Source: Bacillota bacterium (GTDB lineage: Bacteria > Bacillota > JADQBR01). From it: DNA of 64,000 nt. The stretch lies in contig JADQBR010000119.1 of the NCBI GenBank assembly GCA_016278515.1, forward strand, positions 1-64,000, given 5' to 3'. The notes under the pieces are model-generated. The model saw only the letters and a list, made by a program, of their open reading frames with translations. It did not search any database and was not told where the DNA came from. The position numbers and the translations under genes are program-made. This document shows, in pieces, positions 1 to 64,000 of the stretch (position 1 is the stretch's first letter; every line of letters starts with the position of its first letter).

Positions 1-134
1 TAATCATCTTCACACCTGTAGATGCAAAATTTCCAATTAAATTTCAGACATTTTTCCATACTATACCAATTGATAGCCTTAACTTCTCTTTAATTCCGAG
101 AGGCTATTATGATAAATTAGAAATTTAATCTTAA

Positions 135-515
135 CTACTTAGCCGCCCACAGTCCATGTACATTGCAATATTCACGCACAAGTTCAACCTTAGACCCGTC
201 AACAGCAAACTCCGCTACCGGTTCTTGCCCCGGTTTCAATTCCGCACGTAATACCTTATCAGCGGTAAGGACTTCTATAAACTTTATATAATGCTCATCT
301 TCCATTGGATGATGTACGTCTCCAACTTCCACCTTAATTCCACCATTAACCGCGGATATAACAGGTACATGCTTCTCCTTACCTTTGTCCTCATATTTTG
401 CTGCTAATTTTTCCATGGGTTGGCCACAGCAAACTAAAGCATCAGCTCCCTCATGTAATAACTCCACCACATTGCCGCAAATATCACATTTGTACACTTC
501 TCTTAGTTTTGTCAT
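135..515 (-). CDS. dfx: Desulfoferrodoxin (superoxide reductase)
   Basis: Superoxide reductase reduces superoxide to peroxide without releasing oxygen, a defence typical of strict anaerobes, with electrons usually supplied by rubredoxin. The N-terminal desulforedoxin-like part has CDICG followed by CCGQP, which together supply the four cysteines of the FeS4 centre I. The C-terminal neelaredoxin domain has HVP, HHP, HY and a late CNVHG motif, the usual histidine and cysteine ligands of the catalytic iron. I chose the ATG at 515 (protein begins MTKLREVYKC) because GAAAGGAG lies just upstream; an ATG seven codons earlier has no comparable site. At 126 residues it is full length. It lies downstream of a rubredoxin gene on the same strand, probably in one operon. 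Confidence 0.95.
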   Translation of the reverse strand: MTKLREVYKCDICGNVVELLHEGADALVCCGQPMEKLAAKYEDKGKEKHVPVISAVNGGIKVEVGDVHHPMEDEHYIKFIEVLTADKVLRAELKPGQEPVAEFAVDGSKVELVREYCNVHGLWAAK

Positions 516-578
516 GATATATCTCCTTTCAAACATTCTGTAATCCTTCTGAAGTATCCCCGTCCGTTAATGACTTGA

Positions 579-740
579 TTAGTCTACTGGTTCAAACTCA
601 TCTTTTCCTACTCCGCAAAGCGGGCAAACCCAATCCTCAGGTAAGTCTGCAAAAGCAGTCCCCGGCTTAATACCGTTATCCGGATCTCCCTCAGCCGGAT
701 CATAAACGTATCCACATGCAGTGCATTCGTACTTTTTCAT
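579..740 (-). CDS. rub: Rubredoxin
   Basis: A 53-residue classical rubredoxin, a cytoplasmic one-electron carrier with a single Fe(Cys)4 site. The two knuckles CTACGY and [11 protein letters not shown] are both present with normal spacing, and the aromatic core and the DPDNGI segment match the family. A GGGAGG site lies upstream of the ATG at 740. It precedes the desulfoferrodoxin gene by about 60 bp on the same strand, so it is the likely electron donor to that superoxide reductase. Confidence 0.95.
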
Positions 741-785
741 TGTTAAATTCCTCCCTTTTTATTAGCTGCTAAACTAGCTTAATAT

Positions 786-800
786 TAATAATAATTACTA
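786..800. promoter_or_regulatory. Possible PerR/Fur-type operator
   Basis: TAATAATAATTACTA lies about 46 bp upstream of the rubredoxin start, between the two redox transcription units. It matches 11 of 14 fixed positions of the PerR-box consensus TTATAAT-N-ATTATAA. The region is AT rich, so chance similarity is possible. A peroxide- or iron-sensing regulator would suit the dfx-rub genes, but this is inference. Confidence 0.3.
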
Positions 801-841
801 TTAGTATTCCTGTCAAGGGTTTCCTTAAAAATAGTTCTTAT

Positions 842-1600
842 TTACTTATGCGCTCGATAATAAGCATATGTCAATGGCTCATCATTCCCAAAACTTTCGC
901 CGCCAATCACCTGTCCCACAAAAATTGTATGAGTACCAACGTCCAATTTATGCTCAACCTGGCATTCCAAGTAACCCAAACATTCTTTAAGTACGGGCGC
1001 TCCAGTTTTTTTGTTAACAAACTGCATATCTTGAAATTTGTCTACCTTACGACCGGATTGAAAACCAAAATGCTTGATACTGTCTATTTGGTCTTGGGAT
1101 AAAAAATTTACGGTGAAAACGTTGCTTTCGTTAATATATTGCCATGTCAAGTTATTTTTGTTGATACCAATGGCAATCTTAGCCGGGTCACTAGTTATTT
1201 GAAATGCAGTATTAGCAGTTTGGCCATTTACCTTATCTTTACTCTTGGATCCAATGACAAATAACCCATAAGAGAATTTATGTATTGCCGGCTTAGCCTG
1301 CTTCTTTTCCTCTTCAGTCATCAATTCTATTGTTTCTTCTTCAGTCACTTCTTCAGTCACTTCTTCAAACAGCTCCGGGCCGACACCGCAGACCGGACAC
1401 TCGTCGGGAGGAGTATCACCCTTATGAATATAATTACAAATTGTGCAACGCCATCTTTTAGTCTTTGTCTGTTCATTCTTCTTTGGCTCGTCTGCCACCT
1501 CCTCAAACATTTCCGGTCCCACACCACACACCGGGCATTCGTCCGGCGGTTTATCCCCTTGGTGGATATAACCGCAAACTGTGCAAAGCCATTTCTTCAT
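842..1600 (-). CDS. Tandem rubredoxin-flavin reductase fusion protein
   Basis: The 252-residue protein has two rubredoxin-like domains at its N-terminus, then an acidic linker of about 25 residues (EEVTEEVTEEET), then a flavin reductase-like FMN-binding domain of about 160 residues. The two rubredoxin modules are nearly identical (CTVCGYIHQG and CTICNYIHKG, each followed by DECPVCGVGPE), pointing to a recent internal duplication. The flavin part shows FSYGLFVIGS, ANTAFQITSDP and VGTHTIFVGQV, as in NADPH:FMN oxidoreductase-like proteins. Related high-molecular-weight rubredoxins of acetogens feed electrons to flavodiiron proteins, but there the flavin domain comes first. Start at ATG 1600 (MKKWLC), with GGAGGTG upstream. 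Likely role: electron transfer in oxygen or NO detoxification, in keeping with the neighbouring desulfoferrodoxin. Confidence 0.9.
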   Translation of the reverse strand: MKKWLCTVCGYIHQGDKPPDECPVCGVGPEMFEEVADEPKKNEQTKTKRWRCTICNYIHKGDTPPDECPVCGVGPELFEEVTEEVTEEETIELMTEEEKKQAKPAIHKFSYGLFVIGSKSKDKVNGQTANTAFQITSDPAKIAIGINKNNLTWQYINESNVFTVNFLSQDQIDSIKHFGFQSGRKVDKFQDMQFVNKKTGAPVLKECLGYLECQVEHKLDVGTHTIFVGQVIGGESFGNDEPLTYAYYRAHK

Positions 1601-1833
1601 TCCATAGCACCTCCGAGAATAGTATCTGTTATTAATTGTATTATAAACCATCTCGAATGTAAAACTCGTGATTCACACCACATTTTCCCTCTTTGGCGAA
1701 AATATACTCCTTAAGCTTACCAGTAAGGGGTATAAAAAACATTTTATTTACCTCTGCCAAATGGAGATATTTCCAACAATTCCAACAGACTTTGAACTGT
1801 GCCCATTAAGTCTCAATTTAATGAAAGGAAAAC

Positions 1834-3117
1834 CTATCTAGTTTGGTCACCCCTTGCAATCAACAACCTATTAATCCTGGTGGCACCCATATCTTTTACC
1901 TGAAAACTATACCCTTCCCATTGGACTGTTTCTCCTTCTTCCGGCAGATGCCCTAATCTCTCCAGCATAAAACCAGCAATAGTTTCATACTCCGAATTAG
2001 ATTTAACTCTTTTTAAATCTAACGCTTCAAAGACATCATGGATCGGCGTGTCCCCTTCTACTAACCAGTCCCCGTGAGGGGTTTTGCGAATCAGTCTTTC
2101 TTCTTGAATTACATCGCCGATTATTTCATCAACTAGATCCCCTTTTGTTACCAATCCTGCAGTACCCCCGTATTCGTCCACAACAATTGCCATCACTGAC
2201 CCTTTCATGCGGAATTCCTTTAGCAATGCTACCGTAGGCTTTGTTTCGGGAACAAACAGTACCGGACTCATAATTTCCGTAATTTTTTCTTCCTGGTTTA
2301 TCAATGCTTGGCTGACAATATCACGTAACCTGACTATACCCACGATGTCATCGTAGTCTTTTAGATAGACGGGAAAAGCAGAAAAATTTATATTACAGAT
2401 TTTGTCTAGTGCCTGCTTTACAGTATGAGAAACATGCAAATAGACAATTTCCGTTCGCGGTACCATCACTTGTCGAACAACTTGGTCACCAAAATTAAAA
2501 ACGCCTTCAATCATACTTTTTTCTTCGGCCGGTAACGTTCGGTGTTCTGCTATGTAAAAGCGAATTTCATCTTCAGTAACTTCTTTTAACGGTTGTTTCG
2601 GGTTCCCACCAAATATACGGACAATAAGATTAGTGGAAAAGGTTAAAAAACGGGTAATAGGCGATGTTACTTTGGCAATAAAATCTATGGGACGCGCTAC
2701 CTTTAGAGCAAGTTTTTCTGACCACTGCATTGCCAGCCTCTTTGGCGCCAATTCCCCAAAAATCAAGGTTATATAGGAAATTAGAATTGTTACAAAAAAT
2801 ACCCCTAACGTCTTGGATAATGCTGAGGGAAGGCCGATGCTAATTAATAATTGAGTCAGTCCTTTGGATAAACCTACGGCTGCAGTCGCACTAGCTAAAA
2901 AACCTGCGAAAGTAATGCCAACTTGTATTGTCGCAAGAAAAAGACTGGGATCGTCTATTAGTTTAAGGAGCACCGCAGCTGCTGTATTTCCTTCTTCTTT
3001 CAGTCTCTGAATTTTAACCCGCCGCGACGAAATGACGGCTATTTCGCTTGCCGCAAAAAACGCATTAAGCAAAACCAAAAATAGTATTAAAAGTATTCCG
3101 GCCCAATTGACCTGCAA
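1834..3117 (-). CDS. CNNM/CBS/CorC_HlyC family membrane protein
   Basis: Hemolysin-C/CorC family protein of about 427 residues. An N-terminal CNNM transmembrane domain (residues about 1-190, with LNAFFAASEIAV and FGELAPKR) is followed by two CBS domains (about 205-330, including VPRTEIVYL and DEYGGTAGLVT) and a C-terminal CorC_HlyC transporter-associated domain ending near the terminus. Such proteins are implicated in magnesium or sodium export and in divalent-metal homeostasis; the older name hemolysin is misleading. The start is probably TTG at 3117, six bases after GGGGAGG; the frame stays open five codons upstream. It appears monocistronic. Confidence 0.88.
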   Translation of the reverse strand: MQVNWAGILLILFLVLLNAFFAASEIAVISSRRVKIQRLKEEGNTAAAVLLKLIDDPSLFLATIQVGITFAGFLASATAAVGLSKGLTQLLISIGLPSALSKTLGVFFVTILISYITLIFGELAPKRLAMQWSEKLALKVARPIDFIAKVTSPITRFLTFSTNLIVRIFGGNPKQPLKEVTEDEIRFYIAEHRTLPAEEKSMIEGVFNFGDQVVRQVMVPRTEIVYLHVSHTVKQALDKICNINFSAFPVYLKDYDDIVGIVRLRDIVSQALINQEEKITEIMSPVLFVPETKPTVALLKEFRMKGSVMAIVVDEYGGTAGLVTKGDLVDEIIGDVIQEERLIRKTPHGDWLVEGDTPIHDVFEALDLKRVKSNSEYETIAGFMLERLGHLPEEGETVQWEGYSFQVKDMGATRINRLLIARGDQTR

Positions 3118-3265
3118 ACTAATCCTCCCCAAACTTCAAAAAAGAATGTCTTTTAATTATTTTTTCTCCAAATACCCTTACTAATATTCCAGCCATTGCA
3201 TATCATTTAATATTATTTGTCAGGCAACAATAATAGAGAACAATCAGAGGAGGTCAAATTTAAAA

Positions 3266-3463
3266 ATGAAAATAAAAACTAGATTGACTTTTCCAGCCTC
3301 AGATACCATGCCCGGCCCAGCCACCTACCAGGCAGAAGCGGAATTTGACGATGTTTCAGAAGAATTTATCCCTCTAGTCTATGTGGACGATATAGATGAT
3401 GAATTAGGAGCAGGAACTGCCAAGGATGTTTCTTCCACATCTTTGGTGCCGGAACACCCATAA
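3266..3463 (+). CDS. Small acidic protein of unknown function
   Basis: A 65-residue open frame with a strong ribosome binding site (AGAGGAGG, about 12 bases before the ATG), closed by a hairpin terminator immediately after the stop. The protein is acidic, with an EAEFDDVSEEF stretch and DDIDDE, and has no cysteines, signal peptide or membrane segment. I do not recognise the family. The good translation signal and the terminator argue that it is a real gene. Confidence 0.6.
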   Translation: MKIKTRLTFPASDTMPGPATYQAEAEFDDVSEEFIPLVYVDDIDDELGAGTAKDVSSTSLVPEHP

Positions 3464-3464
3464 A

Positions 3465-3494
3465 AAATCCTCACCTTTAAATAGGTGAGGATTT
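3465..3494. terminator. Bidirectional terminator between the small acidic gene and the aminotransferase
   Basis: A 12-bp inverted repeat (AAATCCTCACCT and AGGTGAGGATTT) with a 6-base loop. On the minus strand it is followed by a run of six T, making a strong intrinsic terminator for the aminotransferase gene that ends at 3498. It can also stop the converging plus-strand small gene. Confidence 0.85.
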
Positions 3495-3497
3495 GGT

Positions 3498-4685
3498 CTA
3501 AACTGCGTTTCTACTTTTCATAAGAAATCTTTGCATTTTTTCTATAGCCTTATAAATGTTTTCTTGGGAGTTAGCATAGGAAAAACGCAAATACCCTTTG
3601 CCTGCTTCCCCGAAGGCAGCACCGTCTAGTACGGCCACGCCCGCCTCTTCCAGCAAGCGGTCTGCTAAGACCCTACTGTCATAGCCGGTTGCCTTTACAT
3701 TGGCGAATGCATAAAATGCCCCTCTGGGTGTAGGACAGCTAAAACCCGGTACATTGCGCAAGCCTTCAATCAAAATGTCTCTTCTTTCCCTAAATTCTCC
3801 AACCATCTTTTCCAAACTACTTTGTCCTTCTTTTAATGCTTGTATACCAGCCAACTGAACAAAGGGCGGGGTACAAGAATAAATGTTAACTGCCAATTTG
3901 TTAAATTTCTCTACCAGTCTTTCAGGCATTATCCCGTATCCCAATCGCCACCCGGTCATAGCATAGCTTTTAGAAAACCCGTCGATAATAACTGCCTGGT
4001 CTCTTATTTCCGGAAAAGCCGCAATAGATACCGGCTGTTCACCGTAATATATGTCGCTATAAATTTCATCAGATATTACGAGAATATTTTTATCTTTCAA
4101 CATTGATACTATAGCAGCCATATCCTGCCGCGGAATTATCCCACCGGTGGGGTTATGGGGTGAATTTAAAATAATTGCTTTGGTCTTAGGTGTAATAGCA
4201 CGTTCCAATAAATCTAAATCTATAGTAAAATTATCATCTTTTTCTATTATAGGAACGAGTTTAGGCACGCCTCTAGAATATCTAACCACTGACTCATATA
4301 TTGGAAAGCCCGGATCAGGAATAATTACTTCGTCGCCAGGGTTAACACATGCTTGCACAGCAAAAAACAAAAGCGGCTTTGCACCAGGCGTCACTATTAC
4401 CTCCTCCGGAGAAAATCTTACTCCTCTTCTTAACCCCGCATGTAAAGCAATATATTCTCTCACTTCAGGCAGTCCAGTCGGAGAACAGTATCTTGTATAC
4501 CCATCATTCAATGCCCTTATAGCAGCTTCTTTTACTATATCCGTCGTATTAAAGTCCGGTTCTCCTATCTCCAAATGAATTACTTCCATGCCTTGAGCCT
4601 CTAAACGATTTGCTTTCTCCAACACCGCAAAGGCCGATTCTGTATTTAAAAATTCTACTCGCTCCGAAAATTGTACGTCTCTCAA
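3498..4685 (-). CDS. Class I/II pyridoxal-phosphate aminotransferase (aspartate aminotransferase-like)
   Basis: A 395-residue fold-type I aminotransferase. The PLP lysine is in GFSKSYAMTGWRLGY (about K239). Other family marks are EIGEPDF, YCSPTGLPEVR near residue 70, NSPHNPTG near 175 and SDEIYSD near 206. Subfamily members use aspartate, alanine or aromatic amino acids, so the exact substrate cannot be read from sequence. The start is TTG at 4685, eight bases after GGGGAGG. It is monocistronic, closed by the hairpin at 3465-3494. Confidence 0.9.
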   Translation of the reverse strand: MRDVQFSERVEFLNTESAFAVLEKANRLEAQGMEVIHLEIGEPDFNTTDIVKEAAIRALNDGYTRYCSPTGLPEVREYIALHAGLRRGVRFSPEEVIVTPGAKPLLFFAVQACVNPGDEVIIPDPGFPIYESVVRYSRGVPKLVPIIEKDDNFTIDLDLLERAITPKTKAIILNSPHNPTGGIIPRQDMAAIVSMLKDKNILVISDEIYSDIYYGEQPVSIAAFPEIRDQAVIIDGFSKSYAMTGWRLGYGIMPERLVEKFNKLAVNIYSCTPPFVQLAGIQALKEGQSSLEKMVGEFRERRDILIEGLRNVPGFSCPTPRGAFYAFANVKATGYDSRVLADRLLEEAGVAVLDGAAFGEAGKGYLRFSYANSQENIYKAIEKMQRFLMKSRNAV

Positions 4686-4853
4686 CTCAGTGTCCTCCCC
4701 GTATGGATAATTGTTCCCTCTGTAAATACAAATATATTTAACATTTTAGGTCTTTAGTGCATGTTTGTCAACCATCTTTTCTTTATAATTTCATAAAGAG
4801 CAAATTACAGAGGTGCTTAGTTTTGGAAATAATCTCATAGGGAAGCAATATTA

Positions 4854-4906
4854 AAAAACGCTGCTTAGACATACTACTATGTTACTTAAGCAGGAACGAC
4901 GTTTTT
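4854..4906. terminator. Terminator downstream of the potassium channel gene
   Basis: A long imperfect hairpin: outer arms AAAAAACG and CGTTTTT, inner arms CTGCTTA and TTAAGCAG. It lies between the aminotransferase and channel genes, with T-rich tracts on both sides. It most likely ends the minus-strand channel transcript. The rest of 4686-4971 holds nothing else I recognise. Confidence 0.65.
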
Positions 4907-4971
4907 GATTATTCAGTATAGTTCTGGTATTCATAGGCTGTAAGATAAGATAGCATTAATGCCTGCTTTCA

Positions 4972-5994
4972 TTAGAAAAGGGCTGTCTCTGCAATATAAA
5001 TCAAGCGGTCACCGGCCTGCACAACTAAATCGTCCGGCGGATTGGTATGAACTTCATCAGCATGATAAATGCCAATCAATATGCCGTTTCGCTCTCTGAT
5101 TACCCGTGCTGCCGCTACAAAAGTCTGGCCCCCCATGTCGTAGGGTACTAAGCTTTCGTAAACCTCATTACCAAATTTATTTGTAACCAACTCCCGAATA
5201 AGCCTGCTGCCGCCGCTGTAAAGACCTGCCCGTACTATTAAGCTGCTAACCAGTTCACCGGAAGAAATAATCTCATCTGCACCAGCTCGTTGGAAATGGG
5301 AAATGTTTTTGGGGTTCAGGACCTCCGCAATTATTTTCGCCTCTGGATTTAAATGACGTACTGCCAAGGTAGTTAGGGCAGAGTGAGAATCCGCTAAAGA
5401 TTCGTCCACAGAGCTTTCCGCCAACACTATCACTAGCCGCGCATGCTGCGCGTTGGCCTTTTTTAAGTCATCTTCATCAGTGCTTGAGCCCTTTACAAAA
5501 TGTATCCTACTACCGGGAATAGGATTTTCCTCCCGCTCTGCCAGCAGTACAACTTTCGCTGTCGGTTCATCTTTTAAAAGTTCTTCCACAATGGCATGAG
5601 TTTTATGACTATAATCACATATTACATAATGGTTACGATAGTTTGCCGGCATTAACCCGCGCCCCCTTTTCAAAATATCTTCTAACAACGACCCTGCCAA
5701 ATAACCGAAGGTACCAATGCCTGCTACCATTACCACCAGCGCGATAGCTCTGCCGCCAAAGCTAAGGGGGAATTTATCCCCATAGCCCACGGTAGTAATG
5801 GTTACCAGCGCCCACCAGACACCGTCACCAAAGGTATGAAACTGATCATTACCTCGTTCAAAATATATGATTGAAGCAGCACCTAATAGTACTACAGTCA
5901 TCAGCACTATGATGGATTTACCGTAACGTGTACGCCAATGACCGAAAATATTTAAGCGTCTAAATATAGTTATAAAGAATGACAATCTACTCAC
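4972..5994 (-). CDS. Two-TM potassium channel with RCK (TrkA-N) domain
   Basis: A 340-residue Kch/MthK-like protein. Two membrane helices (about 26-46 and 83-105) flank a pore loop with the selectivity filter TTVGYGD (residues about 67-73). A cytoplasmic TrkA-N/RCK domain starts near residue 120 with YVICDYS, and a TrkA-C-like segment lies at the C-terminus (DDLVVQAGDRLIYIAE). The first RCK loop reads CDYSHK rather than a classical GxGxxG nucleotide motif, so ligand binding may differ. The start is GTG at 5994 or TTG at 5985, which sits better behind AAGGGGTG. It follows the membrane aminopropyltransferase-like gene by 16 bp, so the two are probably co-transcribed. Confidence 0.9.
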   Translation of the reverse strand: MSRLSFFITIFRRLNIFGHWRTRYGKSIIVLMTVVLLGAASIIYFERGNDQFHTFGDGVWWALVTITTVGYGDKFPLSFGGRAIALVVMVAGIGTFGYLAGSLLEDILKRGRGLMPANYRNHYVICDYSHKTHAIVEELLKDEPTAKVVLLAEREENPIPGSRIHFVKGSSTDEDDLKKANAQHARLVIVLAESSVDESLADSHSALTTLAVRHLNPEAKIIAEVLNPKNISHFQRAGADEIISSGELVSSLIVRAGLYSGGSRLIRELVTNKFGNEVYESLVPYDMGGQTFVAAARVIRERNGILIGIYHADEVHTNPPDDLVVQAGDRLIYIAETALF

Positions 5995-6010
5995 CCCTTA
6001 CTGCATTGCC

Positions 6011-7555
6011 TTACCAGTTTTCCCAAGCCTGTTGATAGAGATCTATTATTACAGGATGTATCAAAGTATTAACAACTTCATCAGTAGATTCTGTTTCATC
6101 TTCAGGGAAAACAAACATACCAGGCAGCATGTCCTGATTCAAATATCTTGTCGCTACCTCCACCTTTACCCTGCTTGTATCGACGGCGTTATCCGAGGCC
6201 AAGGTAAAGCCCCACTCCCCAAAGCTGGGTACATAGGTATGATATGGTACCACATCCAGTCCCGCCGCTTCTACTGTATTAACTATGGCCCAAAAAGCCT
6301 CATTGGCATAGTAAGGTGAAGTCGACTGAACAGCTACAGCTCCGCCCTTAGCTAAATGCCGTCTCACCAATGTATAGAATTCCCGGGTATAAAGTTTTGC
6401 TAAAGATTCGTTGTTAGGGTCCGGCAAATCAATAATGATCACACCGTATAAACCACTGGCCTGCTCTAGAAATTTGTACGCATCTTGATTAACTACCTGC
6501 ACCCTAGGGTCGTCCAAACTACCTTGGTTAAGCCGGGAAATGACCGGGTTAGTACGGGATAATTCTACCACTGCAGGGTCTAAATCCACTAAGGTTACTT
6601 TCTTTACATCAGAGTATTTAAAAATCTCCCGCAGTGCCAAGCCATCACCGCCACCTAATATCAGCACATCTTCCCGATTGGCCGTCGAACTCATGGCAGG
6701 GTGTACCAATGCTTCATGATAACGGTATTCGTCTATGGACGAAAATTGAATATTACCATTGAGAAACATCCGTAAGTCTTCACCCTGCTTGGTAAGATTG
6801 ATATGCTGAAAAACACTCTGTTCCTGATAGACTATCCGATCATTATAAAGCTGCTGCTCCAAACCTGCCACAGCTCTTTCACCGAAAGCCAATCCCAGCA
6901 TCAGTAAGAGAACAATGACTGCTACCAGTCCCTTTGTAACCCGGCGAAAGCGTGTTGACAATTCAGTTTCAAAAAGCTTCATGGCTAGGATCACAACGCT
7001 TGCATTAATCAAGCCCATCAACATTGTCCCTTGCACCAGTCCTACGGCTTTCATCAGGTAAACGTAGAGGATTACTGCCGGTACCGCACCTAAAAAATCA
7101 AACAGTGTAACCCTGGCCACCAAATCTCCAAAAGACTCTCCCGCTTTCCGCAAGATATGCATAAAAAGGGGTACCTGAAATCCCAGAATAAATCCGTTAA
7201 CAGAGATATAGCCTAAAATAACCACCTGGGCAAAACCCATATAAACGTTCAGTGCATAAAGAATAAGGGTGGAAAAGCCGCCGACAAAGGCAATCACCAA
7301 TTCATTAATTACTATCATTCTTTCGTGCTGTATCACATACCTTGAGCAATAACCGCCTATTCCCATAGAAACCATCATGGCAGTAATAGTCAAGGCCCAC
7401 TGAATTCTACCGTCACCCAGCAGATAACTGGCCATGGCCCCCAGAAAATATTCGTAACTCATGGCACTGGTCGAAATAGTCAACAAAGTAAGGATTACCA
7501 ACATTGGTGTGTTTTTCTGTATATAGTTTTGTATTTTTTGATTTAAGACCGCCAA
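6011..7555 (-). CDS. Membrane-bound spermidine synthase-like protein
   Basis: About 514 residues. The N-terminal half has multiple hydrophobic helices (roughly residues 15-220) and the C-terminal half is a spermidine synthase/aminopropyltransferase Rossmann domain, with LILGGGDGLALREI, VTLVDLDPAVVEL and IIIDLPDPNN. The GGGDG loop and acidic residues fit binding of decarboxylated S-adenosylmethionine, but the polyamine substrate of these membrane forms is not established. The start is probably TTG at 7555, five bases after AGGAGGA; the frame stays open to 7600. It sits directly upstream of the RCK channel and downstream, across a terminator, from the DUF4178-PspA-DUF4247-DUF350 genes, a grouping that recurs in Bacilli. 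Confidence 0.88.
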   Translation of the reverse strand: MAVLNQKIQNYIQKNTPMLVILTLLTISTSAMSYEYFLGAMASYLLGDGRIQWALTITAMMVSMGIGGYCSRYVIQHERMIVINELVIAFVGGFSTLILYALNVYMGFAQVVILGYISVNGFILGFQVPLFMHILRKAGESFGDLVARVTLFDFLGAVPAVILYVYLMKAVGLVQGTMLMGLINASVVILAMKLFETELSTRFRRVTKGLVAVIVLLLMLGLAFGERAVAGLEQQLYNDRIVYQEQSVFQHINLTKQGEDLRMFLNGNIQFSSIDEYRYHEALVHPAMSSTANREDVLILGGGDGLALREIFKYSDVKKVTLVDLDPAVVELSRTNPVISRLNQGSLDDPRVQVVNQDAYKFLEQASGLYGVIIIDLPDPNNESLAKLYTREFYTLVRRHLAKGGAVAVQSTSPYYANEAFWAIVNTVEAAGLDVVPYHTYVPSFGEWGFTLASDNAVDTSRVKVEVATRYLNQDMLPGMFVFPEDETESTDEVVNTLIHPVIIDLYQQAWENW

Positions 7556-7676
7556 GCGAATCCTCCTCACCAAATATAAGTACCCCATTAATTGTAACAC
7601 TCTGATGACAATCTTCCACTATCTAATAACTGCCAAAAAGAAACATTGGCGTATGCCGTCTCTTTCGGTTTAGAAA

Positions 7677-7753
7677 AACTTGGCTTGCGCCAAGCCTTGG
7701 CGCAGGCGGAAGCCTTAGTTGCACTTATGCAATAAGAAAATTATACTTTCTGA
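7677..7753. repeat. Hairpin repeat, copy A
   Basis: An intergenic element beginning ACTTGGCTTGCGCC. Outer arms GGCTT and AAGCC enclose an inner hairpin (TGCGCCAA and TTGGCGCA), then come CCTTAGTTGCACTTATGC and a tail with GAAAATTATACTTTCTGA. The same architecture occurs at 36264-36345 and 44373-44428, and the tail alone at 31535-31547. The inner arm sequence differs between copies while its pairing is kept in A and B. Confidence 0.75.
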
Positions 7754-7762
7754 CATGTCAAG

Positions 7763-7790
7763 AAAAAACCCTTCAAACGAAGGGTTTTTT
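7763..7790. terminator. Terminator after the DUF350 gene
   Basis: A perfect 12-bp stem (AAAAAACCCTTC and GAAGGGTTTTTT) with a 4-base loop, ending two bases before the DUF350 stop codon. It closes the DUF4178-PspA-DUF4247-DUF350 operon and separates it from the downstream aminopropyltransferase-channel pair. Confidence 0.85.
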
Positions 7791-7792
7791 AA

Positions 7793-8191
7793 TCATGTAA
7801 GCGCTCCACTGACCACAAGGGCTACAGCAATAAACAGCCCTGCTATTTTATATCCCACCAAAAGGTTATGGTCGTCAATTTCCTGGGATATTTTTTCAGG
7901 AGTAATCAAATCATAAAGGAAATATGAAACCAACATAAGTACAAATCCCAAACCACTGTATATTAAGGCATTAACCAGGCTTTCACTATGTGCCATGGCA
8001 TTATAAATAATTATACCAATACCAATGAGCAGTCCGCCTAATACTGCCCCCAATGCACCGTTTTTCTCCTTAATCTCCTGACTCAGTTTATAAGGAGTTA
8101 CCAAATCAAAAATTTTAATGGCCACAACCATTACTACAAAAAATATGGCCCACCAGATTATCGTGTCTACATAAGGGTTTATTAAAACCAT
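7793..8191 (-). CDS. DUF350 membrane protein
   Basis: A 132-residue integral membrane protein with four hydrophobic helices in two tandem halves. Each half ends in a conserved DUF350 motif: DLVTPYKLSQEIKEKN near residue 29 and DLITPEKISQEIDDHN near 92. Family members (YjfL-like) sit in PspA-type clusters in several bacteria, but their biochemical role is not known. It is the last gene of the operon, 25 bp after the DUF4247 lipoprotein gene, with a terminator directly downstream. Start at ATG 8191. Confidence 0.85.
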   Translation of the reverse strand: MVLINPYVDTIIWWAIFFVVMVVAIKIFDLVTPYKLSQEIKEKNGALGAVLGGLLIGIGIIIYNAMAHSESLVNALIYSGLGFVLMLVSYFLYDLITPEKISQEIDDHNLLVGYKIAGLFIAVALVVSGALT

Positions 8192-8216
8192 ACTTACACT
8201 CCTCTCCTAAATTTTT

Positions 8217-8762
8217 CTACTTACCGCCAAAAATCCCGCCGCCCCGAGTATTACTCGAACCCACCGAACCATCCCGGACGGTTTTCCCGTAAGAAGGCAC
8301 TGTACTACGACCGGTATACTGCGGAATATTTGAGTTCGTATAGCTACGCGGCCCATTAAAAATATTTCCGATTATCGTAGCTGTCAAATACCCTCGAAAA
8401 AAACCACCGGAAGAGTAATGATCGCGAATATACTGCTGAGAGGCTACCTCAGCCATTGTTTGACCTTCTTGGGAGTAGATGTCAACTACCAACTTAGGAT
8501 AGACCAATACTCTGCGGTCTTCAGCCGTACCCTTTTCAGTCATGGACTGGGGCGGATACTTAGCCGCTAAAAAATCTGCTGCCTCGTCAACTGAAACCGG
8601 CATCTGATACACCTTAGCCGCATCATTGGTCCCGTAACGGCTCTGCTGCACATCCACCAACGGGTAATCCTTGTCCAGGTAACTCTCTACTGTTGCTGCA
8701 GAACATCCTGCCAATATAAAAAGGCTAATGGTAATGAATAATATTACGAACCAACGCTTCAT
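8217..8762 (-). CDS. DUF4247-type lipoprotein
   Basis: A 181-residue secreted lipoprotein. The signal peptide ends in the lipobox LAGC (cysteine 20). The mature part has DKDYPLVDVQ and AAKVYQMPVSVDEAADFL, then a segment (VLVYPKLVVDIYSQEG) and a glycine/serine-rich tail ending GGGIFGGK. The pattern matches DUF4247 proteins found beside PspA, DUF350 and DUF4178 in Bacilli. Function is unknown; the lipid anchor places it on the outer face of the membrane. ATG at 8762 follows AGGAGG. Confidence 0.78.
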   Translation of the reverse strand: MKRWFVILFITISLFILAGCSAATVESYLDKDYPLVDVQQSRYGTNDAAKVYQMPVSVDEAADFLAAKYPPQSMTEKGTAEDRRVLVYPKLVVDIYSQEGQTMAEVASQQYIRDHYSSGGFFRGYLTATIIGNIFNGPRSYTNSNIPQYTGRSTVPSYGKTVRDGSVGSSNTRGGGIFGGK

Positions 8763-8780
8763 TTTTAAAATCCTCCTGTA

Positions 8781-8808
8781 AAAAGAGGAGAAGTATTACT
8801 CCTCTTTT
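8781..8808. terminator. Hairpin over the pspA stop codon
   Basis: Arms AAAAGAGGAG and CTCCTCTTTT with an 8-base loop; the pspA stop lies in the stem-loop. On the minus strand it is followed by five T. It may be a leaky terminator that lowers expression of the lipoprotein and DUF350 genes relative to PspA. Confidence 0.6.
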
Positions 8809-9470
8809 TTGCTCTTAAGCTTCGCCTTTAATGCGGCCAATTCATTATCTACGTCAGACCCGCCTAGGCTGTCCAATTCTTTATCCAAGCTGGTTGAACC
8901 GGAACGCAGTTCATTAGATGCTTCTGCTTCACTTTCAAGCGTCATTACTTTTTCTTCCATCTTATCAAAACCCTTACGTGCGCTACCGCTGCCGATACCG
9001 CTAAAGGCTTGATTAATGTTTTTCTGTGCTTTAGCTGCTTCTGCACGGGCCTGCAGGGTCTGCTTCTTACCCTTTAATGTCTCATATTCATCCTTCATCT
9101 GCTGCAGTTGACCCTTCAACTTGTCAGCGTTTTCCTTAGCTACCTGCCATTGGGCCTGCAAATCATCTGCTTTAGACTGGTGGCGTTTCTTATCTTCCAA
9201 TGCCTTACGGGCCAAGTCCTCGTTTTCCTGTTCCAAGGCCTGCATAGCTTGAGTCTGCCTCTTCCCCACCATTTCCTCCGCCTCGGTCAATTGACGGTGC
9301 ATCTTTTTTTCCAGGGCAATCTGTTTAGCCACTGATTTCTCTGCCTCAACAATATCCTCTTCCATATCTGCCATGTACTGTTCCAACATTTTCACCGGGT
9401 CCTCAGCCTTATCCAACAGATGATTAAGCTGTGACATACTGATGTCTCTCATTCGTGAAAATAATCCCAT
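8796..9470 (-). CDS. pspA: PspA/IM30 family envelope-stress protein
   Basis: A 224-residue PspA/Vipp1 family protein. These ESCRT-III-like coiled-coil proteins assemble on the inner membrane and help keep it intact under stress. Seen here: the amphipathic start MGLFSRMRDI, the EDPVKMLEQYMADMEEDI segment (about 22-39), and a nearly uninterrupted helical, charged coiled coil to about residue 170 (EETLKGKKQTLQARAEAAKAQ region). The C-terminus is the usual acidic region ending KLKSKKEE. ATG at 9470 follows AAGGAGG. It follows DUF4178 by 38 bp, in an operon with DUF4247 and DUF350. Confidence 0.92.
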   Translation of the reverse strand: MGLFSRMRDISMSQLNHLLDKAEDPVKMLEQYMADMEEDIVEAEKSVAKQIALEKKMHRQLTEAEEMVGKRQTQAMQALEQENEDLARKALEDKKRHQSKADDLQAQWQVAKENADKLKGQLQQMKDEYETLKGKKQTLQARAEAAKAQKNINQAFSGIGSGSARKGFDKMEEKVMTLESEAEASNELRSGSTSLDKELDSLGGSDVDNELAALKAKLKSKKEE

Positions 9471-9508
9471 TAAAAAACCTCCTTATTGATAATATAATAA
9501 CTATTCCA

Positions 9509-10018
9509 TTAGCTTCCTGCCATAAAGCTTACTTCACGCGGATCTATTTCATAGCCGTAGCTAAATTCAAAATCCCCATCCCACTCTTCTATGGAAATAA
9601 ATCTTTCATCCTCCTCATCACAGTAATCCCAGTAGCGAACATTGTTCCCAACTCTGGCACCAACCTGACCTTCTACCACAGTAATACGGGCAGTACTCGT
9701 TTCATCCAGTTCAAAGTCAATACCATCATATGTGATTAGCTGCTGAGGCTTTTCCAACGGCATTTTAATCTTTTCGAAAATACCCATGTACAACTCGTCA
9801 TCCTGTTCCACGGAAAGCCAGATATGCTTATCATCAGACTCAAGGTGATAGTCCCGCCAGACCCAACCTTCGTCATTGTATTCCAGTACACCAATAACCA
9901 CGTAATCCTCCAGGTCATAGGAGACAATGTCACCTACCTGTAAATTTAATGCATTGCGTTTAACAATCTGCGGTTTTTCTTTTCCGCCGCTGCCAAACAT
10001 TTTTTTCAAAAAGCCCAC
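9509..10018 (-). CDS. DUF4178 domain protein
   Basis: About 169 residues, first gene of the PspA operon. A basic N-terminus (FLKKMFGSGGKEKPQ) is followed by the DUF4178 fold with LQVGDIVSYDLEDYVVIG, WVWRDYHLESDDKHIWLSVE and a second half around ISIEEWDGDFEFSYG. No catalytic motif or membrane helix is visible. The GTG at 10018, six bases after AAGGGGAG, is the best-placed start; an ATG at 10024 abuts that site. In Bacilli and other phyla this domain is found next to PspA, DUF4247, DUF350 and aminopropyltransferase-like genes; function unknown. Confidence 0.8.
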   Translation of the reverse strand: MGFLKKMFGSGGKEKPQIVKRNALNLQVGDIVSYDLEDYVVIGVLEYNDEGWVWRDYHLESDDKHIWLSVEQDDELYMGIFEKIKMPLEKPQQLITYDGIDFELDETSTARITVVEGQVGARVGNNVRYWDYCDEEDERFISIEEWDGDFEFSYGYEIDPREVSFMAGS

Positions 10019-10053
10019 ACGCATCTCCCCTTATTCCCAACCGAACTATTTAC

Positions 10054-10059
10054 ATTTTA
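10054..10059 (-). promoter_or_regulatory. Candidate extended -10 of the PspA operon
   Basis: On the minus strand TATGGTAAAAT gives a TG-extended -10 (TAAAAT) 36 bp before the DUF4178 start. No good -35 is seen, in keeping with an extended -10 promoter or an alternative factor. The rest of 10060-10323 is AT rich and holds no recognised gene. Confidence 0.35.
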
Positions 10060-10323
10060 CCATATCCAAGTGTAGATTTGTTAAGCAAATCAATCATAAC
10101 ACTCTCCACTTTTTTACACAATTAAATATTCCACATTTCATTAAATTCTCCTGCATTGATTGCAGCTATAGTTCTGGTAGTAATTTCCAAGGATTGGCTA
10201 TGAGCAGCACATCTACTGGTTATATTTAGGATCGTTATCTATCTTGACCGTTAAAAACAATGATAATTAACTCCCCTTAGGAAATATTAGTTATAAGGGA
10301 AATTCTAAAGGAGTGAATGAAGA

Positions 10324-11301
10324 GTGGTTTTTACAATAAAAACGAAAAAAACAGAAGCCAAGGAAAGTTTAATTGATGGAAGAGAAGCCTTTAATCTTTG
10401 GGATATTCTCCGTTCTAAATATGTAGTATTAGAGCGAATAATGCTATGGGAAAAATGCGCTAAAGATACTGATTTAGTAGTATTAATACAATTACTTCGA
10501 CGGACCTTACAGGAAAATGTTAATATTTTGGAAAAACAAATGTTTAAGTACTCGGTGAAATCTCCTGACCAAAACAAATCTGGAGCAAACTTCCCTGGCA
10601 GCTCCCAGGCGATTACGGACCAACTAATCGCAGGTGATATACTGATATATATGCAGGAGCATGTTGAAAACTTATTAAAAGGCTTTACGACATCAATGAC
10701 TAATGACAATATACGAGGACTGTTTCAAAAACTTACTGTGAAAACTATCGACCAGCTAGAAAAGCTCATTCAATACTTAAAACTTAAAGGTTGGATAGAA
10801 ACTCCGCCGCTTTATCAGCATGTGGACCCAAACATTAATGAAAGTTTAACCACTGTAGAAGCTACTTCTTTGTGGGACCATTTAACTCTACGGTACGATA
10901 ATCTACAAACCACTGAAATTTATATGGTTTTTGTGCATGATGGTGACTTCAAGGCCACTCTTGAAAAGGGAATTATAACTTTAAAAAAACAAGTAAATAT
11001 CCTAGAAAAAGAACTTCAATATTTCGGCATACCTATGCCCAAAAGACCATCCAAGGTAACTATGAAACCTAATAATACGGAAATCCTATTTGATGACCAT
11101 ATGTACCGAACGCTGCTAATTGGATTACGGACAGTGGCTGTTTTGCATGCGAGAACTATCAAGGAAATAACATACAATGATAGAATTAGAGGTGTTTTTC
11201 GCAAGATGGCTACTGACGAGTTGAGTTATATTGATAAATATTTTTTGTATGGTAAAACCAAAGGTTGGTTACATACTATTCCAAAGTATGGCAGGTACTA
11301 A
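10324..11301 (+). CDS. Protein with two DUF3231 domains
   Basis: A 325-residue helical protein made of two homologous halves of about 155 residues. Each half starts with an AxxLWDxL motif (AFNLWDILRSKY, then ATSLWDHLTLRY), has a long helix with VNILEK (QENVNILEKQM, KKQVNILEKEL), and ends with NDxIRGxFxK, YxKxKGWxxTxPxY. This matches DUF3231 proteins, ferritin-like four-helix bundles common in spore formers and linked to the spore coat in some. The start is GTG at 10324, ten bases after AAGGAG. It is monocistronic and convergent with the RND operon; there is no strong terminator in the 63-bp gap. Confidence 0.82.
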   Translation: MVFTIKTKKTEAKESLIDGREAFNLWDILRSKYVVLERIMLWEKCAKDTDLVVLIQLLRRTLQENVNILEKQMFKYSVKSPDQNKSGANFPGSSQAITDQLIAGDILIYMQEHVENLLKGFTTSMTNDNIRGLFQKLTVKTIDQLEKLIQYLKLKGWIETPPLYQHVDPNINESLTTVEATSLWDHLTLRYDNLQTTEIYMVFVHDGDFKATLEKGIITLKKQVNILEKELQYFGIPMPKRPSKVTMKPNNTEILFDDHMYRTLLIGLRTVAVLHARTIKEITYNDRIRGVFRKMATDELSYIDKYFLYGKTKGWLHTIPKYGRY

Positions 11302-11364
11302 ACAGTTATAACTTTAACTATTTAGCACACCCTGCCATAGTATTGAAGTCCAGTGAAATAACTG

Positions 11365-14300
11365 CTAACCTAAGCAGAAACCCTGTTTTTTTCCAGAAAA
11401 CAGCCTGCTTTTTGCTTTCTCTACCAAGATATATACCACAGGAATTATAATTAAGGTTAAAAAGGTGGCAGCCAAAATACCGCCAATGACAGTAACCGCT
11501 AGTGGAGAAAAACGTTCCGACCCCAGGGCCAGTTCCGAGGCCAGCGGTGTCATGCCAGCGACATCAGATAGCGCAGTCATCATAATAGGTCTAAAACGAA
11601 TGTCAACCGCTTCATGCACAGCCTTATTAATAGGCAGACTGTCCTGCCTACCTAAGTTAATCTGATCAATCAAAAGAATGGCATTGTTGACAACCGTCCC
11701 GGCCAATAGGATAAAGCCAAGCATCACCGGCATGGAAATTACCTTGCCAGATAACTTTAGTGCAATTAAGACCCCAATTAGCACCAAGGGAATCGCTGCC
11801 ATAATTGTCAATGGATGTGTCGCTGACCGAAATTGTACCATCAACAACAAGAAAACACTAACCAAGGCAATGAGCATAGCAAAGGCTAAATCATTTCGTG
11901 AGTTTAACAATTCGGCCTGGTCACCAACAACAGCTAATTCATAACCTTGAGGAATGGTTATCTCCTTCAGTACCGATTCAACATCAGAAACTACATGACT
12001 TAAAGGCCGCTGATGAGTAAAGCCTAATAAATCAATTGTATAATTGAGATTTTCTCTGGTGACCAAGTTAGCTCTGGTAACTGTTTTTATTTCTGCTATA
12101 TCCCGCAAAGGCACCGTTACCCCATAGCTTGTAGTAATAACCGTCTCACCCAACAAATCTCTGTTTTTCCGTTTTTCATCCGGGTACTGTACAAAAATCC
12201 TTAAGTCGTCAGAATCATTTCGCTTTAGTTCAGAAGCAGAGACACCCTCAATGCTTTGAAAGACCTGATTTGCCACCGCCGCGGCATGTAGCCCAAGATC
12301 TATCATCCGAGATTGATCTAACTGCAGCACCAAAGTTTCTGTATCTCGCGACCAACTGTTATAAAGGTTGACTACACCGGGCACAGCATTAACCTGTTCT
12401 TTAATATCTGAAGCAACCTGTTCCAGCACTCTTTGGTCAGGCCCCGAAATTCTTATATCAACAGGTGCTCTTGAGGTAGCAACTGCAGTACCGCCTTCTT
12501 CTTTTACCACAAAAATTTTAATGCCAGGTATTCTGGCAATTTCTTGGCGTATATCCTCTTCTATCTGCCATATTGTACGGTCCCGTTCTTTTCTTGAGGT
12601 GAGAGTAACAGCAATATTACCCTGATTAACTCCCATAGCACCGTTTTCTCCCATATAAGTAGTGCCTGTTTCGTAACCTATCTGACTATAATAGTCTGTG
12701 ACTTCGTTATTTCGATCCAACAGTGTTTCTACCTGCCTAACTATTTGCTTGGTCTTATTTAAGTTATAGCCAGACTCCGTCTCTATCCAAATGGAAAAAT
12801 TACCGGTATCCATTTTAGGCAATACGTCCATACCTATACCTGTCAGGACTTTCGCTGATAAAACCAGCAATAGCCCTACAATAACCAAAGTGCTTTTGGG
12901 CCTAGCTATGGCTTTATCTAGGATACTTAAATAAAGAATCCTTAACATATTTATACCCATTGCAAATGGTTTCCCAATTCTTCTAGCCCATTTGTCTCCA
13001 GTTGCAAAGTTGATTTTTTCTGTTAACACTAAAAAGAGAGGTATGACGGAAAGGGAAACAATCAAAGACGAACCAATACTAAAAATAATAGTTTTCGCTA
13101 ACGGTCCAAATACTTTTCCTACGAATCCTTCAATAAATATCAGCGGTAGCATAACCACTAAAGTAGTAGCAGTTCCCGCCATAACGGACAGAGTTATTTC
13201 ACTAGCTCCGTCAATAGCGGCCTGTTTTAGACTCTTACCCAGTTCTTCATTATGTCTGCTGATATTTTCCACTACCACAATAGCATTATCTACCACTATA
13301 CCTATGCTTAAAATAATAGCCGATAACGTAATCAAATCCAACTGTAGATTAAAGATGTTCATCAAAGCAAGCGTCAGCATATAAGATAATGGTATTGATA
13401 TAGACACCGCTAGCGCTTTATGAAAACTCAACACAAAAAGCATTATTATCAGTACTGTCAAAGAAATTGCGATACCTATACTACTAGTCATGTTACTAAT
13501 AACTTGGGTAGTAAATTTAGAATCGTCATCTGCTATAGCAATATTTACATTATTAAAGCGGTTCGCTACCTTATCTAGTTCCTGGCGCACGTTTTCAATA
13601 ACCTCGACTGTATTTGCGCCATCTTTTTTTATAATTTGGACAGCTATAGTTTCACTACTTTGATAGCGAAAGCTGCTGGTTGCTTCTTGGCTGGTCTGTT
13701 CAATCTGGGCAATTTCCCCGAGAAAAATGGGCCTGCCATTGACTTTAGATACCATAATGTTCTTAAGTTGGCTTTGATTCGTAATGTCATTATTGATTCT
13801 GATATTAAATTGCTGCTTATCATTTTTTATCTTACCACCTGGAAAAGATAAATTGTTTTTGGAGATAGCTTGAATGACTTGTTGGGTGCTTAGGTTGTAT
13901 TGGCGTAATTTTTCCGGCAGAATGTTTACAGACACCTGTTCCTCATAGCCGCCGAAGGCATCTACCGCAGCCACTCCTGGTACCAGCTGCAGCATGTTTT
14001 TTATTTCATTACCCGCCAGGCTTCTTACTTCCATTAAACTTAACTGCTCTGAAGATAATGCCAGCGTCATAATAGGCTTATCACTCACATCAACCTCCAG
14101 GACCTGGGGCTCTTGAATATTATTCGGGAGCCTATTTCTAATACGGCTAATAACATTTTGAATATCCACTGTGCCTGACGAACTGTCCGTACCGTATGCA
14201 AATTCTACAGTTACTAAGGATAGTCCATCTTGGGAAGTGGACTTAACGGTCTCTACCCCGCTGACAGTAGTTACTTCTTCTTCTATAACTTCGGTGACTT

Positions 14301-14484
14301 CAGTAGACACGTCCTGGGCAGAAGCACCCGGGTAAGCCGTAACAACGTTTACAATGGGCGGTGCCGTATTGGGAAACAATTCTATAGGAATATTCATTTT
14401 GGCTAAAATACCGAAAAATACTATAATCACTGCAAAAGCAATCATTGTATATTTACGGTTAACGACGTATTCTTGTAGTTTCAT
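11365..14484 (-). CDS. RND-family efflux permease (HAE/SwrC-like)
   Basis: A 1039-residue RND pump of near-full family length with twelve expected membrane helices and two large extracytoplasmic loops. Marks include the N-terminal helix FAVIIVFFGILAKMNIP, the pore-domain PGASAQDVSTEV segment, and in TM4 the proton-relay region GIVVDNAIVVVEN with adjacent aspartates. The second half repeats the pattern (GTVVNNAILLIDQ). In Gram-positive bacteria such pumps (B. subtilis SwrC/YerP is the best studied) export lipopeptides, fatty acids or antiseptics. It starts directly after the stop of the adaptor gene (TAAATG), third in a TetR-adaptor-pump operon. Confidence 0.93.
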   Translation of the reverse strand: MKLQEYVVNRKYTMIAFAVIIVFFGILAKMNIPIELFPNTAPPIVNVVTAYPGASAQDVSTEVTEVIEEEVTTVSGVETVKSTSQDGLSLVTVEFAYGTDSSSGTVDIQNVISRIRNRLPNNIQEPQVLEVDVSDKPIMTLALSSEQLSLMEVRSLAGNEIKNMLQLVPGVAAVDAFGGYEEQVSVNILPEKLRQYNLSTQQVIQAISKNNLSFPGGKIKNDKQQFNIRINNDITNQSQLKNIMVSKVNGRPIFLGEIAQIEQTSQEATSSFRYQSSETIAVQIIKKDGANTVEVIENVRQELDKVANRFNNVNIAIADDDSKFTTQVISNMTSSIGIAISLTVLIIMLFVLSFHKALAVSISIPLSYMLTLALMNIFNLQLDLITLSAIILSIGIVVDNAIVVVENISRHNEELGKSLKQAAIDGASEITLSVMAGTATTLVVMLPLIFIEGFVGKVFGPLAKTIIFSIGSSLIVSLSVIPLFLVLTEKINFATGDKWARRIGKPFAMGINMLRILYLSILDKAIARPKSTLVIVGLLLVLSAKVLTGIGMDVLPKMDTGNFSIWIETESGYNLNKTKQIVRQVETLLDRNNEVTDYYSQIGYETGTTYMGENGAMGVNQGNIAVTLTSRKERDRTIWQIEEDIRQEIARIPGIKIFVVKEEGGTAVATSRAPVDIRISGPDQRVLEQVASDIKEQVNAVPGVVNLYNSWSRDTETLVLQLDQSRMIDLGLHAAAVANQVFQSIEGVSASELKRNDSDDLRIFVQYPDEKRKNRDLLGETVITTSYGVTVPLRDIAEIKTVTRANLVTRENLNYTIDLLGFTHQRPLSHVVSDVESVLKEITIPQGYELAVVGDQAELLNSRNDLAFAMLIALVSVFLLLMVQFRSATHPLTIMAAIPLVLIGVLIALKLSGKVISMPVMLGFILLAGTVVNNAILLIDQINLGRQDSLPINKAVHEAVDIRFRPIMMTALSDVAGMTPLASELALGSERFSPLAVTVIGGILAATFLTLIIIPVVYILVEKAKSRLFSGKKQGFCLG

Positions 14485-15564
14485 TTACTTCTCACCCCCA
14501 ATAGGGTAAATCAAGTCCCCATCCTGCAGGCGGTTTGATGCCCCGATTGCTATTATGTCACCTTCTTCAAGTCCAACAACTATTTGTATTTTTTCAGTGT
14601 CAGATATACCGGTAGTAATTGCCTTTAGCCTTGCCGTATCACCGTCTATTACATAGACCCACTGCGCGCCGTCCTTTTCAACCACTGCCCCCACGGGGAC
14701 TACCAAAACATCCTTTTTCTCTTCGGCGATAAAGGAAATTTGGGCCGCCATGCCCGATGCCAACTCATCATCACTGCATTCAAGTTCCACAATCGCCGTA
14801 TTCGATTGGGGATCTAGGGAAGGTAGCACTTTGGTAACTTCCAGTTCCAGCCGTTTTTCTCCTATGACAGCGTTTGCTTGAGTGCCAATAGTAATAAGTG
14901 TTAAGTCGCTTTGGGCCACAGGTACTGTTATTTTGTAGGCACCTTCACCAATTAAAATCATCAAAGGTCGACCGGGAAGAGCAGTCTCTCCCTGTGCGGC
15001 TTGAATGTGACTTACTACTGCACTACGGGGTGCCCTTACATAAAAATCCTTTATATTTGTCTTAATTTCCGAAATATTTGTGGATATTTCCTTTACCTGG
15101 TTTTGCGCCAATTTGAATTGTAGATCAACTTCCGAGTACTGCTGCTCAGATATGGCTCCTTGTCGATATAGCTGTTCAAATTTTTCATGCTTTTCCTGCC
15201 AAAAGGTTAGATTAATCTCCGCTGTGCCTTGCTTAGCATCTAGGGTTGCAAGCTTAGCACTGAGCTGATTATGGTCAATTTTAGCCAATAGCGTGCCACG
15301 GGAGACCTTCTCCCCTTCTGTTACCTGGATGTATTGGATTATTCCGCTGACGTTGGGTGCGATAGCAACCTGGTAATCAGCCTCTACAGTACCACTGTAA
15401 GTAAATTCACGCCGCAAATCGCCAGATGTGACTTTTACTGTTTCTATAGGTACAGGTTTCGGAGTGGATGCAACTGTAGTTTCCGCATCCACGTTTTGTG
15501 GGATATTAAAATATACGCCAATACCTATTAGAGCTATAAAAATTAACAATATCAGTTTCTTCAT
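14485..15564 (-). CDS. RND efflux periplasmic adaptor (HlyD/MFP) protein
   Basis: A 359-residue membrane fusion protein with an N-terminal signal anchor (LILLIFIALIGIGVYF). A barrel-sandwich lipoyl-like half motif (VEADYQVAIAPNVSGIIQYI) leads into a coiled-coil hairpin (about 105-165), the second lipoyl half (FYVRAPRSAVVSHI) and a beta-barrel/membrane-proximal domain (VPVGAVVEKDGAQWVYV). It couples the RND pump to the envelope. There is no lipobox, so it is anchored by its N-terminal helix. Its ATG overlaps the tetR stop (TAATG), showing translational coupling. Confidence 0.93.
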   Translation of the reverse strand: MKKLILLIFIALIGIGVYFNIPQNVDAETTVASTPKPVPIETVKVTSGDLRREFTYSGTVEADYQVAIAPNVSGIIQYIQVTEGEKVSRGTLLAKIDHNQLSAKLATLDAKQGTAEINLTFWQEKHEKFEQLYRQGAISEQQYSEVDLQFKLAQNQVKEISTNISEIKTNIKDFYVRAPRSAVVSHIQAAQGETALPGRPLMILIGEGAYKITVPVAQSDLTLITIGTQANAVIGEKRLELEVTKVLPSLDPQSNTAIVELECSDDELASGMAAQISFIAEEKKDVLVVPVGAVVEKDGAQWVYVIDGDTARLKAITTGISDTEKIQIVVGLEEGDIIAIGASNRLQDGDLIYPIGGEK

Positions 15565-16136
15565 TAAAATCCCTCCTGGCTTTTTAGACTGTGGATAAAC
15601 ATTTTTACTATTTCTTTACAGTCATCATGGGAGGCTTTTTTCTTATGGAGCACTTGCATCATGACGGTATTCCCGATTACAACAGCTAAAAAATATTTTG
15701 CTGCCAAGTCTCCCACTTTCAAGCCCAGCTTAAAATTTCTTTGTAAGTAGGATGATAAAACCTTCAAAAACTCTTGTTGGATAGCTGCAAATTCCTGTTT
15801 AATATCCTCATGAAATTGCATTTCATAAAGATGTAGTAAAAATAACTTTTCTGTATTTGAAGTGGTTACCAACCTTTCTATTAGAAACTCTTCCAGCAAT
15901 CGGCCATCATCAACCACCGTGCAGAAGCGCTCGACAAACCCTGATAATGGTTCCTTCAACTGAGAGATTACCGCAACAAACAGCTCCTTTTTGGAATTGA
16001 AATTTCTAAATAGCGTCACCTCGGCTATGCCTGCAGCTTCACTAATTTCTTTGGTTGTTGCTGCTGAGTAACCTTTGTCACAAAAAACTTGTGTCGCGGC
16101 TGTTAATACTTTTTCCCTTGCACTGGGTCTATTCAT
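15564..16136 (-). CDS. TetR-family repressor of the RND operon
   Basis: A 190-residue TetR regulator. The N-terminal helix-turn-helix (about residues 8-52) contains VFCDKGYSAATTKEISEAAGIAEVTLFRNFNSKKELF, split here only for description; the rest is a variable ligand-binding domain. ATG at 16136 follows AGGAGGGCG. It is the first gene of the operon with the adaptor and RND pump and very likely represses it. A clean inverted repeat lies 25 bp upstream (16161-16178) in the right place for an autoregulatory operator. Confidence 0.92.
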   Translation of the reverse strand: MNRPSAREKVLTAATQVFCDKGYSAATTKEISEAAGIAEVTLFRNFNSKKELFVAVISQLKEPLSGFVERFCTVVDDGRLLEEFLIERLVTTSNTEKLFLLHLYEMQFHEDIKQEFAAIQQEFLKVLSSYLQRNFKLGLKVGDLAAKYFLAVVIGNTVMMQVLHKKKASHDDCKEIVKMFIHSLKSQEGF

Positions 16137-16160
16137 TGTAGCGCCCTCCTTTTTATGCTA

Positions 16161-16178
16161 TGTTAGTACTTACTAACA
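16161..16178. promoter_or_regulatory. TetR operator of the RND operon
   Basis: TGTTAGTACTTACTAACA is an 8-bp perfect inverted repeat with a 2-base centre. It lies just downstream of a TATAAT -10 element on the minus strand and 25 bp before the tetR ATG. The size and position are typical of TetR-family operators, so binding by the adjacent regulator is likely. Confidence 0.75.
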
Positions 16179-16208
16179 TTTACAATTATATATTACCTAC
16201 TTCTAAAG

Positions 16209-16230
16209 AAATGTGATATTCATCACATTT
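16209..16230. promoter_or_regulatory. CRP/FNR-type palindrome
   Basis: A perfect 9-bp inverted repeat with a 4-base centre that contains TGTGA-N6-TCACA, the classical CRP-family half-site arrangement. It lies about 30 bp upstream of the TetR operator and overlaps the likely -35 region of the RND operon, so a CRP/FNR-family protein could activate or block it. Confidence 0.5.
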
Positions 16231-16456
16231 CCTAACAAAAATATCATCCATGGTTTGTTAAATATTTCTGATTTTAAGAAGGATACTCTTGGTATAGTTT
16301 CTGACCATATTGAATTACTCTGCAGAAAAATCCTCTCATCCTACTCTTAACAACATAAGATAATTCCAAAAAGATTACCCTAACATCGACTACGAACTTC
16401 TACTTGGAGATTACACAGAAATCGAATAATGAATCGTGGAAGGGCGTGCGGATTTC

Positions 16457-16645
16457 TTAGATTACTAGCATAGGGAGGCACATCATGCCAAGGTAAGATA
16501 GGGCACCTAAACTTAAAATTACTCCTGAACTGACCAAGTCTGTTACAACCATAATCGTCTTCCGATTTAGTCTATCTCCAATCACTCCTGCAAAGGGGGA
16601 AATAAGAAGTACTGGTAATATCCAAGCGATATTAAAAATATTACC
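16457..16645 (-). pseudogene. MFS transporter fragment
   Basis: Reverse-strand translation gives about 62 residues, including WILPVLLISPFAGVIGDRLN and RKTIMVVTDLVSSGVILS, then a stop at 16457. The GDRLNRK motif is the cytoplasmic loop 2-3 signature of drug-efflux MFS transporters. Only TM2 to TM4 remain, without a start codon or the other ten helices. The fragment ends abruptly at about 16645, where an unrelated plus-strand fragment begins. Confidence 0.75.
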
Positions 16646-16894
16646 TCAAAGCTCCCTATGGAGTTTGATGATGACGGTGAGGTAATTCAAACTATAAATA
16701 ATCAATTTGATGTAAATGTGAATGTAAGTGAGCTAAACCGCGTAGACCTTGATGGAGATGGTAATGAAGAATTCCTAGCTTTCGTCGTTGATGAAGATAA
16801 TAACTTTTTTGCTAAATGTCTTGTGAACTCAGACTATAAAATTATTTCAAAGACGGTAATTTCAATGGTGACCAGATTATTAACACTACTCTAA
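16622..16894 (+). pseudogene. Remnant of a gene with an EF-hand-like DLDGDG motif
   Basis: The frame is open upstream of the first ATG (16658) and shows no ribosome binding site, so this looks like the 3' part of a truncated gene. It contains LNRVDLDGDGNEEFLAFVVD, the Asp-rich pattern of calcium-binding repeats in secreted or lipoproteins. The last residues (TRLLTLL) look like out-of-frame tail. The parent family is not recognised. Confidence 0.45.
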
Positions 16895-17055
16895 AACCTT
16901 GATTTCCTGAAATAAACATCACTAAAACTTAGTTAATCAAAGAGATAAAAAAGCAACGATACATGTAAGTGAGGATCGTTGTTTTTCTCTAGTAAAGGTT
17001 GGTAATAGAAAACTGAATACTTAAGCAGCTCAGCAGTATATAGTTTTTCCGAAGT

Positions 17056-17367
17056 TCATCCAGTAAGAAAACATTGAATCAATTTATCAAGGCCGGCATT
17101 CGTTCTTCCGGAATACCAATCAATAAAAGCCTTGCTGTCTCGAATATAGCTACTGATAGTGTTAACGCTGAGTTCTTTGTCCTTGAGATATGCCTCAAAC
17201 CCGCAAATCAAACATAAAAACACACCCCACTTCACATTTTCGGACATGGCAAAACTCTCGTTTTGAGCCACAGCTGAAATCAGCGTCAGGAGCATCTCCA
17301 TATCTCCATTAATTTTAGTCTTAAAAAACAAAGGAGTGCAAAAACCATCCAAAATGGTATTTACCAC
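17056..17367 (-). pseudogene. Chimeric recombinase remnant (serine + tyrosine recombinase pieces)
   Basis: The 103-residue frame joins two unrelated recombinase pieces. Residues about 20-50 (MLLTLISAVAQNES and MSENVKWG) match the catalytic-domain end of large serine recombinases, where AQ-E-S and SENVKWG are conserved. From about residue 55 (FEAYLKDKELSVNTISSYIR, FIDWY) it matches the N-terminal core-binding domain of tyrosine integrases. Neither catalytic domain is complete, so it is a decayed deletion fusion rather than a working gene. Confidence 0.65.
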
Positions 17368-17390
17368 TCCTCTTGTAATACGTAAGGTGT

Positions 17391-17768
17391 CTAACCCCGA
17401 ATTTCAATCATCTCTCCATCTAAACCTCGAAAAACTGCTCTCTGCCACCCCTTTTCATCCTCTGTCCTAGCATCAGTCGGGTGGGGTGCTTGGGCTATAG
17501 TGACTCCATCTTCCTTTAATCGTTGGAAATCTTCCTCAAAGTTATCCGTGACAAGACAGAAATGGTACCCACTGTTGTTTTCACCTTGAGGCATATGCAC
17601 CAGTTCTAAAACAGTATCCCCTAACCGCAGGTAGACAATTTTTTCTATTTCTTGCCTTGGCACATCGTGCTCAAAATAGGTTTTAAATCCGAAATGTTTC
17701 TCGTAAAATTCAATAGATTTCTTTCGGTCCTTAACAACAAAAGCTATATGATCAATTCTTTGAAACAT
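17391..17768 (-). CDS. VOC family (glyoxalase/bleomycin-resistance fold) protein
   Basis: A 125-residue single-domain VOC protein. It has the two beta-alpha-beta-beta-beta modules: IDHIAFVVKDRKKSIEFYEK near the start and GYHFCLVTDNFEEDFQRLK near residue 68, ending GLDGEMIEIRG. Metal-ligand candidates are H7, E55, H69 and E121, as in methylmalonyl-CoA epimerase and glyoxalase I. The substrate cannot be assigned. ATG at 17768 follows AAGGAGGAG. It is flanked on both sides by decayed genes. Confidence 0.85.
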   Translation of the reverse strand: MFQRIDHIAFVVKDRKKSIEFYEKHFGFKTYFEHDVPRQEIEKIVYLRLGDTVLELVHMPQGENNSGYHFCLVTDNFEEDFQRLKEDGVTIAQAPHPTDARTEDEKGWQRAVFRGLDGEMIEIRG

Positions 17769-17805
17769 AGGACTCCTCCTTAATAATTTAGCGAACGCCT
17801 ATTTT

Positions 17806-17946
17806 TTATGAACACAGACAGTCTAAACCGTGAATAGATCTATGCAGTTCCCCAAACCTTTTAGTTCCTTTGACTAACTCCCTCAAGATAAGGACTTTCC
17901 ACTTACTTCCTATCAAATTTACAGTAACCTCTACTGGGCAGGTCAT
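17806..17946 (-). pseudogene. Truncated HxlR-family regulator
   Basis: A short frame of 46 residues (ATG at 17946 behind AGGAGGAG) reads MTCPVEVTVNLIGSKWKVLI, then LRELVKGTKRFGELHRSIHG. This is the N-terminal half of a HxlR winged-helix regulator, with the usual CP cysteine and GGKWKxLIL-like motif. The recognition helix and wing are missing and the frame ends out of register at LDCLCS. It probably once controlled the VOC gene downstream. Confidence 0.75.
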
Positions 17947-18082
17947 TTTTCTCCTCCTGTTCTCAACTATATCTAAGATCTAGTAAGAAAGTAGTTCAAC
18001 TAAAGAGAGGTTACCACATAATAATTGAATAACTCAAGGGTCTTATTACTAATTTAACAGCTAGATAAACAATTCATTGTTT

Positions 18083-19426
18083 TTAAAGAGATTTTAAATA
18101 TTCCACTAAATCTCTTTTTTCTTGTTCACTAAGATTTAACTCCAGAACACGGTCATAATGGTTTACCACTTCAATTAGTGTTGCAAAGCGCCCATCATGA
18201 TAAAACCCACCTTTTTGGTGTGTCCAAAGCCCTTTTAAAGGAGACGTACGATACCGCTTTTCAGGCGATCGGTCGGCTTGGAAGCTGTCTATACCTATTT
18301 CTTTTGGTTTATGCATGTTATATCCAGGTTCGCTAAATGTTGGGGGTACATGGCATTTGTTGCACCGCGCCTTTGAATTAAAAACTATTTTGCCTAGCTG
18401 AGCTGCTTCTTGGTCGTATGAGCCCTTAGGTGGTTTTGGAGCAGGAAGAGCTAGCTGGTAAAAATGGAGGGCAGGTAACTTCGGAGAGACCAGGTCCGGT
18501 TCATTAATAACATTCCAAAGACCATTTTGGGCGGCTATAGGATATTGGATGGGATCATTTAGCCTTGGATCAAAAAATCTTCCCTTCCCATGCATTTCTA
18601 AAACCGCTACAAAAGCATTCCAGTAGGGTATTGAGCCAAATCCTGTCCAAGTATGGAGATTTACTCCTGCAAGGCCAAATGCAGGCGGGATCAGGGTAGC
18701 CGCACTCTTACCATCGGGCCGAAAAGCTTTACCATCTAATATTAGTTCAGCATCGAATTTGCCGGGACCCCAGCTTAACAAAACATTACGCACAGTTTGT
18801 TCCTCAACCCCCAACAGGTCTGAAAAAGGTTTGAGGTTTGGGGCAAGTGCAATGATTGCACCAACATTTAGGTCCCGATTAGCCCAACCGTCAAGGCGGC
18901 GGCCAATTCCCTCCCCCAACGAATTGTCTACAGTTGAATGACAAAGGGCACATTCAATGCCAACAGATCGCAATTGCTCACTATTGTCAAAAAAACCTTT
19001 AATCCCAACAACTGCATTAAGCTTAAGCAACTCGATGGTTGTTGCAGGATCACTAAGATCCACCTGGCCTTCCTTTAATTCTTCAATCAAAGAAGAAGGT
19101 AATGCTTCAGAATCCACCTTCAAACCAAGCGACAAAGCAGCTTTAGGACTTAGTCCTGGGCCAACGCCGCCTAATTTACTACCTTTAATCGCCTCATGAA
19201 GTCGCAGCGTTTTGCCCCAAAATTCCTCGTCGCCGAATGTTGCAAATCGGAAAGTTTCTTTTCCCTCACGAAGCATTCTTTCCGCATTCTGAGTCACCTG
19301 CTCATCATATGTTCCATTAGTCGGTGTTACCGTCCTTAGACTTAACCCCTTATATAGCAACAGTATGATCAGAACAATCAGGATTAGAAATATGATCTTT
19401 TTGATCCATGATGATTTAATTAACAA
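18083..19426 (-). CDS. Membrane-anchored dihaem c-type cytochrome, cytochrome c peroxidase-like
   Basis: A 447-residue protein with an N-terminal signal anchor (IIFLILIVLIILLLY) and two haem c sites: CALCH near residue 158 and CNKCH near 350. The C-terminal part (GLWTHQKGGFYHDGRFATL and EQEKRDLVEYLKSL) resembles the MauG/CcpA dihaem peroxidase and dihaem oxidoreductase families. The protein would lie on the outer membrane face and pass electrons. Start TTG at 19426, after GGGAGG. It has no obvious operon partner; the flanks are degraded. Whether it is a peroxidase or another oxidoreductase cannot be told from sequence. Confidence 0.85.
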   Translation of the reverse strand: MLIKSSWIKKIIFLILIVLIILLLYKGLSLRTVTPTNGTYDEQVTQNAERMLREGKETFRFATFGDEEFWGKTLRLHEAIKGSKLGGVGPGLSPKAALSLGLKVDSEALPSSLIEELKEGQVDLSDPATTIELLKLNAVVGIKGFFDNSEQLRSVGIECALCHSTVDNSLGEGIGRRLDGWANRDLNVGAIIALAPNLKPFSDLLGVEEQTVRNVLLSWGPGKFDAELILDGKAFRPDGKSAATLIPPAFGLAGVNLHTWTGFGSIPYWNAFVAVLEMHGKGRFFDPRLNDPIQYPIAAQNGLWNVINEPDLVSPKLPALHFYQLALPAPKPPKGSYDQEAAQLGKIVFNSKARCNKCHVPPTFSEPGYNMHKPKEIGIDSFQADRSPEKRYRTSPLKGLWTHQKGGFYHDGRFATLIEVVNHYDRVLELNLSEQEKRDLVEYLKSL

Positions 19427-19684
19427 AACAAGACCTCCCTTTAAATGTTTTCTATTTCAAAATATTCATTGAGAGGCGAAATTAGACCTCATGGGGAATC
19501 TTTCTCCCTAATATTGCGTTGAAATTCCCAATATCTTATGTGGAAGAAGGATCTTGTTTAATTGTGTAGAATGTTATCGATAATATTTATCGATGAAAGA
19601 TTGGTATTATGCTCTATGGTGGTTGGTCATTAGAGAAGCGTTTTGCTTTATTAAGTTTTATTACATTAGTGTGCTTAGGCATTG

Positions 19685-19866
19685 TTATATTTCCGACAAA
19701 GACGCAGGATTTTGTGGATCAATTTTATTCAAAAGAATATGGGCGATCATCACCGCATCTACCTGGCTTCTGACAGCTTCCTTGAAAGGGATAAGTTCAA
19801 AACCCCTGAGCCTGGGAGCCTGTCCAGGTTATTATTAATGACTGGCAAACCAACATGGGAGTCAAC
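19685..19866 (-). pseudogene. Fragment of a NagZ-like (GH3) beta-N-acetylhexosaminidase
   Basis: Reverse-strand translation gives two segments in different frames: VDSHVGLPVINNNLDRL (19866 to about 19816) and ELIPFKEAVRSQVDAVMIAH followed by ILLNKIDPQNPASLSEI and a stop at 19685. They match, in order, consecutive blocks of GH3 NagZ enzymes (DSHxGLP and the PF-xA-GVDxVMxAHI stretch). A frameshift separates them and both ends are missing. It is what fills most of the 19427-19921 gap. Confidence 0.7.
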
Positions 19867-19921
19867 TTATCATCAATTGTGCGCCTCCCAAAGCCATACC
19901 CTCCCAGTTGCCTGTTACTAT

Positions 19922-20491
19922 TTAATAGTCTTTCCAACTCTTCGGCAAGGAAAAACTAAAGCCATACTTGTTATTTCTATAAACTACATTATTAGCTTCT
20001 TGGTAAGAACCTAGGGTGACGGCTGCAATAAGCCAGCGATCCCCGGTCTTTTTTACTATGAGTGTTATTGGACGTTTTGCAGCAATTCCGCCTTTAACTT
20101 TCTCGGTACTCGTTATCTCAATTATGTCTCCTTTAACTTCGTATGCCTGTTCGGACATTTTATCTATGGTTTTAATTTCTATACGATCGGGCCAGGGACT
20201 TGAAGTCAATCTCCCAGGAGCATTTTGAGGATCACTTGCCCACTTTTGCAGAAGCTCTAGAGATACAAAATCACCATAGTTCTCCTGCATACTTTCTTCC
20301 ACTCTAGCCTTAGGAGCTAGAAGCGAAACTTTTTGAAGCTGTTTACCAAAATTTTCAACCAAACTGGTAACCGCAGCCTTATCACCTCCATAAATTTCTG
20401 ATTCTTCCGGGTGACTGCTCTTCACATTTGTACATCCAACCAAAGAAACACTTACTAATAAAATGAGTATAGAGAATATTATTTTCTTCAT
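19922..20491 (-). CDS. Lipoprotein, probably C-terminally truncated
   Basis: A 189-residue lipoprotein with signal peptide and lipobox LVGC (cysteine 20). Residues 35-165 resemble secreted proteins with an NTF2-like or DUF4878-like layout, with VKKTGDRWLIAAVTLG. The C-terminus NNKYGFSFSLPKSWKDY stops where related proteins usually continue into a further beta-rich domain, so the gene seems cut at about 19922, next to the NagZ fragment. ATG at 20491 follows AAAAGGGG. The function is not known. Confidence 0.6.
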   Translation of the reverse strand: MKKIIFSILILLVSVSLVGCTNVKSSHPEESEIYGGDKAAVTSLVENFGKQLQKVSLLAPKARVEESMQENYGDFVSLELLQKWASDPQNAPGRLTSSPWPDRIEIKTIDKMSEQAYEVKGDIIEITSTEKVKGGIAAKRPITLIVKKTGDRWLIAAVTLGSYQEANNVVYRNNKYGFSFSLPKSWKDY

Positions 20492-20626
20492 ATTGCACCC
20501 CTTTTAAAAAACTTTATCTGGCTTTATTGACGCCGTTAGCCTCCCATTGGTTCCACATTAGTAATATTACAAAATCAATAATCTCAATTTGAGCATTTCT
20601 TTATTGCCTCCCATGCAAAATCCAAA

Positions 20627-20666
20627 AAGGGTTTCCACCATATGGCTCAATATGGTGGAAACCTTT
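20627..20666. terminator. Strong intergenic inverted repeat
   Basis: A perfect 14-bp stem (GGTTTCCACCATAT and ATATGGTGGAAACC) with a 6-base loop, flanked by A and T runs. It looks like a bidirectional terminator, although it lies upstream of the lipoprotein gene at 20491 rather than at a gene end. Confidence 0.65.
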
Positions 20667-20712
20667 ATAACGTCATGTTTTTTGATGTTTTAATTGGGCT
20701 GAACCCCGACTA

Positions 20713-20763
20713 CAAGGGCCGCTGCCCAACGAACTAAATGTTCGGAGGCAACGGCCTTTTTTT
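20713..20763 (+). terminator. Orphan plus-strand hairpin with T7 tail
   Basis: A branched stem (GGCCG with CGGCC, then GCC with GGC, then GAAC with GUUC) directly followed by seven T. It is an intrinsic terminator in the plus direction, yet no plus-strand gene ends here: the neighbours on both sides run minus. It may end an unannotated small RNA starting upstream of 20700. Confidence 0.5.
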
Positions 20764-20796
20764 AACATTATTGGAATACGTAATATTTTAAGAGGC

Positions 20797-20833
20797 AATC
20801 GCCGGCTCCTAAACACTAGGAATACCGGCGAAA
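20797..20833. repeat. GC-rich inverted repeat
   Basis: Arms TCGCCGG and CCGGCGA with an inner CCTA and TAGG pairing. It lies about 70 bp downstream of the CMD gene, without a clear T tract, and could be a weak terminator or an RNA 3' end. Confidence 0.4.
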
Positions 20834-20900
20834 ATTGGGCTTAAAAGTGTTTAATTGCAATATTAACACATAAACGATAGACAAGGTTGCGGTTTTACAT

Positions 20901-21197
20901 TTACTTCTTAAATGCAGACATCGAGGTCGCTAACGTCGAGTTGGCCTTACTAAAGTAAGTGATACGTAGTACCTCGGAAATTTCCTCGTCACTAACTCCC
21001 ATCTCCCTCAATGTATTTGATACAGCTTCTACTCCCCCAGCAGCACCTTCAGCAGCATCTACCGCTAGAGCAATCATTAACTTAGTCTTAATATCGAGCT
21101 CGCTTTCAGAAAAGACCAGTTCCTGCAACCCTTCCATTAGTGCATGAAATTTTCCATCTCTTTCTTTAATTGCGGCAATAAACGGCAATATTTCCAT
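20901..21197 (-). CDS. Carboxymuconolactone decarboxylase-like (CMD/AhpD fold) protein
   Basis: A 98-residue all-helical CMD-family protein: KTKLMIALAVDAAEGAAGGV near residue 42, then AVSNTLREMGVSDEEISEVL. In AhpD-type members the loop carries a catalytic CxxC; here it reads AEGAAGG and the protein has no cysteine, so it cannot be a thiol peroxidase of that kind. Start at ATG 21197, eight bases after TTGGAGGG. The exact role is unknown. Confidence 0.8.
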   Translation of the reverse strand: MEILPFIAAIKERDGKFHALMEGLQELVFSESELDIKTKLMIALAVDAAEGAAGGVEAVSNTLREMGVSDEEISEVLRITYFSKANSTLATSMSAFKK

Positions 21198-21384
21198 TGC
21201 AAATCCCTCCAAATTTTTCTTACTTAGTATGTTCTATAAATCATATATTTAACCTGCCAATTAATCAACTATTCTATATCGCTGAGCGCTTTGTTTAACA
21301 ATCAAAATGAAAGACGACCTGATCTTTCAGTAATGGATTCTTTATTAAAGACAAACAATACTATTTCGTGCGATATCTTTATTA

Positions 21385-21413
21385 TTGCATTCTTTCGTTC
21401 TATATAGTATAAT
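21385..21413 (+). promoter_or_regulatory. Sigma-A promoter of the Phd-Uma2 gene
   Basis: TTGCAT (21385-21390), a 17-base spacer and TATAAT (21408-21413), with the gene start 21 bp downstream. This is a close match to the vegetative consensus. Confidence 0.7.
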
Positions 21414-21433
21414 TTTCGTACGAGGTGATGAAT

Positions 21434-22183
21434 ATGAGCGATACCACAAAAGTTATTACAGCTACTGAGTTTAAGACAAATTTAGGCAAGTACATTGACT
21501 ACGTAATTGAAGACCACGAGGTTGTTATTACGAAAAACGGCAAAAAAGCCGTACGACTTACGCCTTACATTACAGAAATCGAGCGATATTATACGGTCAA
21601 GGAAAATACGAAGGATTATCAGTATGGCGGCAAAAAGGTATCCTATGAAGAATTTATGGAGATTTACGAGAAAAGCGACCTAAGAATGGAATATATTAAT
21701 GGTGAAATAGTTCTTTTAGCATCCCCCAGCACCTTCCACCAGAATATTTCCGGGAATCTTTATACCAATATACGAGCATACCTAAAAGACAAGGAATGCA
21801 AGGTTTTTTATGCGCCTTTTGATGTCCATTTCTACAAAAAGGAATTCAATACACCTGATGTAATGCAACCAGACTTACTCATTGCATGTGATTTAGAGGA
21901 TAATATTAATAAAAAAGGGCAATATATGGGTATACCCACACTATGCATTGAAATTTTATCAAAAAGCACCCGCTCAAAGGATATGGTAGATAAGCTCAAT
22001 ACGTATATGTTATCAGGTGTGAGGGAATTCTGGATCGTCGACCCTAATAAACAGTCAGTTCTAGTATATGGCTTTAAGGATTTTGAAATCGATGAGTATA
22101 CTACCTATAAGCTTGGAGATACTTTAATCTCTTACTTTTTTGAAGGTTTAGAGATCGTTGTAAATGAAATTTTTGAGGCTTAA
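21434..22183 (+). CDS. Phd/YefM antitoxin-Uma2 nuclease fusion
   Basis: About 249 residues in two parts. Residues 1-50 are a Phd/YefM-type antitoxin DNA-binding domain (ITATEFKTNLGKYIDYVIED, then EVVITKNGKKAVRL). From about 75 comes a Uma2/DUF820 domain of the PD-(D/E)xK nuclease superfamily, with YEKSDLRMEYINGEIVLL, VMQPDLLIAC, LCIEILSKSTRSKDMVDKL and REFWIVDP; the PD-x(n)-E-x-LSKST pattern supplies candidate catalytic residues. The ATG at 21434 is preferred, six bases after GAGGTG. A monocistronic gene with its own promoter. Uma2 proteins are abundant but of unproven function; the fused antitoxin domain suggests autoregulation or self-inhibition. Confidence 0.85.
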   Translation: MSDTTKVITATEFKTNLGKYIDYVIEDHEVVITKNGKKAVRLTPYITEIERYYTVKENTKDYQYGGKKVSYEEFMEIYEKSDLRMEYINGEIVLLASPSTFHQNISGNLYTNIRAYLKDKECKVFYAPFDVHFYKKEFNTPDVMQPDLLIACDLEDNINKKGQYMGIPTLCIEILSKSTRSKDMVDKLNTYMLSGVREFWIVDPNKQSVLVYGFKDFEIDEYTTYKLGDTLISYFFEGLEIVVNEIFEA

Positions 22184-22304
22184 CATTATAAGATGCCTGG
22201 TACATCGGGATATTCATTTTGTAGATAATCGCGAAAGTCCTCGTATGATGTTTTTTATCCCTGTGCCCGATTAAAAGGAACCAATGATGTAACTTCCTTG
22301 GTTC

Positions 22305-23000
22305 CTAAGATGATAACTCCTTTATTAACTTTTGTATTGCCTTCTTTTCTATCCTAGATACATATGACCTGGAAATACCCAACTTTTTTGCTATCTCTCT
22401 CTGGGTCTTTCTTAAACCGTTAAAAAGGCCGTATCGCCATTCAAGCACCTGCTTTTCTCTTTTATTTAAATTCTTCACCTTCTCAAGCACACGCCTGCGT
22501 TCATGTAAGTTTTCTACTAACTCTGCAACAACATCGGCATCAGTACCCAATACATCCTCTAAGCAAATTTCATTTCCTTCCTTATCAATACCTATCGGGT
22601 CGTGCAGTGAAATCTCACCTCTGGATTTCTTTCTTGATCTCAGGTGCATGAGAATTTCGTTCTCAATGCATCGGGCTGAATAAGTTGCAAGCTTTGTTCC
22701 CTTATTAACATCATAAGTGTTAATTCCTTTTATTAATCCTATTGTTCCAATCGATATAAGGTCATCCAAATCTTCACCGGTATTCTCGAACTTTTTAGTT
22801 ATATGTGCTACCAATCTTAAATTGTGTTCAATCAAGACATTCCGGGCTTCTTCCTTACCCCGAGCGAACTCTTCCAGATAAAATGCTTCATCCATTTCGG
22901 ATAATGGGTGAGGAAAAGCGTTGTTACTTAAATAAGCAGCAATTAATGCGATGGTTTGCAGCAATAACAAACTACCAAAGGTGGCTAACCCTGGTATCAT
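22305..23000 (-). CDS. sigK: RNA polymerase sporulation sigma factor SigK
   Basis: A 231-residue sigma-70 factor matching sigma-K, which directs late mother-cell gene expression during sporulation. It has an N-terminal hydrophobic pro-sequence (LATFGSLLLLQTIALIAAYL), region 2 (HNLRLVAHITKKFENTG, DLISIGTIGLIKGI), and region 4 (KREKQVLEWRYGLFNG, SRSYVSRIEKKAIQKL). The gene is continuous, with no skin-type element. The pro-sequence implies activation by a membrane protease such as SpoIVFB, not seen here. ATG at 23000 follows AGGAGGTG. Confidence 0.93.
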   Translation of the reverse strand: MIPGLATFGSLLLLQTIALIAAYLSNNAFPHPLSEMDEAFYLEEFARGKEEARNVLIEHNLRLVAHITKKFENTGEDLDDLISIGTIGLIKGINTYDVNKGTKLATYSARCIENEILMHLRSRKKSRGEISLHDPIGIDKEGNEICLEDVLGTDADVVAELVENLHERRRVLEKVKNLNKREKQVLEWRYGLFNGLRKTQREIAKKLGISRSYVSRIEKKAIQKLIKELSS

Positions 23001-23031
23001 TTGGACACCTCCTGCATAATCGGTACTTTAT

Positions 23032-23059
23032 ACTATATGGATGCCGTCATTAGATGTGC
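23032..23059 (-). promoter_or_regulatory. Sporulation-type (SigE/SigK) promoter of sigK
   Basis: On the minus strand CATATAGTA fits the SigK -10 pattern CATAnnnTA and resembles the SigE -10. GCACATC lies 13 bases upstream and matches five of seven positions of the SigE -35. sigK is transcribed by these factors in B. subtilis. The rest of 23060-23300 holds nothing I recognise. Confidence 0.5.
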
Positions 23060-23300
23060 ATATTTTTTTGAAGAAATTTAAATTTACCCATTCATAAAAT
23101 AGGATACAAGGTTATAGAAATGAGAGGGCTTTATTGTCAAGTGTCAGGTTATGATTACAAGCAAACAGAAATACCATCGGATTTAACATAAATGTATGCA
23201 AAAAGATGGTTGTCTTAGACGCTCAGTTTTTAGGCTCAGTCATATGAATATCATGGAAGTAGTAAATATCGGAAACCTTTCAGAAACGCAAAAATAAAGA

Positions 23301-23335
23301 GCCTTTCAACTCTTTGGAAGAAGGCCCATAGATCG
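23301..23335. terminator. Terminator of the nucleoside transporter operon
   Basis: On the minus strand GGGCCTT pairs with AAGGCTC and is followed by TTTATTTTT, just downstream of the last permease gene. Confidence 0.6.
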
Positions 23336-23346
23336 ATGTTATATTT

Positions 23347-24294
23347 TTATCTTTTTCCTTTATCGAACGGCTCGCCGGCAGCTTGCGGCGCTTGAGACGT
23401 TTTAGAGAAGACAACTAGTGCAATTAAGGTGACCACGTAAGGAAAGGTTTTTAAGAGTATTCCAGGAATTTGCGCCAGGGCAGGTACAACCTGAGATACA
23501 TTGGCAATAGTGCTTGCAAAGCCAAAGAATGCGGTAGCTCCCAAGATTCCCAAGGGTTTCCATTGGCCAAAGATCAATGCAGCCAAAGCTAAAAACCCTA
23601 ATCCAGCCGCGGTGCCATTAAACTCTCCCGAATACGTGACTATCACTATAGCTCCCCCCAGTGCCGAAAAGGCGCCGGAGACCATCACTGCAATATAGCG
23701 CATGCGATGCACATTGACCCCGGCAGAGTCAGCGGCATGCGGATGCTCACCACATGCTCTCAACCGCAAGCCAAAGGGGGTCTTAAATAAAATAAACCAG
23801 GAACCCAACAAGAGAACCAACACCAGCCAGGTGGTAGGATAACTCATGGTAAAAAACAATTTCCCCAACACCGGAATATCCGATAAGATGGGAATATTTT
23901 TTCTCCCCAAACTGTATAAGATTTGGATGTTCCCACTACCTGTTATATTTCGAGCTAAAAAGGTAGTCAATGCACCGGCAATCATGTTAATAGCAATGCC
24001 GCTGATAACTTGATCGGCATTCAAGGTAATACAGGCAAAAGCATGCAGCAGTGAAAAGATAGCCCCCACTATAATGGCTGCCAATAAACCTATCCAAATG
24101 GCGGTACCGGGAAACACGGTTTCTAATTTTGTAATCGTGAAAGCTCCAGTAAACATTCCTACCACCATAAGGCCCTCCAAGCCAATATTGACGATGCCGC
24201 TCCGTTCGCTAAATAGGCCTCCTAAGGCAGTAATCAACAGGGGAATAGTATAGGCAATGGCATAGGGGGAAATTAAAATAATAACATCCAGCAT
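23347..24294 (-). CDS. ABC transporter permease, nucleoside type (second permease)
   Basis: About 315 residues with eight to ten membrane helices, a BPD_transp_2-family permease. Marks are GGLFSERSGIVNIGLEGLMV near the start and GEHPHAADSAGVNVHRMRY, the EAA-like cytoplasmic loop near residue 195. It pairs with the upstream permease to form the channel of a BMP-type transporter like B. subtilis NupOPQ. ATG at 24294 follows GGGGGTG; a GTG start four codons earlier overlaps the upstream gene. Part of the deo operon. Confidence 0.9.
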   Translation of the reverse strand: MLDVIILISPYAIAYTIPLLITALGGLFSERSGIVNIGLEGLMVVGMFTGAFTITKLETVFPGTAIWIGLLAAIIVGAIFSLLHAFACITLNADQVISGIAINMIAGALTTFLARNITGSGNIQILYSLGRKNIPILSDIPVLGKLFFTMSYPTTWLVLVLLLGSWFILFKTPFGLRLRACGEHPHAADSAGVNVHRMRYIAVMVSGAFSALGGAIVIVTYSGEFNGTAAGLGFLALAALIFGQWKPLGILGATAFFGFASTIANVSQVVPALAQIPGILLKTFPYVVTLIALVVFSKTSQAPQAAGEPFDKGKR

Positions 24295-24295
24295 T

Positions 24296-25348
24296 TCACT
24301 TGGCACCCCCTATTTTTTTCCTCAACTTATCCCACAATCTCTGCATAAGGATACTAGTGGCTGAGAAATAAATAATAGTAGCAATAATGGTGTCGGCAAT
24401 TTCTGGGGGAATACTAGTCATGGCATTCATAAAACCTTTCCCTGTGTGCAGCAGTCCAAAAAAAACGGCTGCGCCTAAAACTCCCCATGGCGAATTAGCT
24501 CCTAATAATGAAACAGCAATGCCATCAAAACCTTGCGAAGGTAAAATCCCAATTTGGATATTAGAGGCATAACCGGCGTAAAAGGTGACACCGGCCAGAC
24601 CTGCCAACATACCTGCAATGGTCATGGAAATGATAATACTCCTATTGACATCGATGCCCGCCGCTTCAGATGCATGTCGATTAAAACCAACGGCCTTTAA
24701 CTCGTAACCCAAAGTCGTCCGGGTTAGAACAAAAGCAATCAAGATTACGATTATAATTGCTATAAAGATGCCCAGGTTAATGTAAGAGTCATTAAAAAGA
24801 TCCGTGAGCCATTGGACCTTCAAAGATGCATACTGGGAAAGACGCTGGGACTCAGTTTCCATAAAACTACCTTTAAAATAGGCAGGAACAGTATAATAGA
24901 CTGTCCAGTAGGCAATCCAGTTCATCATAATGGTAGATACAACTTCATGAACATTAAATCGCGCTTTTAGCCAACCTGGTACTGCGGCCCAAAGACCGCC
25001 TCCCAGGGCGGCAGCACCGACCATCATCGGCACCAGCATCGGTTTTGGCCAAGCATAGGTAAGACCGATGGCTGTCGCACAAAGTCCTCCGATCAGCATC
25101 TGCCCTGCAGCACCAATATTAAATAAACCGGTTCGAAAAGCAAAGGCCACGGAAAGGCCTGTTAGAATCAACGGTGTAGCAGTTGCTAGGGTATTGCCAA
25201 TGCGTTCAATATTCATCAATCCACCCTGGAATAGATAGAGATATCCATCCACGGGACTACTCTTGGCGACTAGCATCAGAAGACTTCCCGCCATAAGCCC
25301 TAAGATAACTGCAACGATGGCCAGTATCAAATCTTTGTTTATTTTCAA
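24296..25348 (-). CDS. ABC transporter permease, nucleoside type (first permease)
   Basis: A 350-residue permease of the same family, with LTGLSVAFAFRTGLFNIGAA near residue 60 and GFNRHASEAAGIDVNRSII in the coupling loop. It is predicted to have about ten helices. The TTG start overlaps the ATPase stop (TTGA), and its stop overlaps the next permease start region, so all three transporter genes are translationally coupled. Confidence 0.9.
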   Translation of the reverse strand: MKINKDLILAIVAVILGLMAGSLLMLVAKSSPVDGYLYLFQGGLMNIERIGNTLATATPLILTGLSVAFAFRTGLFNIGAAGQMLIGGLCATAIGLTYAWPKPMLVPMMVGAAALGGGLWAAVPGWLKARFNVHEVVSTIMMNWIAYWTVYYTVPAYFKGSFMETESQRLSQYASLKVQWLTDLFNDSYINLGIFIAIIIVILIAFVLTRTTLGYELKAVGFNRHASEAAGIDVNRSIIISMTIAGMLAGLAGVTFYAGYASNIQIGILPSQGFDGIAVSLLGANSPWGVLGAAVFFGLLHTGKGFMNAMTSIPPEIADTIIATIIYFSATSILMQRLWDKLRKKIGGAK

Positions 25349-26874
25349 GCGGAAACACCTTCCTTTACGCCGGCCATCATTAAGCCTACCTCATTTTCAT
25401 TAGTTTGGTTCGCTTGGACAATACCCACCAGTTCCCCATTGTTGATGGCGGCGATTCTATCGGAAACGTCCAATATCTCATCTAATTCCAAGGATATCAA
25501 GAGCACTGCTTTGCCTTTATTTCGTTGCTCTACTAATTGTTCATGAATATACTCGATGGCCCCTACGTCGAGACCCCGGGTGGGTTGTACGGCGATCAAA
25601 AGATCTACATCCCGAAAGATCTCTCTGCCCACGATGGCCTTTTGCTGGTTGCCACCTGATAGGGAACGAGTAGAAGAGGCAGCACCCTGACCGGCGCGCA
25701 CATCGAATTGCTCGACAATCTGCTCCGCATACTGATGAATCTGCTCCTTATTTAAAATACCCCGTTGCGAAAATGGCTCCTGGTGGTAGACCATCAGAAT
25801 CAAATTCTCCCGCACAGTATAGTCAAGAATCAGTCCGTGCTTGTGCCTGTCTGCCGGAATATGAGCAACCCCTTTACCGATACGCTGGCGAATGGAATGG
25901 TTGGTGATATCTGCCCCATTAAAAATAATTTTGCCCGCTTGAGCCCGCTTGAGCCCAATGATGGACTGCACCAGTTCTTCCTGCCCGTTTCCGTCAACAC
26001 CGGCAACTCCCACAATCTCTCCCCGGCGCAGCTCTAAAGAAAAGTCTTTTAGGCCAAGAACTCCCTGAGTATTTCGCACCGACAAATTTTCTAAGCGTAA
26101 TACCACTTCGCCTGGTTCTTTATCTTCTTTTTCAGTAGTAAAAGAAACATTCCGTCCCACCATCATCTCTGCCAGTTTTTCTTCAGAGGTTTCCTTAACA
26201 TACACCGAGTCAATATACTTACCACGGCGAATTACAGTGCAGCGGTCAGCAATGGCCTTAATCTCTTTTAGTTTATGGGTAATTAAAATGATAGATTTCC
26301 CTTCGGCAACGAGGTTTTTCATGATGTTCATTAATTCTTGAATTTCTTGAGGCGTTAGAACCGCCGTAGGTTCATCAAATATTAGAATATCAGCATTACG
26401 ATACAGCATTTTTAGAATCTCCACCCGTTGCTGCATTCCAACAGAAATGTCGGCAATTTTTGCAGAAGGGTCTACTTTTAGACCATATTTTTTGGAAAGC
26501 TCCCGAATCCGTTCTGCTGACGAACGAATATCTATAACGAGGCCCTTGGTAGTTTCAATGCCTAAAATGATGTTTTCAGTGACAGTGAAATTATGCACCA
26601 GCTTAAAATGTTGGTGAACCATGCCAATTCCCAGATCATTAGCGGCATTAGGATTGGCAACGCTAACTTCTTTCCCTTTCATACGAATGGTGCCGTTGTC
26701 AGGTTGATAGAGGCCAAAAAGGATGCTCATCAACGTAGACTTACCAGCACCGTTTTCACCTAATAAAGCGTGGATTTCGCCCTTTTGCAATTGGAGGGTA
26801 ATATCATCACAGGCCACGATGCCGGGAAACTCTTTTCTGATCTTCAGCATTTCAACCACGTATTCGTATTCCAT
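25345..26874 (-). CDS. ABC transporter ATPase, nucleoside/sugar type
   Basis: A 509-residue double nucleotide-binding-domain ATPase. The N-terminal domain has a Walker A (GENGAGKST), a signature-like ISVGMQQRVEI and a Walker B (ILIFDEPTAVLT). The C-terminal domain has a degenerate Walker A (GVDGNGQEEL) and the full signature LSGGNQQKAIVGRE. This layout is typical of ribose, galactose and nucleoside importers (YufO/NupO). ATG at 26874 follows AGAGGGGA. It energises the two downstream permeases, with the BMP lipoprotein upstream as binding protein. Confidence 0.93.
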   Translation of the reverse strand: MEYEYVVEMLKIRKEFPGIVACDDITLQLQKGEIHALLGENGAGKSTLMSILFGLYQPDNGTIRMKGKEVSVANPNAANDLGIGMVHQHFKLVHNFTVTENIILGIETTKGLVIDIRSSAERIRELSKKYGLKVDPSAKIADISVGMQQRVEILKMLYRNADILIFDEPTAVLTPQEIQELMNIMKNLVAEGKSIILITHKLKEIKAIADRCTVIRRGKYIDSVYVKETSEEKLAEMMVGRNVSFTTEKEDKEPGEVVLRLENLSVRNTQGVLGLKDFSLELRRGEIVGVAGVDGNGQEELVQSIIGLKRAQAGKIIFNGADITNHSIRQRIGKGVAHIPADRHKHGLILDYTVRENLILMVYHQEPFSQRGILNKEQIHQYAEQIVEQFDVRAGQGAASSTRSLSGGNQQKAIVGREIFRDVDLLIAVQPTRGLDVGAIEYIHEQLVEQRNKGKAVLLISLELDEILDVSDRIAAINNGELVGIVQANQTNENEVGLMMAGVKEGVSA

Positions 26875-26968
26875 CAGATCCCCTCTTTCTCATCCCAAGG
26901 GATTTCATAAATAAAATGAAAGGGGCGGATTAATCCGTCCCTTTCATTAAGTTGTCAAAAGAACATTA

Positions 26969-28054
26969 CTACTTAATCAAGTCCCCTTGTTCATCCGAAA
27001 CTGTAATTTTGCCTGCTTGGAGGTCCTTAAATACATCTGTAATCTGCTTTTGAACATCATCACTTAAATTGGGATTTTGAACCGGAATACCTATCCCATT
27101 GTTGGTAGAATCAAATACCAAGGTTTCCCCGCCAGGGAAGCTACCTTCCTTTTCAGCATTGACCATATCATAAGCGGCCTGGTCAATGCGCTTCATGGCA
27201 GATGTTATAATAATGGATTTATCCCCTTCATAGATGCCTTCAGTAAACTGGTCCACGTCAACACCGATAATCCATACTTCCTGGCCAGTTTTGGCTCTTG
27301 ATTTAGCTTCATTGATAGCGCCAACGCCAACGCCGCCGGCAGCGGTAAATATAGCCTTTACTCCCTTGTCATACATTTGAGCAGCCAATTGTTGTCCGGC
27401 AGCCACATTATCGAAGCTTCCTTGATATACTACGTTTTCGGCTTGCATGGCTACTTTTGTATCAAAATTGTCGTTAGCATACTGAATCCCTTGTTGGAAT
27501 CCCCAATTATATTTCTGCACGGCAGGGATTTCCATTCCCCCAATAAAGCCAACCTGGCCTTCTTGTAGCTGTAAAGCTGCAGCCACACCGGCTACAAAAC
27601 CGGATTCATGCTCTGCAAAAAAGATGGAAACAGTATTATCTTTAACCACCGAATTGTAATCACCGTTGTGAGGGGTGCCATCAATTAAGACAAATTTTGC
27701 ATCAGAGTATTTGTCTTGAGCTTGAAAGATTGCTGTTTCAAACTTATACCCAGGAGTAACTATCATTCTGTATCCGGCATCATATAAGTTGCCTATTTCT
27801 TTGATATAATCCGCTTCGGTGGTGCCATTAGGCTTTAAGTATTTAGTTTCCAGGCCAAAGTCTTCTCCTGCTTTAACAACGCCTTCCCACGTTCCTTGGT
27901 TAAAAGACTTGTCGTCAATAGTACCGGCATCGGTAACCATACCTACCTTAAATGCAGCTGTATTTTCAGTTGATGCTCCACCGCCGCAACCCGCAACAAC
28001 AAGACCAACCATCAATAATCCTACTAATAAAACGCTAATTCGTTTGTTAAACAT
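26969..28054 (-). CDS. BMP-family substrate-binding lipoprotein (nucleoside)
   Basis: About 361 residues. A signal peptide ends in lipobox VAGC, then a glycine-rich linker and the BMP/Med domain: KVGMVTDAGTIDDKSFNQGT, and later GWEG-like VVKAGEDFG and VGFIGGMEIP. BMP proteins such as PnrA bind purine nucleosides. Start at ATG 28054 behind GAGGAGG; a longer frame without signal-peptide sense runs to 28132. It is the extracellular receptor of the ABC transporter encoded directly downstream, in the operon with deoC. Confidence 0.92.
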   Translation of the reverse strand: MFNKRISVLLVGLLMVGLVVAGCGGGASTENTAAFKVGMVTDAGTIDDKSFNQGTWEGVVKAGEDFGLETKYLKPNGTTEADYIKEIGNLYDAGYRMIVTPGYKFETAIFQAQDKYSDAKFVLIDGTPHNGDYNSVVKDNTVSIFFAEHESGFVAGVAAALQLQEGQVGFIGGMEIPAVQKYNWGFQQGIQYANDNFDTKVAMQAENVVYQGSFDNVAAGQQLAAQMYDKGVKAIFTAAGGVGVGAINEAKSRAKTGQEVWIIGVDVDQFTEGIYEGDKSIIITSAMKRIDQAAYDMVNAEKEGSFPGGETLVFDSTNNGIGIPVQNPNLSDDVQKQITDVFKDLQAGKITVSDEQGDLIK

Positions 28055-28238
28055 TGTTTTATCCTCCTCTAATACCCATCTCGTAACTATTCTTAAGATC
28101 AACCCTGAAACTAGAAGTAAAATTGTACCCATTTTGGCTAAACAGAAAGAAACAACTCAATTAAGTTATCATGACAATGCAGCAAAGCTAAACAGATCTT
28201 ACTTCTATAGGATCATCTCCTCCCTTGAAATTGTTAAA

Positions 28239-28892
28239 CTACCAAGTCTCCACAATCTTAACACCCGAGCTGGTTCCTATTCTGGTAGCACCTGCTGCTA
28301 CCATAGCCATAAGTGTCTCTTTATCCTTAATTCCACCAGAGGCCTTAATGCCCAGTTTTTCACCTATAACGTTTTTCATTAAAGCTACATCTTCGATAGC
28401 GGCCCCAGAGATATTAAAACCTGTGGAAGTTTTAACAAAATGAGCTCCAGCTTCCGCAACAAGCTTACATGCAGTTCTTTTTTCTTGATCGGTAAGAAGA
28501 CAAGTTTCAATAATCACTTTTACTGGTGCCCCATCGGAAGCCTTAACCACATTTTTTATCTCGTTTAAATTATATTCAGAGTCTCCATCTCTCAGTGCTC
28601 CAATGTTAATAACCATATCAATTTCAGTGGCTCCATTTTTTATGGCTTCTTGAGTTTCAAAAACTTTTGCATTGGTCGTAGTAGCTCCTAATGGGAAACC
28701 AACAACTGTGCAAACCTGAACATCAGTACCCTTTAATTTTTGAGCAGCTAAGCCGACAAAAACCGGATTGACACAAACCGTTTTAAATTTCCATTTTGCT
28801 GCTTCGGTGCACAAACTCAAAATATCAGCTTTGGATGCTTCTGGTTTTAAGTTTGTGTGATCAATTAATTCTCTCACGTTAATGTCTGTCAA
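28239..28892 (-). CDS. deoC: Deoxyribose-phosphate aldolase
   Basis: A 217-residue class I aldolase that cleaves 2-deoxyribose 5-phosphate to glyceraldehyde 3-phosphate and acetaldehyde, the end step of deoxynucleoside breakdown. Marks are [33 protein letters not shown] with the Schiff-base lysine in HFVKTSTGF, and KASGGIKD. The start is TTG at 28892, seven bases after GAGGTG. It lies 4 bp behind the SorC regulator and in front of the nucleoside transporter, so uptake and catabolism are one operon. Confidence 0.95.
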
Positions 28893-28896
28893 TATT

Positions 28897-29862
28897 TTAC
28901 ACCTCGTTTTCTGTTAAACCATCAAGTTTCATCACCATGCGTGCAGTGGTTTCATCGGTTACAAGCACATTGAGGTATTTACCTCGCAAAGCCCCTAGAA
29001 TTCCAGGAGCACAGTTAATCCCTCCTGCAATCCCTATAGCGTATTCCTTCTTTTTTATTGCCTGCAAGTCAATACCAATAGTTCTGGCCTCTAAATTTCC
29101 AAAAACCTCACCATTTATCGTAAAGTGTCTCGAACAAATGTCACCCACAGCTCCCTGCTGCCTTAAATTTTCAATCTCATCAACGCTGAAATAACCAGCG
29201 TCCACCAAAACTGATTTTTTACTGGGATAACCGATACTGAATACAGCAATATTCGCTTTGTAACCTAACTCCAATATTTCTTTTACCATGGAATCTGCAA
29301 CCAAAGCTTCCTTTATTTTCTCATTGGTTACAATTGTAGGTACTGTTAGGGAAAAGGGTTTGGCTTGCAATTTAGATGCGAATTGCACCAAAATATCCAT
29401 AGGATTTATTTTTGCATTGAGTCGACCTACACCTCCTTTAAGCTGGACAACTGCAACTTCCTTTAAGTTCTTAGACTTAAGTGAAAAAGCTACTTCTTTC
29501 AATGTGGTCCCCCAAGAAATACCAATTATATCCCCATCCTTGAGTATCCGGTGCAGAAAACCGGCGGTAGTCCTGCCTAGCTGCATTTTAATCATTTTCT
29601 CGTCGTCGCTTGCAATTGGAACTATAATAGCTCTTTTAAGGCTATAAATTTCTTGAAATAAAGATTCAAGCCCCGAGCATGATGAAAGGGGATCATTAAT
29701 TGATATCTGAACAATTCCATGCTCTTTGGCATAGGATAGATATCTCGATATCTGTGGCCGAGATATCTTCATTTCCTTGGCGATTTCGTGCTGGGTATGA
29801 CCTACTTCATAATAAAGTCGAGCCACCCTTACAATAGTTTGCAATCGTTCTAAATCATCCAC
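28897..29862 (-). CDS. deoR: SorC/DeoR-type transcriptional regulator
   Basis: A 322-residue SorC-family regulator. The N-terminal helix-turn-helix (about 1-60: [37 protein letters not shown]) is followed by a sugar-binding domain of the kind that recognises phosphorylated sugars ([23 protein letters not shown]). B. subtilis DeoR is of this family and senses deoxyribose 5-phosphate. The GTG at 29862, eight bases after GGAGG, is preferred to a TTG ten codons upstream. It heads the deo operon and is likely autoregulated through the operator at 29899-29932. Confidence 0.9.
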
Positions 29863-29898
29863 GCTATTTCCCTCCGCTGAACCTAGTTTCAATAACTA

Positions 29899-29932
29899 TG
29901 AACATTTGTAATGCTCTTGAACATTTATTCAA
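29899..29932 (-). promoter_or_regulatory. DeoR-like operator: palindrome plus direct half-site
   Basis: On the minus strand the palindrome TTGAATAAATGTTCAA (29932-29917) is followed by a second copy of its 3' half, AATGTTCA (29906-29899). B. subtilis DeoR binds the same layout, a palindrome plus a direct repeat of the 3' half. TTGAAT at its left edge could serve as -35 with TACAAA 16 bases on as -10, so bound repressor would block the promoter. Confidence 0.65.
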
Positions 29933-30026
29933 TAATTAATTCGTTAAATGTTGAAGGAATCCTCCTTGATTTTTATTTTTTTTCAAACTTTTCAGAATAA
30001 CCTTTACAAAAGGGCACAGATGCAAA

Positions 30027-30055
30027 AAAAGGAAGCCTGTGGCTTCCTTTTTTTC
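30027..30055. terminator. Bidirectional terminator
   Basis: Arms AAAAAAAGGAAGCC and GGCTTCCTTTTTTT with a 3-base loop. It lies 14 bp from the end of the copper-amine-oxidase-like remnant at 30069 and would have ended that minus-strand gene. Confidence 0.85.
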
Positions 30056-30068
30056 TTGCCGAAAAGCT

Positions 30069-30155
30069 CTATTTTATGATAGAAACAGTTTGAGTTTCCT
30101 CATCCCAACTGACATTGAAGCCCAACACTTCGGAAACTGCCCGAACAGGAATAAA
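30069..30155 (-). pseudogene. 3' end of a copper amine oxidase N-terminal-domain protein
   Basis: The reverse strand reads TFIPVRAVSEVLGFNVSWDE followed by ETQTVSIIK and a stop at 30069. FIPVRAVSE-LG-V-WD is the signature of the copper amine oxidase N-terminal (stalk) domain, common in secreted Firmicute proteins. Everything 5' of about 30155 is replaced by transposase sequence, so the gene was broken by an insertion or deletion. Confidence 0.75.
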
Positions 30156-30492
30156 GGTTCTTAATAATCAAGACTTCAGCCAGGTAATTAATCTTGAATC
30201 CTTCAGCCATTCGCAAATATCACGACGCTTAAACAATCTACCAACAGAAGTTCTTCAAAAGCTCTTTAAAGACCTAACCTTTAAGGTTATAAAAGAGACC
30301 GGCGTCAATGCTTTCAATGAATCTTTTCAACATCTTCATCTAATTGATTCTTCAACTATTAGCCTGTGTCTCTCTGACCATCCTTGGGCAGATTTTCGTA
30401 AAACCAAGGCCGGAGTGAAGCTTCACCTGTGTCTTAGGTTTTTTGAAAAAGGGGTTTTGCCGGAAAAGGTAGTTGTTACCCAACGCTACTGA
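30156..30492 (+). pseudogene. IS4-family transposase fragment
   Basis: About 110 residues of a DDE transposase: FSHSQISRRLNNLPTEVLQK, then LHLIDSSTISLCLSDHPWAD, then FRKTKAGVKLHLCLRFFEKG. The first catalytic aspartate lies in LIDSSTI. The frame ends at TQRY, long before the other two acidic residues, and the 5' end reads through antisense sequence of the broken copper amine oxidase-like gene. It is an inactive remnant. Confidence 0.75.
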
Positions 30493-30504
30493 GTCAATAT
30501 CTAT

Positions 30505-31161
30505 TCAATACCAGTCGTTATATTGTTCCGGTGATTCTCCTTTAGCTTCAACAATTTCAGGTTTTGTTGGCAGTACCGAATCCTTATCAATATTTATCAG
30601 TTCAACATCGAATTTCCAGTTATCACCGAAATCAAAAAGATATCTCAGTTTTTCACCCTTATATAGATTCAAATCTGCAATTGTCGTTTCTTCTGCAGTT
30701 GCCCCTTCATCTTGAGCATCAGCACAATAAATAGGTTTTCCGGTGCTTATAGTTCCACCAATGAAAAATGCATAGAGATGATCGTTATCAAAATCAAAAG
30801 CTTCCTGGATTGTCAGGTGTAAATCATCAAGAGAATGTTTATGGGATACGCTTATTTTTCTCCATAGTTTTTTTGACAGGCTAACCTTAAATGTATAAAC
30901 ACCCGTCCTGTTAAATTCATGTTCTGCAATGACTGTTCTTTTAACTTCTTTTGGAAACATATCTTTAAAAACTTCAAAGGGATTTTTATCTTTCTCAGGT
31001 TCAAGCTTCCTTTCATGATCATCTGGTAAAAAACATATTACTTCTGAATTCATAATCGTTAAAGCTTTCGCTAAAAGAAATTCACTGGAATATATCCCAA
31101 GTTTTTCGGGAATAAGGCTTTTAATCGTCTCTTCACATCTTCCTTTAGCTCCTTTTATCAA
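30505..31161 (-). CDS. Plasmid pRiA4b ORF-3 family protein
   Basis: About 218 residues. The C-terminal 130 residues match the pRiA4b ORF-3 (IS1096 TnpR-like) domain: VYTFKVSLSKKLWRKISVS, LHLTIQEAFDFDNDHLYAFF, LRYLFDFGDNWKFDVEL and GESPEQYNDWY. Family members travel with mobile elements; their function is not known. The N-terminal 80 residues are of unknown type. The frame stays open upstream to about 31217 (with FFGFGELELIKGAK), running into the transposase fragment, so the real 5' end is lost or uncertain and the gene may be a remnant. Confidence 0.6.
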   Translation of the reverse strand: MIKGAKGRCEETIKSLIPEKLGIYSSEFLLAKALTIMNSEVICFLPDDHERKLEPEKDKNPFEVFKDMFPKEVKRTVIAEHEFNRTGVYTFKVSLSKKLWRKISVSHKHSLDDLHLTIQEAFDFDNDHLYAFFIGGTISTGKPIYCADAQDEGATAEETTIADLNLYKGEKLRYLFDFGDNWKFDVELINIDKDSVLPTKPEIVEAKGESPEQYNDWY

Positions 31162-31187
31162 TTCAAGCTCTCCAAATCCAAAAAAAC

Positions 31188-31424
31188 TTAAATGGTGAAA
31201 ACAAGGGTTTTACCTTCGTTGAAGGCATCAAAGCTTAGATGTTCCATGAAACTAAAGCCGTTGACAGTACTAATTGCTAACTTTGCACCAAATTCTACAT
31301 CAGCATTGGCTTTACCCCGAACAATGGGTCGGATAAATGGCATATGGAGGCTTACTATCCTGTCTTCCACCTTATGTATGCGATGCTTATACAAATCGTG
31401 TTTATACATAAAATCAGCCTCCAA
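31188..31424 (-). pseudogene. IS1182-like/IS5-group transposase fragment
   Basis: A 78-residue remnant: HRIHKVEDRIVSLHMPFIRP, then IVRGKANADVEFGAKLAIST, then FSFMEHLSFDAFNEG. This is the central DDE-domain block of IS1182-type transposases. The 5' part of the gene is deleted, and the 3' end is cut at KTLVFTI and runs into the pRiA4b-type gene. Confidence 0.7.
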
Positions 31425-31531
31425 GGTGCAAGGTTTTTGTAGGGAAGATGCTGTTTCTTATGTACTTATTATATCATAAACACGGCAAATATTCAGTGTT
31501 TGCAATGGTTTTGGGTTGTTCAGCAGCCCCT
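31425..31531 (-). mobile_element. Left end and promoter of the broken insertion sequence
   Basis: On the minus strand TTAGGGGCTGCTGAAC begins at about 31532, like the terminal repeats of IS1182-type elements. A promoter follows (TTGCAA and TATAAT, spaced in TATGATATAATAAG), then the transposase remnant. It is an IS end retained after deletion of most of the transposase. Confidence 0.5.
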
Positions 31532-31534
31532 AAC

Positions 31535-31547
31535 TTATACTTTCTGA
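31535..31547. repeat. Orphan tail of the hairpin repeat family
   Basis: TTATACTTTCTGA equals the 3' tail of the repeats at 7677-7753 and 36264-36345. It begins right where the insertion-sequence end stops, so the IS may have landed in a fourth copy of which only the tail remains. Confidence 0.5.
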
Positions 31548-31563
31548 TCTACTAAAGAAAAAA

Positions 31564-31607
31564 GGGAAGTACACTGTGCTCATCTTTTTGGGCTCAGTGT
31601 ACTTCCC
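31564..31607. terminator. Terminator of the MntA/HepT-like operon
   Basis: A perfect 13-bp stem, GGGAAGTACACTG with CAGTGTACTTCCC, loop of 18. On the minus strand it is followed by six T. It lies about 90 bp past the HepT-like stop codon. Confidence 0.85.
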
Positions 31608-31696
31608 TGGTTTGATTTAAATAAAAGCTACAGTCTGTACGTAAAGTCTCCTGCCTATAGCTACTACGATTCGCATCTTATGTTCTTTCTGACCCT

Positions 31697-32170
31697 TTAC
31701 ACCTGTTCCAGAAAATCTGCAAATGCTAGCAGTTCTATGCGCACCTGATTGAAAAGCAGTCGTAATTGTCGAATGAGGCGATCAATTCGTTCTACATCAA
31801 ATTTGAAAGCGTAAACATTACGTACAACATGTCTAAAACGCAGGTATTCATCCAGCCCTTTGATCGTATTCGCAGAAATCACCAGAGGACGAACTTGTGA
31901 TAAAGCAATACCCATTTGCTGCAATAGATCGCGGTGCCACTCCGATCCGCTTGGGAGGCTCTTGTCCACATCCGTCGCAATATGACGAAAAATGCGTTCC
32001 AGCCCACCATAAAAGTCGTGCAGATTCAGCGCTGCAGAATCGAGATAAAAGTCGTGCTCCGTGGAATTACGGGCTAAACCCATGGCCTGTTCGGCCCGTG
32101 TTACAACTCTCTCTAAATCGGTAAGTTCCTGTTGAATACGACTAGCAACTACCAGATAGCGCTCAATCAT
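31697..32170 (-). CDS. HepT-like HEPN-domain protein (putative RNase toxin)
   Basis: A 157-residue all-helical protein. It matches HI0074/HepT-like proteins, in which a HEPN domain acts as an RNase toxin or as the partner of a nucleotidyltransferase. The conserved region is LDEYLRFRHVVRNVYAFKFD near residue 108; the RHxxRNxY motif is the candidate catalytic site. It overlaps the nucleotidyltransferase gene by 4 bp, as in MntA-HepT type VII toxin-antitoxin pairs, where MntA AMPylates HepT. Start ATG at 32170. Confidence 0.78.
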   Translation of the reverse strand: MIERYLVVASRIQQELTDLERVVTRAEQAMGLARNSTEHDFYLDSAALNLHDFYGGLERIFRHIATDVDKSLPSGSEWHRDLLQQMGIALSQVRPLVISANTIKGLDEYLRFRHVVRNVYAFKFDVERIDRLIRQLRLLFNQVRIELLAFADFLEQV

Positions 32171-32592
32171 ATCTCTTGCCCCTCACGCTCGATTACTGTC
32201 CATAAGGTGGGGCGACACGCATCCATATCCACGAGGTTTATCTCAATATCCTCAGCCAAGTCCATCACCGCTCCCATGGCCCGGAAGGTGTCTTCGGGGC
32301 GAATACCCCAAGCAGCGATGTCCACATCGGACCATTTATTAAAACATTCCGAACGTAGGAGGGAACCAAATACGACTACCCGCTGGGCTCCAAAATCTTC
32401 CTTAAGCAATTTGGCCGCCCGCCGCGCCGTTTCCCAAGCTCTTTCCCGTTTTACTAACAGGTCTCTTTCATCTTCCTCCTGCCGCTGCTGGGCGGTAGCC
32501 CTATATACCGCCATATCTTCTTCACTTATCTTAGGTAAAGAAGCCTTGGTCGTGTTTCGATGTAGTTCATTTCTTGAGACGCCCACCGTCAT
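32167..32592 (-). CDS. MntA-like minimal nucleotidyltransferase (putative antitoxin)
   Basis: A 141-residue protein. The C-terminal half is a polymerase-beta-like minimal nucleotidyltransferase with the motif VVVFGSLLRSECFNKWSDVD (GS followed by DxD), and a third acidic residue in EINLVDMDA. The N-terminal 50 residues are charged and helical. It is first in a two-gene operon with the HepT-like gene. Start ATG at 32592 abuts AAGGGGG; GTG at 32586 is a better-spaced alternative. A sigma-A promoter lies at 32660-32688. Confidence 0.8.
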   Translation of the reverse strand: MTVGVSRNELHRNTTKASLPKISEEDMAVYRATAQQRQEEDERDLLVKRERAWETARRAAKLLKEDFGAQRVVVFGSLLRSECFNKWSDVDIAAWGIRPEDTFRAMGAVMDLAEDIEINLVDMDACRPTLWTVIEREGQEI

Positions 32593-32659
32593 TCCCCCTT
32601 TTGGGTAAGGTTATTGACATAAGAATATTTGCGAAAATACTAGCTCCCCTTTATGTAAG

Positions 32660-32688
32660 ATTATACCATAAAATCCCCCTAGCCTCAA
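32660..32688 (-). promoter_or_regulatory. Sigma-A promoter of the MntA/HepT-like operon
   Basis: On the minus strand TTGAGG (32688-32683), a 17-base spacer and TATAAT (32665-32660), about 68 bp before the start. The rest of 32690-32940 is AT rich and holds no recognised gene. Confidence 0.7.
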
Positions 32689-32941
32689 CTCAAGGCAACA
32701 GTCAGACAGGGGCAAATCCTTCCGCTCGACATCACTTGCCAATTTTTGCAAGTATTTAAGGACCTATGTCACATTATTAAAGTCAACCTTCATTTTAATT
32801 GGTGAATATAGTTTTAGCCTTTTATAAACTTCTGTATACCTCTTCTGCTTTAATTTTAATAGGTTTGTAAATTAACCATTTTTTAGCTTTTCTAATATTC
32901 AAGATTACGGGAACAATAATTATAGGAGGTGAAAAAAATTC

Positions 32942-33223
32942 ATGGCTATGTCAAATATTCATTGCACAATCGACAATTGTCACTATTGGGAGACTGGAAA
33001 CATCTGTCATGCTTCAGAAATCCTAGTCAGCAATGACAAGTTTGCAAGTAACCAACCTGACAACGTTGACGCTACTCAGGCAGCAACATTGGAAGCTACT
33101 CCAGCAAATGATTGTATGGACAGCGCTTGTAAGACATTTGTTCAAAAAAACTCTGCTAACATTCAGGCCGACGGCATAACTAAACAATATTCGCCAACAG
33201 TTGGTCGAGCTCCACAGTATTAA
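32942..33223 (+). CDS. DUF1540 protein
   Basis: A 93-residue cysteine-containing protein. The DUF1540 pattern is present: IHCTIDNCHYWETGNICHAS (CxxxxC, then C with A-x-x-I-V), later DCMDSACKTF. The five or six cysteines suggest a small metal or disulfide fold. Members are common in spore-forming Firmicutes; function unknown. ATG at 32942 follows TAGGAGGTG. It is closed by the terminator at 33231-33264. Confidence 0.82.
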   Translation: MAMSNIHCTIDNCHYWETGNICHASEILVSNDKFASNQPDNVDATQAATLEATPANDCMDSACKTFVQKNSANIQADGITKQYSPTVGRAPQY

Positions 33224-33230
33224 AAGAAAA

Positions 33231-33264
33231 AACAGGGACTAACTTTTTAGGTTAGTCCCTGTTT
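33231..33264. terminator. Bidirectional terminator between DUF1540 and GltB-like genes
   Basis: A 14-bp stem (AAACAGGGACTAAC and its partner GGTTAGTCCCTGTTT) with a short T-rich loop. It serves both converging genes; the GltB-like stop codon lies within the stem. Confidence 0.85.
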
Positions 33265-34656
33265 AATGTCAACTGACTGCCCGGCAAAAGGTACGCCAAT
33301 GATATCAGCAATATCCTTATCCAACGCACATAGGTCCTCAAGCCCCACATCATGCACATCTCGTTTACCCAAGGCACGCACTCCTTCTCCCATTTCGTCT
33401 GCACAGGACATTAAATATTTATAGATCGCTTGAGTTCCTTTTTTTACACTAAATTTATTTGCCTGTTTACCATCTGCGAAGGCAACTTGCGTAGGTGGCT
33501 CGAATGGCAAAGATTTTAATACCTGATCATGAGAAACCGCAAACAAGGCCATACTGCCAATGTAGACTGCATCAGCACCTAATGCCAGTGCTTTGAGAAA
33601 GTCTCCAGGCTTAAAGAGCCCGCCAGTAGCAATTAAACTAACTTTATTTTTTAGGCCGTTTTCTTTTAAATACCTCCCCGCTCTACTTACGGCATAAAGC
33701 GTTGGTATCCCGAAGTCATCCTGTATTATTGGTGGTGAACCATGCGTGGCCGCTTCAGCACCACATATTGCTATAAAATCTACTCCGGCTCTTATCGCTA
33801 TATCCAGGTCAGCTTCCAGACTCTGGCTCGCAGCAAGCTTAGCCCCAACAGGGACCCCGCCGGCAATGTGTTTAAGTTCCTCAACCAATTTAGGAATTTT
33901 ATTGGGTTTATCCATGTCGGGATAGCGGGCTGTGGAAATGACCGCTTTTTTGGAAGGAAGAGGCATTTCCTTTGCCAAGATTTTTAACAATTTTTTGTCT
34001 TTTACTGTATGTCCTATGCCGCCGGTGGCACCTTGGCCCATGTGCATCTCTATAGCATCCGCTTGTTTTAGATATTCTGGTTCCTTATACCAAAGGTATT
34101 TCGTATATTGAATGACAAGTTTTTTGGCTGCATTCCTTTCCGCCTGGTAAAAGGGCCCTTCCCCACTGTTTGTGGACGTGCCGGCCATGCCCGATCCTTT
34201 GGCAAGTGCTATCTTAACCTTTTTACTAAGTGCCAGTCCGCCTGCCATACCAGAGATCATAATAGGCATACTAAGTTCCAATGGACGTGCGGCCTGGGGG
34301 CCAATTATTGTAGTTAGATTTAAAGGTACTGACTCGTTTTCCGGTAATGATTTTAATTGGGCAGTACGGAACATTAATTCGTCCATGCGAGGAAACTTCT
34401 TAGGACTACCTAAAGGTCTTTGAATTACTTTACCTTCTTCAGCTCGCAAATTTGTTTCTGCGATATTTTGTACCCCTACGCGCATGGATGCCGAAATGAA
34501 TTCCCATAGGTTCTCGTGATAAGGATCTATCATTATTCTTCCGAGAGCCTTATCAAACTGCCAATTGAACAAACGTCGACCAAACATAATTCCGCCTGCC
34601 GCCATGGCAGCAGCACCTATCAAATATTTCTGCCAATCATTATTGTTTTTTCTCAT
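33247..34656 (-). CDS. FMN-binding glutamate synthase-family (GltB domain 2-like) protein
   Basis: A 469-residue protein. An N-terminal hydrophobic segment (YLIGAAAMAAGGIMFGRRLF) suggests a membrane anchor. The rest is the TIM-barrel FMN domain of glutamate synthase: MPIMISGMAGGLALS, GSGMAGTSTNSGEGPFYQAE, KAVISTARYPDMD and LIATGGLFKPGDFLKALALG. The usual GGTGA loop is replaced by EAATHGSPP and the region that normally holds the 3Fe-4S cysteines has none. There is no glutaminase domain. It is therefore a GltB-like oxidoreductase, not a standard glutamate synthase subunit. ATG at 34656 follows GGAGGG. It is divergent from glnA. Confidence 0.85.
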   Translation of the reverse strand: MRKNNNDWQKYLIGAAAMAAGGIMFGRRLFNWQFDKALGRIMIDPYHENLWEFISASMRVGVQNIAETNLRAEEGKVIQRPLGSPKKFPRMDELMFRTAQLKSLPENESVPLNLTTIIGPQAARPLELSMPIMISGMAGGLALSKKVKIALAKGSGMAGTSTNSGEGPFYQAERNAAKKLVIQYTKYLWYKEPEYLKQADAIEMHMGQGATGGIGHTVKDKKLLKILAKEMPLPSKKAVISTARYPDMDKPNKIPKLVEELKHIAGGVPVGAKLAASQSLEADLDIAIRAGVDFIAICGAEAATHGSPPIIQDDFGIPTLYAVSRAGRYLKENGLKNKVSLIATGGLFKPGDFLKALALGADAVYIGSMALFAVSHDQVLKSLPFEPPTQVAFADGKQANKFSVKKGTQAIYKYLMSCADEMGEGVRALGKRDVHDVGLEDLCALDKDIADIIGVPFAGQSVDIKQGLT

Positions 34657-34935
34657 ATTTACCCTCCTACCCACTGGCCAACATTCTTAGTATTAGCAAA
34701 TAAATAGAAAAAAACCCGACTTCACATAGTTATATTTATAGGGTTTATAGAAATACTATCTAAGACAAATAACAATTTTATGCAGGAAATGAGCGGCTTT
34801 TCTTGAAACAAGTAGATTAGGGTATATCCCTGAAAGGATGTGGTTTAGTTTTCCTCTGACTTCAGTTTGAATATTAGTTGAATAAGAACGTGCTGTTGAA
34901 AATTTTGTAAATATTATAAGGATGGTGTTTTAGGT

Positions 34936-36261
34936 ATTATTGATAAACAAGAAGTACTTTCAAGAGTTAAAGAGGAAAATGTAGAATTCATTAGATTACA
35001 GTTCACCGACATTTTTGGTGTTCTAAAAAATATGGCGATAACAGTAGAAGAATTAGAAAGGGCTTTTAATGGAGAACTAATGTTTGACGGTTCTTCTATT
35101 GATGGATATGCGCGTATTGAGGAATCAGATATGGTTTTGCTTCCCGACCCCAATACCTTCGCTATATTCCCATGGAGTCCGGATGGCGAAAAAACTGGCA
35201 GATTGTTATGTGACGTTTATACTGCCAACAATGAACCCTTTGAAGGCTGCCCAAGAGGCAATCTAAAAAAGGTGATTAAAGAAGCAAACGATATGGGCTT
35301 TACCCTCAACGTCGGCCCTGAAGGGGAATTCTTCTTATTCCAAACTGATGAACGAAATCGTCCAATATTTGACATTCATGACGAAGCAGGTTATTTTGAT
35401 TTGTCCCCAACTGACCAAGGTGAAAAAGCTAGGCGAGACATGGTTCTAGCTTTAAAAAAAGTTGGTTTTAATATAGAAGCATCGCATCACGAAGTTGCGC
35501 CTTCACAGCATGAAATTGATTTTAAGTATGATGAAGCGCTGAAAACGGCTGATGCCTTCATTACTTTTAAGCATGTGGTAAGAAACATTGCTCATATGCA
35601 TGGCCTATACGCCACATTTATGCCGAAACCTTTAGCAGGCGAAAATGGCTCTGCCATGCACTGCCATCAGTCGTTATATGTAAATGGAGACAATGCTTTT
35701 TATGATCCAAAAGATCAGTATCAATTAAGTGACATCGCTAAGTATTATATCGCGGGGTTGCTGGAACATGCAGATGCAATCGCTGCCATAGCAAACCCTA
35801 CAGTTAACTCATATAAGCGTCTGGAGCCCGGCTACGAAGCGCCTGTTAATGTGGCATGGTCTACCCATAACCGTAGTGCTTTGATTCGGATACCTGCCGC
35901 TCGTGGCAACGGAACACGCTTGGAATTACGTAACCCCGATGCCACCTGTAATCCATATCAACTTTTCGCCGTGATGTTAAAAGCAGGTCTAGATGGTATT
36001 AAGAAAAAACTAGAACCGCCTGCACCCATAGATAGAAATATCTTTGATATGGATCAGCATGAAAAGGAAGAGGCGCAGGTAAGCTTGCTTCCGCGAAATT
36101 TACGAGAAGCTCTTTTGGCATTGGAAAATGATGAGTTAATTTGCGAAGCTTTAGGGGAACACACCGTTAGTCGCTTCCTTAATATTAAGCACAAAGAATG
36201 GCAAGACTATAGCGGCGAAGTTCATCCCTGGGAAATTGAAAAATACTTTAGGAAGTATTAA
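34936..36261 (+). CDS. glnA: Type I glutamine synthetase
   Basis: Glutamine synthetase makes glutamine from glutamate, ammonia and ATP, as a cytoplasmic dodecamer. Marks are FMFDGSSIDGYARI near residue 55, GPEGEFFLF, HHEVAPSQHEIDF, MPKPLAGENGSAMHCHQSL, NPTVNSYKRL and IRIPAARGN. The conserved N-terminus EFIRLQFTDIFGVLKN lies upstream of the first in-frame ATG (35032), so the annotated start must be earlier. No ATG, GTG or TTG exists in frame between the stop at 34897 and 35032; ATT at 34936 or 34939 is the only start-like codon near the expected N-terminus. The tail HPWEIEKYFRKY is complete. It sits divergent from the GltB-like gene. Confidence 0.85.
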   Translation: MIDKQEVLSRVKEENVEFIRLQFTDIFGVLKNMAITVEELERAFNGELMFDGSSIDGYARIEESDMVLLPDPNTFAIFPWSPDGEKTGRLLCDVYTANNEPFEGCPRGNLKKVIKEANDMGFTLNVGPEGEFFLFQTDERNRPIFDIHDEAGYFDLSPTDQGEKARRDMVLALKKVGFNIEASHHEVAPSQHEIDFKYDEALKTADAFITFKHVVRNIAHMHGLYATFMPKPLAGENGSAMHCHQSLYVNGDNAFYDPKDQYQLSDIAKYYIAGLLEHADAIAAIANPTVNSYKRLEPGYEAPVNVAWSTHNRSALIRIPAARGNGTRLELRNPDATCNPYQLFAVMLKAGLDGIKKKLEPPAPIDRNIFDMDQHEKEEAQVSLLPRNLREALLALENDELICEALGEHTVSRFLNIKHKEWQDYSGEVHPWEIEKYFRKY

Positions 36262-36263
36262 TA

Positions 36264-36345
36264 AAACTTTGGCTTACACCGTACCCTTTTACGGGGGCGA
36301 AAGCCTTAGTTGCATTTATGCTAATCAGAAAGTTATACTTTCTGA
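36264..36345. repeat. Hairpin repeat, copy B
   Basis: Same layout as the copy at 7677-7753: AACTTTGGCTT, an inner hairpin with CCGTA and TACGG arms, GAAAGCCTTAGTTGCATTTA, and a tail with the perfect inverted repeat TCAGAAAG/CTTTCTGA around TTATA. It lies just past the glnA stop codon. Confidence 0.75.
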
Positions 36346-36426
36346 TAGTATTAAAAAATATTGATTAAAAAAACGGTCACAAATGATCGCTTTTAATTCT
36401 GGTAACTTTAACGGAAAATCCAGTCC

Positions 36427-36460
36427 AAGCTATGCTGACATCTCTTCGCCAGCATAGCTT
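36427..36460. terminator. Terminator after glnA and PBP genes
   Basis: A perfect 11-bp stem (AAGCTATGCTG and CAGCATAGCTT) with a 12-base loop, between converging glnA and the penicillin-binding protein gene. Confidence 0.75.
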
Positions 36461-36525
36461 TTAATAAGTGACTGTCTGCTTTATCATGCAGGCGCATAGC
36501 ATGTCGGTAAATAAAAAATTGCACC

Positions 36526-38295
36526 TCAGTTTGACAACACGTTTTCTGGTTCATAGCTATCAGCACCCTCGCTAATTTTTCGAAACATTAAATATTCACC
36601 AATCTCTTTAAACACGGGCGCCGCAACTTGGCCCCCATAAATCCCACCTTCCGCCAATACGCTAATAACATATTGAGGTCGCTCCGTAGGAACATAACCC
36701 GTAAACCAAGCATTGACAATTTGATTGCCAGCCTCATCCAAGGCACCCGTCTCTGCTGAGCTGGTTTTACCGGCAGAGCCCCCTTCAGGTACCCAAGCTT
36801 TTGTTCCTGTGCCTTCCTTTGTAGTTAATAACATCATTTGCTGTAATATTATTGCAGTGTCTCTCTTTATCACTCTTTTAGTCTTTGATGGAGGCAAGAC
36901 TGTGACAATTCTCCCTTGGTCATCCACTACCGTATCTATCAGACGCGGTTCCGTCCACATACCGCCCGAGGCAATAACGTTAGTAAGAGAAGCTACCTGC
37001 AACGGGGAAATCATGACCCCTTTTTGTCCCACTGCGGCATTACCTAAATCACCGGGTGAATAACCTATCTTTATTGTATTATCCCCAGTATCGCTAACTA
37101 CCTCGGAAGCTGCCAAATTGTACCAACCGATCAGAGCCTCTTGTTCCAATCCAAACTTATCAACATATTCAAGCAATTTTTCTTTGCCTAGTCGTAGAGC
37201 CACTGATATAAATGTGGGATTACAAGACTGGGCCAACGCTTGAGCAAAAGTAAGTTTGCCATGCCCGTCTGTCTTCCAGCAGGGAATTTCTAAACCCGAA
37301 GGGAAAATATAACTACCAGTACAGTTAAACTCTTCATCAGGGGTAACTATTCCCTCTTCTAGAGCGGCTACTGCAACTACAATCTTAAAAATTGACCCGG
37401 GATGGTAAACTGCCATTACCCTGTTAAATAGAGATCCATCATTTTTTAAAGCTTGAGAGATTTTATCCTGTTGATAATTAGGTCTGCTGGCTGCTGCTAA
37501 AACTTCCCCACTGCCGACTTCCATTACCACAACCGCCCCTTTTTCTATCTGCTCATCCATAACCGCTTCTACTTTTACCTGCACGTCTAAATCAAGGGTA
37601 GTTCTAAGAGACAGTCGATCATCCGAGGACTTCTCCTCCACTTTTTTGAAACTTAAACCTTTAATTAAATTACCACGAGCATCAAATAACAAAGACCAGT
37701 TGTTTTCATTGGATGCACGATTGAGTTCGGTTTGGTATCTTGCTTCCAAACCCATGGCTCCGACCCCTTCATTCAAATGTCCAACTAGATGACGCGCCAT
37801 TGACTGGGACCCGTATCTAATTTTCATAGGCACTACAAATAACCCTGCTATGTCTAGATTGTTAATTATGTTCGATTCCTGCAAGGTCAGGTCCGGTTGA
37901 AGAAACACCGGTTTACTGCCTGTCGCATAACTTTTATTAGGTAAAGATAATTTACCAACAATATTTTCTAATTCGCTAACCTTATCAGGATCATATTGAA
38001 ATAAACTTGGGATTAAAACTAGCGATAATTTTAATCCGCCATCCGTAATACTTCGATAATTACGATCCAATATATTACCTCTTGGGATTGGTTCTTCCGG
38101 TATATGTCTCTCCTGGAGATTGGCAGCTTGTTGAGCATATTGAGAATAATTGAGAAGCTGCAAATTTATTAACCTACCAACTAAAGATAAAAACATAAAT
38201 AAAAAGATTAACATAACAGCATATAACCGCCGATTATTTAACATTGTCATCACCAATTTACTGCTTTTCCTAATATTTTTCACCTTAGCTAGCAA
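36526..38295 (-). CDS. Class B penicillin-binding protein (peptidoglycan D,D-transpeptidase)
   Basis: About 589 residues. A single N-terminal helix (YAVMLIFLFMFLSLVGRLIN) anchors it. A PBP dimerisation domain (IPEEPIPRGNILDRN onward) is followed by the transpeptidase domain with the three catalytic motifs: SIFK (in YHPGSIFKIV), SCN (AQSCNPTFIS) and KTS (GGSAGKTSSAET). It crosslinks peptidoglycan stems; closest in layout to SpoVD/PBP2-type proteins, perhaps acting in septum or spore cortex. The start is unclear: TTG at 38295 or ATG at 38250 or 38244, the latter near GGTGATG. Confidence 0.9.
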   Translation of the reverse strand: MLAKVKNIRKSSKLVMTMLNNRRLYAVMLIFLFMFLSLVGRLINLQLLNYSQYAQQAANLQERHIPEEPIPRGNILDRNYRSITDGGLKLSLVLIPSLFQYDPDKVSELENIVGKLSLPNKSYATGSKPVFLQPDLTLQESNIINNLDIAGLFVVPMKIRYGSQSMARHLVGHLNEGVGAMGLEARYQTELNRASNENNWSLLFDARGNLIKGLSFKKVEEKSSDDRLSLRTTLDLDVQVKVEAVMDEQIEKGAVVVMEVGSGEVLAAASRPNYQQDKISQALKNDGSLFNRVMAVYHPGSIFKIVVAVAALEEGIVTPDEEFNCTGSYIFPSGLEIPCWKTDGHGKLTFAQALAQSCNPTFISVALRLGKEKLLEYVDKFGLEQEALIGWYNLAASEVVSDTGDNTIKIGYSPGDLGNAAVGQKGVMISPLQVASLTNVIASGGMWTEPRLIDTVVDDQGRIVTVLPPSKTKRVIKRDTAIILQQMMLLTTKEGTGTKAWVPEGGSAGKTSSAETGALDEAGNQIVNAWFTGYVPTERPQYVISVLAEGGIYGGQVAAPVFKEIGEYLMFRKISEGADSYEPENVLSN

Positions 38296-38345
38296 ATATA
38301 TACAAAACAGGTTATTGTTTTTTGGGGGTACCTCAGTATAAAAAA

Positions 38346-38365
38346 TAGTGCCTGCAAAGGCACCT
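38346..38365. terminator. Terminator of the trmR-U32 operon
   Basis: On the minus strand GTGCCT pairs with AGGCAC around a TTGC loop and is followed by six T, just past the lipoprotein gene that ends the operon. Confidence 0.75.
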
Positions 38366-38390
38366 TATCTATTAAACTAGGATTAGGATT

Positions 38391-38882
38391 TTAATTTTGA
38401 GTAGTTAGCGGGGTCATTTGCTCCTGAAAACTCTTAAAGAAACTATCCGCCTCTTCAAACAGTTCTTCTGCCTGGTTAACAATGTTTGGATCATCCGTAT
38501 CTAGATAGTGCTGCAACTCTTCTATCCCCTGTCGGTAATAAACCAGGCTAAAATTTAATGCGTCCTTTACAGCGAATAGCTGGCCCGGCGCTTCAACTGC
38601 CTTAATATTTTCAATTAACTTGTCTAAGGTTTTACGAGAATTAATAAACATTCCATTGACTTCATGTTTATTAATACGACCCGCAAGAAGACTATCTAAA
38701 GCTTTTTTAATTTCTTTATCAACACTAGTGTATTGCATCTGAATATCCTTGGTTTGGAATACAAAAGTTTCTTCCTCCAGCGGAGTAACAGCACTGCCGG
38801 AATAATCTTCCTGAGAAACAGCACAACCCGCAAACGTTGCTACTGACATTATTAAGACTAACCCCACCAAACGGTTAACCAT
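38391..38882 (-). CDS. Lipoprotein of unknown function
   Basis: About 163 residues. The signal peptide ends in FAGC (lipobox, cysteine 20). The mature protein is helical and acidic, with KEIKKALDSLLAGRINKHEV and ELQHYLDTDDPNIVNQAEEL. No family is recognised. Start at ATG 38882, six bases after GGAGGG; a longer frame with a poorer signal runs to 38903. It is the last gene of the trmR-U32-DUF4911 operon. Confidence 0.65.
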   Translation of the reverse strand: MVNRLVGLVLIMSVATFAGCAVSQEDYSGSAVTPLEEETFVFQTKDIQMQYTSVDKEIKKALDSLLAGRINKHEVNGMFINSRKTLDKLIENIKAVEAPGQLFAVKDALNFSLVYYRQGIEELQHYLDTDDPNIVNQAEELFEEADSFFKSFQEQMTPLTTQN

Positions 38883-38904
38883 TTTAGTCCCTCCAAAATT
38901 CAAC

Positions 38905-39117
38905 TTAACATTCCTCTACTAAATCTTCAACCGCAATGTGCACCGGAAAACCTCTTAAAATTTCTCCAACTTCATCTTTTGTGTCAGGCGTTACATTAAT
39001 CTTAAGCAAACCCAAAAGCGGATCCACTGTTGTAACCCAACCCAGGCCATCATACCCTTCCATTATTTTGTTTAAGAAGTCTATATCTTTCGGATTAACT
39101 CTTACTAAAAAGTACAA
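38905..39117 (-). CDS. DUF4911 protein
   Basis: A 70-residue protein. The whole length matches DUF4911: YFLVRVNPKDIDFLNKIMEG, LGWVTTVDPLLGLLKINVTP and HIAVEDLVEE. These small proteins are typically encoded next to U32 peptidase-like genes in Clostridia, as here. TTG at 39117 follows GAGGTG. The role is unknown; proximity suggests a part in tRNA wobble modification. Confidence 0.8.
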   Translation of the reverse strand: MYFLVRVNPKDIDFLNKIMEGYDGLGWVTTVDPLLGLLKINVTPDTKDEVGEILRGFPVHIAVEDLVEEC

Positions 39118-39126
39118 AGGTTCACC

Positions 39127-40353
39127 TCATTCATAACTATTTTTTCTCCGCAGCAAAGAATGTTTTGGATAAGCTTTCTTGCTGGGAATGCGTACTATTT
39201 GCTGCGGATGCGGCGCTACATCAATTTCTTCGCCTTTATCGCTGTATAATGAAACAACTTCTAACCGGTCTAATGCCCCTTTAGGTGGAAGAATCTCCAA
39301 CAGGTCTCCCTTTTTAAAATTATTCCTCTGTTCAACAACTAATTGTTGGCCTAGTTCATCATACTCCTTCACTACTCCAATAAAGTCAAAATTTCTCACA
39401 TATTTAGAAGTAGCATAATTATGGTCTTCACTTTCAGGCCTTTTAAAGTAAAAACCAGTAGTATAGCCCCTATGACTAACCTTTGAAACTTCCTCCAGCA
39501 GTTCTGGGGGCACGCGATATTTATCAGGGTTTTCCATATATTTGTCCAGCGCTATACGATAGGCGCGCACCACTGTAGCAACATAATGGACACTCTTCAT
39601 CCGTCCTTCTATCTTGAAACTGTTTAGACCTGCTTCAACCAGTTGGGGAATATGCTCCAGTAAACATAAATCTTTTGAATTAAAGATATACGTTCCTCTC
39701 TGGTCCTCCTCTATTGGCATTAATTCCTCCGGTCTCTTGGACTCAACCAATTGATAACTCCAACGGCAAGCCTGGGCACACTCCCCCTTGTTAGCATCCC
39801 TGCCAACCATATAATTACTTAGCAAACATCTGCCAGAATACGAAATACACATTGCACCGTGTACAAATGCCTCCAGTTCCATGTTAACCTTTGACCTAAT
39901 TTTTTTGATTTCTCCAAAAGACATTTCTCTTGCTAATACCACCCTCTCCACTCCCATCTGCTCCCAAAATAAAACACTGGACCAGTTAGTAGTATTTGCT
40001 TGAGTGCTTAAGTGCAAGGGAATATCGGGTACTACTTCTTGAGCTATTCGTATTATCCCCGGATCAGAAATAATCAATCCGTCTACCCCTAGCTCATTCA
40101 AATTCTTTAGGTACTCTGCTAACCCTTCTAAATCCTGATTGTGTGCATAAATATTAGCGGTCACGTAAACTTTAGCTCCTTGTTTATGGGCAAAAACGAT
40201 ACCTTTATCCAACCCTTGTAAGTCAAAATTACTGGCATAGGCTCGCAAGCCGAAGTTTTGTCCAGCACAGTATATCGCATCAGCCCCAAAACGAATTGCA
40301 GTTTTAAGCTTTTCCATATCGCCTGCAGGCGCGAGAATTTCTGGTTTATTCAA
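39127..40353 (-). CDS. U32 peptidase-family protein (TrhP-like tRNA hydroxylation protein)
   Basis: A 408-residue U32-family protein with the signature ELEAFVHGAMCISYSGRCLL near residue 158. Conserved cysteines (CISYSGRC, ECAQACRW) fit an Fe-S or metal site. Formerly called collagenases, the group includes TrhP, which with its partners hydroxylates tRNA wobble uridine 34 using prephenate. The start overlaps trmR by 4 bp (ATG at 40353 behind AGGAGG). The downstream trmR methylates the product, so this pair fits ho5U to mo5U formation. Confidence 0.88.
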   Translation of the reverse strand: MNKPEILAPAGDMEKLKTAIRFGADAIYCAGQNFGLRAYASNFDLQGLDKGIVFAHKQGAKVYVTANIYAHNQDLEGLAEYLKNLNELGVDGLIISDPGIIRIAQEVVPDIPLHLSTQANTTNWSSVLFWEQMGVERVVLAREMSFGEIKKIRSKVNMELEAFVHGAMCISYSGRCLLSNYMVGRDANKGECAQACRWSYQLVESKRPEELMPIEEDQRGTYIFNSKDLCLLEHIPQLVEAGLNSFKIEGRMKSVHYVATVVRAYRIALDKYMENPDKYRVPPELLEEVSKVSHRGYTTGFYFKRPESEDHNYATSKYVRNFDFIGVVKEYDELGQQLVVEQRNNFKKGDLLEILPPKGALDRLEVVSLYSDKGEEIDVAPHPQQIVRIPSKKAYPKHSLLRRKNSYE

Positions 40354-41006
40354 TGGGATTCCTCCTGTAAAATACTGATAGCGACTCCATCACCCAAAGG
40401 CAGTACGACTGAAGTAAATGGTGGTTTTTGTATTTCTTTGAGATATTGACGCAGTCGCTTAACCATCGTTTTCTTCCGTCTAGGAAATTGCGTGTCCGGA
40501 AGCACCAACCCCCTGCACAAAACATTATCAGCAACCAAAATACCTCCGGGATTTAAAAGTTTTCTTAAGTAAGGAAACCAATTCAGGTATTGACCTTTCG
40601 CCGCATCTACAAAAATTAAGTCATAGTTCCCTTCAAGCTTAGGCACTATATCCCCAGCGTCCCCGAGTAAAGGTTTTACAAACGCACTCACTTGTTCCTG
40701 TCCAAACACTTCTTTAGCCCTCTCATAGCGCCGGGGATGCCGCTCAATAGTTGTAATACCTCCACCCCACTGTTTTAATTCCATTGCCATCCAAAGAGTA
40801 GAGTAGCCGATGGCAGTCCCTATTTCCAAAACTCTCTCAGGTCGCTTAATCTTAACCAATACATTAAGCAGCTGCCCTACTTCTCTTTTGATTATGGCAA
40901 TATGTTGTTCTTCTGCCTCTTTCTCTAGCTTTTCAAGTGCCTGGTTATTAACGTCGATGTGGCTACGCAGATAGATTTCCAACGTTTCTTTAAGTAAATG
41001 ACCCAT
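40350..41006 (-). CDS. trmR: tRNA 5-hydroxyuridine methyltransferase TrmR-like (O-methyltransferase)
   Basis: A 218-residue class I SAM-dependent O-methyltransferase of the COMT-like family. SAM motifs: ERVLEIGTAIGYSTLWMAME near residue 55, TIERHPRRYERAKEVF, and DLIFVDAAKGQYLNWFPYL. B. subtilis TrmR (YrrM) methylates 5-hydroxyuridine 34 and lies next to the U32 proteins and mltG, the same order as here. Start ATG at 41006 follows GGAGG. It overlaps the U32 gene. Confidence 0.88.
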   Translation of the reverse strand: MGHLLKETLEIYLRSHIDVNNQALEKLEKEAEEQHIAIIKREVGQLLNVLVKIKRPERVLEIGTAIGYSTLWMAMELKQWGGGITTIERHPRRYERAKEVFGQEQVSAFVKPLLGDAGDIVPKLEGNYDLIFVDAAKGQYLNWFPYLRKLLNPGGILVADNVLCRGLVLPDTQFPRRKKTMVKRLRQYLKEIQKPPFTSVVLPLGDGVAISILQEESH

Positions 41007-41092
41007 AGTTACCTCCAATGCAATATTTAAGGGACCTAGACATCTGTTACCACGAACCAGTACCTAAGCACGTTATACCATAAATATCATAA

Positions 41093-41121
41093 AAAAGTGT
41101 GGCTCTACGCCACACTTTTCT
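41093..41121. terminator. Terminator of mltG
   Basis: Stem AAAAGTGTGG with CCACACTTTT, loop of 7. On the minus strand it ends in six T. It lies between mltG and trmR, so trmR has its own promoter or relies on readthrough. Confidence 0.8.
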
Positions 41122-41184
41122 TTATTATTATACCATAATATTAATCTTAAATTAGCCTCTATTTGATAGGATAACCATTTTTTA

Positions 41185-42267
41185 CTAGTATATATACTTC
41201 CGCTTATCTCTATTATGTGCCTGCAAAGTAGTATTAAACTCGTGACTGCCATCTGGTTTAGCAACAAAATATAAATAATCCGTTGCAGCAGGGTTTAAAG
41301 CCGCTTCTAATGCAGATTTTCCAGGCGCTGCAATAGGAGCCGGTGGAAGGCCGGAATTTTTATAAGTGTTAAAAGGCGAGTCAATTTCCAGATCTTCATA
41401 TAACAGCACCTCTTTTTGCTCTCCTAATGCATATTGCACAGTAGCACAAGACTGTAACGGCATTCCTTTTTTCAGTCTATTGTAAAAAACTGAAGCTATT
41501 ACAGTCTGCTCTTCCTTTATCCTGGCTTCACGCTCAATAATTGAAGCCATCGTTACCACATCTTTGATGTCTAGATCCAGAGCCGCCAATTGATCCTTAT
41601 TTTTTTCCACAAAGACTTCCTTAAACCGCCGCAACATCAAATTAATGATTTCCTTCTCACCAAATCCTTTGGGGATTTGATAGGTATCAGGAAATAGGAA
41701 TCCCTCTAGACGAAATCTGGATTGAGGTAGGTCTCGCACAAAATCATAATCGAAATCACCTTGATTTATTAAATACAAAAACTTATTTTTATCCACAAGA
41801 CCCTTTTCTGCCAATAATTCAGCCGTTTGGTCAACCATATATCCTTCTGGAATGGTAAATGAATATGTTGTCACTTGGCCTTCAGTAATCTTTTCCACGA
41901 TTTTAGGAAGAGGTTGGGATGCGGAAAACTCATATTCACCTGCTTGTAGTTTGGTATCTAAATTATGGTACCTAGCGTATAGTTTAAATAATAACGGACT
42001 GCGGATTAAATCTTCTTCAGAAAGTAAGTTTGCAATTGAAGTTGTACTAGACTGAGGTGGTATATATACAGTTTTGGGTGCCACTAAATTGTCTGACATT
42101 GGTGCCATAAGCTTATTGGCCTGATAATATCCTACAATCCCTAATACGGTGATCAAGACCAGTACTGTTAAGCCGAGCCCAAGCAGAGATTTCTTCCAAT
42201 GTTTCTGCTTAGTCGGTTGATTTTGTTCTTTTTGTATCATCTGACTCGCATTTGTAGCCTCAGCCAT
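41185..42267 (-). CDS. mltG: Endolytic transglycosylase MltG
   Basis: A 360-residue YceG/MltG protein. After an N-terminal cytoplasmic stretch comes a membrane helix (LLGLGLTVLVLITVLGIVGY) and an extracytoplasmic LysM-like and catalytic region: FTIPEGYMVDQTAELLAEKG, MASIIEREARIKEEQ with the catalytic glutamate, and SPFNTYKNSGLPPAPIAAPG. It cleaves nascent glycan strands. ATG at 42267 follows GGGGGA. Confidence 0.93.
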   Translation of the reverse strand: MAEATNASQMIQKEQNQPTKQKHWKKSLLGLGLTVLVLITVLGIVGYYQANKLMAPMSDNLVAPKTVYIPPQSSTTSIANLLSEEDLIRSPLLFKLYARYHNLDTKLQAGEYEFSASQPLPKIVEKITEGQVTTYSFTIPEGYMVDQTAELLAEKGLVDKNKFLYLINQGDFDYDFVRDLPQSRFRLEGFLFPDTYQIPKGFGEKEIINLMLRRFKEVFVEKNKDQLAALDLDIKDVVTMASIIEREARIKEEQTVIASVFYNRLKKGMPLQSCATVQYALGEQKEVLLYEDLEIDSPFNTYKNSGLPPAPIAAPGKSALEAALNPAATDYLYFVAKPDGSHEFNTTLQAHNRDKRKYIY

Positions 42268-42340
42268 GTAGATCCCCCATTAATTACTAGTTTTCTATTT
42301 TATTATACAGTTTTCTCAACGACCTGCCAAGTCTTAAACG

Positions 42341-43702
42341 TCATTTAGTGTCTTCTTCCTTAGTCCCCACCCTGATTATCTCGTTTTTAGCCGGATACCT
42401 ATCTTCGGAAATTACTTCCGTTGACAAGGCAGCACCATCCTTAATAACCGATTTCTCTACTCTTACGTGATAACCATTTGTTCCTTTTTGTTCCGTAAAA
42501 GTCTTACCTTGCAATATCCCCGGATCTTCTTTCACTATGGTTTGATACGGAATTTTTCTTTCTACAATACTTTTTAGTTTCACCTCTACATCGACAGGTC
42601 TACCAAACAGCCTAATGGTGAGAGAATCTTCAGCAACTTCAGCCTTTAGAATTATATAGCCATCGGTGTTATTTAAGAATTTAAAATCTATATAATCGTA
42701 TGCTACCGTGGCATCCAATCCCAAAGGTACATAGTTTATCAGCAGAGAATGGCGGCGGCGTTCTTTCACAGGCAGATTGGCTCGCAGCACACCATTATAC
42801 AGAGTAGATGATACCTGGCAAATCCCTCCGCCAATCCCAGGCACAAAATCATTCCCCACAATAATAATGGCTTCCTCATAACCCCGTTCCTCTGTTCTGG
42901 GGCCTACTATGTCATTAAATGAAAAAACTTCACCAGGAGGAATTTCCGTCCCATCCAATTGAGCGGAAGCCACCCTTATATTCTCCACCCGTGGCTTATT
43001 ATAAGGGTTAAACTGAGTTATGAACTTAGCCATTAGGGTACTTACGCCCTGCTTTCGAAGAACGGATGTGGTAACTTCCGGTATTTGCGGGATCACTGTC
43101 ACAGGGGCGTACCCTCTACCTTGTAGTGGAATTAGCCTTATGATATCTCTGACCATCTGCTCTACATCCACTTTTTGTCCTAACAAATGTGGTACTACCT
43201 CTACAGTATCACCATTAATTTCCCTCATAGCATTCTTAGGCGGACTGTCAACAGCCTGAGCGATTTGCTCTACTTGTTTTCTGATATTTTTTTCATCCCA
43301 TTCGAAGGACAGGTTAATCTTCTTGCTCCCGGCATGAAGCACCCACCATTCTTGTATCCGTCTAAAAAGGCTGCCTCTGTGACCGTAAACAATTATTTCT
43401 TGCAGAATCTCTTTAATAGGAATAGTTACGCCCAATTCTTTAAATGAATAAACAAAGCTCTTATTTTCATAAAATAACAATACCTCTTTTTGTAAAAGTT
43501 GAGAAGTCTTTGCTTCTAACTTTTCCCTAGCCTCTTGATAAGTCAATCCGCCAAAATCCATATCGTCAACGATAATGCCGTCAATTACAGTTTTCTCTGA
43601 CTGCGCCCAACTTACTGCCATAATCCCCCATACTAAAATGGTCAGCATTATTATAAGCATTATCACCAACATTATTCTAAACTTATTAACCAAAAGCACC
43701 AC
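42341..43702 (-). CDS. VanW-family protein with G5 domain
   Basis: About 453 residues. A signal anchor (LVIMLIIMLTILVWGIMAV), a PG_binding_4 domain (about 30-200), the VanW domain with IGGGICQVSSTLYNGVLRAN and YNKPRVENIRVASAQLDG, and a C-terminal G5 domain (ERKIPYQTIVKEDPGILQGK). Likely a cell-wall-associated protein. It lies between mltG and DUF1292 in the alaS-mltG block, an insertion relative to B. subtilis. Start: GTG at 43702 or TTG at 43693, the latter eight bases behind AGGGG. Confidence 0.88.
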   Translation of the reverse strand: MVLLVNKFRIMLVIMLIIMLTILVWGIMAVSWAQSEKTVIDGIIVDDMDFGGLTYQEAREKLEAKTSQLLQKEVLLFYENKSFVYSFKELGVTIPIKEILQEIIVYGHRGSLFRRIQEWWVLHAGSKKINLSFEWDEKNIRKQVEQIAQAVDSPPKNAMREINGDTVEVVPHLLGQKVDVEQMVRDIIRLIPLQGRGYAPVTVIPQIPEVTTSVLRKQGVSTLMAKFITQFNPYNKPRVENIRVASAQLDGTEIPPGEVFSFNDIVGPRTEERGYEEAIIIVGNDFVPGIGGGICQVSSTLYNGVLRANLPVKERRRHSLLINYVPLGLDATVAYDYIDFKFLNNTDGYIILKAEVAEDSLTIRLFGRPVDVEVKLKSIVERKIPYQTIVKEDPGILQGKTFTEQKGTNGYHVRVEKSVIKDGAALSTEVISEDRYPAKNEIIRVGTKEEDTK

Positions 43703-43870
43703 CCCTCACCTAAGTTGCCTTGTTATTATTTTATTCAATAATAACAATTCCATGTTAGGTAAGGCAGCGGATAAAGCGAAACTAAACTTATCACCTTTCC
43801 TTAACTGAAGCGGGAGTATTAGTTGCGGTTTGCTATCGGATAAAGTAGATATATTGCTATTAAAAAAATA

Positions 43871-43889
43871 ATAACCACCCTGCCGGGTG
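43871..43889. terminator. Short terminator of the DUF1292 gene
   Basis: On the minus strand CCACCC and GGGTGG pair around a GGCA loop, followed by TTATTATTTTTTT. It closes the ruvX-DUF1292 part of the block. Confidence 0.75.
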
Positions 43890-43897
43890 GCCAAACA

Positions 43898-44164
43898 CTA
43901 CTGCATATCTTTTGCAATAACTTCTTGCCATGCTTTAGCAACCATATCCCACTCATCATCATCCCGAATAGGGTACAGAAACTTTTCTCCATCTTCCTCT
44001 TCCCCAACCTTAAGAATAACTGCTTCGTCCTGTTCACCGTTGTCCGGCAGGAGTATGGCGTATTGTTCTTCATCAATTTCAAGCATATCAATCAATTCAA
44101 ATCCATGTTCAGCACCGGTTTCATCGGCCAAAACAACATGATTATTTTGCACCTGTTCAGTCAT
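43898..44164 (-). CDS. DUF1292 protein (YrzB-like)
   Basis: An 88-residue acidic protein. It matches DUF1292: HVVLADETGAEHGFELIDML, YAILLPDNGEQDEAVILKVG, with an acidic middle and no membrane segment. Small members of this family follow ruvX in Firmicutes. ATG at 44164 follows AAAGGA. It is separated from ruvX by a 290-bp MITE-like element, which breaks the usual tight spacing. Confidence 0.88.
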   Translation of the reverse strand: MTEQVQNNHVVLADETGAEHGFELIDMLEIDEEQYAILLPDNGEQDEAVILKVGEEEDGEKFLYPIRDDDEWDMVAKAWQEVIAKDMQ

Positions 44165-44207
44165 CTAAATACATCCTTTCCGCGTAAAATATTTTACTTA
44201 TAGTACG

Positions 44208-44497
44208 TGTTCAAAAAGTCCATCGTAGCAGGAGCAAGAAGTTCAAGGCCCGAAGGGTGTCACCCAAGGGCATTAAGGTCGACTACGCCAACAAGTTGGC
44301 AAGTCTTCTTTAAGTGACGCGGAGCGTACATGTGGCGTACGTGAGCAGTCTCACAGACTGAGAATTACAGTAGACTTGGCTTATGCCGAGCGAAGCGAAA
44401 GCAAAAGCCTTAGTCGCACTTAATGCCGACTCAAAGGAATACCCGCCTGCCGGGTACGCAGAAATTCGCCGCTCACCTGCGGGGGACTTTTTGAACA
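44208..44497. mobile_element. MITE-like element with 14-bp terminal inverted repeats
   Basis: A 290-bp non-coding element with perfect ends TGTTCAAAAAGTCC (44208-44221) and GGACTTTTTGAACA (44484-44497). It is internally rich in short hairpins (for example CGTACatgtgGCGTACG) and contains hairpin repeat copy C at 44373-44428. No transposase is encoded. It is inserted between ruvX and DUF1292, with no target duplication clearly visible. It may be mobilised in trans by an IS with the same ends. Confidence 0.75.
44373..44428. repeat. Hairpin repeat, copy C (inside the MITE)
   Basis: GACTTGGCTTATGCC, a variable purine-rich insert, AAAAGCCTTAGTCGCACTTA, then ATGCC. It matches the conserved block of the copies at 7677 and 36264 but lacks the TTATACTTTCTGA tail. 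Confidence 0.7.
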
Positions 44498-44502
44498 TCC
44501 TC

Positions 44503-44931
44503 TTATAACAACTTGTCTGTCTGATGGTTTGCGTCTAAGTACCCCTGGAGAATAAAAACTGCTGCCATTTTATCTATCACTGCTTTCCGTTTCTTTCTCG
44601 ATACGTCGGCCTCTAACAATGTCCGTTCCGCCGCCACTGTAGACAATCTTTCATCCCATGTTTCTACAAGAATACCAGTACGTTTTTTAAGTTTCTTTTT
44701 AAACTTAATGACTTTTTCCGCTTGGGGTCCCAATGTGCCATTCATATTTTTCGGTAATCCTACAACTATCTTATTTACCTCATACTGCTTACATAGTGCA
44801 TATAATCTTTCCCAGTAGCTTTTATGAGGCTCAATACGTATTGTCTCAATTCCTTGTGCAGTTAGGCCGAAAGCGTCACTTATTGCAACACCTATAGTTT
44901 TATCACCTACATCAAGGCCCATTATCCTCAT
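44503..44931 (-). CDS. ruvX: Holliday junction resolvase-like RuvX/YqgF
   Basis: A 142-residue RNase H-fold protein of the YqgF/RuvX family, implicated in Holliday junction resolution and rRNA processing. It begins [20 protein letters not shown], the first active-site aspartate, and ends with [23 protein letters not shown] at 44931 follows GAGGTG. It is part of the alaS-ireB-ruvX-mltG block. Confidence 0.93.
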
Positions 44932-45162
44932 CCCAACACCTCATATCAGTTCTATTATAAGTTCAATTTTACCATACCAGTTAATCATAATAAAGGCAAG
45001 TAATCTAAACCATATTAAGTACCTTTTAAACATTATACCCGAAATAGCTAATTCTTAAATAGAGTATGGTGACTCATTGCAGTTTATTCCCAGAATATCC
45101 GACTGCCGAACCACAACATTATAGGAAATTATCCATAATCATCATCTTCTGGTAAACAGAGA

Positions 45163-45190
45163 AAACCTCATATCAGAAGATATGAGGTTT
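45163..45190. terminator. Terminator after ireB
   Basis: A perfect 12-bp stem (AAACCTCATATC and GATATGAGGTTT) with a 4-base loop and TTTTC on the minus strand, 13 bp past the ireB stop. Nothing else is recognised in 44932-45160. Confidence 0.75.
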
Positions 45191-45202
45191 AAGTTTTTAT
45201 GT

Positions 45203-45457
45203 TCATTTCAGATATTCCGTTACTAGTTCTTCCAATAATTCGTCTCGCTCCAGCCGACGAATTAAGTTTCTCGCATTATTATGACTTGTAATATATGCGG
45301 GGTCCCCGGATAACAAATAGCCAACTATTTGATTTATGGGGTTATATCCTTTTTCCTTAAGTGCCTGATATACATTAACTAAAATATCCCGTGCCACTAA
45401 TTCTTGCTCTTTATCTACTTTAAACATCATGGTTTCTTCAAAAGAATCTTTAGACAT
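45203..45457 (-). CDS. ireB: IreB-family regulatory phosphoprotein
   Basis: An 84-residue IreB/DUF965 protein. The whole chain matches: [40 protein letters not shown] and [20 protein letters not shown]. The N-terminal TMMF-like stretch carries the threonine that IreK phosphorylates in Enterococcus. Start at ATG 45457 behind GGGGGTGG. It follows alaS in Firmicutes; here a channel gene has been inserted between them. Confidence 0.92.
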
Positions 45458-45606
45458 TATTACCACCCCCGAACTATCAGGCTATACCTATTTTATTCGA
45501 TGTTACTTTATATATTCCTCTAATCAGCTCATAAAAATACCCAATAATTTGTAAATGTTTCTTTACCGCCCAAGTTGTGGTAGAATACCCACGAGGTGTA
45601 TATCCT

Positions 45607-46614
45607 GTGGATCTGTTAAAGAGAACCATTATCCTTATATGTTTAGTTATATCCCTCATACTATCTGGAGTATTATTATATGTTATCGTTGAGGATTTTA
45701 CTCCTTTAGACGCTTTATGGCTAACTATTGTCAGCCTTACAACAGTAGGCTATGGCGATGTTGTTCCCCAGACGGTGGCAGGGAGACTGCTTACCCTCCT
45801 CTTGATTATGGGAGGCGTCAGTTTTCTTACCTATGTTCTTGGAACAATAGTAGGAATTTTTGTTGAAGGAAAATTAACGGATATAGTAGGGAGACAGAGA
45901 ATGGAAAAAAAAATTAGTACACTCGAAAACCATATTATAGTTTGTGGCGCAGGTAGAATTGGCAAACAGGTAATTCAACGACTGATAAAGGAAAATGTTC
46001 CTTTTGTGGTTATAGATCTTAGTGAAGAAAGACTTTTGGCTTTGACTGAGGAAAATGTCGTATTCGTGGTACATGGAGATGCCACTGAAGATGAAACACT
46101 GCTGCGTGCCGGCATCCACAAAGCCACCGGTTTAGTCGCTTCCTTGCCTGAAGACAGTGAAAACGTATTCGTCACTTTAACAGCAAAAGGAATGAACTCT
46201 CATATTAAAATAGTTGCCCGGGCAAACCAGGATTCCTCAATTCAAAAGCTTCAACGGGCAGGGGCCGATAAAGTAGTTTCACCCGCAGTAATTGGCGGCC
46301 GTAGAATGGCGATTTCCATCTTAAAACCTGCCAGCGTTGAATTCATAGAAACCTTGATGTATGAAAGCGGATTGGAGTTTGAAATCGAAGAACTAAGCAT
46401 TGACCAAAATTCGGACTTAGATGGTAGATCTTTAAAAGATTCCCGCATCAAGCAGGAATCTGGAGCTATGGTAATTGCCATCAAGAGAAACCAAGAGATA
46501 ATCCACAACCCTACGCCGGGCACGATAATCAACGGTGGCGACTTGCTTATCGCCTTGGGGACCCGCAATCAGTTAAAACTGCTGGAGAGATTAACTACAA
46601 ATGAACAAGTTTGA
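45607..46614 (+). CDS. Two-TM potassium channel with RCK N and C domains
   Basis: About 335 residues. Two membrane helices (TIILICLVISLILSGVLLYV and about 58-82) flank the filter SLTTVGYGD. A TrkA-N domain follows with HIIVCGAGRIGKQVIQRLIK, a classical GxGxxG fold, then a TrkA-C domain (SGAMVIAIKRNQE, GTIINGGDLLIALGT). GTG at 45607, nine bases after GAGGTG, is the preferred start; an upstream GTG at 45577 is possible. It lies on the plus strand, between ireB and alaS, which are normally adjacent, so it is an insertion in the block. A second RCK channel after that at 4972. Confidence 0.9.
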   Translation: MDLLKRTIILICLVISLILSGVLLYVIVEDFTPLDALWLTIVSLTTVGYGDVVPQTVAGRLLTLLLIMGGVSFLTYVLGTIVGIFVEGKLTDIVGRQRMEKKISTLENHIIVCGAGRIGKQVIQRLIKENVPFVVIDLSEERLLALTEENVVFVVHGDATEDETLLRAGIHKATGLVASLPEDSENVFVTLTAKGMNSHIKIVARANQDSSIQKLQRAGADKVVSPAVIGGRRMAISILKPASVEFIETLMYESGLEFEIEELSIDQNSDLDGRSLKDSRIKQESGAMVIAIKRNQEIIHNPTPGTIINGGDLLIALGTRNQLKLLERLTTNEQV

Positions 46615-46619
46615 AAAAG

Positions 46620-46646
46620 AACCGGTTCCCTATATAGGTAACCGGC
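46620..46646. terminator. Terminator between the RCK channel and alaS
   Basis: CCGGTT with AACCGG and inner CCT with AGG around a short AT loop, then CTTTATC. It lies between converging genes. Confidence 0.55.
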
Positions 46647-46654
46647 TTTATCTC

Positions 46655-49555
<2,901 letters not shown>

Positions 49556-49625
49556 TCCTATTCGTTCTTAAATTTGCATTAATTATACATAACGCGGTAC
49601 ATTTTGTCAATTTCTACATTTTAAT

Positions 49626-50672
49626 TTACCTTTCCATATATCCAAACCATCTGCTGAAGAAATAACTTAACAAAATCCGGACTACCGCTGTTGCCGGGAC
49701 AGCCAATAACATACCGATAATTCCAAATAATTGACCGCCTGCCAGTAAAGCAAATATTATCACTAACGGGTGCAGTCCCACGCTGTCTCCCAGAATTTTT
49801 GGTGATATTATGTTGCTTTCGAGTTGCTGCACTAAAAGCATTACTCCTGCAGCATATAAGGCTTGATACTTTGAATGAAGCAATGCAATGGCTATTGCTG
49901 GTACCGCTCCAATAATTGGACCAAAATATGGTATAATGTCAGCTATTCCTGCGAGAATACCTAACAAAAGTGCAAATTTGACACCAATCAATGTTAAGCC
50001 TATAGCCGTTAAAGAACCTACAATAAAGACCACCAACAGATGGCCTCGAATGAATTTGGTTAATACTAAGTCCATTTGGTGAAATAGATAAGCAGCTTCT
50101 TCTCTCCAACCGGTTGGAAACAAACTAAACATATATCTACCCATTATGTCCCAATCTTTTAACACATAGAAGCTCAATATAGGTGCGATTACCAAGCTTA
50201 GCAATTGGGAGAATAACCCTAGAATGGCATCCGCAATATTCCGAACCGTAGATATGAGCAGTTCTTCCGCCTCTTTAATAGTTTCATCAGTCACCTGGCG
50301 AATGCTTTCGGGAATATTAGTCTTACTATAATCCCGATGAGCAATCTTAATATAATCCTGCACTTGTTCAGTGTAAATTGGTATGGCATCAGCAAAATGA
50401 TTGAGTTCTCTCAACACTTTTGGCACGCCGTAAAAAACGACTAAAGATACTACCGTAACCACTGTCATGTAAACGACCAATATAGCAACCACACGGGGAA
50501 TTTTTAAGCTTTCAATAGTTTCTACCAATGGATTTAACAGATACGCTATAATGAGTGCAATTATAAAAGGCGGTAGAATCACCCTAACTAGATATACCAA
50601 ATATAATCCTAGAAATAATAGTAATAATCCGATCAGTCGCGAAAGTAAGTTGCTGGGTACTTGCAAACGCAT
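49626..50672 (-). CDS. AI-2E/PerM family membrane transporter
   Basis: A 348-residue membrane protein with about eight helices, matching the AI-2E (YdiK/PerM) family. Marks: IVALIIAYLLNPLVETIESL-like segment near residue 38, VIAPILSFYVLKDWDIMG near 165, and ADIIPYFGPIIGAVPAIAIA near 245. Functions include sodium/proton exchange or small-molecule export; the substrate is not certain. It sits upstream of alaS, typical for Clostridia. Confidence 0.87.
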   Translation of the reverse strand: MRLQVPSNLLSRLIGLLLLFLGLYLVYLVRVILPPFIIALIIAYLLNPLVETIESLKIPRVVAILVVYMTVVTVVSLVVFYGVPKVLRELNHFADAIPIYTEQVQDYIKIAHRDYSKTNIPESIRQVTDETIKEAEELLISTVRNIADAILGLFSQLLSLVIAPILSFYVLKDWDIMGRYMFSLFPTGWREEAAYLFHQMDLVLTKFIRGHLLVVFIVGSLTAIGLTLIGVKFALLLGILAGIADIIPYFGPIIGAVPAIAIALLHSKYQALYAAGVMLLVQQLESNIISPKILGDSVGLHPLVIIFALLAGGQLFGIIGMLLAVPATAVVRILLSYFFSRWFGYMER

Positions 50673-50693
50673 CACAATAACACCCGCCTAATC

Positions 50694-50720
50694 AAAAAGT
50701 GAGGCATAACCTCACTTTTT
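50694..50720. terminator. Terminator of the YtxH-like gene
   Basis: An 11-bp stem (AAAAAGTGAGG and CCTCACTTTTT) with a 5-base loop, overlapping the YtxH-like stop codon, before the AI-2E gene. Confidence 0.8.
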
Positions 50721-50921
50721 CCACATAGCCGAAACACTGTCTGAGACTTCATCCACCACATCTTTCGCTCTTTCCTCCAACTTGCGACTCTTTCCTCGCA
50801 ACCTTTTAGGTGTTATTGTGTCCATTAAATCCGTTTTTTGTTCTGGTCTTATAAACATAGTAGCTATGGCTCCAAGAATCCCACCAGCTAAAAATCCATT
50901 GGTAAATCCACGTTTGAACAA
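50712..50921 (-). CDS. YtxH-like small protein
   Basis: A 69-residue protein with an N-terminal hydrophobic glycine-rich segment (TNGFLAGGILGAIATMFI) followed by a charged helix (KRLRGKSRKLEERAKDVVDE). This is the YtxH/gas-vesicle-like layout, usually a small membrane-associated general stress protein. TTG at 50921, six bases after GGGGGTGAC, is the start. It precedes the AI-2E gene. Confidence 0.72.
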   Translation of the reverse strand: MFKRGFTNGFLAGGILGAIATMFIRPEQKTDLMDTITPKRLRGKSRKLEERAKDVVDEVSDSVSAMWKK

Positions 50922-50944
50922 CTTAAAGTCACCCCCGTTTTGAG

Positions 50945-51103
50945 TTATGTCAGCGTAACCAATTCATCAGCAACAAGTGTACCGTCTTCATCTACAAAAA
51001 ATATTTCATTATTATCGTTAAATTCAACAAAGCAATCCCAGCAGTAGTATTGATTAACCCCTATTTTCCCGATGGTCTTGCTGTTACAAGAAGGACAACG
51101 CAT
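50945..51103 (-). CDS. Small zinc-ribbon protein
   Basis: A 52-residue protein with CPSC near its N-terminus and CWDC about 18 residues on, a four-cysteine zinc ribbon (MRCPSCNSKTIGKIGVNQYY). The remainder is acidic. Start at ATG 51103, nine bases after AAAGGAG; the frame continues upstream to 51139 without sense. Function unknown; it sits upstream of the YtxH-like gene. Confidence 0.72.
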   Translation of the reverse strand: MRCPSCNSKTIGKIGVNQYYCWDCFVEFNDNNEIFFVDEDGTLVADELVTLT

Positions 51104-51162
51104 GGTGAAGCTCCTTTCGTCAAAAAATCCGTCATCCATAGTATTGACAATATTTCAAAAAA

Positions 51163-51192
51163 AAATGCGTGCTTTATATCGCACGCATTTTT
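51163..51192. terminator. Terminator of the TetR/FadR-like operon
   Basis: A 12-bp stem (AAAAATGCGTGC and GCACGCATTTTT), loop TTTATATC, 42 bp past the tetR stop codon. Confidence 0.85.
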
Positions 51193-51233
51193 AGCAGGTA
51201 TGAAAGAGAAACTATTAACCTTACAAACCACTA

Positions 51234-51818
51234 TTAACCTTTCAAGCCTGTAGTTAATAGTTTTACTATAGGGTCAATTAAACCAGTTAAAGAATAGTTT
51301 TTCTTTGACAGTACCCAACTGGTAGCAACTTCGTCCAAAGTTCCGAACACCATTTTTCGTGCTGTTTTAATATCTACCTCAGAAATGAATTTTCCCTGCT
51401 CCTGGCCATTTTTCACAACGTGTTCTATAACTTGAAAATATTTCTTTAACGGTTCAGAGATACCTTCGCGTATTTCCAAGTTTGCCTGCCGCAATTCAAT
51501 TTGAGTAACAATCGCTAAACTCTTATCCGCTTCCAAGTGGTCAAAATGATGTCTTACCAGGATCAGTAACTGCTGCTCTGAGTCCGTTTCATTTTCAATA
51601 GCCTCTGCAACTCTTTTGATAAATTTGCCCATTTTTTCTTTAAATAAAGAAATTAATATGTCTTCTTTATTTTCAAAATATAAGTAAATGGTTCCATCGG
51701 CAACTCCGGCTTCACGAGCTATTTTATTAACTTGTGCTCCATGATAGCCATATTTGGCAAATACTTTAACCGCAGCGTTTATAATAGCGTCGTATTTTTC
51801 CCCTTTTCTTTTTGGCAT
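51234..51818 (-). CDS. TetR-family regulator (FadR-like)
   Basis: A 194-residue TetR regulator. The N-terminal helix-turn-helix (KVFAKYGYHGAQVNKIAREA, GVADGTIYLYFENKEDIL) matches the FadR/YsiA group of Bacilli, which repress fatty-acid degradation and sense acyl-CoA. The C-terminal domain also fits (KMGKFIKRVAEAIENETD). It lies directly downstream of the acyl-CoA synthetase and a FadR-like box precedes that gene, supporting this role. ATG at 51818 follows GGGGATTTAC. Confidence 0.85.
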   Translation of the reverse strand: MPKRKGEKYDAIINAAVKVFAKYGYHGAQVNKIAREAGVADGTIYLYFENKEDILISLFKEKMGKFIKRVAEAIENETDSEQQLLILVRHHFDHLEADKSLAIVTQIELRQANLEIREGISEPLKKYFQVIEHVVKNGQEQGKFISEVDIKTARKMVFGTLDEVATSWVLSKKNYSLTGLIDPIVKLLTTGLKG

Positions 51819-51909
51819 GTAAATCCCCATTTCTAAACTTAAATACGGCAAGCCTTCAATTAGAATAAAAACTTAATCCCGTTAACATCCTTTAAAAAAC
51901 TACAAAAAC

Positions 51910-51922
51910 TAGTATCATACTA
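51910..51922. promoter_or_regulatory. Palindrome upstream of the TetR/FadR-like gene
   Basis: TAGTATCATACTA is a 6-bp inverted repeat with a 1-base centre, 92 bp before the regulator start. TTGACA lies at 51945-51940 on the minus strand, but the -10 spacing is unclear. It could be a second site for a regulator. Confidence 0.35.
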
Positions 51923-51993
51923 ATATATCTCACATTAAGTGTCAAGAAAACCCGGCCACAGCTGTCAGTCCCCTTAAATATCCCTATTCTTCA

Positions 51994-53844
51994 TTACATG
52001 GTTCGCTGTCTCTGTGGTACAGGTTGGCTATCTGTGTGGTTTAGCGAGAAAATAGAAATATCTTGGGGATTGTACATACTGTCCAATAAGTCACTGTATT
52101 TCTTAGTAACAACCTTTCTTTTTATTTTAAGAGTAGGCGTCAGTTCCCCATCTTCCTGGCTAAATTCCTTAGTCAGCAGTTTGAATTTTTTGATTTGTTC
52201 ATAGCTGGCTAAGTCCTTTTGCAAATTATCTATCCTTACATTTATTTTTTCTTGTATTTTACGATTGGCAGCCAACTCTCCCACAGAGTCATAGCGAATA
52301 TTTCTCCTCCTAGCATATTCTTCAAGGTTCTCTAAATTTAACACAACTAGTGCAGTAAGATATTTTCTTTTATCTCCATAGACAAAAACCTGGCTAATGT
52401 ACTTATCTGACTTCAGTATATTTTCAATATTCTGAGGGGCAACATTCTTTCCACCAGAAGTTACGATTATATCTTTTTTTCTATCAGTAATCTTTAAGAA
52501 ACCGTCTGCGTCCAACATACCGATGTCACCAGTATAGAACCAACCGTCTTTAAAACTATCCCCTGTTGCTTGTTCGTTTTTGTAATACCCGGCAGCAACG
52601 TTAGGCCCTTTTGCCAGAATCTCTCCATCCTGGGAAATTTTAATTTTAACACTGGGAAGCGGATGACCAACAGTCCCAAACTTTAAGTGCTTAGTAAAAT
52701 TTACTGCCAGTACAGGCGCAGTTTCAGTCAAACCATACCCCTCGTAGATCGTCACACCCAACTTATAGAAAAATTCCCCAATCTCCTGTGCTAAAGGGGC
52801 ACCGCCAGAAACGAAGTATCGCAGGTTCCCGCCAACCTTTGCTCGAATTTTTTCATATACAAGACGGTTAGCTATCTTATGCTGCAGTCTGGTAAAACTG
52901 CTAGGTTTCGAATCACATCGGTAACTCTCCCCAACAGAGAGAGCCCATGAAAAAATTTTTCTCTTTAGCCACGACCCGTCAGTAATACTCTTTTTAACGC
53001 TCGCAAACATTTTTTCGTATAATCTAGGTACACTAACCACCAATTCCGGCTTTACTTCTACGAGATTATTAGGAACTTTCTGAAAGCTCTCTGCAAAAGC
53101 AATTCTTACTCCTCCAAAAAGCATTAAATAGTACCCGGCCATACGTTCCAATACGTGGCTGAGGGGCAGAAACGAAAGACAAGTATCACTTTCCCTAATA
53201 TCCATTACTTGATAGCAGTCTTCTACGTTACTCATAAAGTTTCTGTGAGATAGCATGACTCCTTTGGGGTTACCTGTTGTTCCAGACGTATAAACAATAG
53301 ACATGATATCATCAGGGCTTAGGGATGCCCCCAACTGATCTAGTTCTTTTTTGCTGCAGCTGTTATTATTACCCAGCGACAATAATTGCTCAAAGCTTAT
53401 TATCTGTTCGTCACCTTCACCGTTCCATCCGTAACATACTATTACCTTTTTTAGTTGTGGCATTTTGTGCCGAACGGCCAATATTTGATCCAGTGTTTTC
53501 TTACAATCTGCAAATATAATATTAGCGTCACAATCATTCACTATATACGAAATTTGTGAACCCACGTTCGTCTGATAAATCGGTACATTAATTGCCCCCG
53601 CAGTAATAATTCCCAAATCGGCCATTACCCATTCCGGGCAGTTTTCAGACATCAAACATACTCTATCTCCTGAAACCACTCCCAATGCCATTAAACCCAA
53701 GGCTACTTGGTTAATACGTTCGCCCATCTCTTTCCAAGTAATATCTTTATAAGTCCCTTTTTCCTTGTATGATAAAACCGGTTTATCTGAATATTTAGTT
53801 ATTCTTTCCCGTACCATAGATGAAATAGTTCCGTTCTCCACCAT
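51994..53844 (-). CDS. Long-chain fatty acid-CoA ligase (AMP-dependent synthetase)
   Basis: A 616-residue acyl-adenylate-forming enzyme. Marks: IVYTSGTTGNPKGVMLSHRN (the AMP-binding loop) near residue 188, YEGYGLTETAPVLAVNF, GWFYTGDIGMLDADGFL and DRKKDIIVTSGGKNVAPQNI. The length and the insert between the two domains match the FadD15/LACS branch. It converts fatty acids to acyl-CoA at the expense of ATP. ATG at 53844 follows GGGGGG. The downstream TetR gene and the FadR-like box at 53906 suggest acyl-CoA-responsive control. Confidence 0.92.
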   Translation of the reverse strand: MVENGTISSMVRERITKYSDKPVLSYKEKGTYKDITWKEMGERINQVALGLMALGVVSGDRVCLMSENCPEWVMADLGIITAGAINVPIYQTNVGSQISYIVNDCDANIIFADCKKTLDQILAVRHKMPQLKKVIVCYGWNGEGDEQIISFEQLLSLGNNNSCSKKELDQLGASLSPDDIMSIVYTSGTTGNPKGVMLSHRNFMSNVEDCYQVMDIRESDTCLSFLPLSHVLERMAGYYLMLFGGVRIAFAESFQKVPNNLVEVKPELVVSVPRLYEKMFASVKKSITDGSWLKRKIFSWALSVGESYRCDSKPSSFTRLQHKIANRLVYEKIRAKVGGNLRYFVSGGAPLAQEIGEFFYKLGVTIYEGYGLTETAPVLAVNFTKHLKFGTVGHPLPSVKIKISQDGEILAKGPNVAAGYYKNEQATGDSFKDGWFYTGDIGMLDADGFLKITDRKKDIIVTSGGKNVAPQNIENILKSDKYISQVFVYGDKRKYLTALVVLNLENLEEYARRRNIRYDSVGELAANRKIQEKINVRIDNLQKDLASYEQIKKFKLLTKEFSQEDGELTPTLKIKRKVVTKKYSDLLDSMYNPQDISIFSLNHTDSQPVPQRQRTM

Positions 53845-53905
53845 ATCAACCCCCCTGTGCTCATTTTTTATACAGCGTAAATATTACATTGATCAAATCC
53901 TCCAG

Positions 53906-53923
53906 TGATTGAACAGTCATTCA
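53906..53923. promoter_or_regulatory. FadR-box-like operator
   Basis: TGATTGAACAGTCATTCA matches 16 of 18 positions of the B. subtilis FadR consensus TGAATGAMTANTCATTCA. It lies 62 bp upstream of the acyl-CoA synthetase start. The TetR/FadR-like gene next to it is the obvious regulator. Nothing else is recognised in 53924-54100. Confidence 0.65.
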
Positions 53924-54104
53924 TTACTTACTAAAATAATATAATCATTGATCTTTGTCAAGTATTTTTTGAATATTCTATATCGTAGCAAAATTAATCA
54001 CAGAAAGTGGAAGGTTGGATTCTACTGGGAAAGGTTAAATGCCTAACCAACTTTCCGCTAACCAACTGAATTTCTTAGCTGTGATTTGCTAACGGATAAA
54101 AGAT

Positions 54105-54135
54105 AAAAACCTTAGTTCCACGAACTAAGGTTTTT
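54105..54135. terminator. Terminator of mnmA
   Basis: A perfect 14-bp stem (AAAAACCTTAGTTC and GAACTAAGGTTTTT) with a 3-base loop, 8 bp past the mnmA stop. Confidence 0.88.
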
Positions 54136-54142
54136 GGGTATG

Positions 54143-55228
54143 TTATTTTAGTGCTTCCTCTATTGTTCCTCCACCCACCACGACTTGGTCCTGGTAAAAG
54201 ACTACAGCCTGGCCGGGGGTTACCGCCTTTTGATTATCTTTAAATTCCACTTTAACCCTACCGTCTGACATAGGTTGAATTAAAGCCGGCTCCTCTTTGG
54301 ATTTGTATCTGATTTTAGCCATTACCTCCGTAGGTTTATCCAGTTTATCAAATAGAATATAGTTTACATCCGATGCAATCAAGCCTCGGCTGAATACTTC
54401 CGAATTGCTGCCTACAACGACTGCATTTTGCTCCGGGTCTATATCGACAACATAAACCGGTTCTCCCAAGGCCAGACCTAAGCCTCTTCTCTGACCAATA
54501 GTGTAATATGCAATCCCTTTATGCTGACCAATTTTATTTCCCTGGGTATCTAAAAATGGCCCTGGCTTTATTCTATCGCCAGCCTTTTCCTCAAGGAAAT
54601 TACGGTAATTATCGTCAGGAACAAAACATATTTCTTGGCTTTCAGGCTTATTGGCTACCGACAAACCCATTTCCTTTGCCATTTCCCTAATCTGCGGCTT
54701 TGTGTAATCAGCTAAAGGCATTAAGGTACGCGATAGTTGTTCCTGGCTAAAGCCATATAGCACATATGTCTGATCCTTATTACTGTCTTCCGCCTTAGCC
54801 AACAGGTATCTATTACGTTCTTTATCAAAATATATTCGGGCATAGTGACCTGTGGCAATAAAATCAGTTTCCAGTGCCATTGCTTTAGAAAGCAATGCTT
54901 GAAATTTCACATGTTGATTACAAGCAATGCATGGATTTGGCGTTCGTCCCCGCAAGTACTCTTCAATAAAATAATCAATTACTTTTTCTTTAAAGTAATC
55001 TCTAAAGTTCATTACGTAATAGGGGATATCCAGTTTTTGGGCAACCCTTCGAGCATCATCGATTGCCGAAAGAGAGCAACAGGAACCTTCTTGATCCGGG
55101 TGCGGTTGGTCTTTAGGCCAAATCTGCATAGTTACACCGATAACATCATATCCCTCTTGCTTCATCAATGCAACGGCGATGGAACTGTCAACACCTCCGC
55201 TCATTGCTACTAATACTTTTTTAGGCAT
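54143..55228 (-). CDS. mnmA: tRNA-specific 2-thiouridylase MnmA
   Basis: A 361-residue enzyme that adds sulfur to uridine 34 of Lys, Glu and Gln tRNAs. It begins MPKKVLVAMSGGVDSS, the PP-loop ATP site. The two catalytic cysteines are in NPCIACNQH (near 100) and QEICFVPD (near 200), and the tail ends VVFYQDQVVVGGGTIEEA. Start at ATG 55228 behind GGGGTGGG. It lies just past the iscS-iscU genes, which supply sulfur. Confidence 0.95.
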   Translation of the reverse strand: MPKKVLVAMSGGVDSSIAVALMKQEGYDVIGVTMQIWPKDQPHPDQEGSCCSLSAIDDARRVAQKLDIPYYVMNFRDYFKEKVIDYFIEEYLRGRTPNPCIACNQHVKFQALLSKAMALETDFIATGHYARIYFDKERNRYLLAKAEDSNKDQTYVLYGFSQEQLSRTLMPLADYTKPQIREMAKEMGLSVANKPESQEICFVPDDNYRNFLEEKAGDRIKPGPFLDTQGNKIGQHKGIAYYTIGQRRGLGLALGEPVYVVDIDPEQNAVVVGSNSEVFSRGLIASDVNYILFDKLDKPTEVMAKIRYKSKEEPALIQPMSDGRVKVEFKDNQKAVTPGQAVVFYQDQVVVGGGTIEEALK

Positions 55229-55264
55229 CAATCCCACCCCTACTACAATCTTTTTAAAAAACTT

Positions 55265-55286
55265 AAGGGGCTTAACCGCCCCCTTT
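55265..55286. terminator. Terminator after iscU
   Basis: GGGGC with GCCCC around a short loop, followed on the minus strand by TTAAGTTTTTT. It partly separates the isc genes from mnmA. Confidence 0.6.
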
Positions 55287-55289
55287 TCC

Positions 55290-55667
55290 TTAGCTTGCTT
55301 GTTTAGCCTGGTAATCCTCGATTGCTTTGTGCAGTGCGTCCGCAGCCAAATTAGAACAGTGCATTTTTGCCGGTGGCAAGCCGTCCAAAGCTTCAGCTAC
55401 AGCTTTATTTGTGATTTTCAACGCCTCTTCAACAGTTTTCCCTTTTACTAATTCTGTAACCATACTACTGGTAGCTATTGCAGCTCCGCAACCGAAAGTT
55501 TTGAACTTAACATCAGTGATAACATCGTCCTTAACAACAATGTACATCCTCATAATATCGCCACAAGTGGTGTTGCCTACTTCGCCCACTCCACTAGGCT
55601 TCTCCAACTCACCTACGTTCCTCGGGTTTGTAAAATGATCCATAACTTTTTCACTGTACATGCTCAT
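55290..55667 (-). CDS. iscU: Fe-S cluster scaffold IscU/NifU N-terminal type
   Basis: A 125-residue scaffold. The three ligand cysteines are present in VGNTTCGDIMRMYI, KTFGCGAAIATSSM and AKMHCSNLAADALH. It assembles Fe-S clusters with sulfur from the cysteine desulfurase. The start (ATG 55667 or 55661) overlaps the desulfurase gene by 17 bp, with its ribosome binding site AAGGAGTG inside it. Confidence 0.94.
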   Translation of the reverse strand: MSMYSEKVMDHFTNPRNVGELEKPSGVGEVGNTTCGDIMRMYIVVKDDVITDVKFKTFGCGAAIATSSMVTELVKGKTVEEALKITNKAVAEALDGLPPAKMHCSNLAADALHKAIEDYQAKQAS

Positions 55668-56853
55668 AACACTCCTTCTGCTGACAAGCTTCTTTTCGTT
55701 GATACAACGGAGACATACTGCGCAAACGCGTTACTATCTCCGGTAAGACCTTCAATACATAATCAATATCTTCTTCGGTATTGTCACGGCCCAAGGTCAT
55801 TCTTAATGACCCATGAGCAATCTCATGCGATAAGCCAATTGCCAATAAAACATGGGATGGATCCAGCGACCCGGAAGTGCATGCAGACCCGCTGGAAGCA
55901 GCAACTCCTTTCATATCTAAGCTTAATAGCAAAGATTCGCCCTCAATATATCGAAAACTGATATTTACATTACCGGGCAATCTTTTTGTACGATGGCCGT
56001 TTATACGAATATCAGAAATGTTTTCCTCAATACCCTTTGTCAGTTTATCTCTTAGTGCTGTTAGTCGTTTCATTTCACTTTCAAGTTCTTGTCCAACTAT
56101 CTCAGCCGCTTTACCGAAGCCAACTATTCCCGGCATATTTTCCGTGCCAGGTCGACGTTTCTTCTCCTGAGCACCGCCATGGGTGAATGAAGGTATTCTA
56201 ACACCTTTGCGGATGTACAAACAACCTGATCCTTTAGGCCCGTATATTTTATGGGAGGATGCCGTCAACATATCCACGTTAAGCTTATTTACATCAACAG
56301 GAATCTTGCCGTAGCTTTGCACCGCATCCACATGGAACAATATACCCTTCTCCTTGGTAATGGCACCAACCTCTTCAATGGGTTGAATAGTACCTATCTC
56401 ATTATTAACGTGCATCATGCTGACCAATATCGTACTGTCCTTAATGGACTCGCGAAATTCATCAACACTAATTAAGCCTTCTTCATCCACCGGTAAATAG
56501 GTTACTTCGAAACCATTTTTCTCTAAGTTTTTAAAGGAATCCAGCACTGCATGGTGCTCTACTTGGGTTGTTATCAAGTGATTACCTTTTTTTTGTCTGG
56601 CGTAAGCGCCTCCAATAATAGCCATATTATCTGATTCTGTGCCGCCGCTAGTAAAAGTAATTTCTTCAGGCTTGGCTCCTATTACTGCTGCTACCTTCTC
56701 TCTTGCCTCTTCCAAACCTTTTTTCGCTCTTCTACCAACACTATGAATACTGGATGGGTTACCCCATGCTTCAGTTAAGTAATAATTAATGGTTTTTACA
56801 ACTTCAGAGTGGACTGGAGTTGTTGCACTGTGATCTAAGTATACTTTTCGCAA
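55651..56853 (-). CDS. iscS: Cysteine desulfurase (IscS/NifS)
   Basis: A 400-residue PLP enzyme that takes sulfur from cysteine. Marks: YLDHSATTPVHSEV at the N-terminus, TSGGTESDNMAIIGG, SSHKIYGPKGSGCLYIRKGV with the PLP lysine, and the active loop SSGSACTSGSLDPSHVL with the catalytic cysteine. The C-terminus (KEACQQKECYEHVQ) has two additional cysteines. TTG at 56853 follows GGAGG. It is in an operon with iscR and iscU. Confidence 0.95.
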   Translation of the reverse strand: MRKVYLDHSATTPVHSEVVKTINYYLTEAWGNPSSIHSVGRRAKKGLEEAREKVAAVIGAKPEEITFTSGGTESDNMAIIGGAYARQKKGNHLITTQVEHHAVLDSFKNLEKNGFEVTYLPVDEEGLISVDEFRESIKDSTILVSMMHVNNEIGTIQPIEEVGAITKEKGILFHVDAVQSYGKIPVDVNKLNVDMLTASSHKIYGPKGSGCLYIRKGVRIPSFTHGGAQEKKRRPGTENMPGIVGFGKAAEIVGQELESEMKRLTALRDKLTKGIEENISDIRINGHRTKRLPGNVNISFRYIEGESLLLSLDMKGVAASSGSACTSGSLDPSHVLLAIGLSHEIAHGSLRMTLGRDNTEEDIDYVLKVLPEIVTRLRSMSPLYQRKEACQQKECYEHVQ

Positions 56854-56870
56854 TGTGAATGCCTCCTTAT

Positions 56871-57323
56871 TTAGATATAGTACATATAGCAGTCATTTTT
56901 TTGCCTTTCTAGTTCAGCCTCGTCACACATATCCTGTAGCGTAATAGAATCCAGGACCTCGCTAATACTATCACGTACTTTTCGCCAAATATTTCGGGTA
57001 ATACAGCTGCCGCTCCGGGAACACTCTTCGGGATCTTCTTCATTAACACAATCCATTGGTGCGATTGGCCCTTCCAAGGCCCTAATTATATCCCCTACTT
57101 TTATGTTTTCCGGTTCACGTCCCAGCATATATCCTCCCTGAGCACCCCTAACGCTTTTCACCAGACCGACTTTTCGCAATACTGCAATCAGCTGCTCTAA
57201 GTAATGCTCAGAAATTTCCTGGCGCGCCGCGACACTCTTTAACGATATAGGTCCTGAACCATGTCGCTGAGCCAAGTCAAACATAGCCCTAAGCCCGTAT
57301 TCTCCTTTAGTAGACAGCTTCAT
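56871..57323 (-). CDS. iscR: Rrf2-family regulator IscR
   Basis: A 150-residue Rrf2 regulator. The winged helix is MKLSTKGEYGLRAMFDLAQ, with SGPISLKSVAARQEISEHYL and RGAQGGYMLGRE. Three cysteines, at 92, 101 and 107 (CVNEEDPEECSRSGSC), are placed like the Fe-S ligands of E. coli IscR. It would sense Fe-S status and control the isc operon, of which it is the first gene. Start ATG at 57323 behind GGAG. Confidence 0.93.
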   Translation of the reverse strand: MKLSTKGEYGLRAMFDLAQRHGSGPISLKSVAARQEISEHYLEQLIAVLRKVGLVKSVRGAQGGYMLGREPENIKVGDIIRALEGPIAPMDCVNEEDPEECSRSGSCITRNIWRKVRDSISEVLDSITLQDMCDEAELERQKNDCYMYYI

Positions 57324-57369
57324 CACGTCACTCCTTTTAGTAAACCCAAGTAACTTCCTCGGTATTATT

Positions 57370-57399
57370 ATCATAGCAAATCAGTCGGTCTTTTGTCAA
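57370..57399 (-). promoter_or_regulatory. Sigma-A promoter of the isc operon
   Basis: On the minus strand TTGACA (57399-57394), an 18-base spacer and TATGAT (57375-57370), 47 bp before the iscR start. An imperfect inverted repeat (ACCGAG and CTTGGGT) just downstream could be an IscR site. Confidence 0.65.
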
Positions 57400-57460
57400 T
57401 CATTAATTCCAACCTTCTAGCTCTGTTTTTTATAACTAGCTTACCGCATGGCAAAAAATT

Positions 57461-57492
57461 ATATGCATGACACTACTCTGTGCCATGCATAT
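57461..57492. terminator. Terminator of rarA
   Basis: Stem ATATGCATG with CATGCATAT and an inner ACAC/GTGC pairing, then AATTTTTT on the minus strand, 24 bp past the rarA stop. Confidence 0.7.
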
Positions 57493-57515
57493 GTTACCGC
57501 AGTAAGTCTTTCTAG

Positions 57516-58829
57516 CTAATCTTCTTTTAAGTCAAATAAAAATTTTTCTATCTGCTGTTCTTCTCCTTGATTACTAGGACGGTAGAACGTCTGCTTAACC
57601 AAGTTATCTGGAAGGTATTGTTGATTGACCCAATGCTTTTCAAAATCATGTGGGTATTTGTATTTGTTTCCGTGCCCCAACTTTTTAGCACCTTTGTAAT
57701 GACTATCCCTCAAATGGGCAGGAACCGGCTCGGCCCTTTCTTCTTCCACTGTAGAAAACACCGTCTCGATAGCTTTGATTACCGAGTTACTTTTAGGAGC
57801 AGTGGCAATGTAGATTATAGCTTGAGCAATCGGTATTCTAGCCTCAGGCATCCCCAGCCATTCTAAAGCGTTGGCTGCAGCATGAGCCACCAGCATGGCA
57901 CGACTATCCGCAAGCCCCACGTCTTCGGATGCATGCACTATCAACCTTCGTACCAAAAACTTAGGATCTTCACCGGCATGTATCGCTCTAGCGAACCAAT
58001 ATAGGGCAGCATCGGGTTCGCTACCCCTGAGGGATTTAATAAAGGCTGAAATTACATCGTAATGGTTATCTCCAGCTTTGTCATATTTTAAAATTCTCTT
58101 CTGAATAGATTCCGCTGCAATTTCCAATGTTATATGTCTGACGCCGTTTTTAGGTACTGTAGTCATTACTGCTAGTTCAAGCGCATTTAAAGCATTTCTT
58201 GCATCTCCATTAGCTGTTCTTACCAAATGCAACAAGGCTTCGCTGCCAAACTCTACTTGGTAGCGACCTAATCCCCGTTCTTTATCAGCTAAGGCCTGCA
58301 CCATAATTTTTTCTATATGCTGGTCAGTCAGCTCCTGAAGTGTAAAAATTCTAGACCTGCTTAACAATGGAGAGTTTACTTCAAAATACGGATTCTCTGT
58401 GGTAGCGCCGATTAAGATTATGGTTCCCTCTTCCACGGCAGGCAACAGAGCATCCTGCTGAGACTTATTGAACCTGTGAATTTCGTCTAAGAATAGAATA
58501 GTCCTGCGTTGGTAATACTTGAGGTTTTCTTTGGCAGTATCGATTGTCTGCCTTATTTCCTTAACTCCTACTGTTACAGCATTTAGCCGCACAAAAGAAG
58601 CTTTTGTCATTTGTGAAATTACCATGGCCAAAGTTGTCTTGCCGGTACCTGGCGGGCCATAGAAAATCAAAGAACTAAGCTGGTCTGCCTCTATAGCCCT
58701 TCTTAACAATTTCCCAGGCCCAACGATGTGTTCTTGACCGATAAATTGGTCCAGGGTTTGAGGTCGCACGCGTTGAGCCAATGGTTCTACCTTTTGTTTA
58801 CTATCGGTGAAATCAAATAAATCGGTCAT
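57516..58829 (-). CDS. rarA: Replication-associated recombination protein RarA (MgsA)
   Basis: A 437-residue AAA+ ATPase. Walker A is [16 protein letters not shown], Walker [20 protein letters not shown], sensor 1 [19 protein letters not shown]. The C-terminal MgsA/DUF2075-like domain has [21 protein letters not shown] and YLPDNL. It acts at stalled replication forks, loading near the clamp-loader. It lies 25 bp downstream of ltaE. Confidence 0.93.
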
Positions 58830-58853
58830 ATTATCACCCTATATGTATTTTCT

Positions 58854-59885
58854 TTAGATTGTGGAAATAACTTTTTCTGCAATATTTATAGCTTCATCAA
58901 TTTGTTCTTCATTTACGTCATAATGAGTAACAAATCTCATTCTACTACTTGTAACCGCGTTAGCCAGAAGTCCTGCCTCAGCCAGCGAAGCAGCAAATTT
59001 ATACGCGTCTTGTCTTTCATCTTCCAAGTCTGCCATAAAAATATTCGTATCTACTGCGGATAAATCAACTGAAATCCCTTTTATATTTGTCAATCCTTTA
59101 GCCAACAATTTCGCCAGTTTATGGTCTTCTAACAACTGTTCACGCTGCTCTAAAGCGACTAACCCTGCAGCGGCCAGCACACCTACTTGTCGTAAGCCAC
59201 CACCTACCATTTTTCGCCATTTCCGTGCCTTCGCAATCCATTCTTCGGACCCAACTAACAGAGACCCTACAGGTGCCCCCAGTCCTTTCGACAGGCAAAA
59301 CATTGCCGTATCAACTTCCGTTGTCAATTCTTTCACCTCTAAGTTCATAGCATAGGCCGCGTTAAAAATTCTTGCCCCATCTAGATGAACAGGCAAACCT
59401 TTATTCCTGGCCCATAATGCGGCTTCCTTCATACGGTCTACCCCGATTACTTTTCCCCCGGATCGGTTATGGGTATTTTCTAAACAAAGTAATCCAGGCG
59501 TTGGAAAATGAATGTTTTCCGGTCTCCAAGCCGCCTCTAAAGCAACCGGATTGTAAAGGTCACTTCCGCTGTCCACAAGTCTGGGTATAAAGCCTCCCAA
59601 AGCCGACATTCCACCTGCTTCGTAGAAATATATGTGGGATTCCTTATCTAAGTAAATCTCTTGACCTGATTGGCAGTGGGTAAGTACAGCTACTAAATTA
59701 CCCATTGTGCCGCTTGAAACAAAGAGCCCTGACTCCTTACCTGTCAACCGGGCACCTAATCTCTCCAATTCTTTAACCGTAGGATCTTCTTCGTACACAT
59801 CGTCACCCACCGCCGCATTAGCCATTGCCTGCCTCATTGCAGCGGTGGGACTGGTTACAGTATCACTTCTTAAATCAATTGCCAT
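58854..59885 (-). CDS. ltaE: Low-specificity L-threonine aldolase
   Basis: A 343-residue PLP enzyme that cleaves threonine or allo-threonine to glycine and acetaldehyde. Marks: [18 protein letters not shown] at the start, [29 protein letters not shown] and [15 protein letters not shown] with the PLP lysine. ATG at 59885 follows AGGAGGG. It heads an operon with rarA. An aldolase that yields acetaldehyde also features in the deoC pathway here, but no link is shown. Confidence 0.93.
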
Positions 59886-59927
59886 TTAAAACCCTCCTGT
59901 ATCTGTCTGCTTCGTTTTGCATAGTAA

Positions 59928-59953
59928 AAAGTGGTTAGTTTAACTAACCACTT
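59928..59953. terminator. Terminator of csoR-trxA
   Basis: AAGTGGTTAGTT and AACTAACCACTT, 12 bp, around one base, then CTTTTTAC on the minus strand, 37 bp past the trxA stop. Confidence 0.8.
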
Positions 59954-59989
59954 CTTAGAAGACTCACTTTTCGAAAAAGCTATAGTTAA

Positions 59990-60310
59990 CTAAATAACCT
60001 TTTTAACTATTTCAGCCAGTTCATCTTTAGTCTTATAGCCTAATGAACGTTCTGCTTCTTCACCGTTATTAAACAAAATCACCGTTGGAATACTCATGAT
60101 TCCATACTTGGCAGGTACTTCACCATGTTCATCAACGTTTAATTTACCTACAACGATTTTGCCCTCATACTCACCAGCCAATTCTTCTACAACGGGAGCT
60201 ATCATCTTACACGGGCCACACCATGATGCCCAGAAATCCACAAGCACAGGTTTATCAGACTGCAAAACCTCTGCATCAAAATTATCTTTTGTAAATACCT
60301 CTAGTGACAC
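59990..60310 (-). CDS. trxA: Thioredoxin
   Basis: A 106-residue thioredoxin with the redox site FWASWCGPCKMIAP near residue 31 and the cis-proline IPTVILF near 75. The GTG at 60310 is eight bases after AGGAG. It is downstream of the CsoR-family gene by 11 bp, so the two are one operon. Confidence 0.96.
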   Translation of the reverse strand: MSLEVFTKDNFDAEVLQSDKPVLVDFWASWCGPCKMIAPVVEELAGEYEGKIVVGKLNVDEHGEVPAKYGIMSIPTVILFNNGEEAERSLGYKTKDELAEIVKKVI

Positions 60311-60321
60311 TTTGATCACTC

Positions 60322-60606
60322 CTATTTAGTAAATTTTGCAATGACTTCAACAAGTTCCTGAATCATTGCTTCCTGATCATGCTTATCTCCCTTTTCAAAT
60401 GCCGTTTTTAAACAACCCCGGGTGTGGTTTTCGAAAATAATGGTACCTACCCGGTTGGTAGCGGCACGCACGGCTGCAATCTGGATAAGAATGTCTACAC
60501 AATACTTATCTTCGTTAACCATCCGTTGTATTCCTTTTACCTGACCTTCGATTTTTCTTAAGCGACGCATTAAGTCATCCTTAGAAGTTTCATATGAACT
60601 AGCCAC
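60322..60606 (-). CDS. csoR: CsoR-family metal-sensing repressor
   Basis: A 94-residue all-helical DUF156/CsoR protein. The copper ligand set of CsoR is complete: C36 in KYCVDILIQ, H61 and C65 in ENHTRGCLK. RRLRKIEGQVKGIQRMV is the first helix. The Cys-His-Cys pattern argues for Cu(I) rather than the sulfide sensor CstR (two cysteines) or the nickel and formaldehyde sensors. Yet the operon partner is thioredoxin, not a copper chaperone or P-type ATPase. GTG at 60606 follows GGGGGG. Confidence 0.88.
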   Translation of the reverse strand: MASSYETSKDDLMRRLRKIEGQVKGIQRMVNEDKYCVDILIQIAAVRAATNRVGTIIFENHTRGCLKTAFEKGDKHDQEAMIQELVEVIAKFTK

Positions 60607-60622
60607 AGCTCAGCCCCCCATC

Positions 60623-60639
60623 ATACCCCGTTATGGTAT
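60623..60639. promoter_or_regulatory. Candidate CsoR operator
   Basis: ATACC and GGTAT, a 5-bp inverted repeat spaced by 7 bases, lies 17 to 33 bp upstream of the csoR start. CsoR-family sites often have this ATACC(C)...GGTAT type. Confidence 0.5.
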
Positions 60640-60710
60640 TATTATTACTTATTTCACGTTTCTTTATTAAATCCTGCTGATTTAGTCGTTTTATGAAAAA
60701 AAATAAGGAA

Positions 60711-61511
60711 CTAAGCTTCTGTCAATAAATCTCTCACTACGGCGCTTGCTAAAAACAATCCGGAAACAGATGGAACAAAGGAAATACTTCCTGGTATCTG
60801 CCTTCTAACGGTACACGATCCTTCTCCGCCAGGGCAAATACAGTAATCTTTACAATTAACACTACTTTTATCAGGTTTTATAGGCGGTTCTTTTGAATAG
60901 ACAACTTTCAGTCCACTATTAATTCCCCTTTTCCGAAGCTCTTTGCGCATAACCTTTGCCAGAGGACAGACACTGGTCTGGCTAATATCCGCAACTTCCA
61001 AACGAGTTGGATCCAGTTTATTACCTGCACCCATAGCGGATACTATGGGAATATTGCGTCTAAAGGCCTGTTCTATCAAATCCAACTTAGCCGTCACAGT
61101 ATCAATAGCATCAATTATGTAATCAAATCCAATATTCAACATTTCATCAGCGTGGTCAGGCAGATACCACTGCTTTAGAGCCCTCACCTGCATATCAGGG
61201 TTAATATCTTTTATTCTATTTTTCATGGCTTCTACTTTGGAATCACCAGTTGTTGAATGTAAGGCATGTATCTGCCGATTAATATTGGTAATACATATAT
61301 CATCATAATCAACCAGTGTTAGTTTACCAACACCAGCCCGTGCCAATGCTTCGACTGCATAGGAACCCACACCGCCGATTCCAAAAACCGCCACGTGAGA
61401 TTGGGCTAGGGAGCGCAATCCCCGCTCACCAATAATTAACTCAGTTCGTGAAAATTTATGTAGCAATATTTCTCTTTCCTTTCTTTCTCCTGTATCCTGC
61501 TCTTTAAACAT
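60711..61511 (-). CDS. tcdA: tRNA threonylcarbamoyladenosine dehydratase (TcdA/YgdL)
   Basis: A 266-residue ThiF/E1-like protein. Marks: FSRTELIIGERGLRSLAQSH, VAVFGIGGVGSYAVEALARA (ATP-binding), LTLVDYDDICITNINRQIHA and, near the C-terminus, CICPGGEGSCTVRRQIPGSI. It uses ATP to cyclise t6A at tRNA position 37. Start ATG at 61511. It lies next to the putative 6S RNA and aspS, as in B. subtilis (yrvM). Confidence 0.9.
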   Translation of the reverse strand: MFKEQDTGERKEREILLHKFSRTELIIGERGLRSLAQSHVAVFGIGGVGSYAVEALARAGVGKLTLVDYDDICITNINRQIHALHSTTGDSKVEAMKNRIKDINPDMQVRALKQWYLPDHADEMLNIGFDYIIDAIDTVTAKLDLIEQAFRRNIPIVSAMGAGNKLDPTRLEVADISQTSVCPLAKVMRKELRKRGINSGLKVVYSKEPPIKPDKSSVNCKDYCICPGGEGSCTVRRQIPGSISFVPSVSGLFLASAVVRDLLTEA

Positions 61512-61540
61512 AAAACTACCCCACAAATGCCGTAAATCAG

Positions 61541-61673
61541 TCGTAGTTTTTTAAACCCGCTCTCAGCAGGGGGGTGCCCTCCCAAATGCTTTTTGTGTCC
61601 CTATAATACAGGGCCTACAAGCCACATTCAGAGCCAGGCTCCCATTGTATCGGTGTTGGATTAAAAACTACGA
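61541..61673 (-). ncRNA. ssrS: Probable 6S RNA (bsrA-like)
   Basis: A non-coding region with a long closing stem: on the minus strand TCGTAGTTTTTAATCC (61673-61658) pairs with GGTTTAAAAAACTACGA (61557-61541). Inside are a central region with short hairpins (GAGCC/GGCTC, GGGAGG/CCCCCC) and an apical stem with GGCTT and AAGC around CCCTGTATTATAGGG. The layout of a closing stem, central bubble and apical arm is that of 6S RNA, and B. subtilis bsrA lies in the same aspS-yrvM gap. At about 133 nt it is shorter than most. 61511-61825 holds nothing else. Confidence 0.65.
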
Positions 61674-61825
61674 TATATTACGTACACAGTAGGGTTTTAA
61701 CTGATTCAATAGTACCATACGGGCACAACCCTTTTCAAGTGGCAATAATTTCGTCTTGACTTTAATATCTGCAAACTGGGCTTATTTATACACTTATCTG
61801 CATGCCAAGCACACAAATAGCAAAG

Positions 61826-63637
61826 TTACTCGGCTTTACTGCCTGATGCCTTTTTTCCCACAATATTTGTTTTTAAATGAAGTTCTTTTAACTGATGCTT
61901 ATCCACCAGCGAGGGAGCTTCCGTCATCAGGTCGGTGGCACTTTGTGTCTTAGGAAAAGCAATGCAATCACGAATAGTTTCTCGCTTAGCCATAAGCATA
62001 ACCCAACGGTCCAAGCCAAATGCTATACCACCGTGCGGTGGTGTGCCATATTCAAAAGCATCCATTAAGAAGCCGAATTTCTCGCGCGCTTCCTCATCAC
62101 CTAAACCTAAAGTTCTAAACATTGTTTCTTGAATTTCTCTGCGATGGATACGAATACTTCCGCCACCCAATTCTACACCGTTTAATACTAAGTCGTAAGC
62201 TTGGGCCCTTACTTTACCCGGGTCTGTATCCATTAATGAAATATCCTCTTCCACCGGAGAAGTAAATGGGTGATGAAGTGCAAAGAAACGTTTTTCCTGC
62301 TCATCCCATTCTAATAACGGAAAATCAACCACCCAGACAAAGTTAAATTCGTCTTTATCAATAAGTTTCAGGCGTTTAGCCAATTCCAAACGAAGAGCGC
62401 CAAGACTAGCTGCAACTGTACTAGGCTTGTCTGCAACAAATAGCAGCAGGTCTCCCGGTTCGCCGCCCATCCGCTTAACAATCTTGTCCATTTCTTCGTC
62501 GGAAAAGAACTTGGCGATAGCTGACTTTACCCCATTCTCTTGAACGACAACCCATGCTAATCCCTTTGCCCCATAGGTACTGACAAACTCAGGCAAATCG
62601 TCAATCTCTCTGCGAGTAAAACTGCCGCAGCCTTTAGCATTGAGGCCCTTAACCTGACCACCATTTTTAACTGCCGCTGCAAACACCTTGAAATCTACTT
62701 CTTGGGCAATGTCGCTAATATCGACTAGCTCCATTCCAAAGCGCAAATCCGGTTTATCACTGCCATAACGTCCCATGGCCTCACCGTATGACAATCGACT
62801 AAAAGGTGTTGGTATTTCAATATTTAAGGTTTCTTTAAAAACATAGGCCACCAACTGTTCCATTAAGGTAAGTACTTTTTCTTGATTGACAAAAGACATC
62901 TCAACATCAAGCTGAGTGAATTCTGGTTGTCGGTCGGCTCTTAAATCTTCATCCCTGAAACACCGAACTATTTGAAAATACTTTTCCATCCCGGACACCA
63001 TTAATAATTGCTTAAAAATTTGCGGTGATTGTGGTAATGCAAAAAATTCCCCGGGATGCTGACGACTGGGTACCAAAAAATCTCTTGCACCTTCGGGAGT
63101 ACTTTTGGTCAGCATGGGCGTTTCTACTTCTAAAAAGTCTTTCTCATCTAAAAAGTCCCTCATTGCTTTAGTTGTTTTGTGTCGCATAATCATAACCCGC
63201 TGCATATCGGGCCGACGCAAATCAACATAACGATATTTAAGCCTTAAGGCTTCATCCACATCTACATCCTCAGTGATATAAAAAGGCGGCGTTTTAGCCC
63301 TATTAAGAATCCGCAGCTCGCTGGCATAGACTTCGACTTCACCCGTCCCCAAGGCTTCATTTAGGGTTCCTTGGGGGCGTCTGCGCACATCTCCCTTAAC
63401 TGCAAGGACAAATTCTCCTCGAACAGCTTCCGCCTTTTCGAATGCCTTCTGATCCACCTCATGGCTAAAAACCACCTGGACCACACCAGTTCGGTCCCTT
63501 AAATCTACGAATATTAAACCGCCGTGATCACGGCGCTTGTTAACCCATCCGTTCAAGATTATTGTTTCTCCAATTTGCTCGGTGAATACTTCCCCGCAGT
63601 TTACCGTCCTCAATAATTCTCCTAATGCTTCAGCCAT
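61826..63637 (-). CDS. aspS: Aspartyl-tRNA synthetase
   Basis: A 603-residue bacterial-type class II synthetase. An N-terminal anticodon-binding OB-fold ([20 protein letters not shown]) is followed by the catalytic domain ([33 protein letters not shown]), an inserted GAD domain (near residues 290-410), and the C-terminal [23 protein letters not shown] at 63637 follows GCAGGAA. It follows hisS, the usual order. Confidence 0.96.
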
Positions 63638-63640
63638 TAT

Positions 63641-64000
63641 TTATTCCTGCCTCCCTGACACTTTTTCTGCAATGTATTGTGCAACTCTGTTAAAGTTGAC
63701 TTCTTCCTGATCGCCCGAAGCCATATTGCGCAGCAAAGCCATCCGCTTTTCAACTTCTTCCGCCCCAATAATTAAAGCATATTCAGCTCCTAGCTTGTCC
63801 GCCTGCTTCATTTGGGCCTTTAAGCTGCGTCCTATTACATCATGATCAGCTTTTACATGCCAGGACCGAAGCTGCTGCAAAATTTTAAACGCTTGTTCTT
63901 TGCCAATTTCTCCTAATGTTATCAGGTATACATCAAGGTTAACTCCGTTTACTCCGGCTACGCCCTGCTGTTTCATAGTAGCAATAATTCTTTCTAGCCC
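63641..64000 (-). CDS. hisS: Histidyl-tRNA synthetase, C-terminal part (cut by window edge)
   Basis: The frame is open to the window end; the visible 119 residues are the C-terminal anticodon-binding domain of HisRS. Marks: LDVYLITLGEIGKEQAFKIL, KAQMKQADKLGAEYALIIGA and VNFNRVAQYIAEKV. The ATG at 63976 is internal, not the start. It lies 3 bp upstream of aspS, so the two are an operon. Confidence 0.92.
   Translation of the reverse strand, partial: GLERIIATMKQQGVAGVNGVNLDVYLITLGEIGKEQAFKILQQLRSWHVKADHDVIGRSLKAQMKQADKLGAEYALIIGAEEVEKRMALLRNMASGDQEEVNFNRVAQYIAEKVSGRQE

Follow-up and report, generated by a model that had tools for sequence, protein, structure and literature searches.

Membrane-bound spermidine synthases with DUF350, DUF4178 and DUF4247 neighbours occur in many bacterial phyla, and we know of no substrate that has been defined for them. 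A cluster of this type lies within the 64,000-nucleotide stretch of Bacillota DNA analysed here (the window), where such an enzyme, hereafter memSpeE, is encoded close to PspA. The locus raises the question of which acceptor the enzyme uses, and on which side of the membrane it acts.

The gene cluster and its conservation

The first-pass annotation had described six genes on one strand, and the identities it gave them hold: each ORF is found on the minus strand at the position given and has a high-scoring Pfam match. The features of the locus are as follows.

9509..10024, minus strand: DUF4178 protein, 171 aa, first gene of the set (Pfam DUF4178, 118.5 bits)
8796..9470, minus strand: PspA/IM30, 224 aa (Pfam PspA_IM30, 176.8 bits)
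8217..8762, minus strand: DUF4247 lipoprotein, 181 aa, lipobox LAGC (Pfam DUF4247, 37.2 bits; cut-off 27)
8220..8315, minus strand: C-terminal tail of the DUF4247 lipoprotein, ...TGRSTVPSYGKTVRDGSVGSSNTRGGGIFGGK-COOH, with a putative lysine acceptor (conservation beside memSpeE)
7793..8191, minus strand: DUF350 (YjfL-type) membrane protein, 132 aa (Pfam DUF350, 113.8 bits)
7761..7790, minus strand: intrinsic terminator in the gap that separates memSpeE from DUF350; may be bidirectional (RNA folding energy −17.9 kcal/mol, z −4.5)
6011..7555, minus strand: memSpeE, seven-TM and aminopropyltransferase domains, 514 aa from TTG (Pfam Spermine_synth 141.3; PRK03612)
6011-7600, minus strand: memSpeE ORF as listed, with a GTG start
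6011..6853, minus strand: aminopropyltransferase domain of memSpeE, predicted to be extracytoplasmic (positive-inside count)
4972..5994, minus strand: two-TM potassium channel with RCK domain, MthK-like, optional member (Pfam Ion_trans_2 and TrkA_N)

The PspA protein is the only one encoded in its genome, fits the PF04012 profile over its full length (residues 1-216), and has Vipp1/PspA chains as its closest solved relatives (E about 1e-38). The DUF4247 lipoprotein carries the signal sequence MKRWFVILFITISLFILAGC, and the DUF350 protein contains a repeated TPxK(L/I)SQEI motif; sequence searches of the PDB gave no convincing solved relative for either family. The DUF4178 protein is predicted to be a cytosolic all-beta domain with about 11 strands in its AlphaFold model (pLDDT 91). 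A fold search against the PDB returned no match at E<=0.001 and no confident relative, and the matches of a DUF4178 profile search of the PDB were mainly to the zinc-ribbon part. The channel has the features of an MthK-type RCK potassium channel, including a two-TM pore, a TVGYGD filter and an RCK domain (MthK match at 4.9e-29). Elsewhere, the same genome encodes a soluble speE adjoining speB as well as two SpeD-type genes.

Translation of memSpeE probably begins at the TTG at 7555 instead of the GTG at 7600, because the longer frame contains an RBS (GGTGAGGAGG) and the equivalent codon is the start of the orthologue in genome G080. The intrinsic terminator downstream of DUF350 is also kept in G080, and its position means that memSpeE and the channel may form a second or attenuated transcription unit, which weakens the view of the six genes as a single operon.

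The core DUF4178-PspA-DUF4247-DUF350-memSpeE is found in identical order across Bacillota families. Among the 199 Bacillota genomes searched, nine encode DUF4247 and seven encode a memSpeE over the cut-off, and in all seven of the latter DUF4247 adjoins memSpeE. This grouping is far above chance. The survey of co-occurrence that the first-pass annotation had called for thus bears out its view of a conserved, co-inherited system rather than a chance cluster, one that is widespread in Bacilli and shared in part with E. coli, where the yjfIJKLM-yjfC locus has part of the module. The envelope role that it proposed also fits the membrane-protein content of the set. The potassium channel does not have the standing it had been given: it occurs in only some loci and is absent from most, and we rejected it as a core member. 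PspA is absent from most memSpeE loci outside Bacilli. During these searches, fusions of DUF4178 to a tail led the iterated DUF4178 profile to pick up DUF4247 proteins as well, and family labels were therefore assigned by best score and checked against Pfam.

A lysine-ended tail beside memSpeE

The DUF4247 lipoprotein has a Gly/Ser/Arg-rich tail with a C-terminal lysine (...TVRDGSVGSSNTRGGGIFGGK), and its ending, ...RGGGIFGGK, fits a proposed pairing between memSpeE and a membrane-anchored protein that ends in [GH]K. All 44 intact DUF4247-type proteins that adjoin memSpeE end in GK (41 plus 3 new). The four DUF4247 proteins found without memSpeE all end in RRR or GRR while retaining PspA, DUF350 and DUF4178 as neighbours, and since these four belong to one bacterial family they represent only one or two independent events. 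In other phyla, equivalent tails are carried by small single-TM proteins, by DUF4178-TM fusions or by larger lipoproteins. The DUF4178-TM-tail fusions end in GGGTSFGK even where there is no DUF4247 domain (L033), and an SVRxGS-like motif is present in 67% of tails compared to 15% of shuffled tails.

An ORF with a hydrophobic anchor that ends in [GHR]K was found within 3.5 kb of memSpeE at 71 of 87 discovery loci and at 30 of 39 unseen loci, and each of the other final residues accounted for at most 6 discovery or 4 unseen loci. Control searches yielded one tail match in 495 kb of distal DNA, none in the window between 19 and 64 kb, and none at 28 loci encoding soluble SpeE. A minority of memSpeE loci, such as L120, L122, L125, L173 and L174, have no detectable tail. 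The association between the tail and memSpeE is nevertheless strong, and suggests that the enzyme does more than produce free polyamine and decorates the lysine-ended tail. The first-pass annotation had invoked polyamine flux, an idea that misses this constant, membrane-anchored partner, which points to protein modification. We also considered a sortase-type sorting signal as an explanation for the tail, and dropped it because there is no C-terminal TM helix. A literature search for protein aminopropylation or a C-terminal lysine in connection with these families found no papers.

Chemistry and topology of the proposed modification

The memSpeE protein exceeds the cut-off of the NCBIfam polyamine aminopropyltransferase model PRK03612 (555 bits versus 472). 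Its AlphaFold model (pLDDT 93, pTM 0.86) consists of seven TM helices followed by a SpeE fold, which matches 1uir and 3anx. Among the fold matches listed, all are to the SpeE domain and none is informative on the TM domain. The catalytic residues in GGGDG, DLD, DLPDP and YHE are invariant or nearly so, leaving the active site intact. The even-numbered loops of memSpeE hold 11.0 Lys plus Arg residues and the odd-numbered loops 2.0, with the same direction of bias in 87 of 87 homologues. Because of this charge bias and the seven-TM model, we place the catalytic domain, as a prediction, outside the membrane, where the lipoprotein tail also lies. The memSpeE cluster of many other phyla includes genes for SpeD and for a flavin amine oxidase, and the Tat-type N-terminus of this oxidase again places the chemistry of the cluster outside.

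We judge it slightly better than an even bet that the module produces a membrane protein tailed with polyamine, with memSpeE aminopropylating the tail lysine of the DUF4247 lipoprotein. The lipoprotein would be exported and would display a long, flexible Gly/Ser/Arg tail with its terminal lysine. We infer that memSpeE transfers an aminopropyl group from decarboxylated SAM to the side-chain amine of this last residue, whose -(CH2)4-NH2 group would mimic the usual acceptor putrescine. The reaction would yield N6-(3-aminopropyl)lysine, a spermidine-like group tethered to the envelope, and the resulting cationic tail might bind or cross-link anionic envelope material near the PspA-protected membrane. 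DUF4178 could form the inner-face part and DUF350 the membrane part of one assembly. Proximity is the one observation in favour of the possibility that the tethered polyamine blocks the channel.

The main problem of this model is that cells produce decarboxylated SAM in the cytosol, and an outward-facing enzyme therefore needs it to be exported. Acidic residues are conserved within the membrane domain at E50, E142 (Q in the window protein) and D168; these would allow, without demonstrating, a path for this substrate. More tentatively, and at somewhat less than even confidence, we propose that memSpeE represents an outward-facing protein aminopropyltransferase of many phyla, probably including actinobacteria, whose seven-TM domain brings decarboxylated SAM across.

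The cytosolic origin of decarboxylated SAM would be accommodated if the catalytic domain faced the cytosol and modified the tail before export, in which case the charge-based topology would be wrong or TM7 would not span the membrane. The E. coli enzymes YgiC and YjfC, cytosolic as far as is known, act on peptides and have DUF1190 neighbours with a comparable tail. However, the fivefold excess of positive charge in the even loops, the seven modelled helices and the Tat-type oxidase all argue for the opposite orientation, and we regard modification before export as improbable. Less improbable, if still unlikely, is that the product of memSpeE at the membrane is free spermidine or some other small polyamine, and that the tail stays unmodified, either as a regulator whose end occupies the acceptor pocket as a pseudo-substrate or as a holder of the complex. 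The SpeE domain most closely resembles the T. thermophilus triamine/agmatine enzyme, the polyamine aminopropyltransferase cut-off is exceeded, and the tail association alone cannot separate a substrate from an inhibitor. Yet this genome already has its soluble speE beside speB, the tail strictly keeps nothing but its free terminal lysine, as a substrate requires, and peptides are what the counterpart enzymes of E. coli modify.

The first-pass annotation had proposed that the lipoprotein and DUF350 sense envelope damage, that PspA coats the membrane, and that the enzyme and channel tune polyamine and potassium flux. We find this very improbable. PspA and its neighbours are co-inherited, and the related E. 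coli yjfIJKL genes are strongly up-regulated on heat adaptation (PMC12492005), but most loci lack the channel, most memSpeE loci outside Bacilli lack PspA, and the lysine tail is left unexplained. Nothing in this analysis supports the sensing role.

If aminopropylation of the tail is correct, the constant lysine-ended tail is a concrete, testable acceptor for memSpeE, and the second aminopropyltransferase kept by such genomes would be explained. It would also count as a novel protein modification and offer a novel route to altered envelope charge under stress.

Relation to known systems

The cluster itself is known: the main text of Ravi et al. 2024 describes a PspA-CesT/Tir operon group 2 comprising PspA, a 7TM-spermidine synthase, DUF350, a novel lipoprotein and DUF4178 (PMC11237479). 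The window shares with it the enzyme architecture, DUF350, DUF4178, PspA and a neighbouring lipoprotein, but has no CesT/Tir gene, carries DUF4247 as the lipoprotein, and is followed by the channel. No CesT/Tir-type match was found among the ORFs scanned, where pspA is flanked by DUF4178 and DUF4247. The main-text passages on these operons say nothing of a lysine tail or of an enzyme that faces outward; the tail on the DUF4247 lipoprotein and its link to memSpeE are new here.

The same source presents an actinobacterial DUF2617-DUF4247 group as a variant without PspA (PMC11237479). Like the window, this group has DUF4247 beside polyamine-enzyme genes, whereas PspA is absent and DUF2617 replaces DUF4178. 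We take it to correspond to Rv2598-Rv2601 of M. tuberculosis, a stretch that also includes DUF350 and memSpeE. Among 14 control genomes, that of Corynebacterium glutamicum alone encodes DUF4247 and alone has a memSpeE over the cut-off.

In E. coli, YgiC and YjfC are peptide-spermidine ligases (Pederick 2023, as cited in PMC12270671 and PMC12568646), and 10 of 14 of their DUF1190 partners end in ...GG. The yjfIJKLM-yjfC and ygiBC loci resemble the window in their peptide-directed polyamine chemistry, in the PspA and DUF350 neighbours (yjf), and in an anchored or lipobox-like partner with a Gly/Ser/Arg tail and a conserved C-terminus. However, the E. coli enzyme is an ATP-grasp ligase that acts on a carboxylate at a GG tail, whereas the window encodes an aminopropyltransferase and a K tail; no ATP-grasp or DUF1190 match was obtained among nine proteins scanned at 1834-11301. 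If our proposal holds, the two PspA-linked operon types, with aminopropyltransferase or ATP-grasp ligase, would be united by placing polyamine on the end of an envelope protein, and would have converged on polyamine-tailed envelope proteins.

Soluble spermidine synthases and triamine/agmatine aminopropyltransferases (1uir, 3anx, 7xif) have the same catalytic fold and active-site residues as memSpeE, but lack both the preceding seven-TM domain and a lysine-tail partner nearby. Deoxyhypusine synthase and the silaffin modifications place a polyamine-derived group on a protein lysine, as proposed for the tail, although they involve an unrelated enzyme family or organism and not a lysine at the C-terminus of a bacterial envelope protein. 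None of the actinobacterial plasmids searched carries memSpeE, and a scan of viral contigs yielded mostly soluble SpeE.

The PspA-centred module and its conservation

The first-pass annotation described a six-gene PspA-centred envelope module, and all six genes are present on the minus strand with matches to the families it had given. One of them encodes memSpeE, a membrane spermidine-synthase-like protein.

Features of the module and its surroundings
Minus strand, in reading order: DUF4178, PspA, DUF4247 lipoprotein, DUF350, memSpeE, RCK potassium channel
7555, minus strand: preferred TTG start codon of memSpeE
7682-7696, minus strand: second hairpin with a T-run (GGCTTGGCGCAAGCC AAGTTTTTCT), upstream of memSpeE
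10324-11301, plus strand: DUF3231/CotF-type spore-coat-like protein, adjoining the module and divergently transcribed
11365-14484, minus strand: large transporter gene, apparently for an RND-type efflux pump

The TTG start appears better placed because the ribosome-binding site falls within the longer frame and the orthologue in a related genome (G080) begins at the matching codon. A conserved intrinsic terminator separates DUF350 from memSpeE, so memSpeE and the channel may have their own transcript or be expressed less strongly than the genes before them. The second hairpin is a possible extra attenuator. In the window genome, a separate gene for soluble SpeE adjoins speB, two SpeD-type genes are present, and no second PspA was found. 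The absence of an Omp85 match from this genome suggests a single-membrane cell, for which the RND-type pump gene is unusual.

DUF4247 was detected in nine of 199 evenly drawn Bacillota genomes, and memSpeE exceeded the cut-off in seven. In all seven, which span six bacterial families, DUF4247 is encoded beside memSpeE, bearing out the earlier view that the grouping is a conserved system rather than a chance cluster. A scan of named genomes yielded 80 memSpeE loci from many phyla. The order DUF4178-PspA-DUF4247-DUF350-memSpeE is nearly constant in Bacilli. Elsewhere the typical set comprises SpeD, zinc-ribbon DUF4178, zinc-ribbon DUF4178-TM, DUF350, memSpeE and a flavin amine oxidase; PspA is mostly missing, and several loci add a band-7 zinc-ribbon protein. 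The annotation had also proposed sensing or relay of envelope damage by the lipoprotein and DUF350, together with adjustment of polyamine and potassium flux. The conserved grouping favours this model in part, but the channel lies downstream of memSpeE in only a minority of loci.

The gene cluster itself is already known, since operon groups of this kind appear in a published survey of PSP partners (PMC11237479). Compared with those groups, the window variant lacks CesT/Tir and carries DUF4247 in the lipoprotein position. DUF4178 is confidently predicted to be an all-beta domain, for which a fold search gave no clear structural relative. A role at the inner face is suggested by the forms of this domain in other phyla, which carry a zinc ribbon or a TM segment.

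Three loci (L087, L105 and L110, two from Gastranaerophilales) combine PspA with a DUF4178 protein anchored by a TM segment and, as a separate gene product, a small TM protein with a lysine tail. Locus L014 carries, besides a 127-aa SpeD, a second, divergent AdoMet decarboxylase-like ORF (G000:C156:41471-41845; open frame 278 aa). At L134, a predicted viral contig (IMGVR_UViG_2855763111_000001) carries memSpeE at its edge, probably in host DNA flanking a prophage.

A terminal lysine on proteins encoded beside memSpeE

Side-by-side comparison revealed that DUF4247 proteins encoded beside memSpeE have a Gly-rich C-terminus, usually (R)GGG-x-GK, with lysine as the last residue (41 of 44 matches). 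The three exceptions are a protein truncated by a contig end and two from loci without memSpeE. In unseen genomes, three new memSpeE-linked proteins end in GK (a fourth duplicates a known protein), and two new proteins without memSpeE end in RRR. Because all four tail-less cases come from one family (f23), they are not four independent events. Their loci keep PspA, DUF350 and DUF4178, and only memSpeE and the lysine end are missing.

The tail extends beyond DUF4247. A Terrisporobacter DUF4178-TM protein (L033) has no DUF4247 domain and ends in GGGTSFGK, and small single-TM proteins of about 46-100 aa with GK or HK tails, often overlooked with a 60-aa ORF limit, occur in Acidobacteria, Gemmatimonadetes, Proteobacteria, Bacteroidetes and Chloroflexi. 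At L033, L034, L046, L058, L071, L076, L100 and L103, DUF4178, a TM helix and a lysine-ended tail are naturally fused in one protein, which attaches the tail directly to the putative inner-face domain.

A fixed criterion (hydrophobic anchor, [GHR]K end, last residues rich in Gly/Ser/His/Tyr/Arg, at most 3.5 kb from memSpeE) identified tails at 71 of the 87 discovery loci and at 30 of 39 later-fetched loci, the latter from Bacillota, Pseudomonadota, Bacteroidota, Chloroflexota and one prophage-edge contig. It was set after inspection by eye of the unseen Bacillota and Pseudomonadota loci and before the Bacteroidota and Chloroflexota were read; this fully blind subset gave 17 of 21. A looser filter adds unseen loci L130 and L163 and several discovery loci. 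Substituting any other residue for lysine matched at most six discovery and four unseen loci. Controls gave one match in 495 kb of DNA more distant from memSpeE, none in the remainder of the window and none at 28 soluble-SpeE loci. Three of the 105 counted tail ORFs resemble chance ORFs (L043_109, L048_76 and L094_100), and each of these loci also has a convincing tail. An upstream S-V-R-x-G-S motif, or a variant, occurs in 67% of tails versus 15% of shuffled sequences, a descriptive figure given that the motif was picked after viewing the tails. The lysine tail is a strong regularity, and in the literature searched we found no paper on protein aminopropylation or a C-terminal lysine with these families.

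Sidedness and proposed chemistry

A lipobox is present in 35 of 45 tail proteins of the DUF4247-sized class (110-260 aa), which places these tails outside. The high-confidence predicted structure of memSpeE comprises seven TM helices and then a SpeE domain; among solved structures, this domain is closest to the T. thermophilus and Pyrobaculum aminopropyltransferases. Lys plus Arg residues number 11.0 across the N-terminal stretch and the even-numbered loops (2, 4 and 6) versus 2.0 across the odd-numbered ones (1, 3 and 5), and each of the 87 sequences shows this direction of bias. This distribution argues for an N-terminus inside and a SpeE domain outside, so that, judged from sequence and secondary structure, the domain is predicted to be on the tail's side. 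In other phyla, most of the linked amine oxidases have a twin-arginine signal pattern at the N-terminus, likewise pointing to chemistry outside.

memSpeE retains the conserved active-site residues of SpeE enzymes. The simplest reading of these sequences is that memSpeE aminopropylates the tail: the terminal lysine, whose aminobutyl side chain is much like the usual acceptor putrescine, would receive an aminopropyl group, and the product would be a tethered, spermidine-like cation. The weak point of this model is the donor, as decarboxylated SAM is made inside. Acidic residues of the TM domain (E50 and E142 near-invariant, with Q at 142 in the window protein; D168 invariant) might, as a conjecture, form a path for a cation. 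The tail makes memSpeE the subject of a testable protein-modification hypothesis.

A flavin amine oxidase of cluster c2 with a Tat-type N-terminus lies beside memSpeE at L036, L060, L064, L089, L099, L108 and other loci; it could convert the aminopropyl group to an aldehyde, followed by a cross-link.

A parallel in E. coli

YjfC and YgiC are described as peptide-spermidine ligases (Pederick 2023, as cited in PMC12270671 and PMC12568646), in agreement with their RefSeq product names. Their genes adjoin those for DUF1190 proteins, which have a Gly/Ser/Arg tail with a terminal GG (10 of 14 sampled). PspA and DUF350 are also neighbours in the yjf operon, the partial E. coli counterpart that the first-pass annotation had named. 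These systems combine a GG end with a ligase that acts on a carboxylate, and memSpeE loci combine a K end with an aminopropyltransferase; the pairings are what would be expected of two ways of making one kind of product, and the E. coli relatives support a polyamine-tail theme. Among 150 Pseudomonadota genomes, memSpeE and DUF1190 each occur in 14 with no overlap, numbers too few to prove exclusion. As a physiological hint, PMC12492005 describes strong up-regulation of yjfIJKL in heat-evolved E. coli strains.
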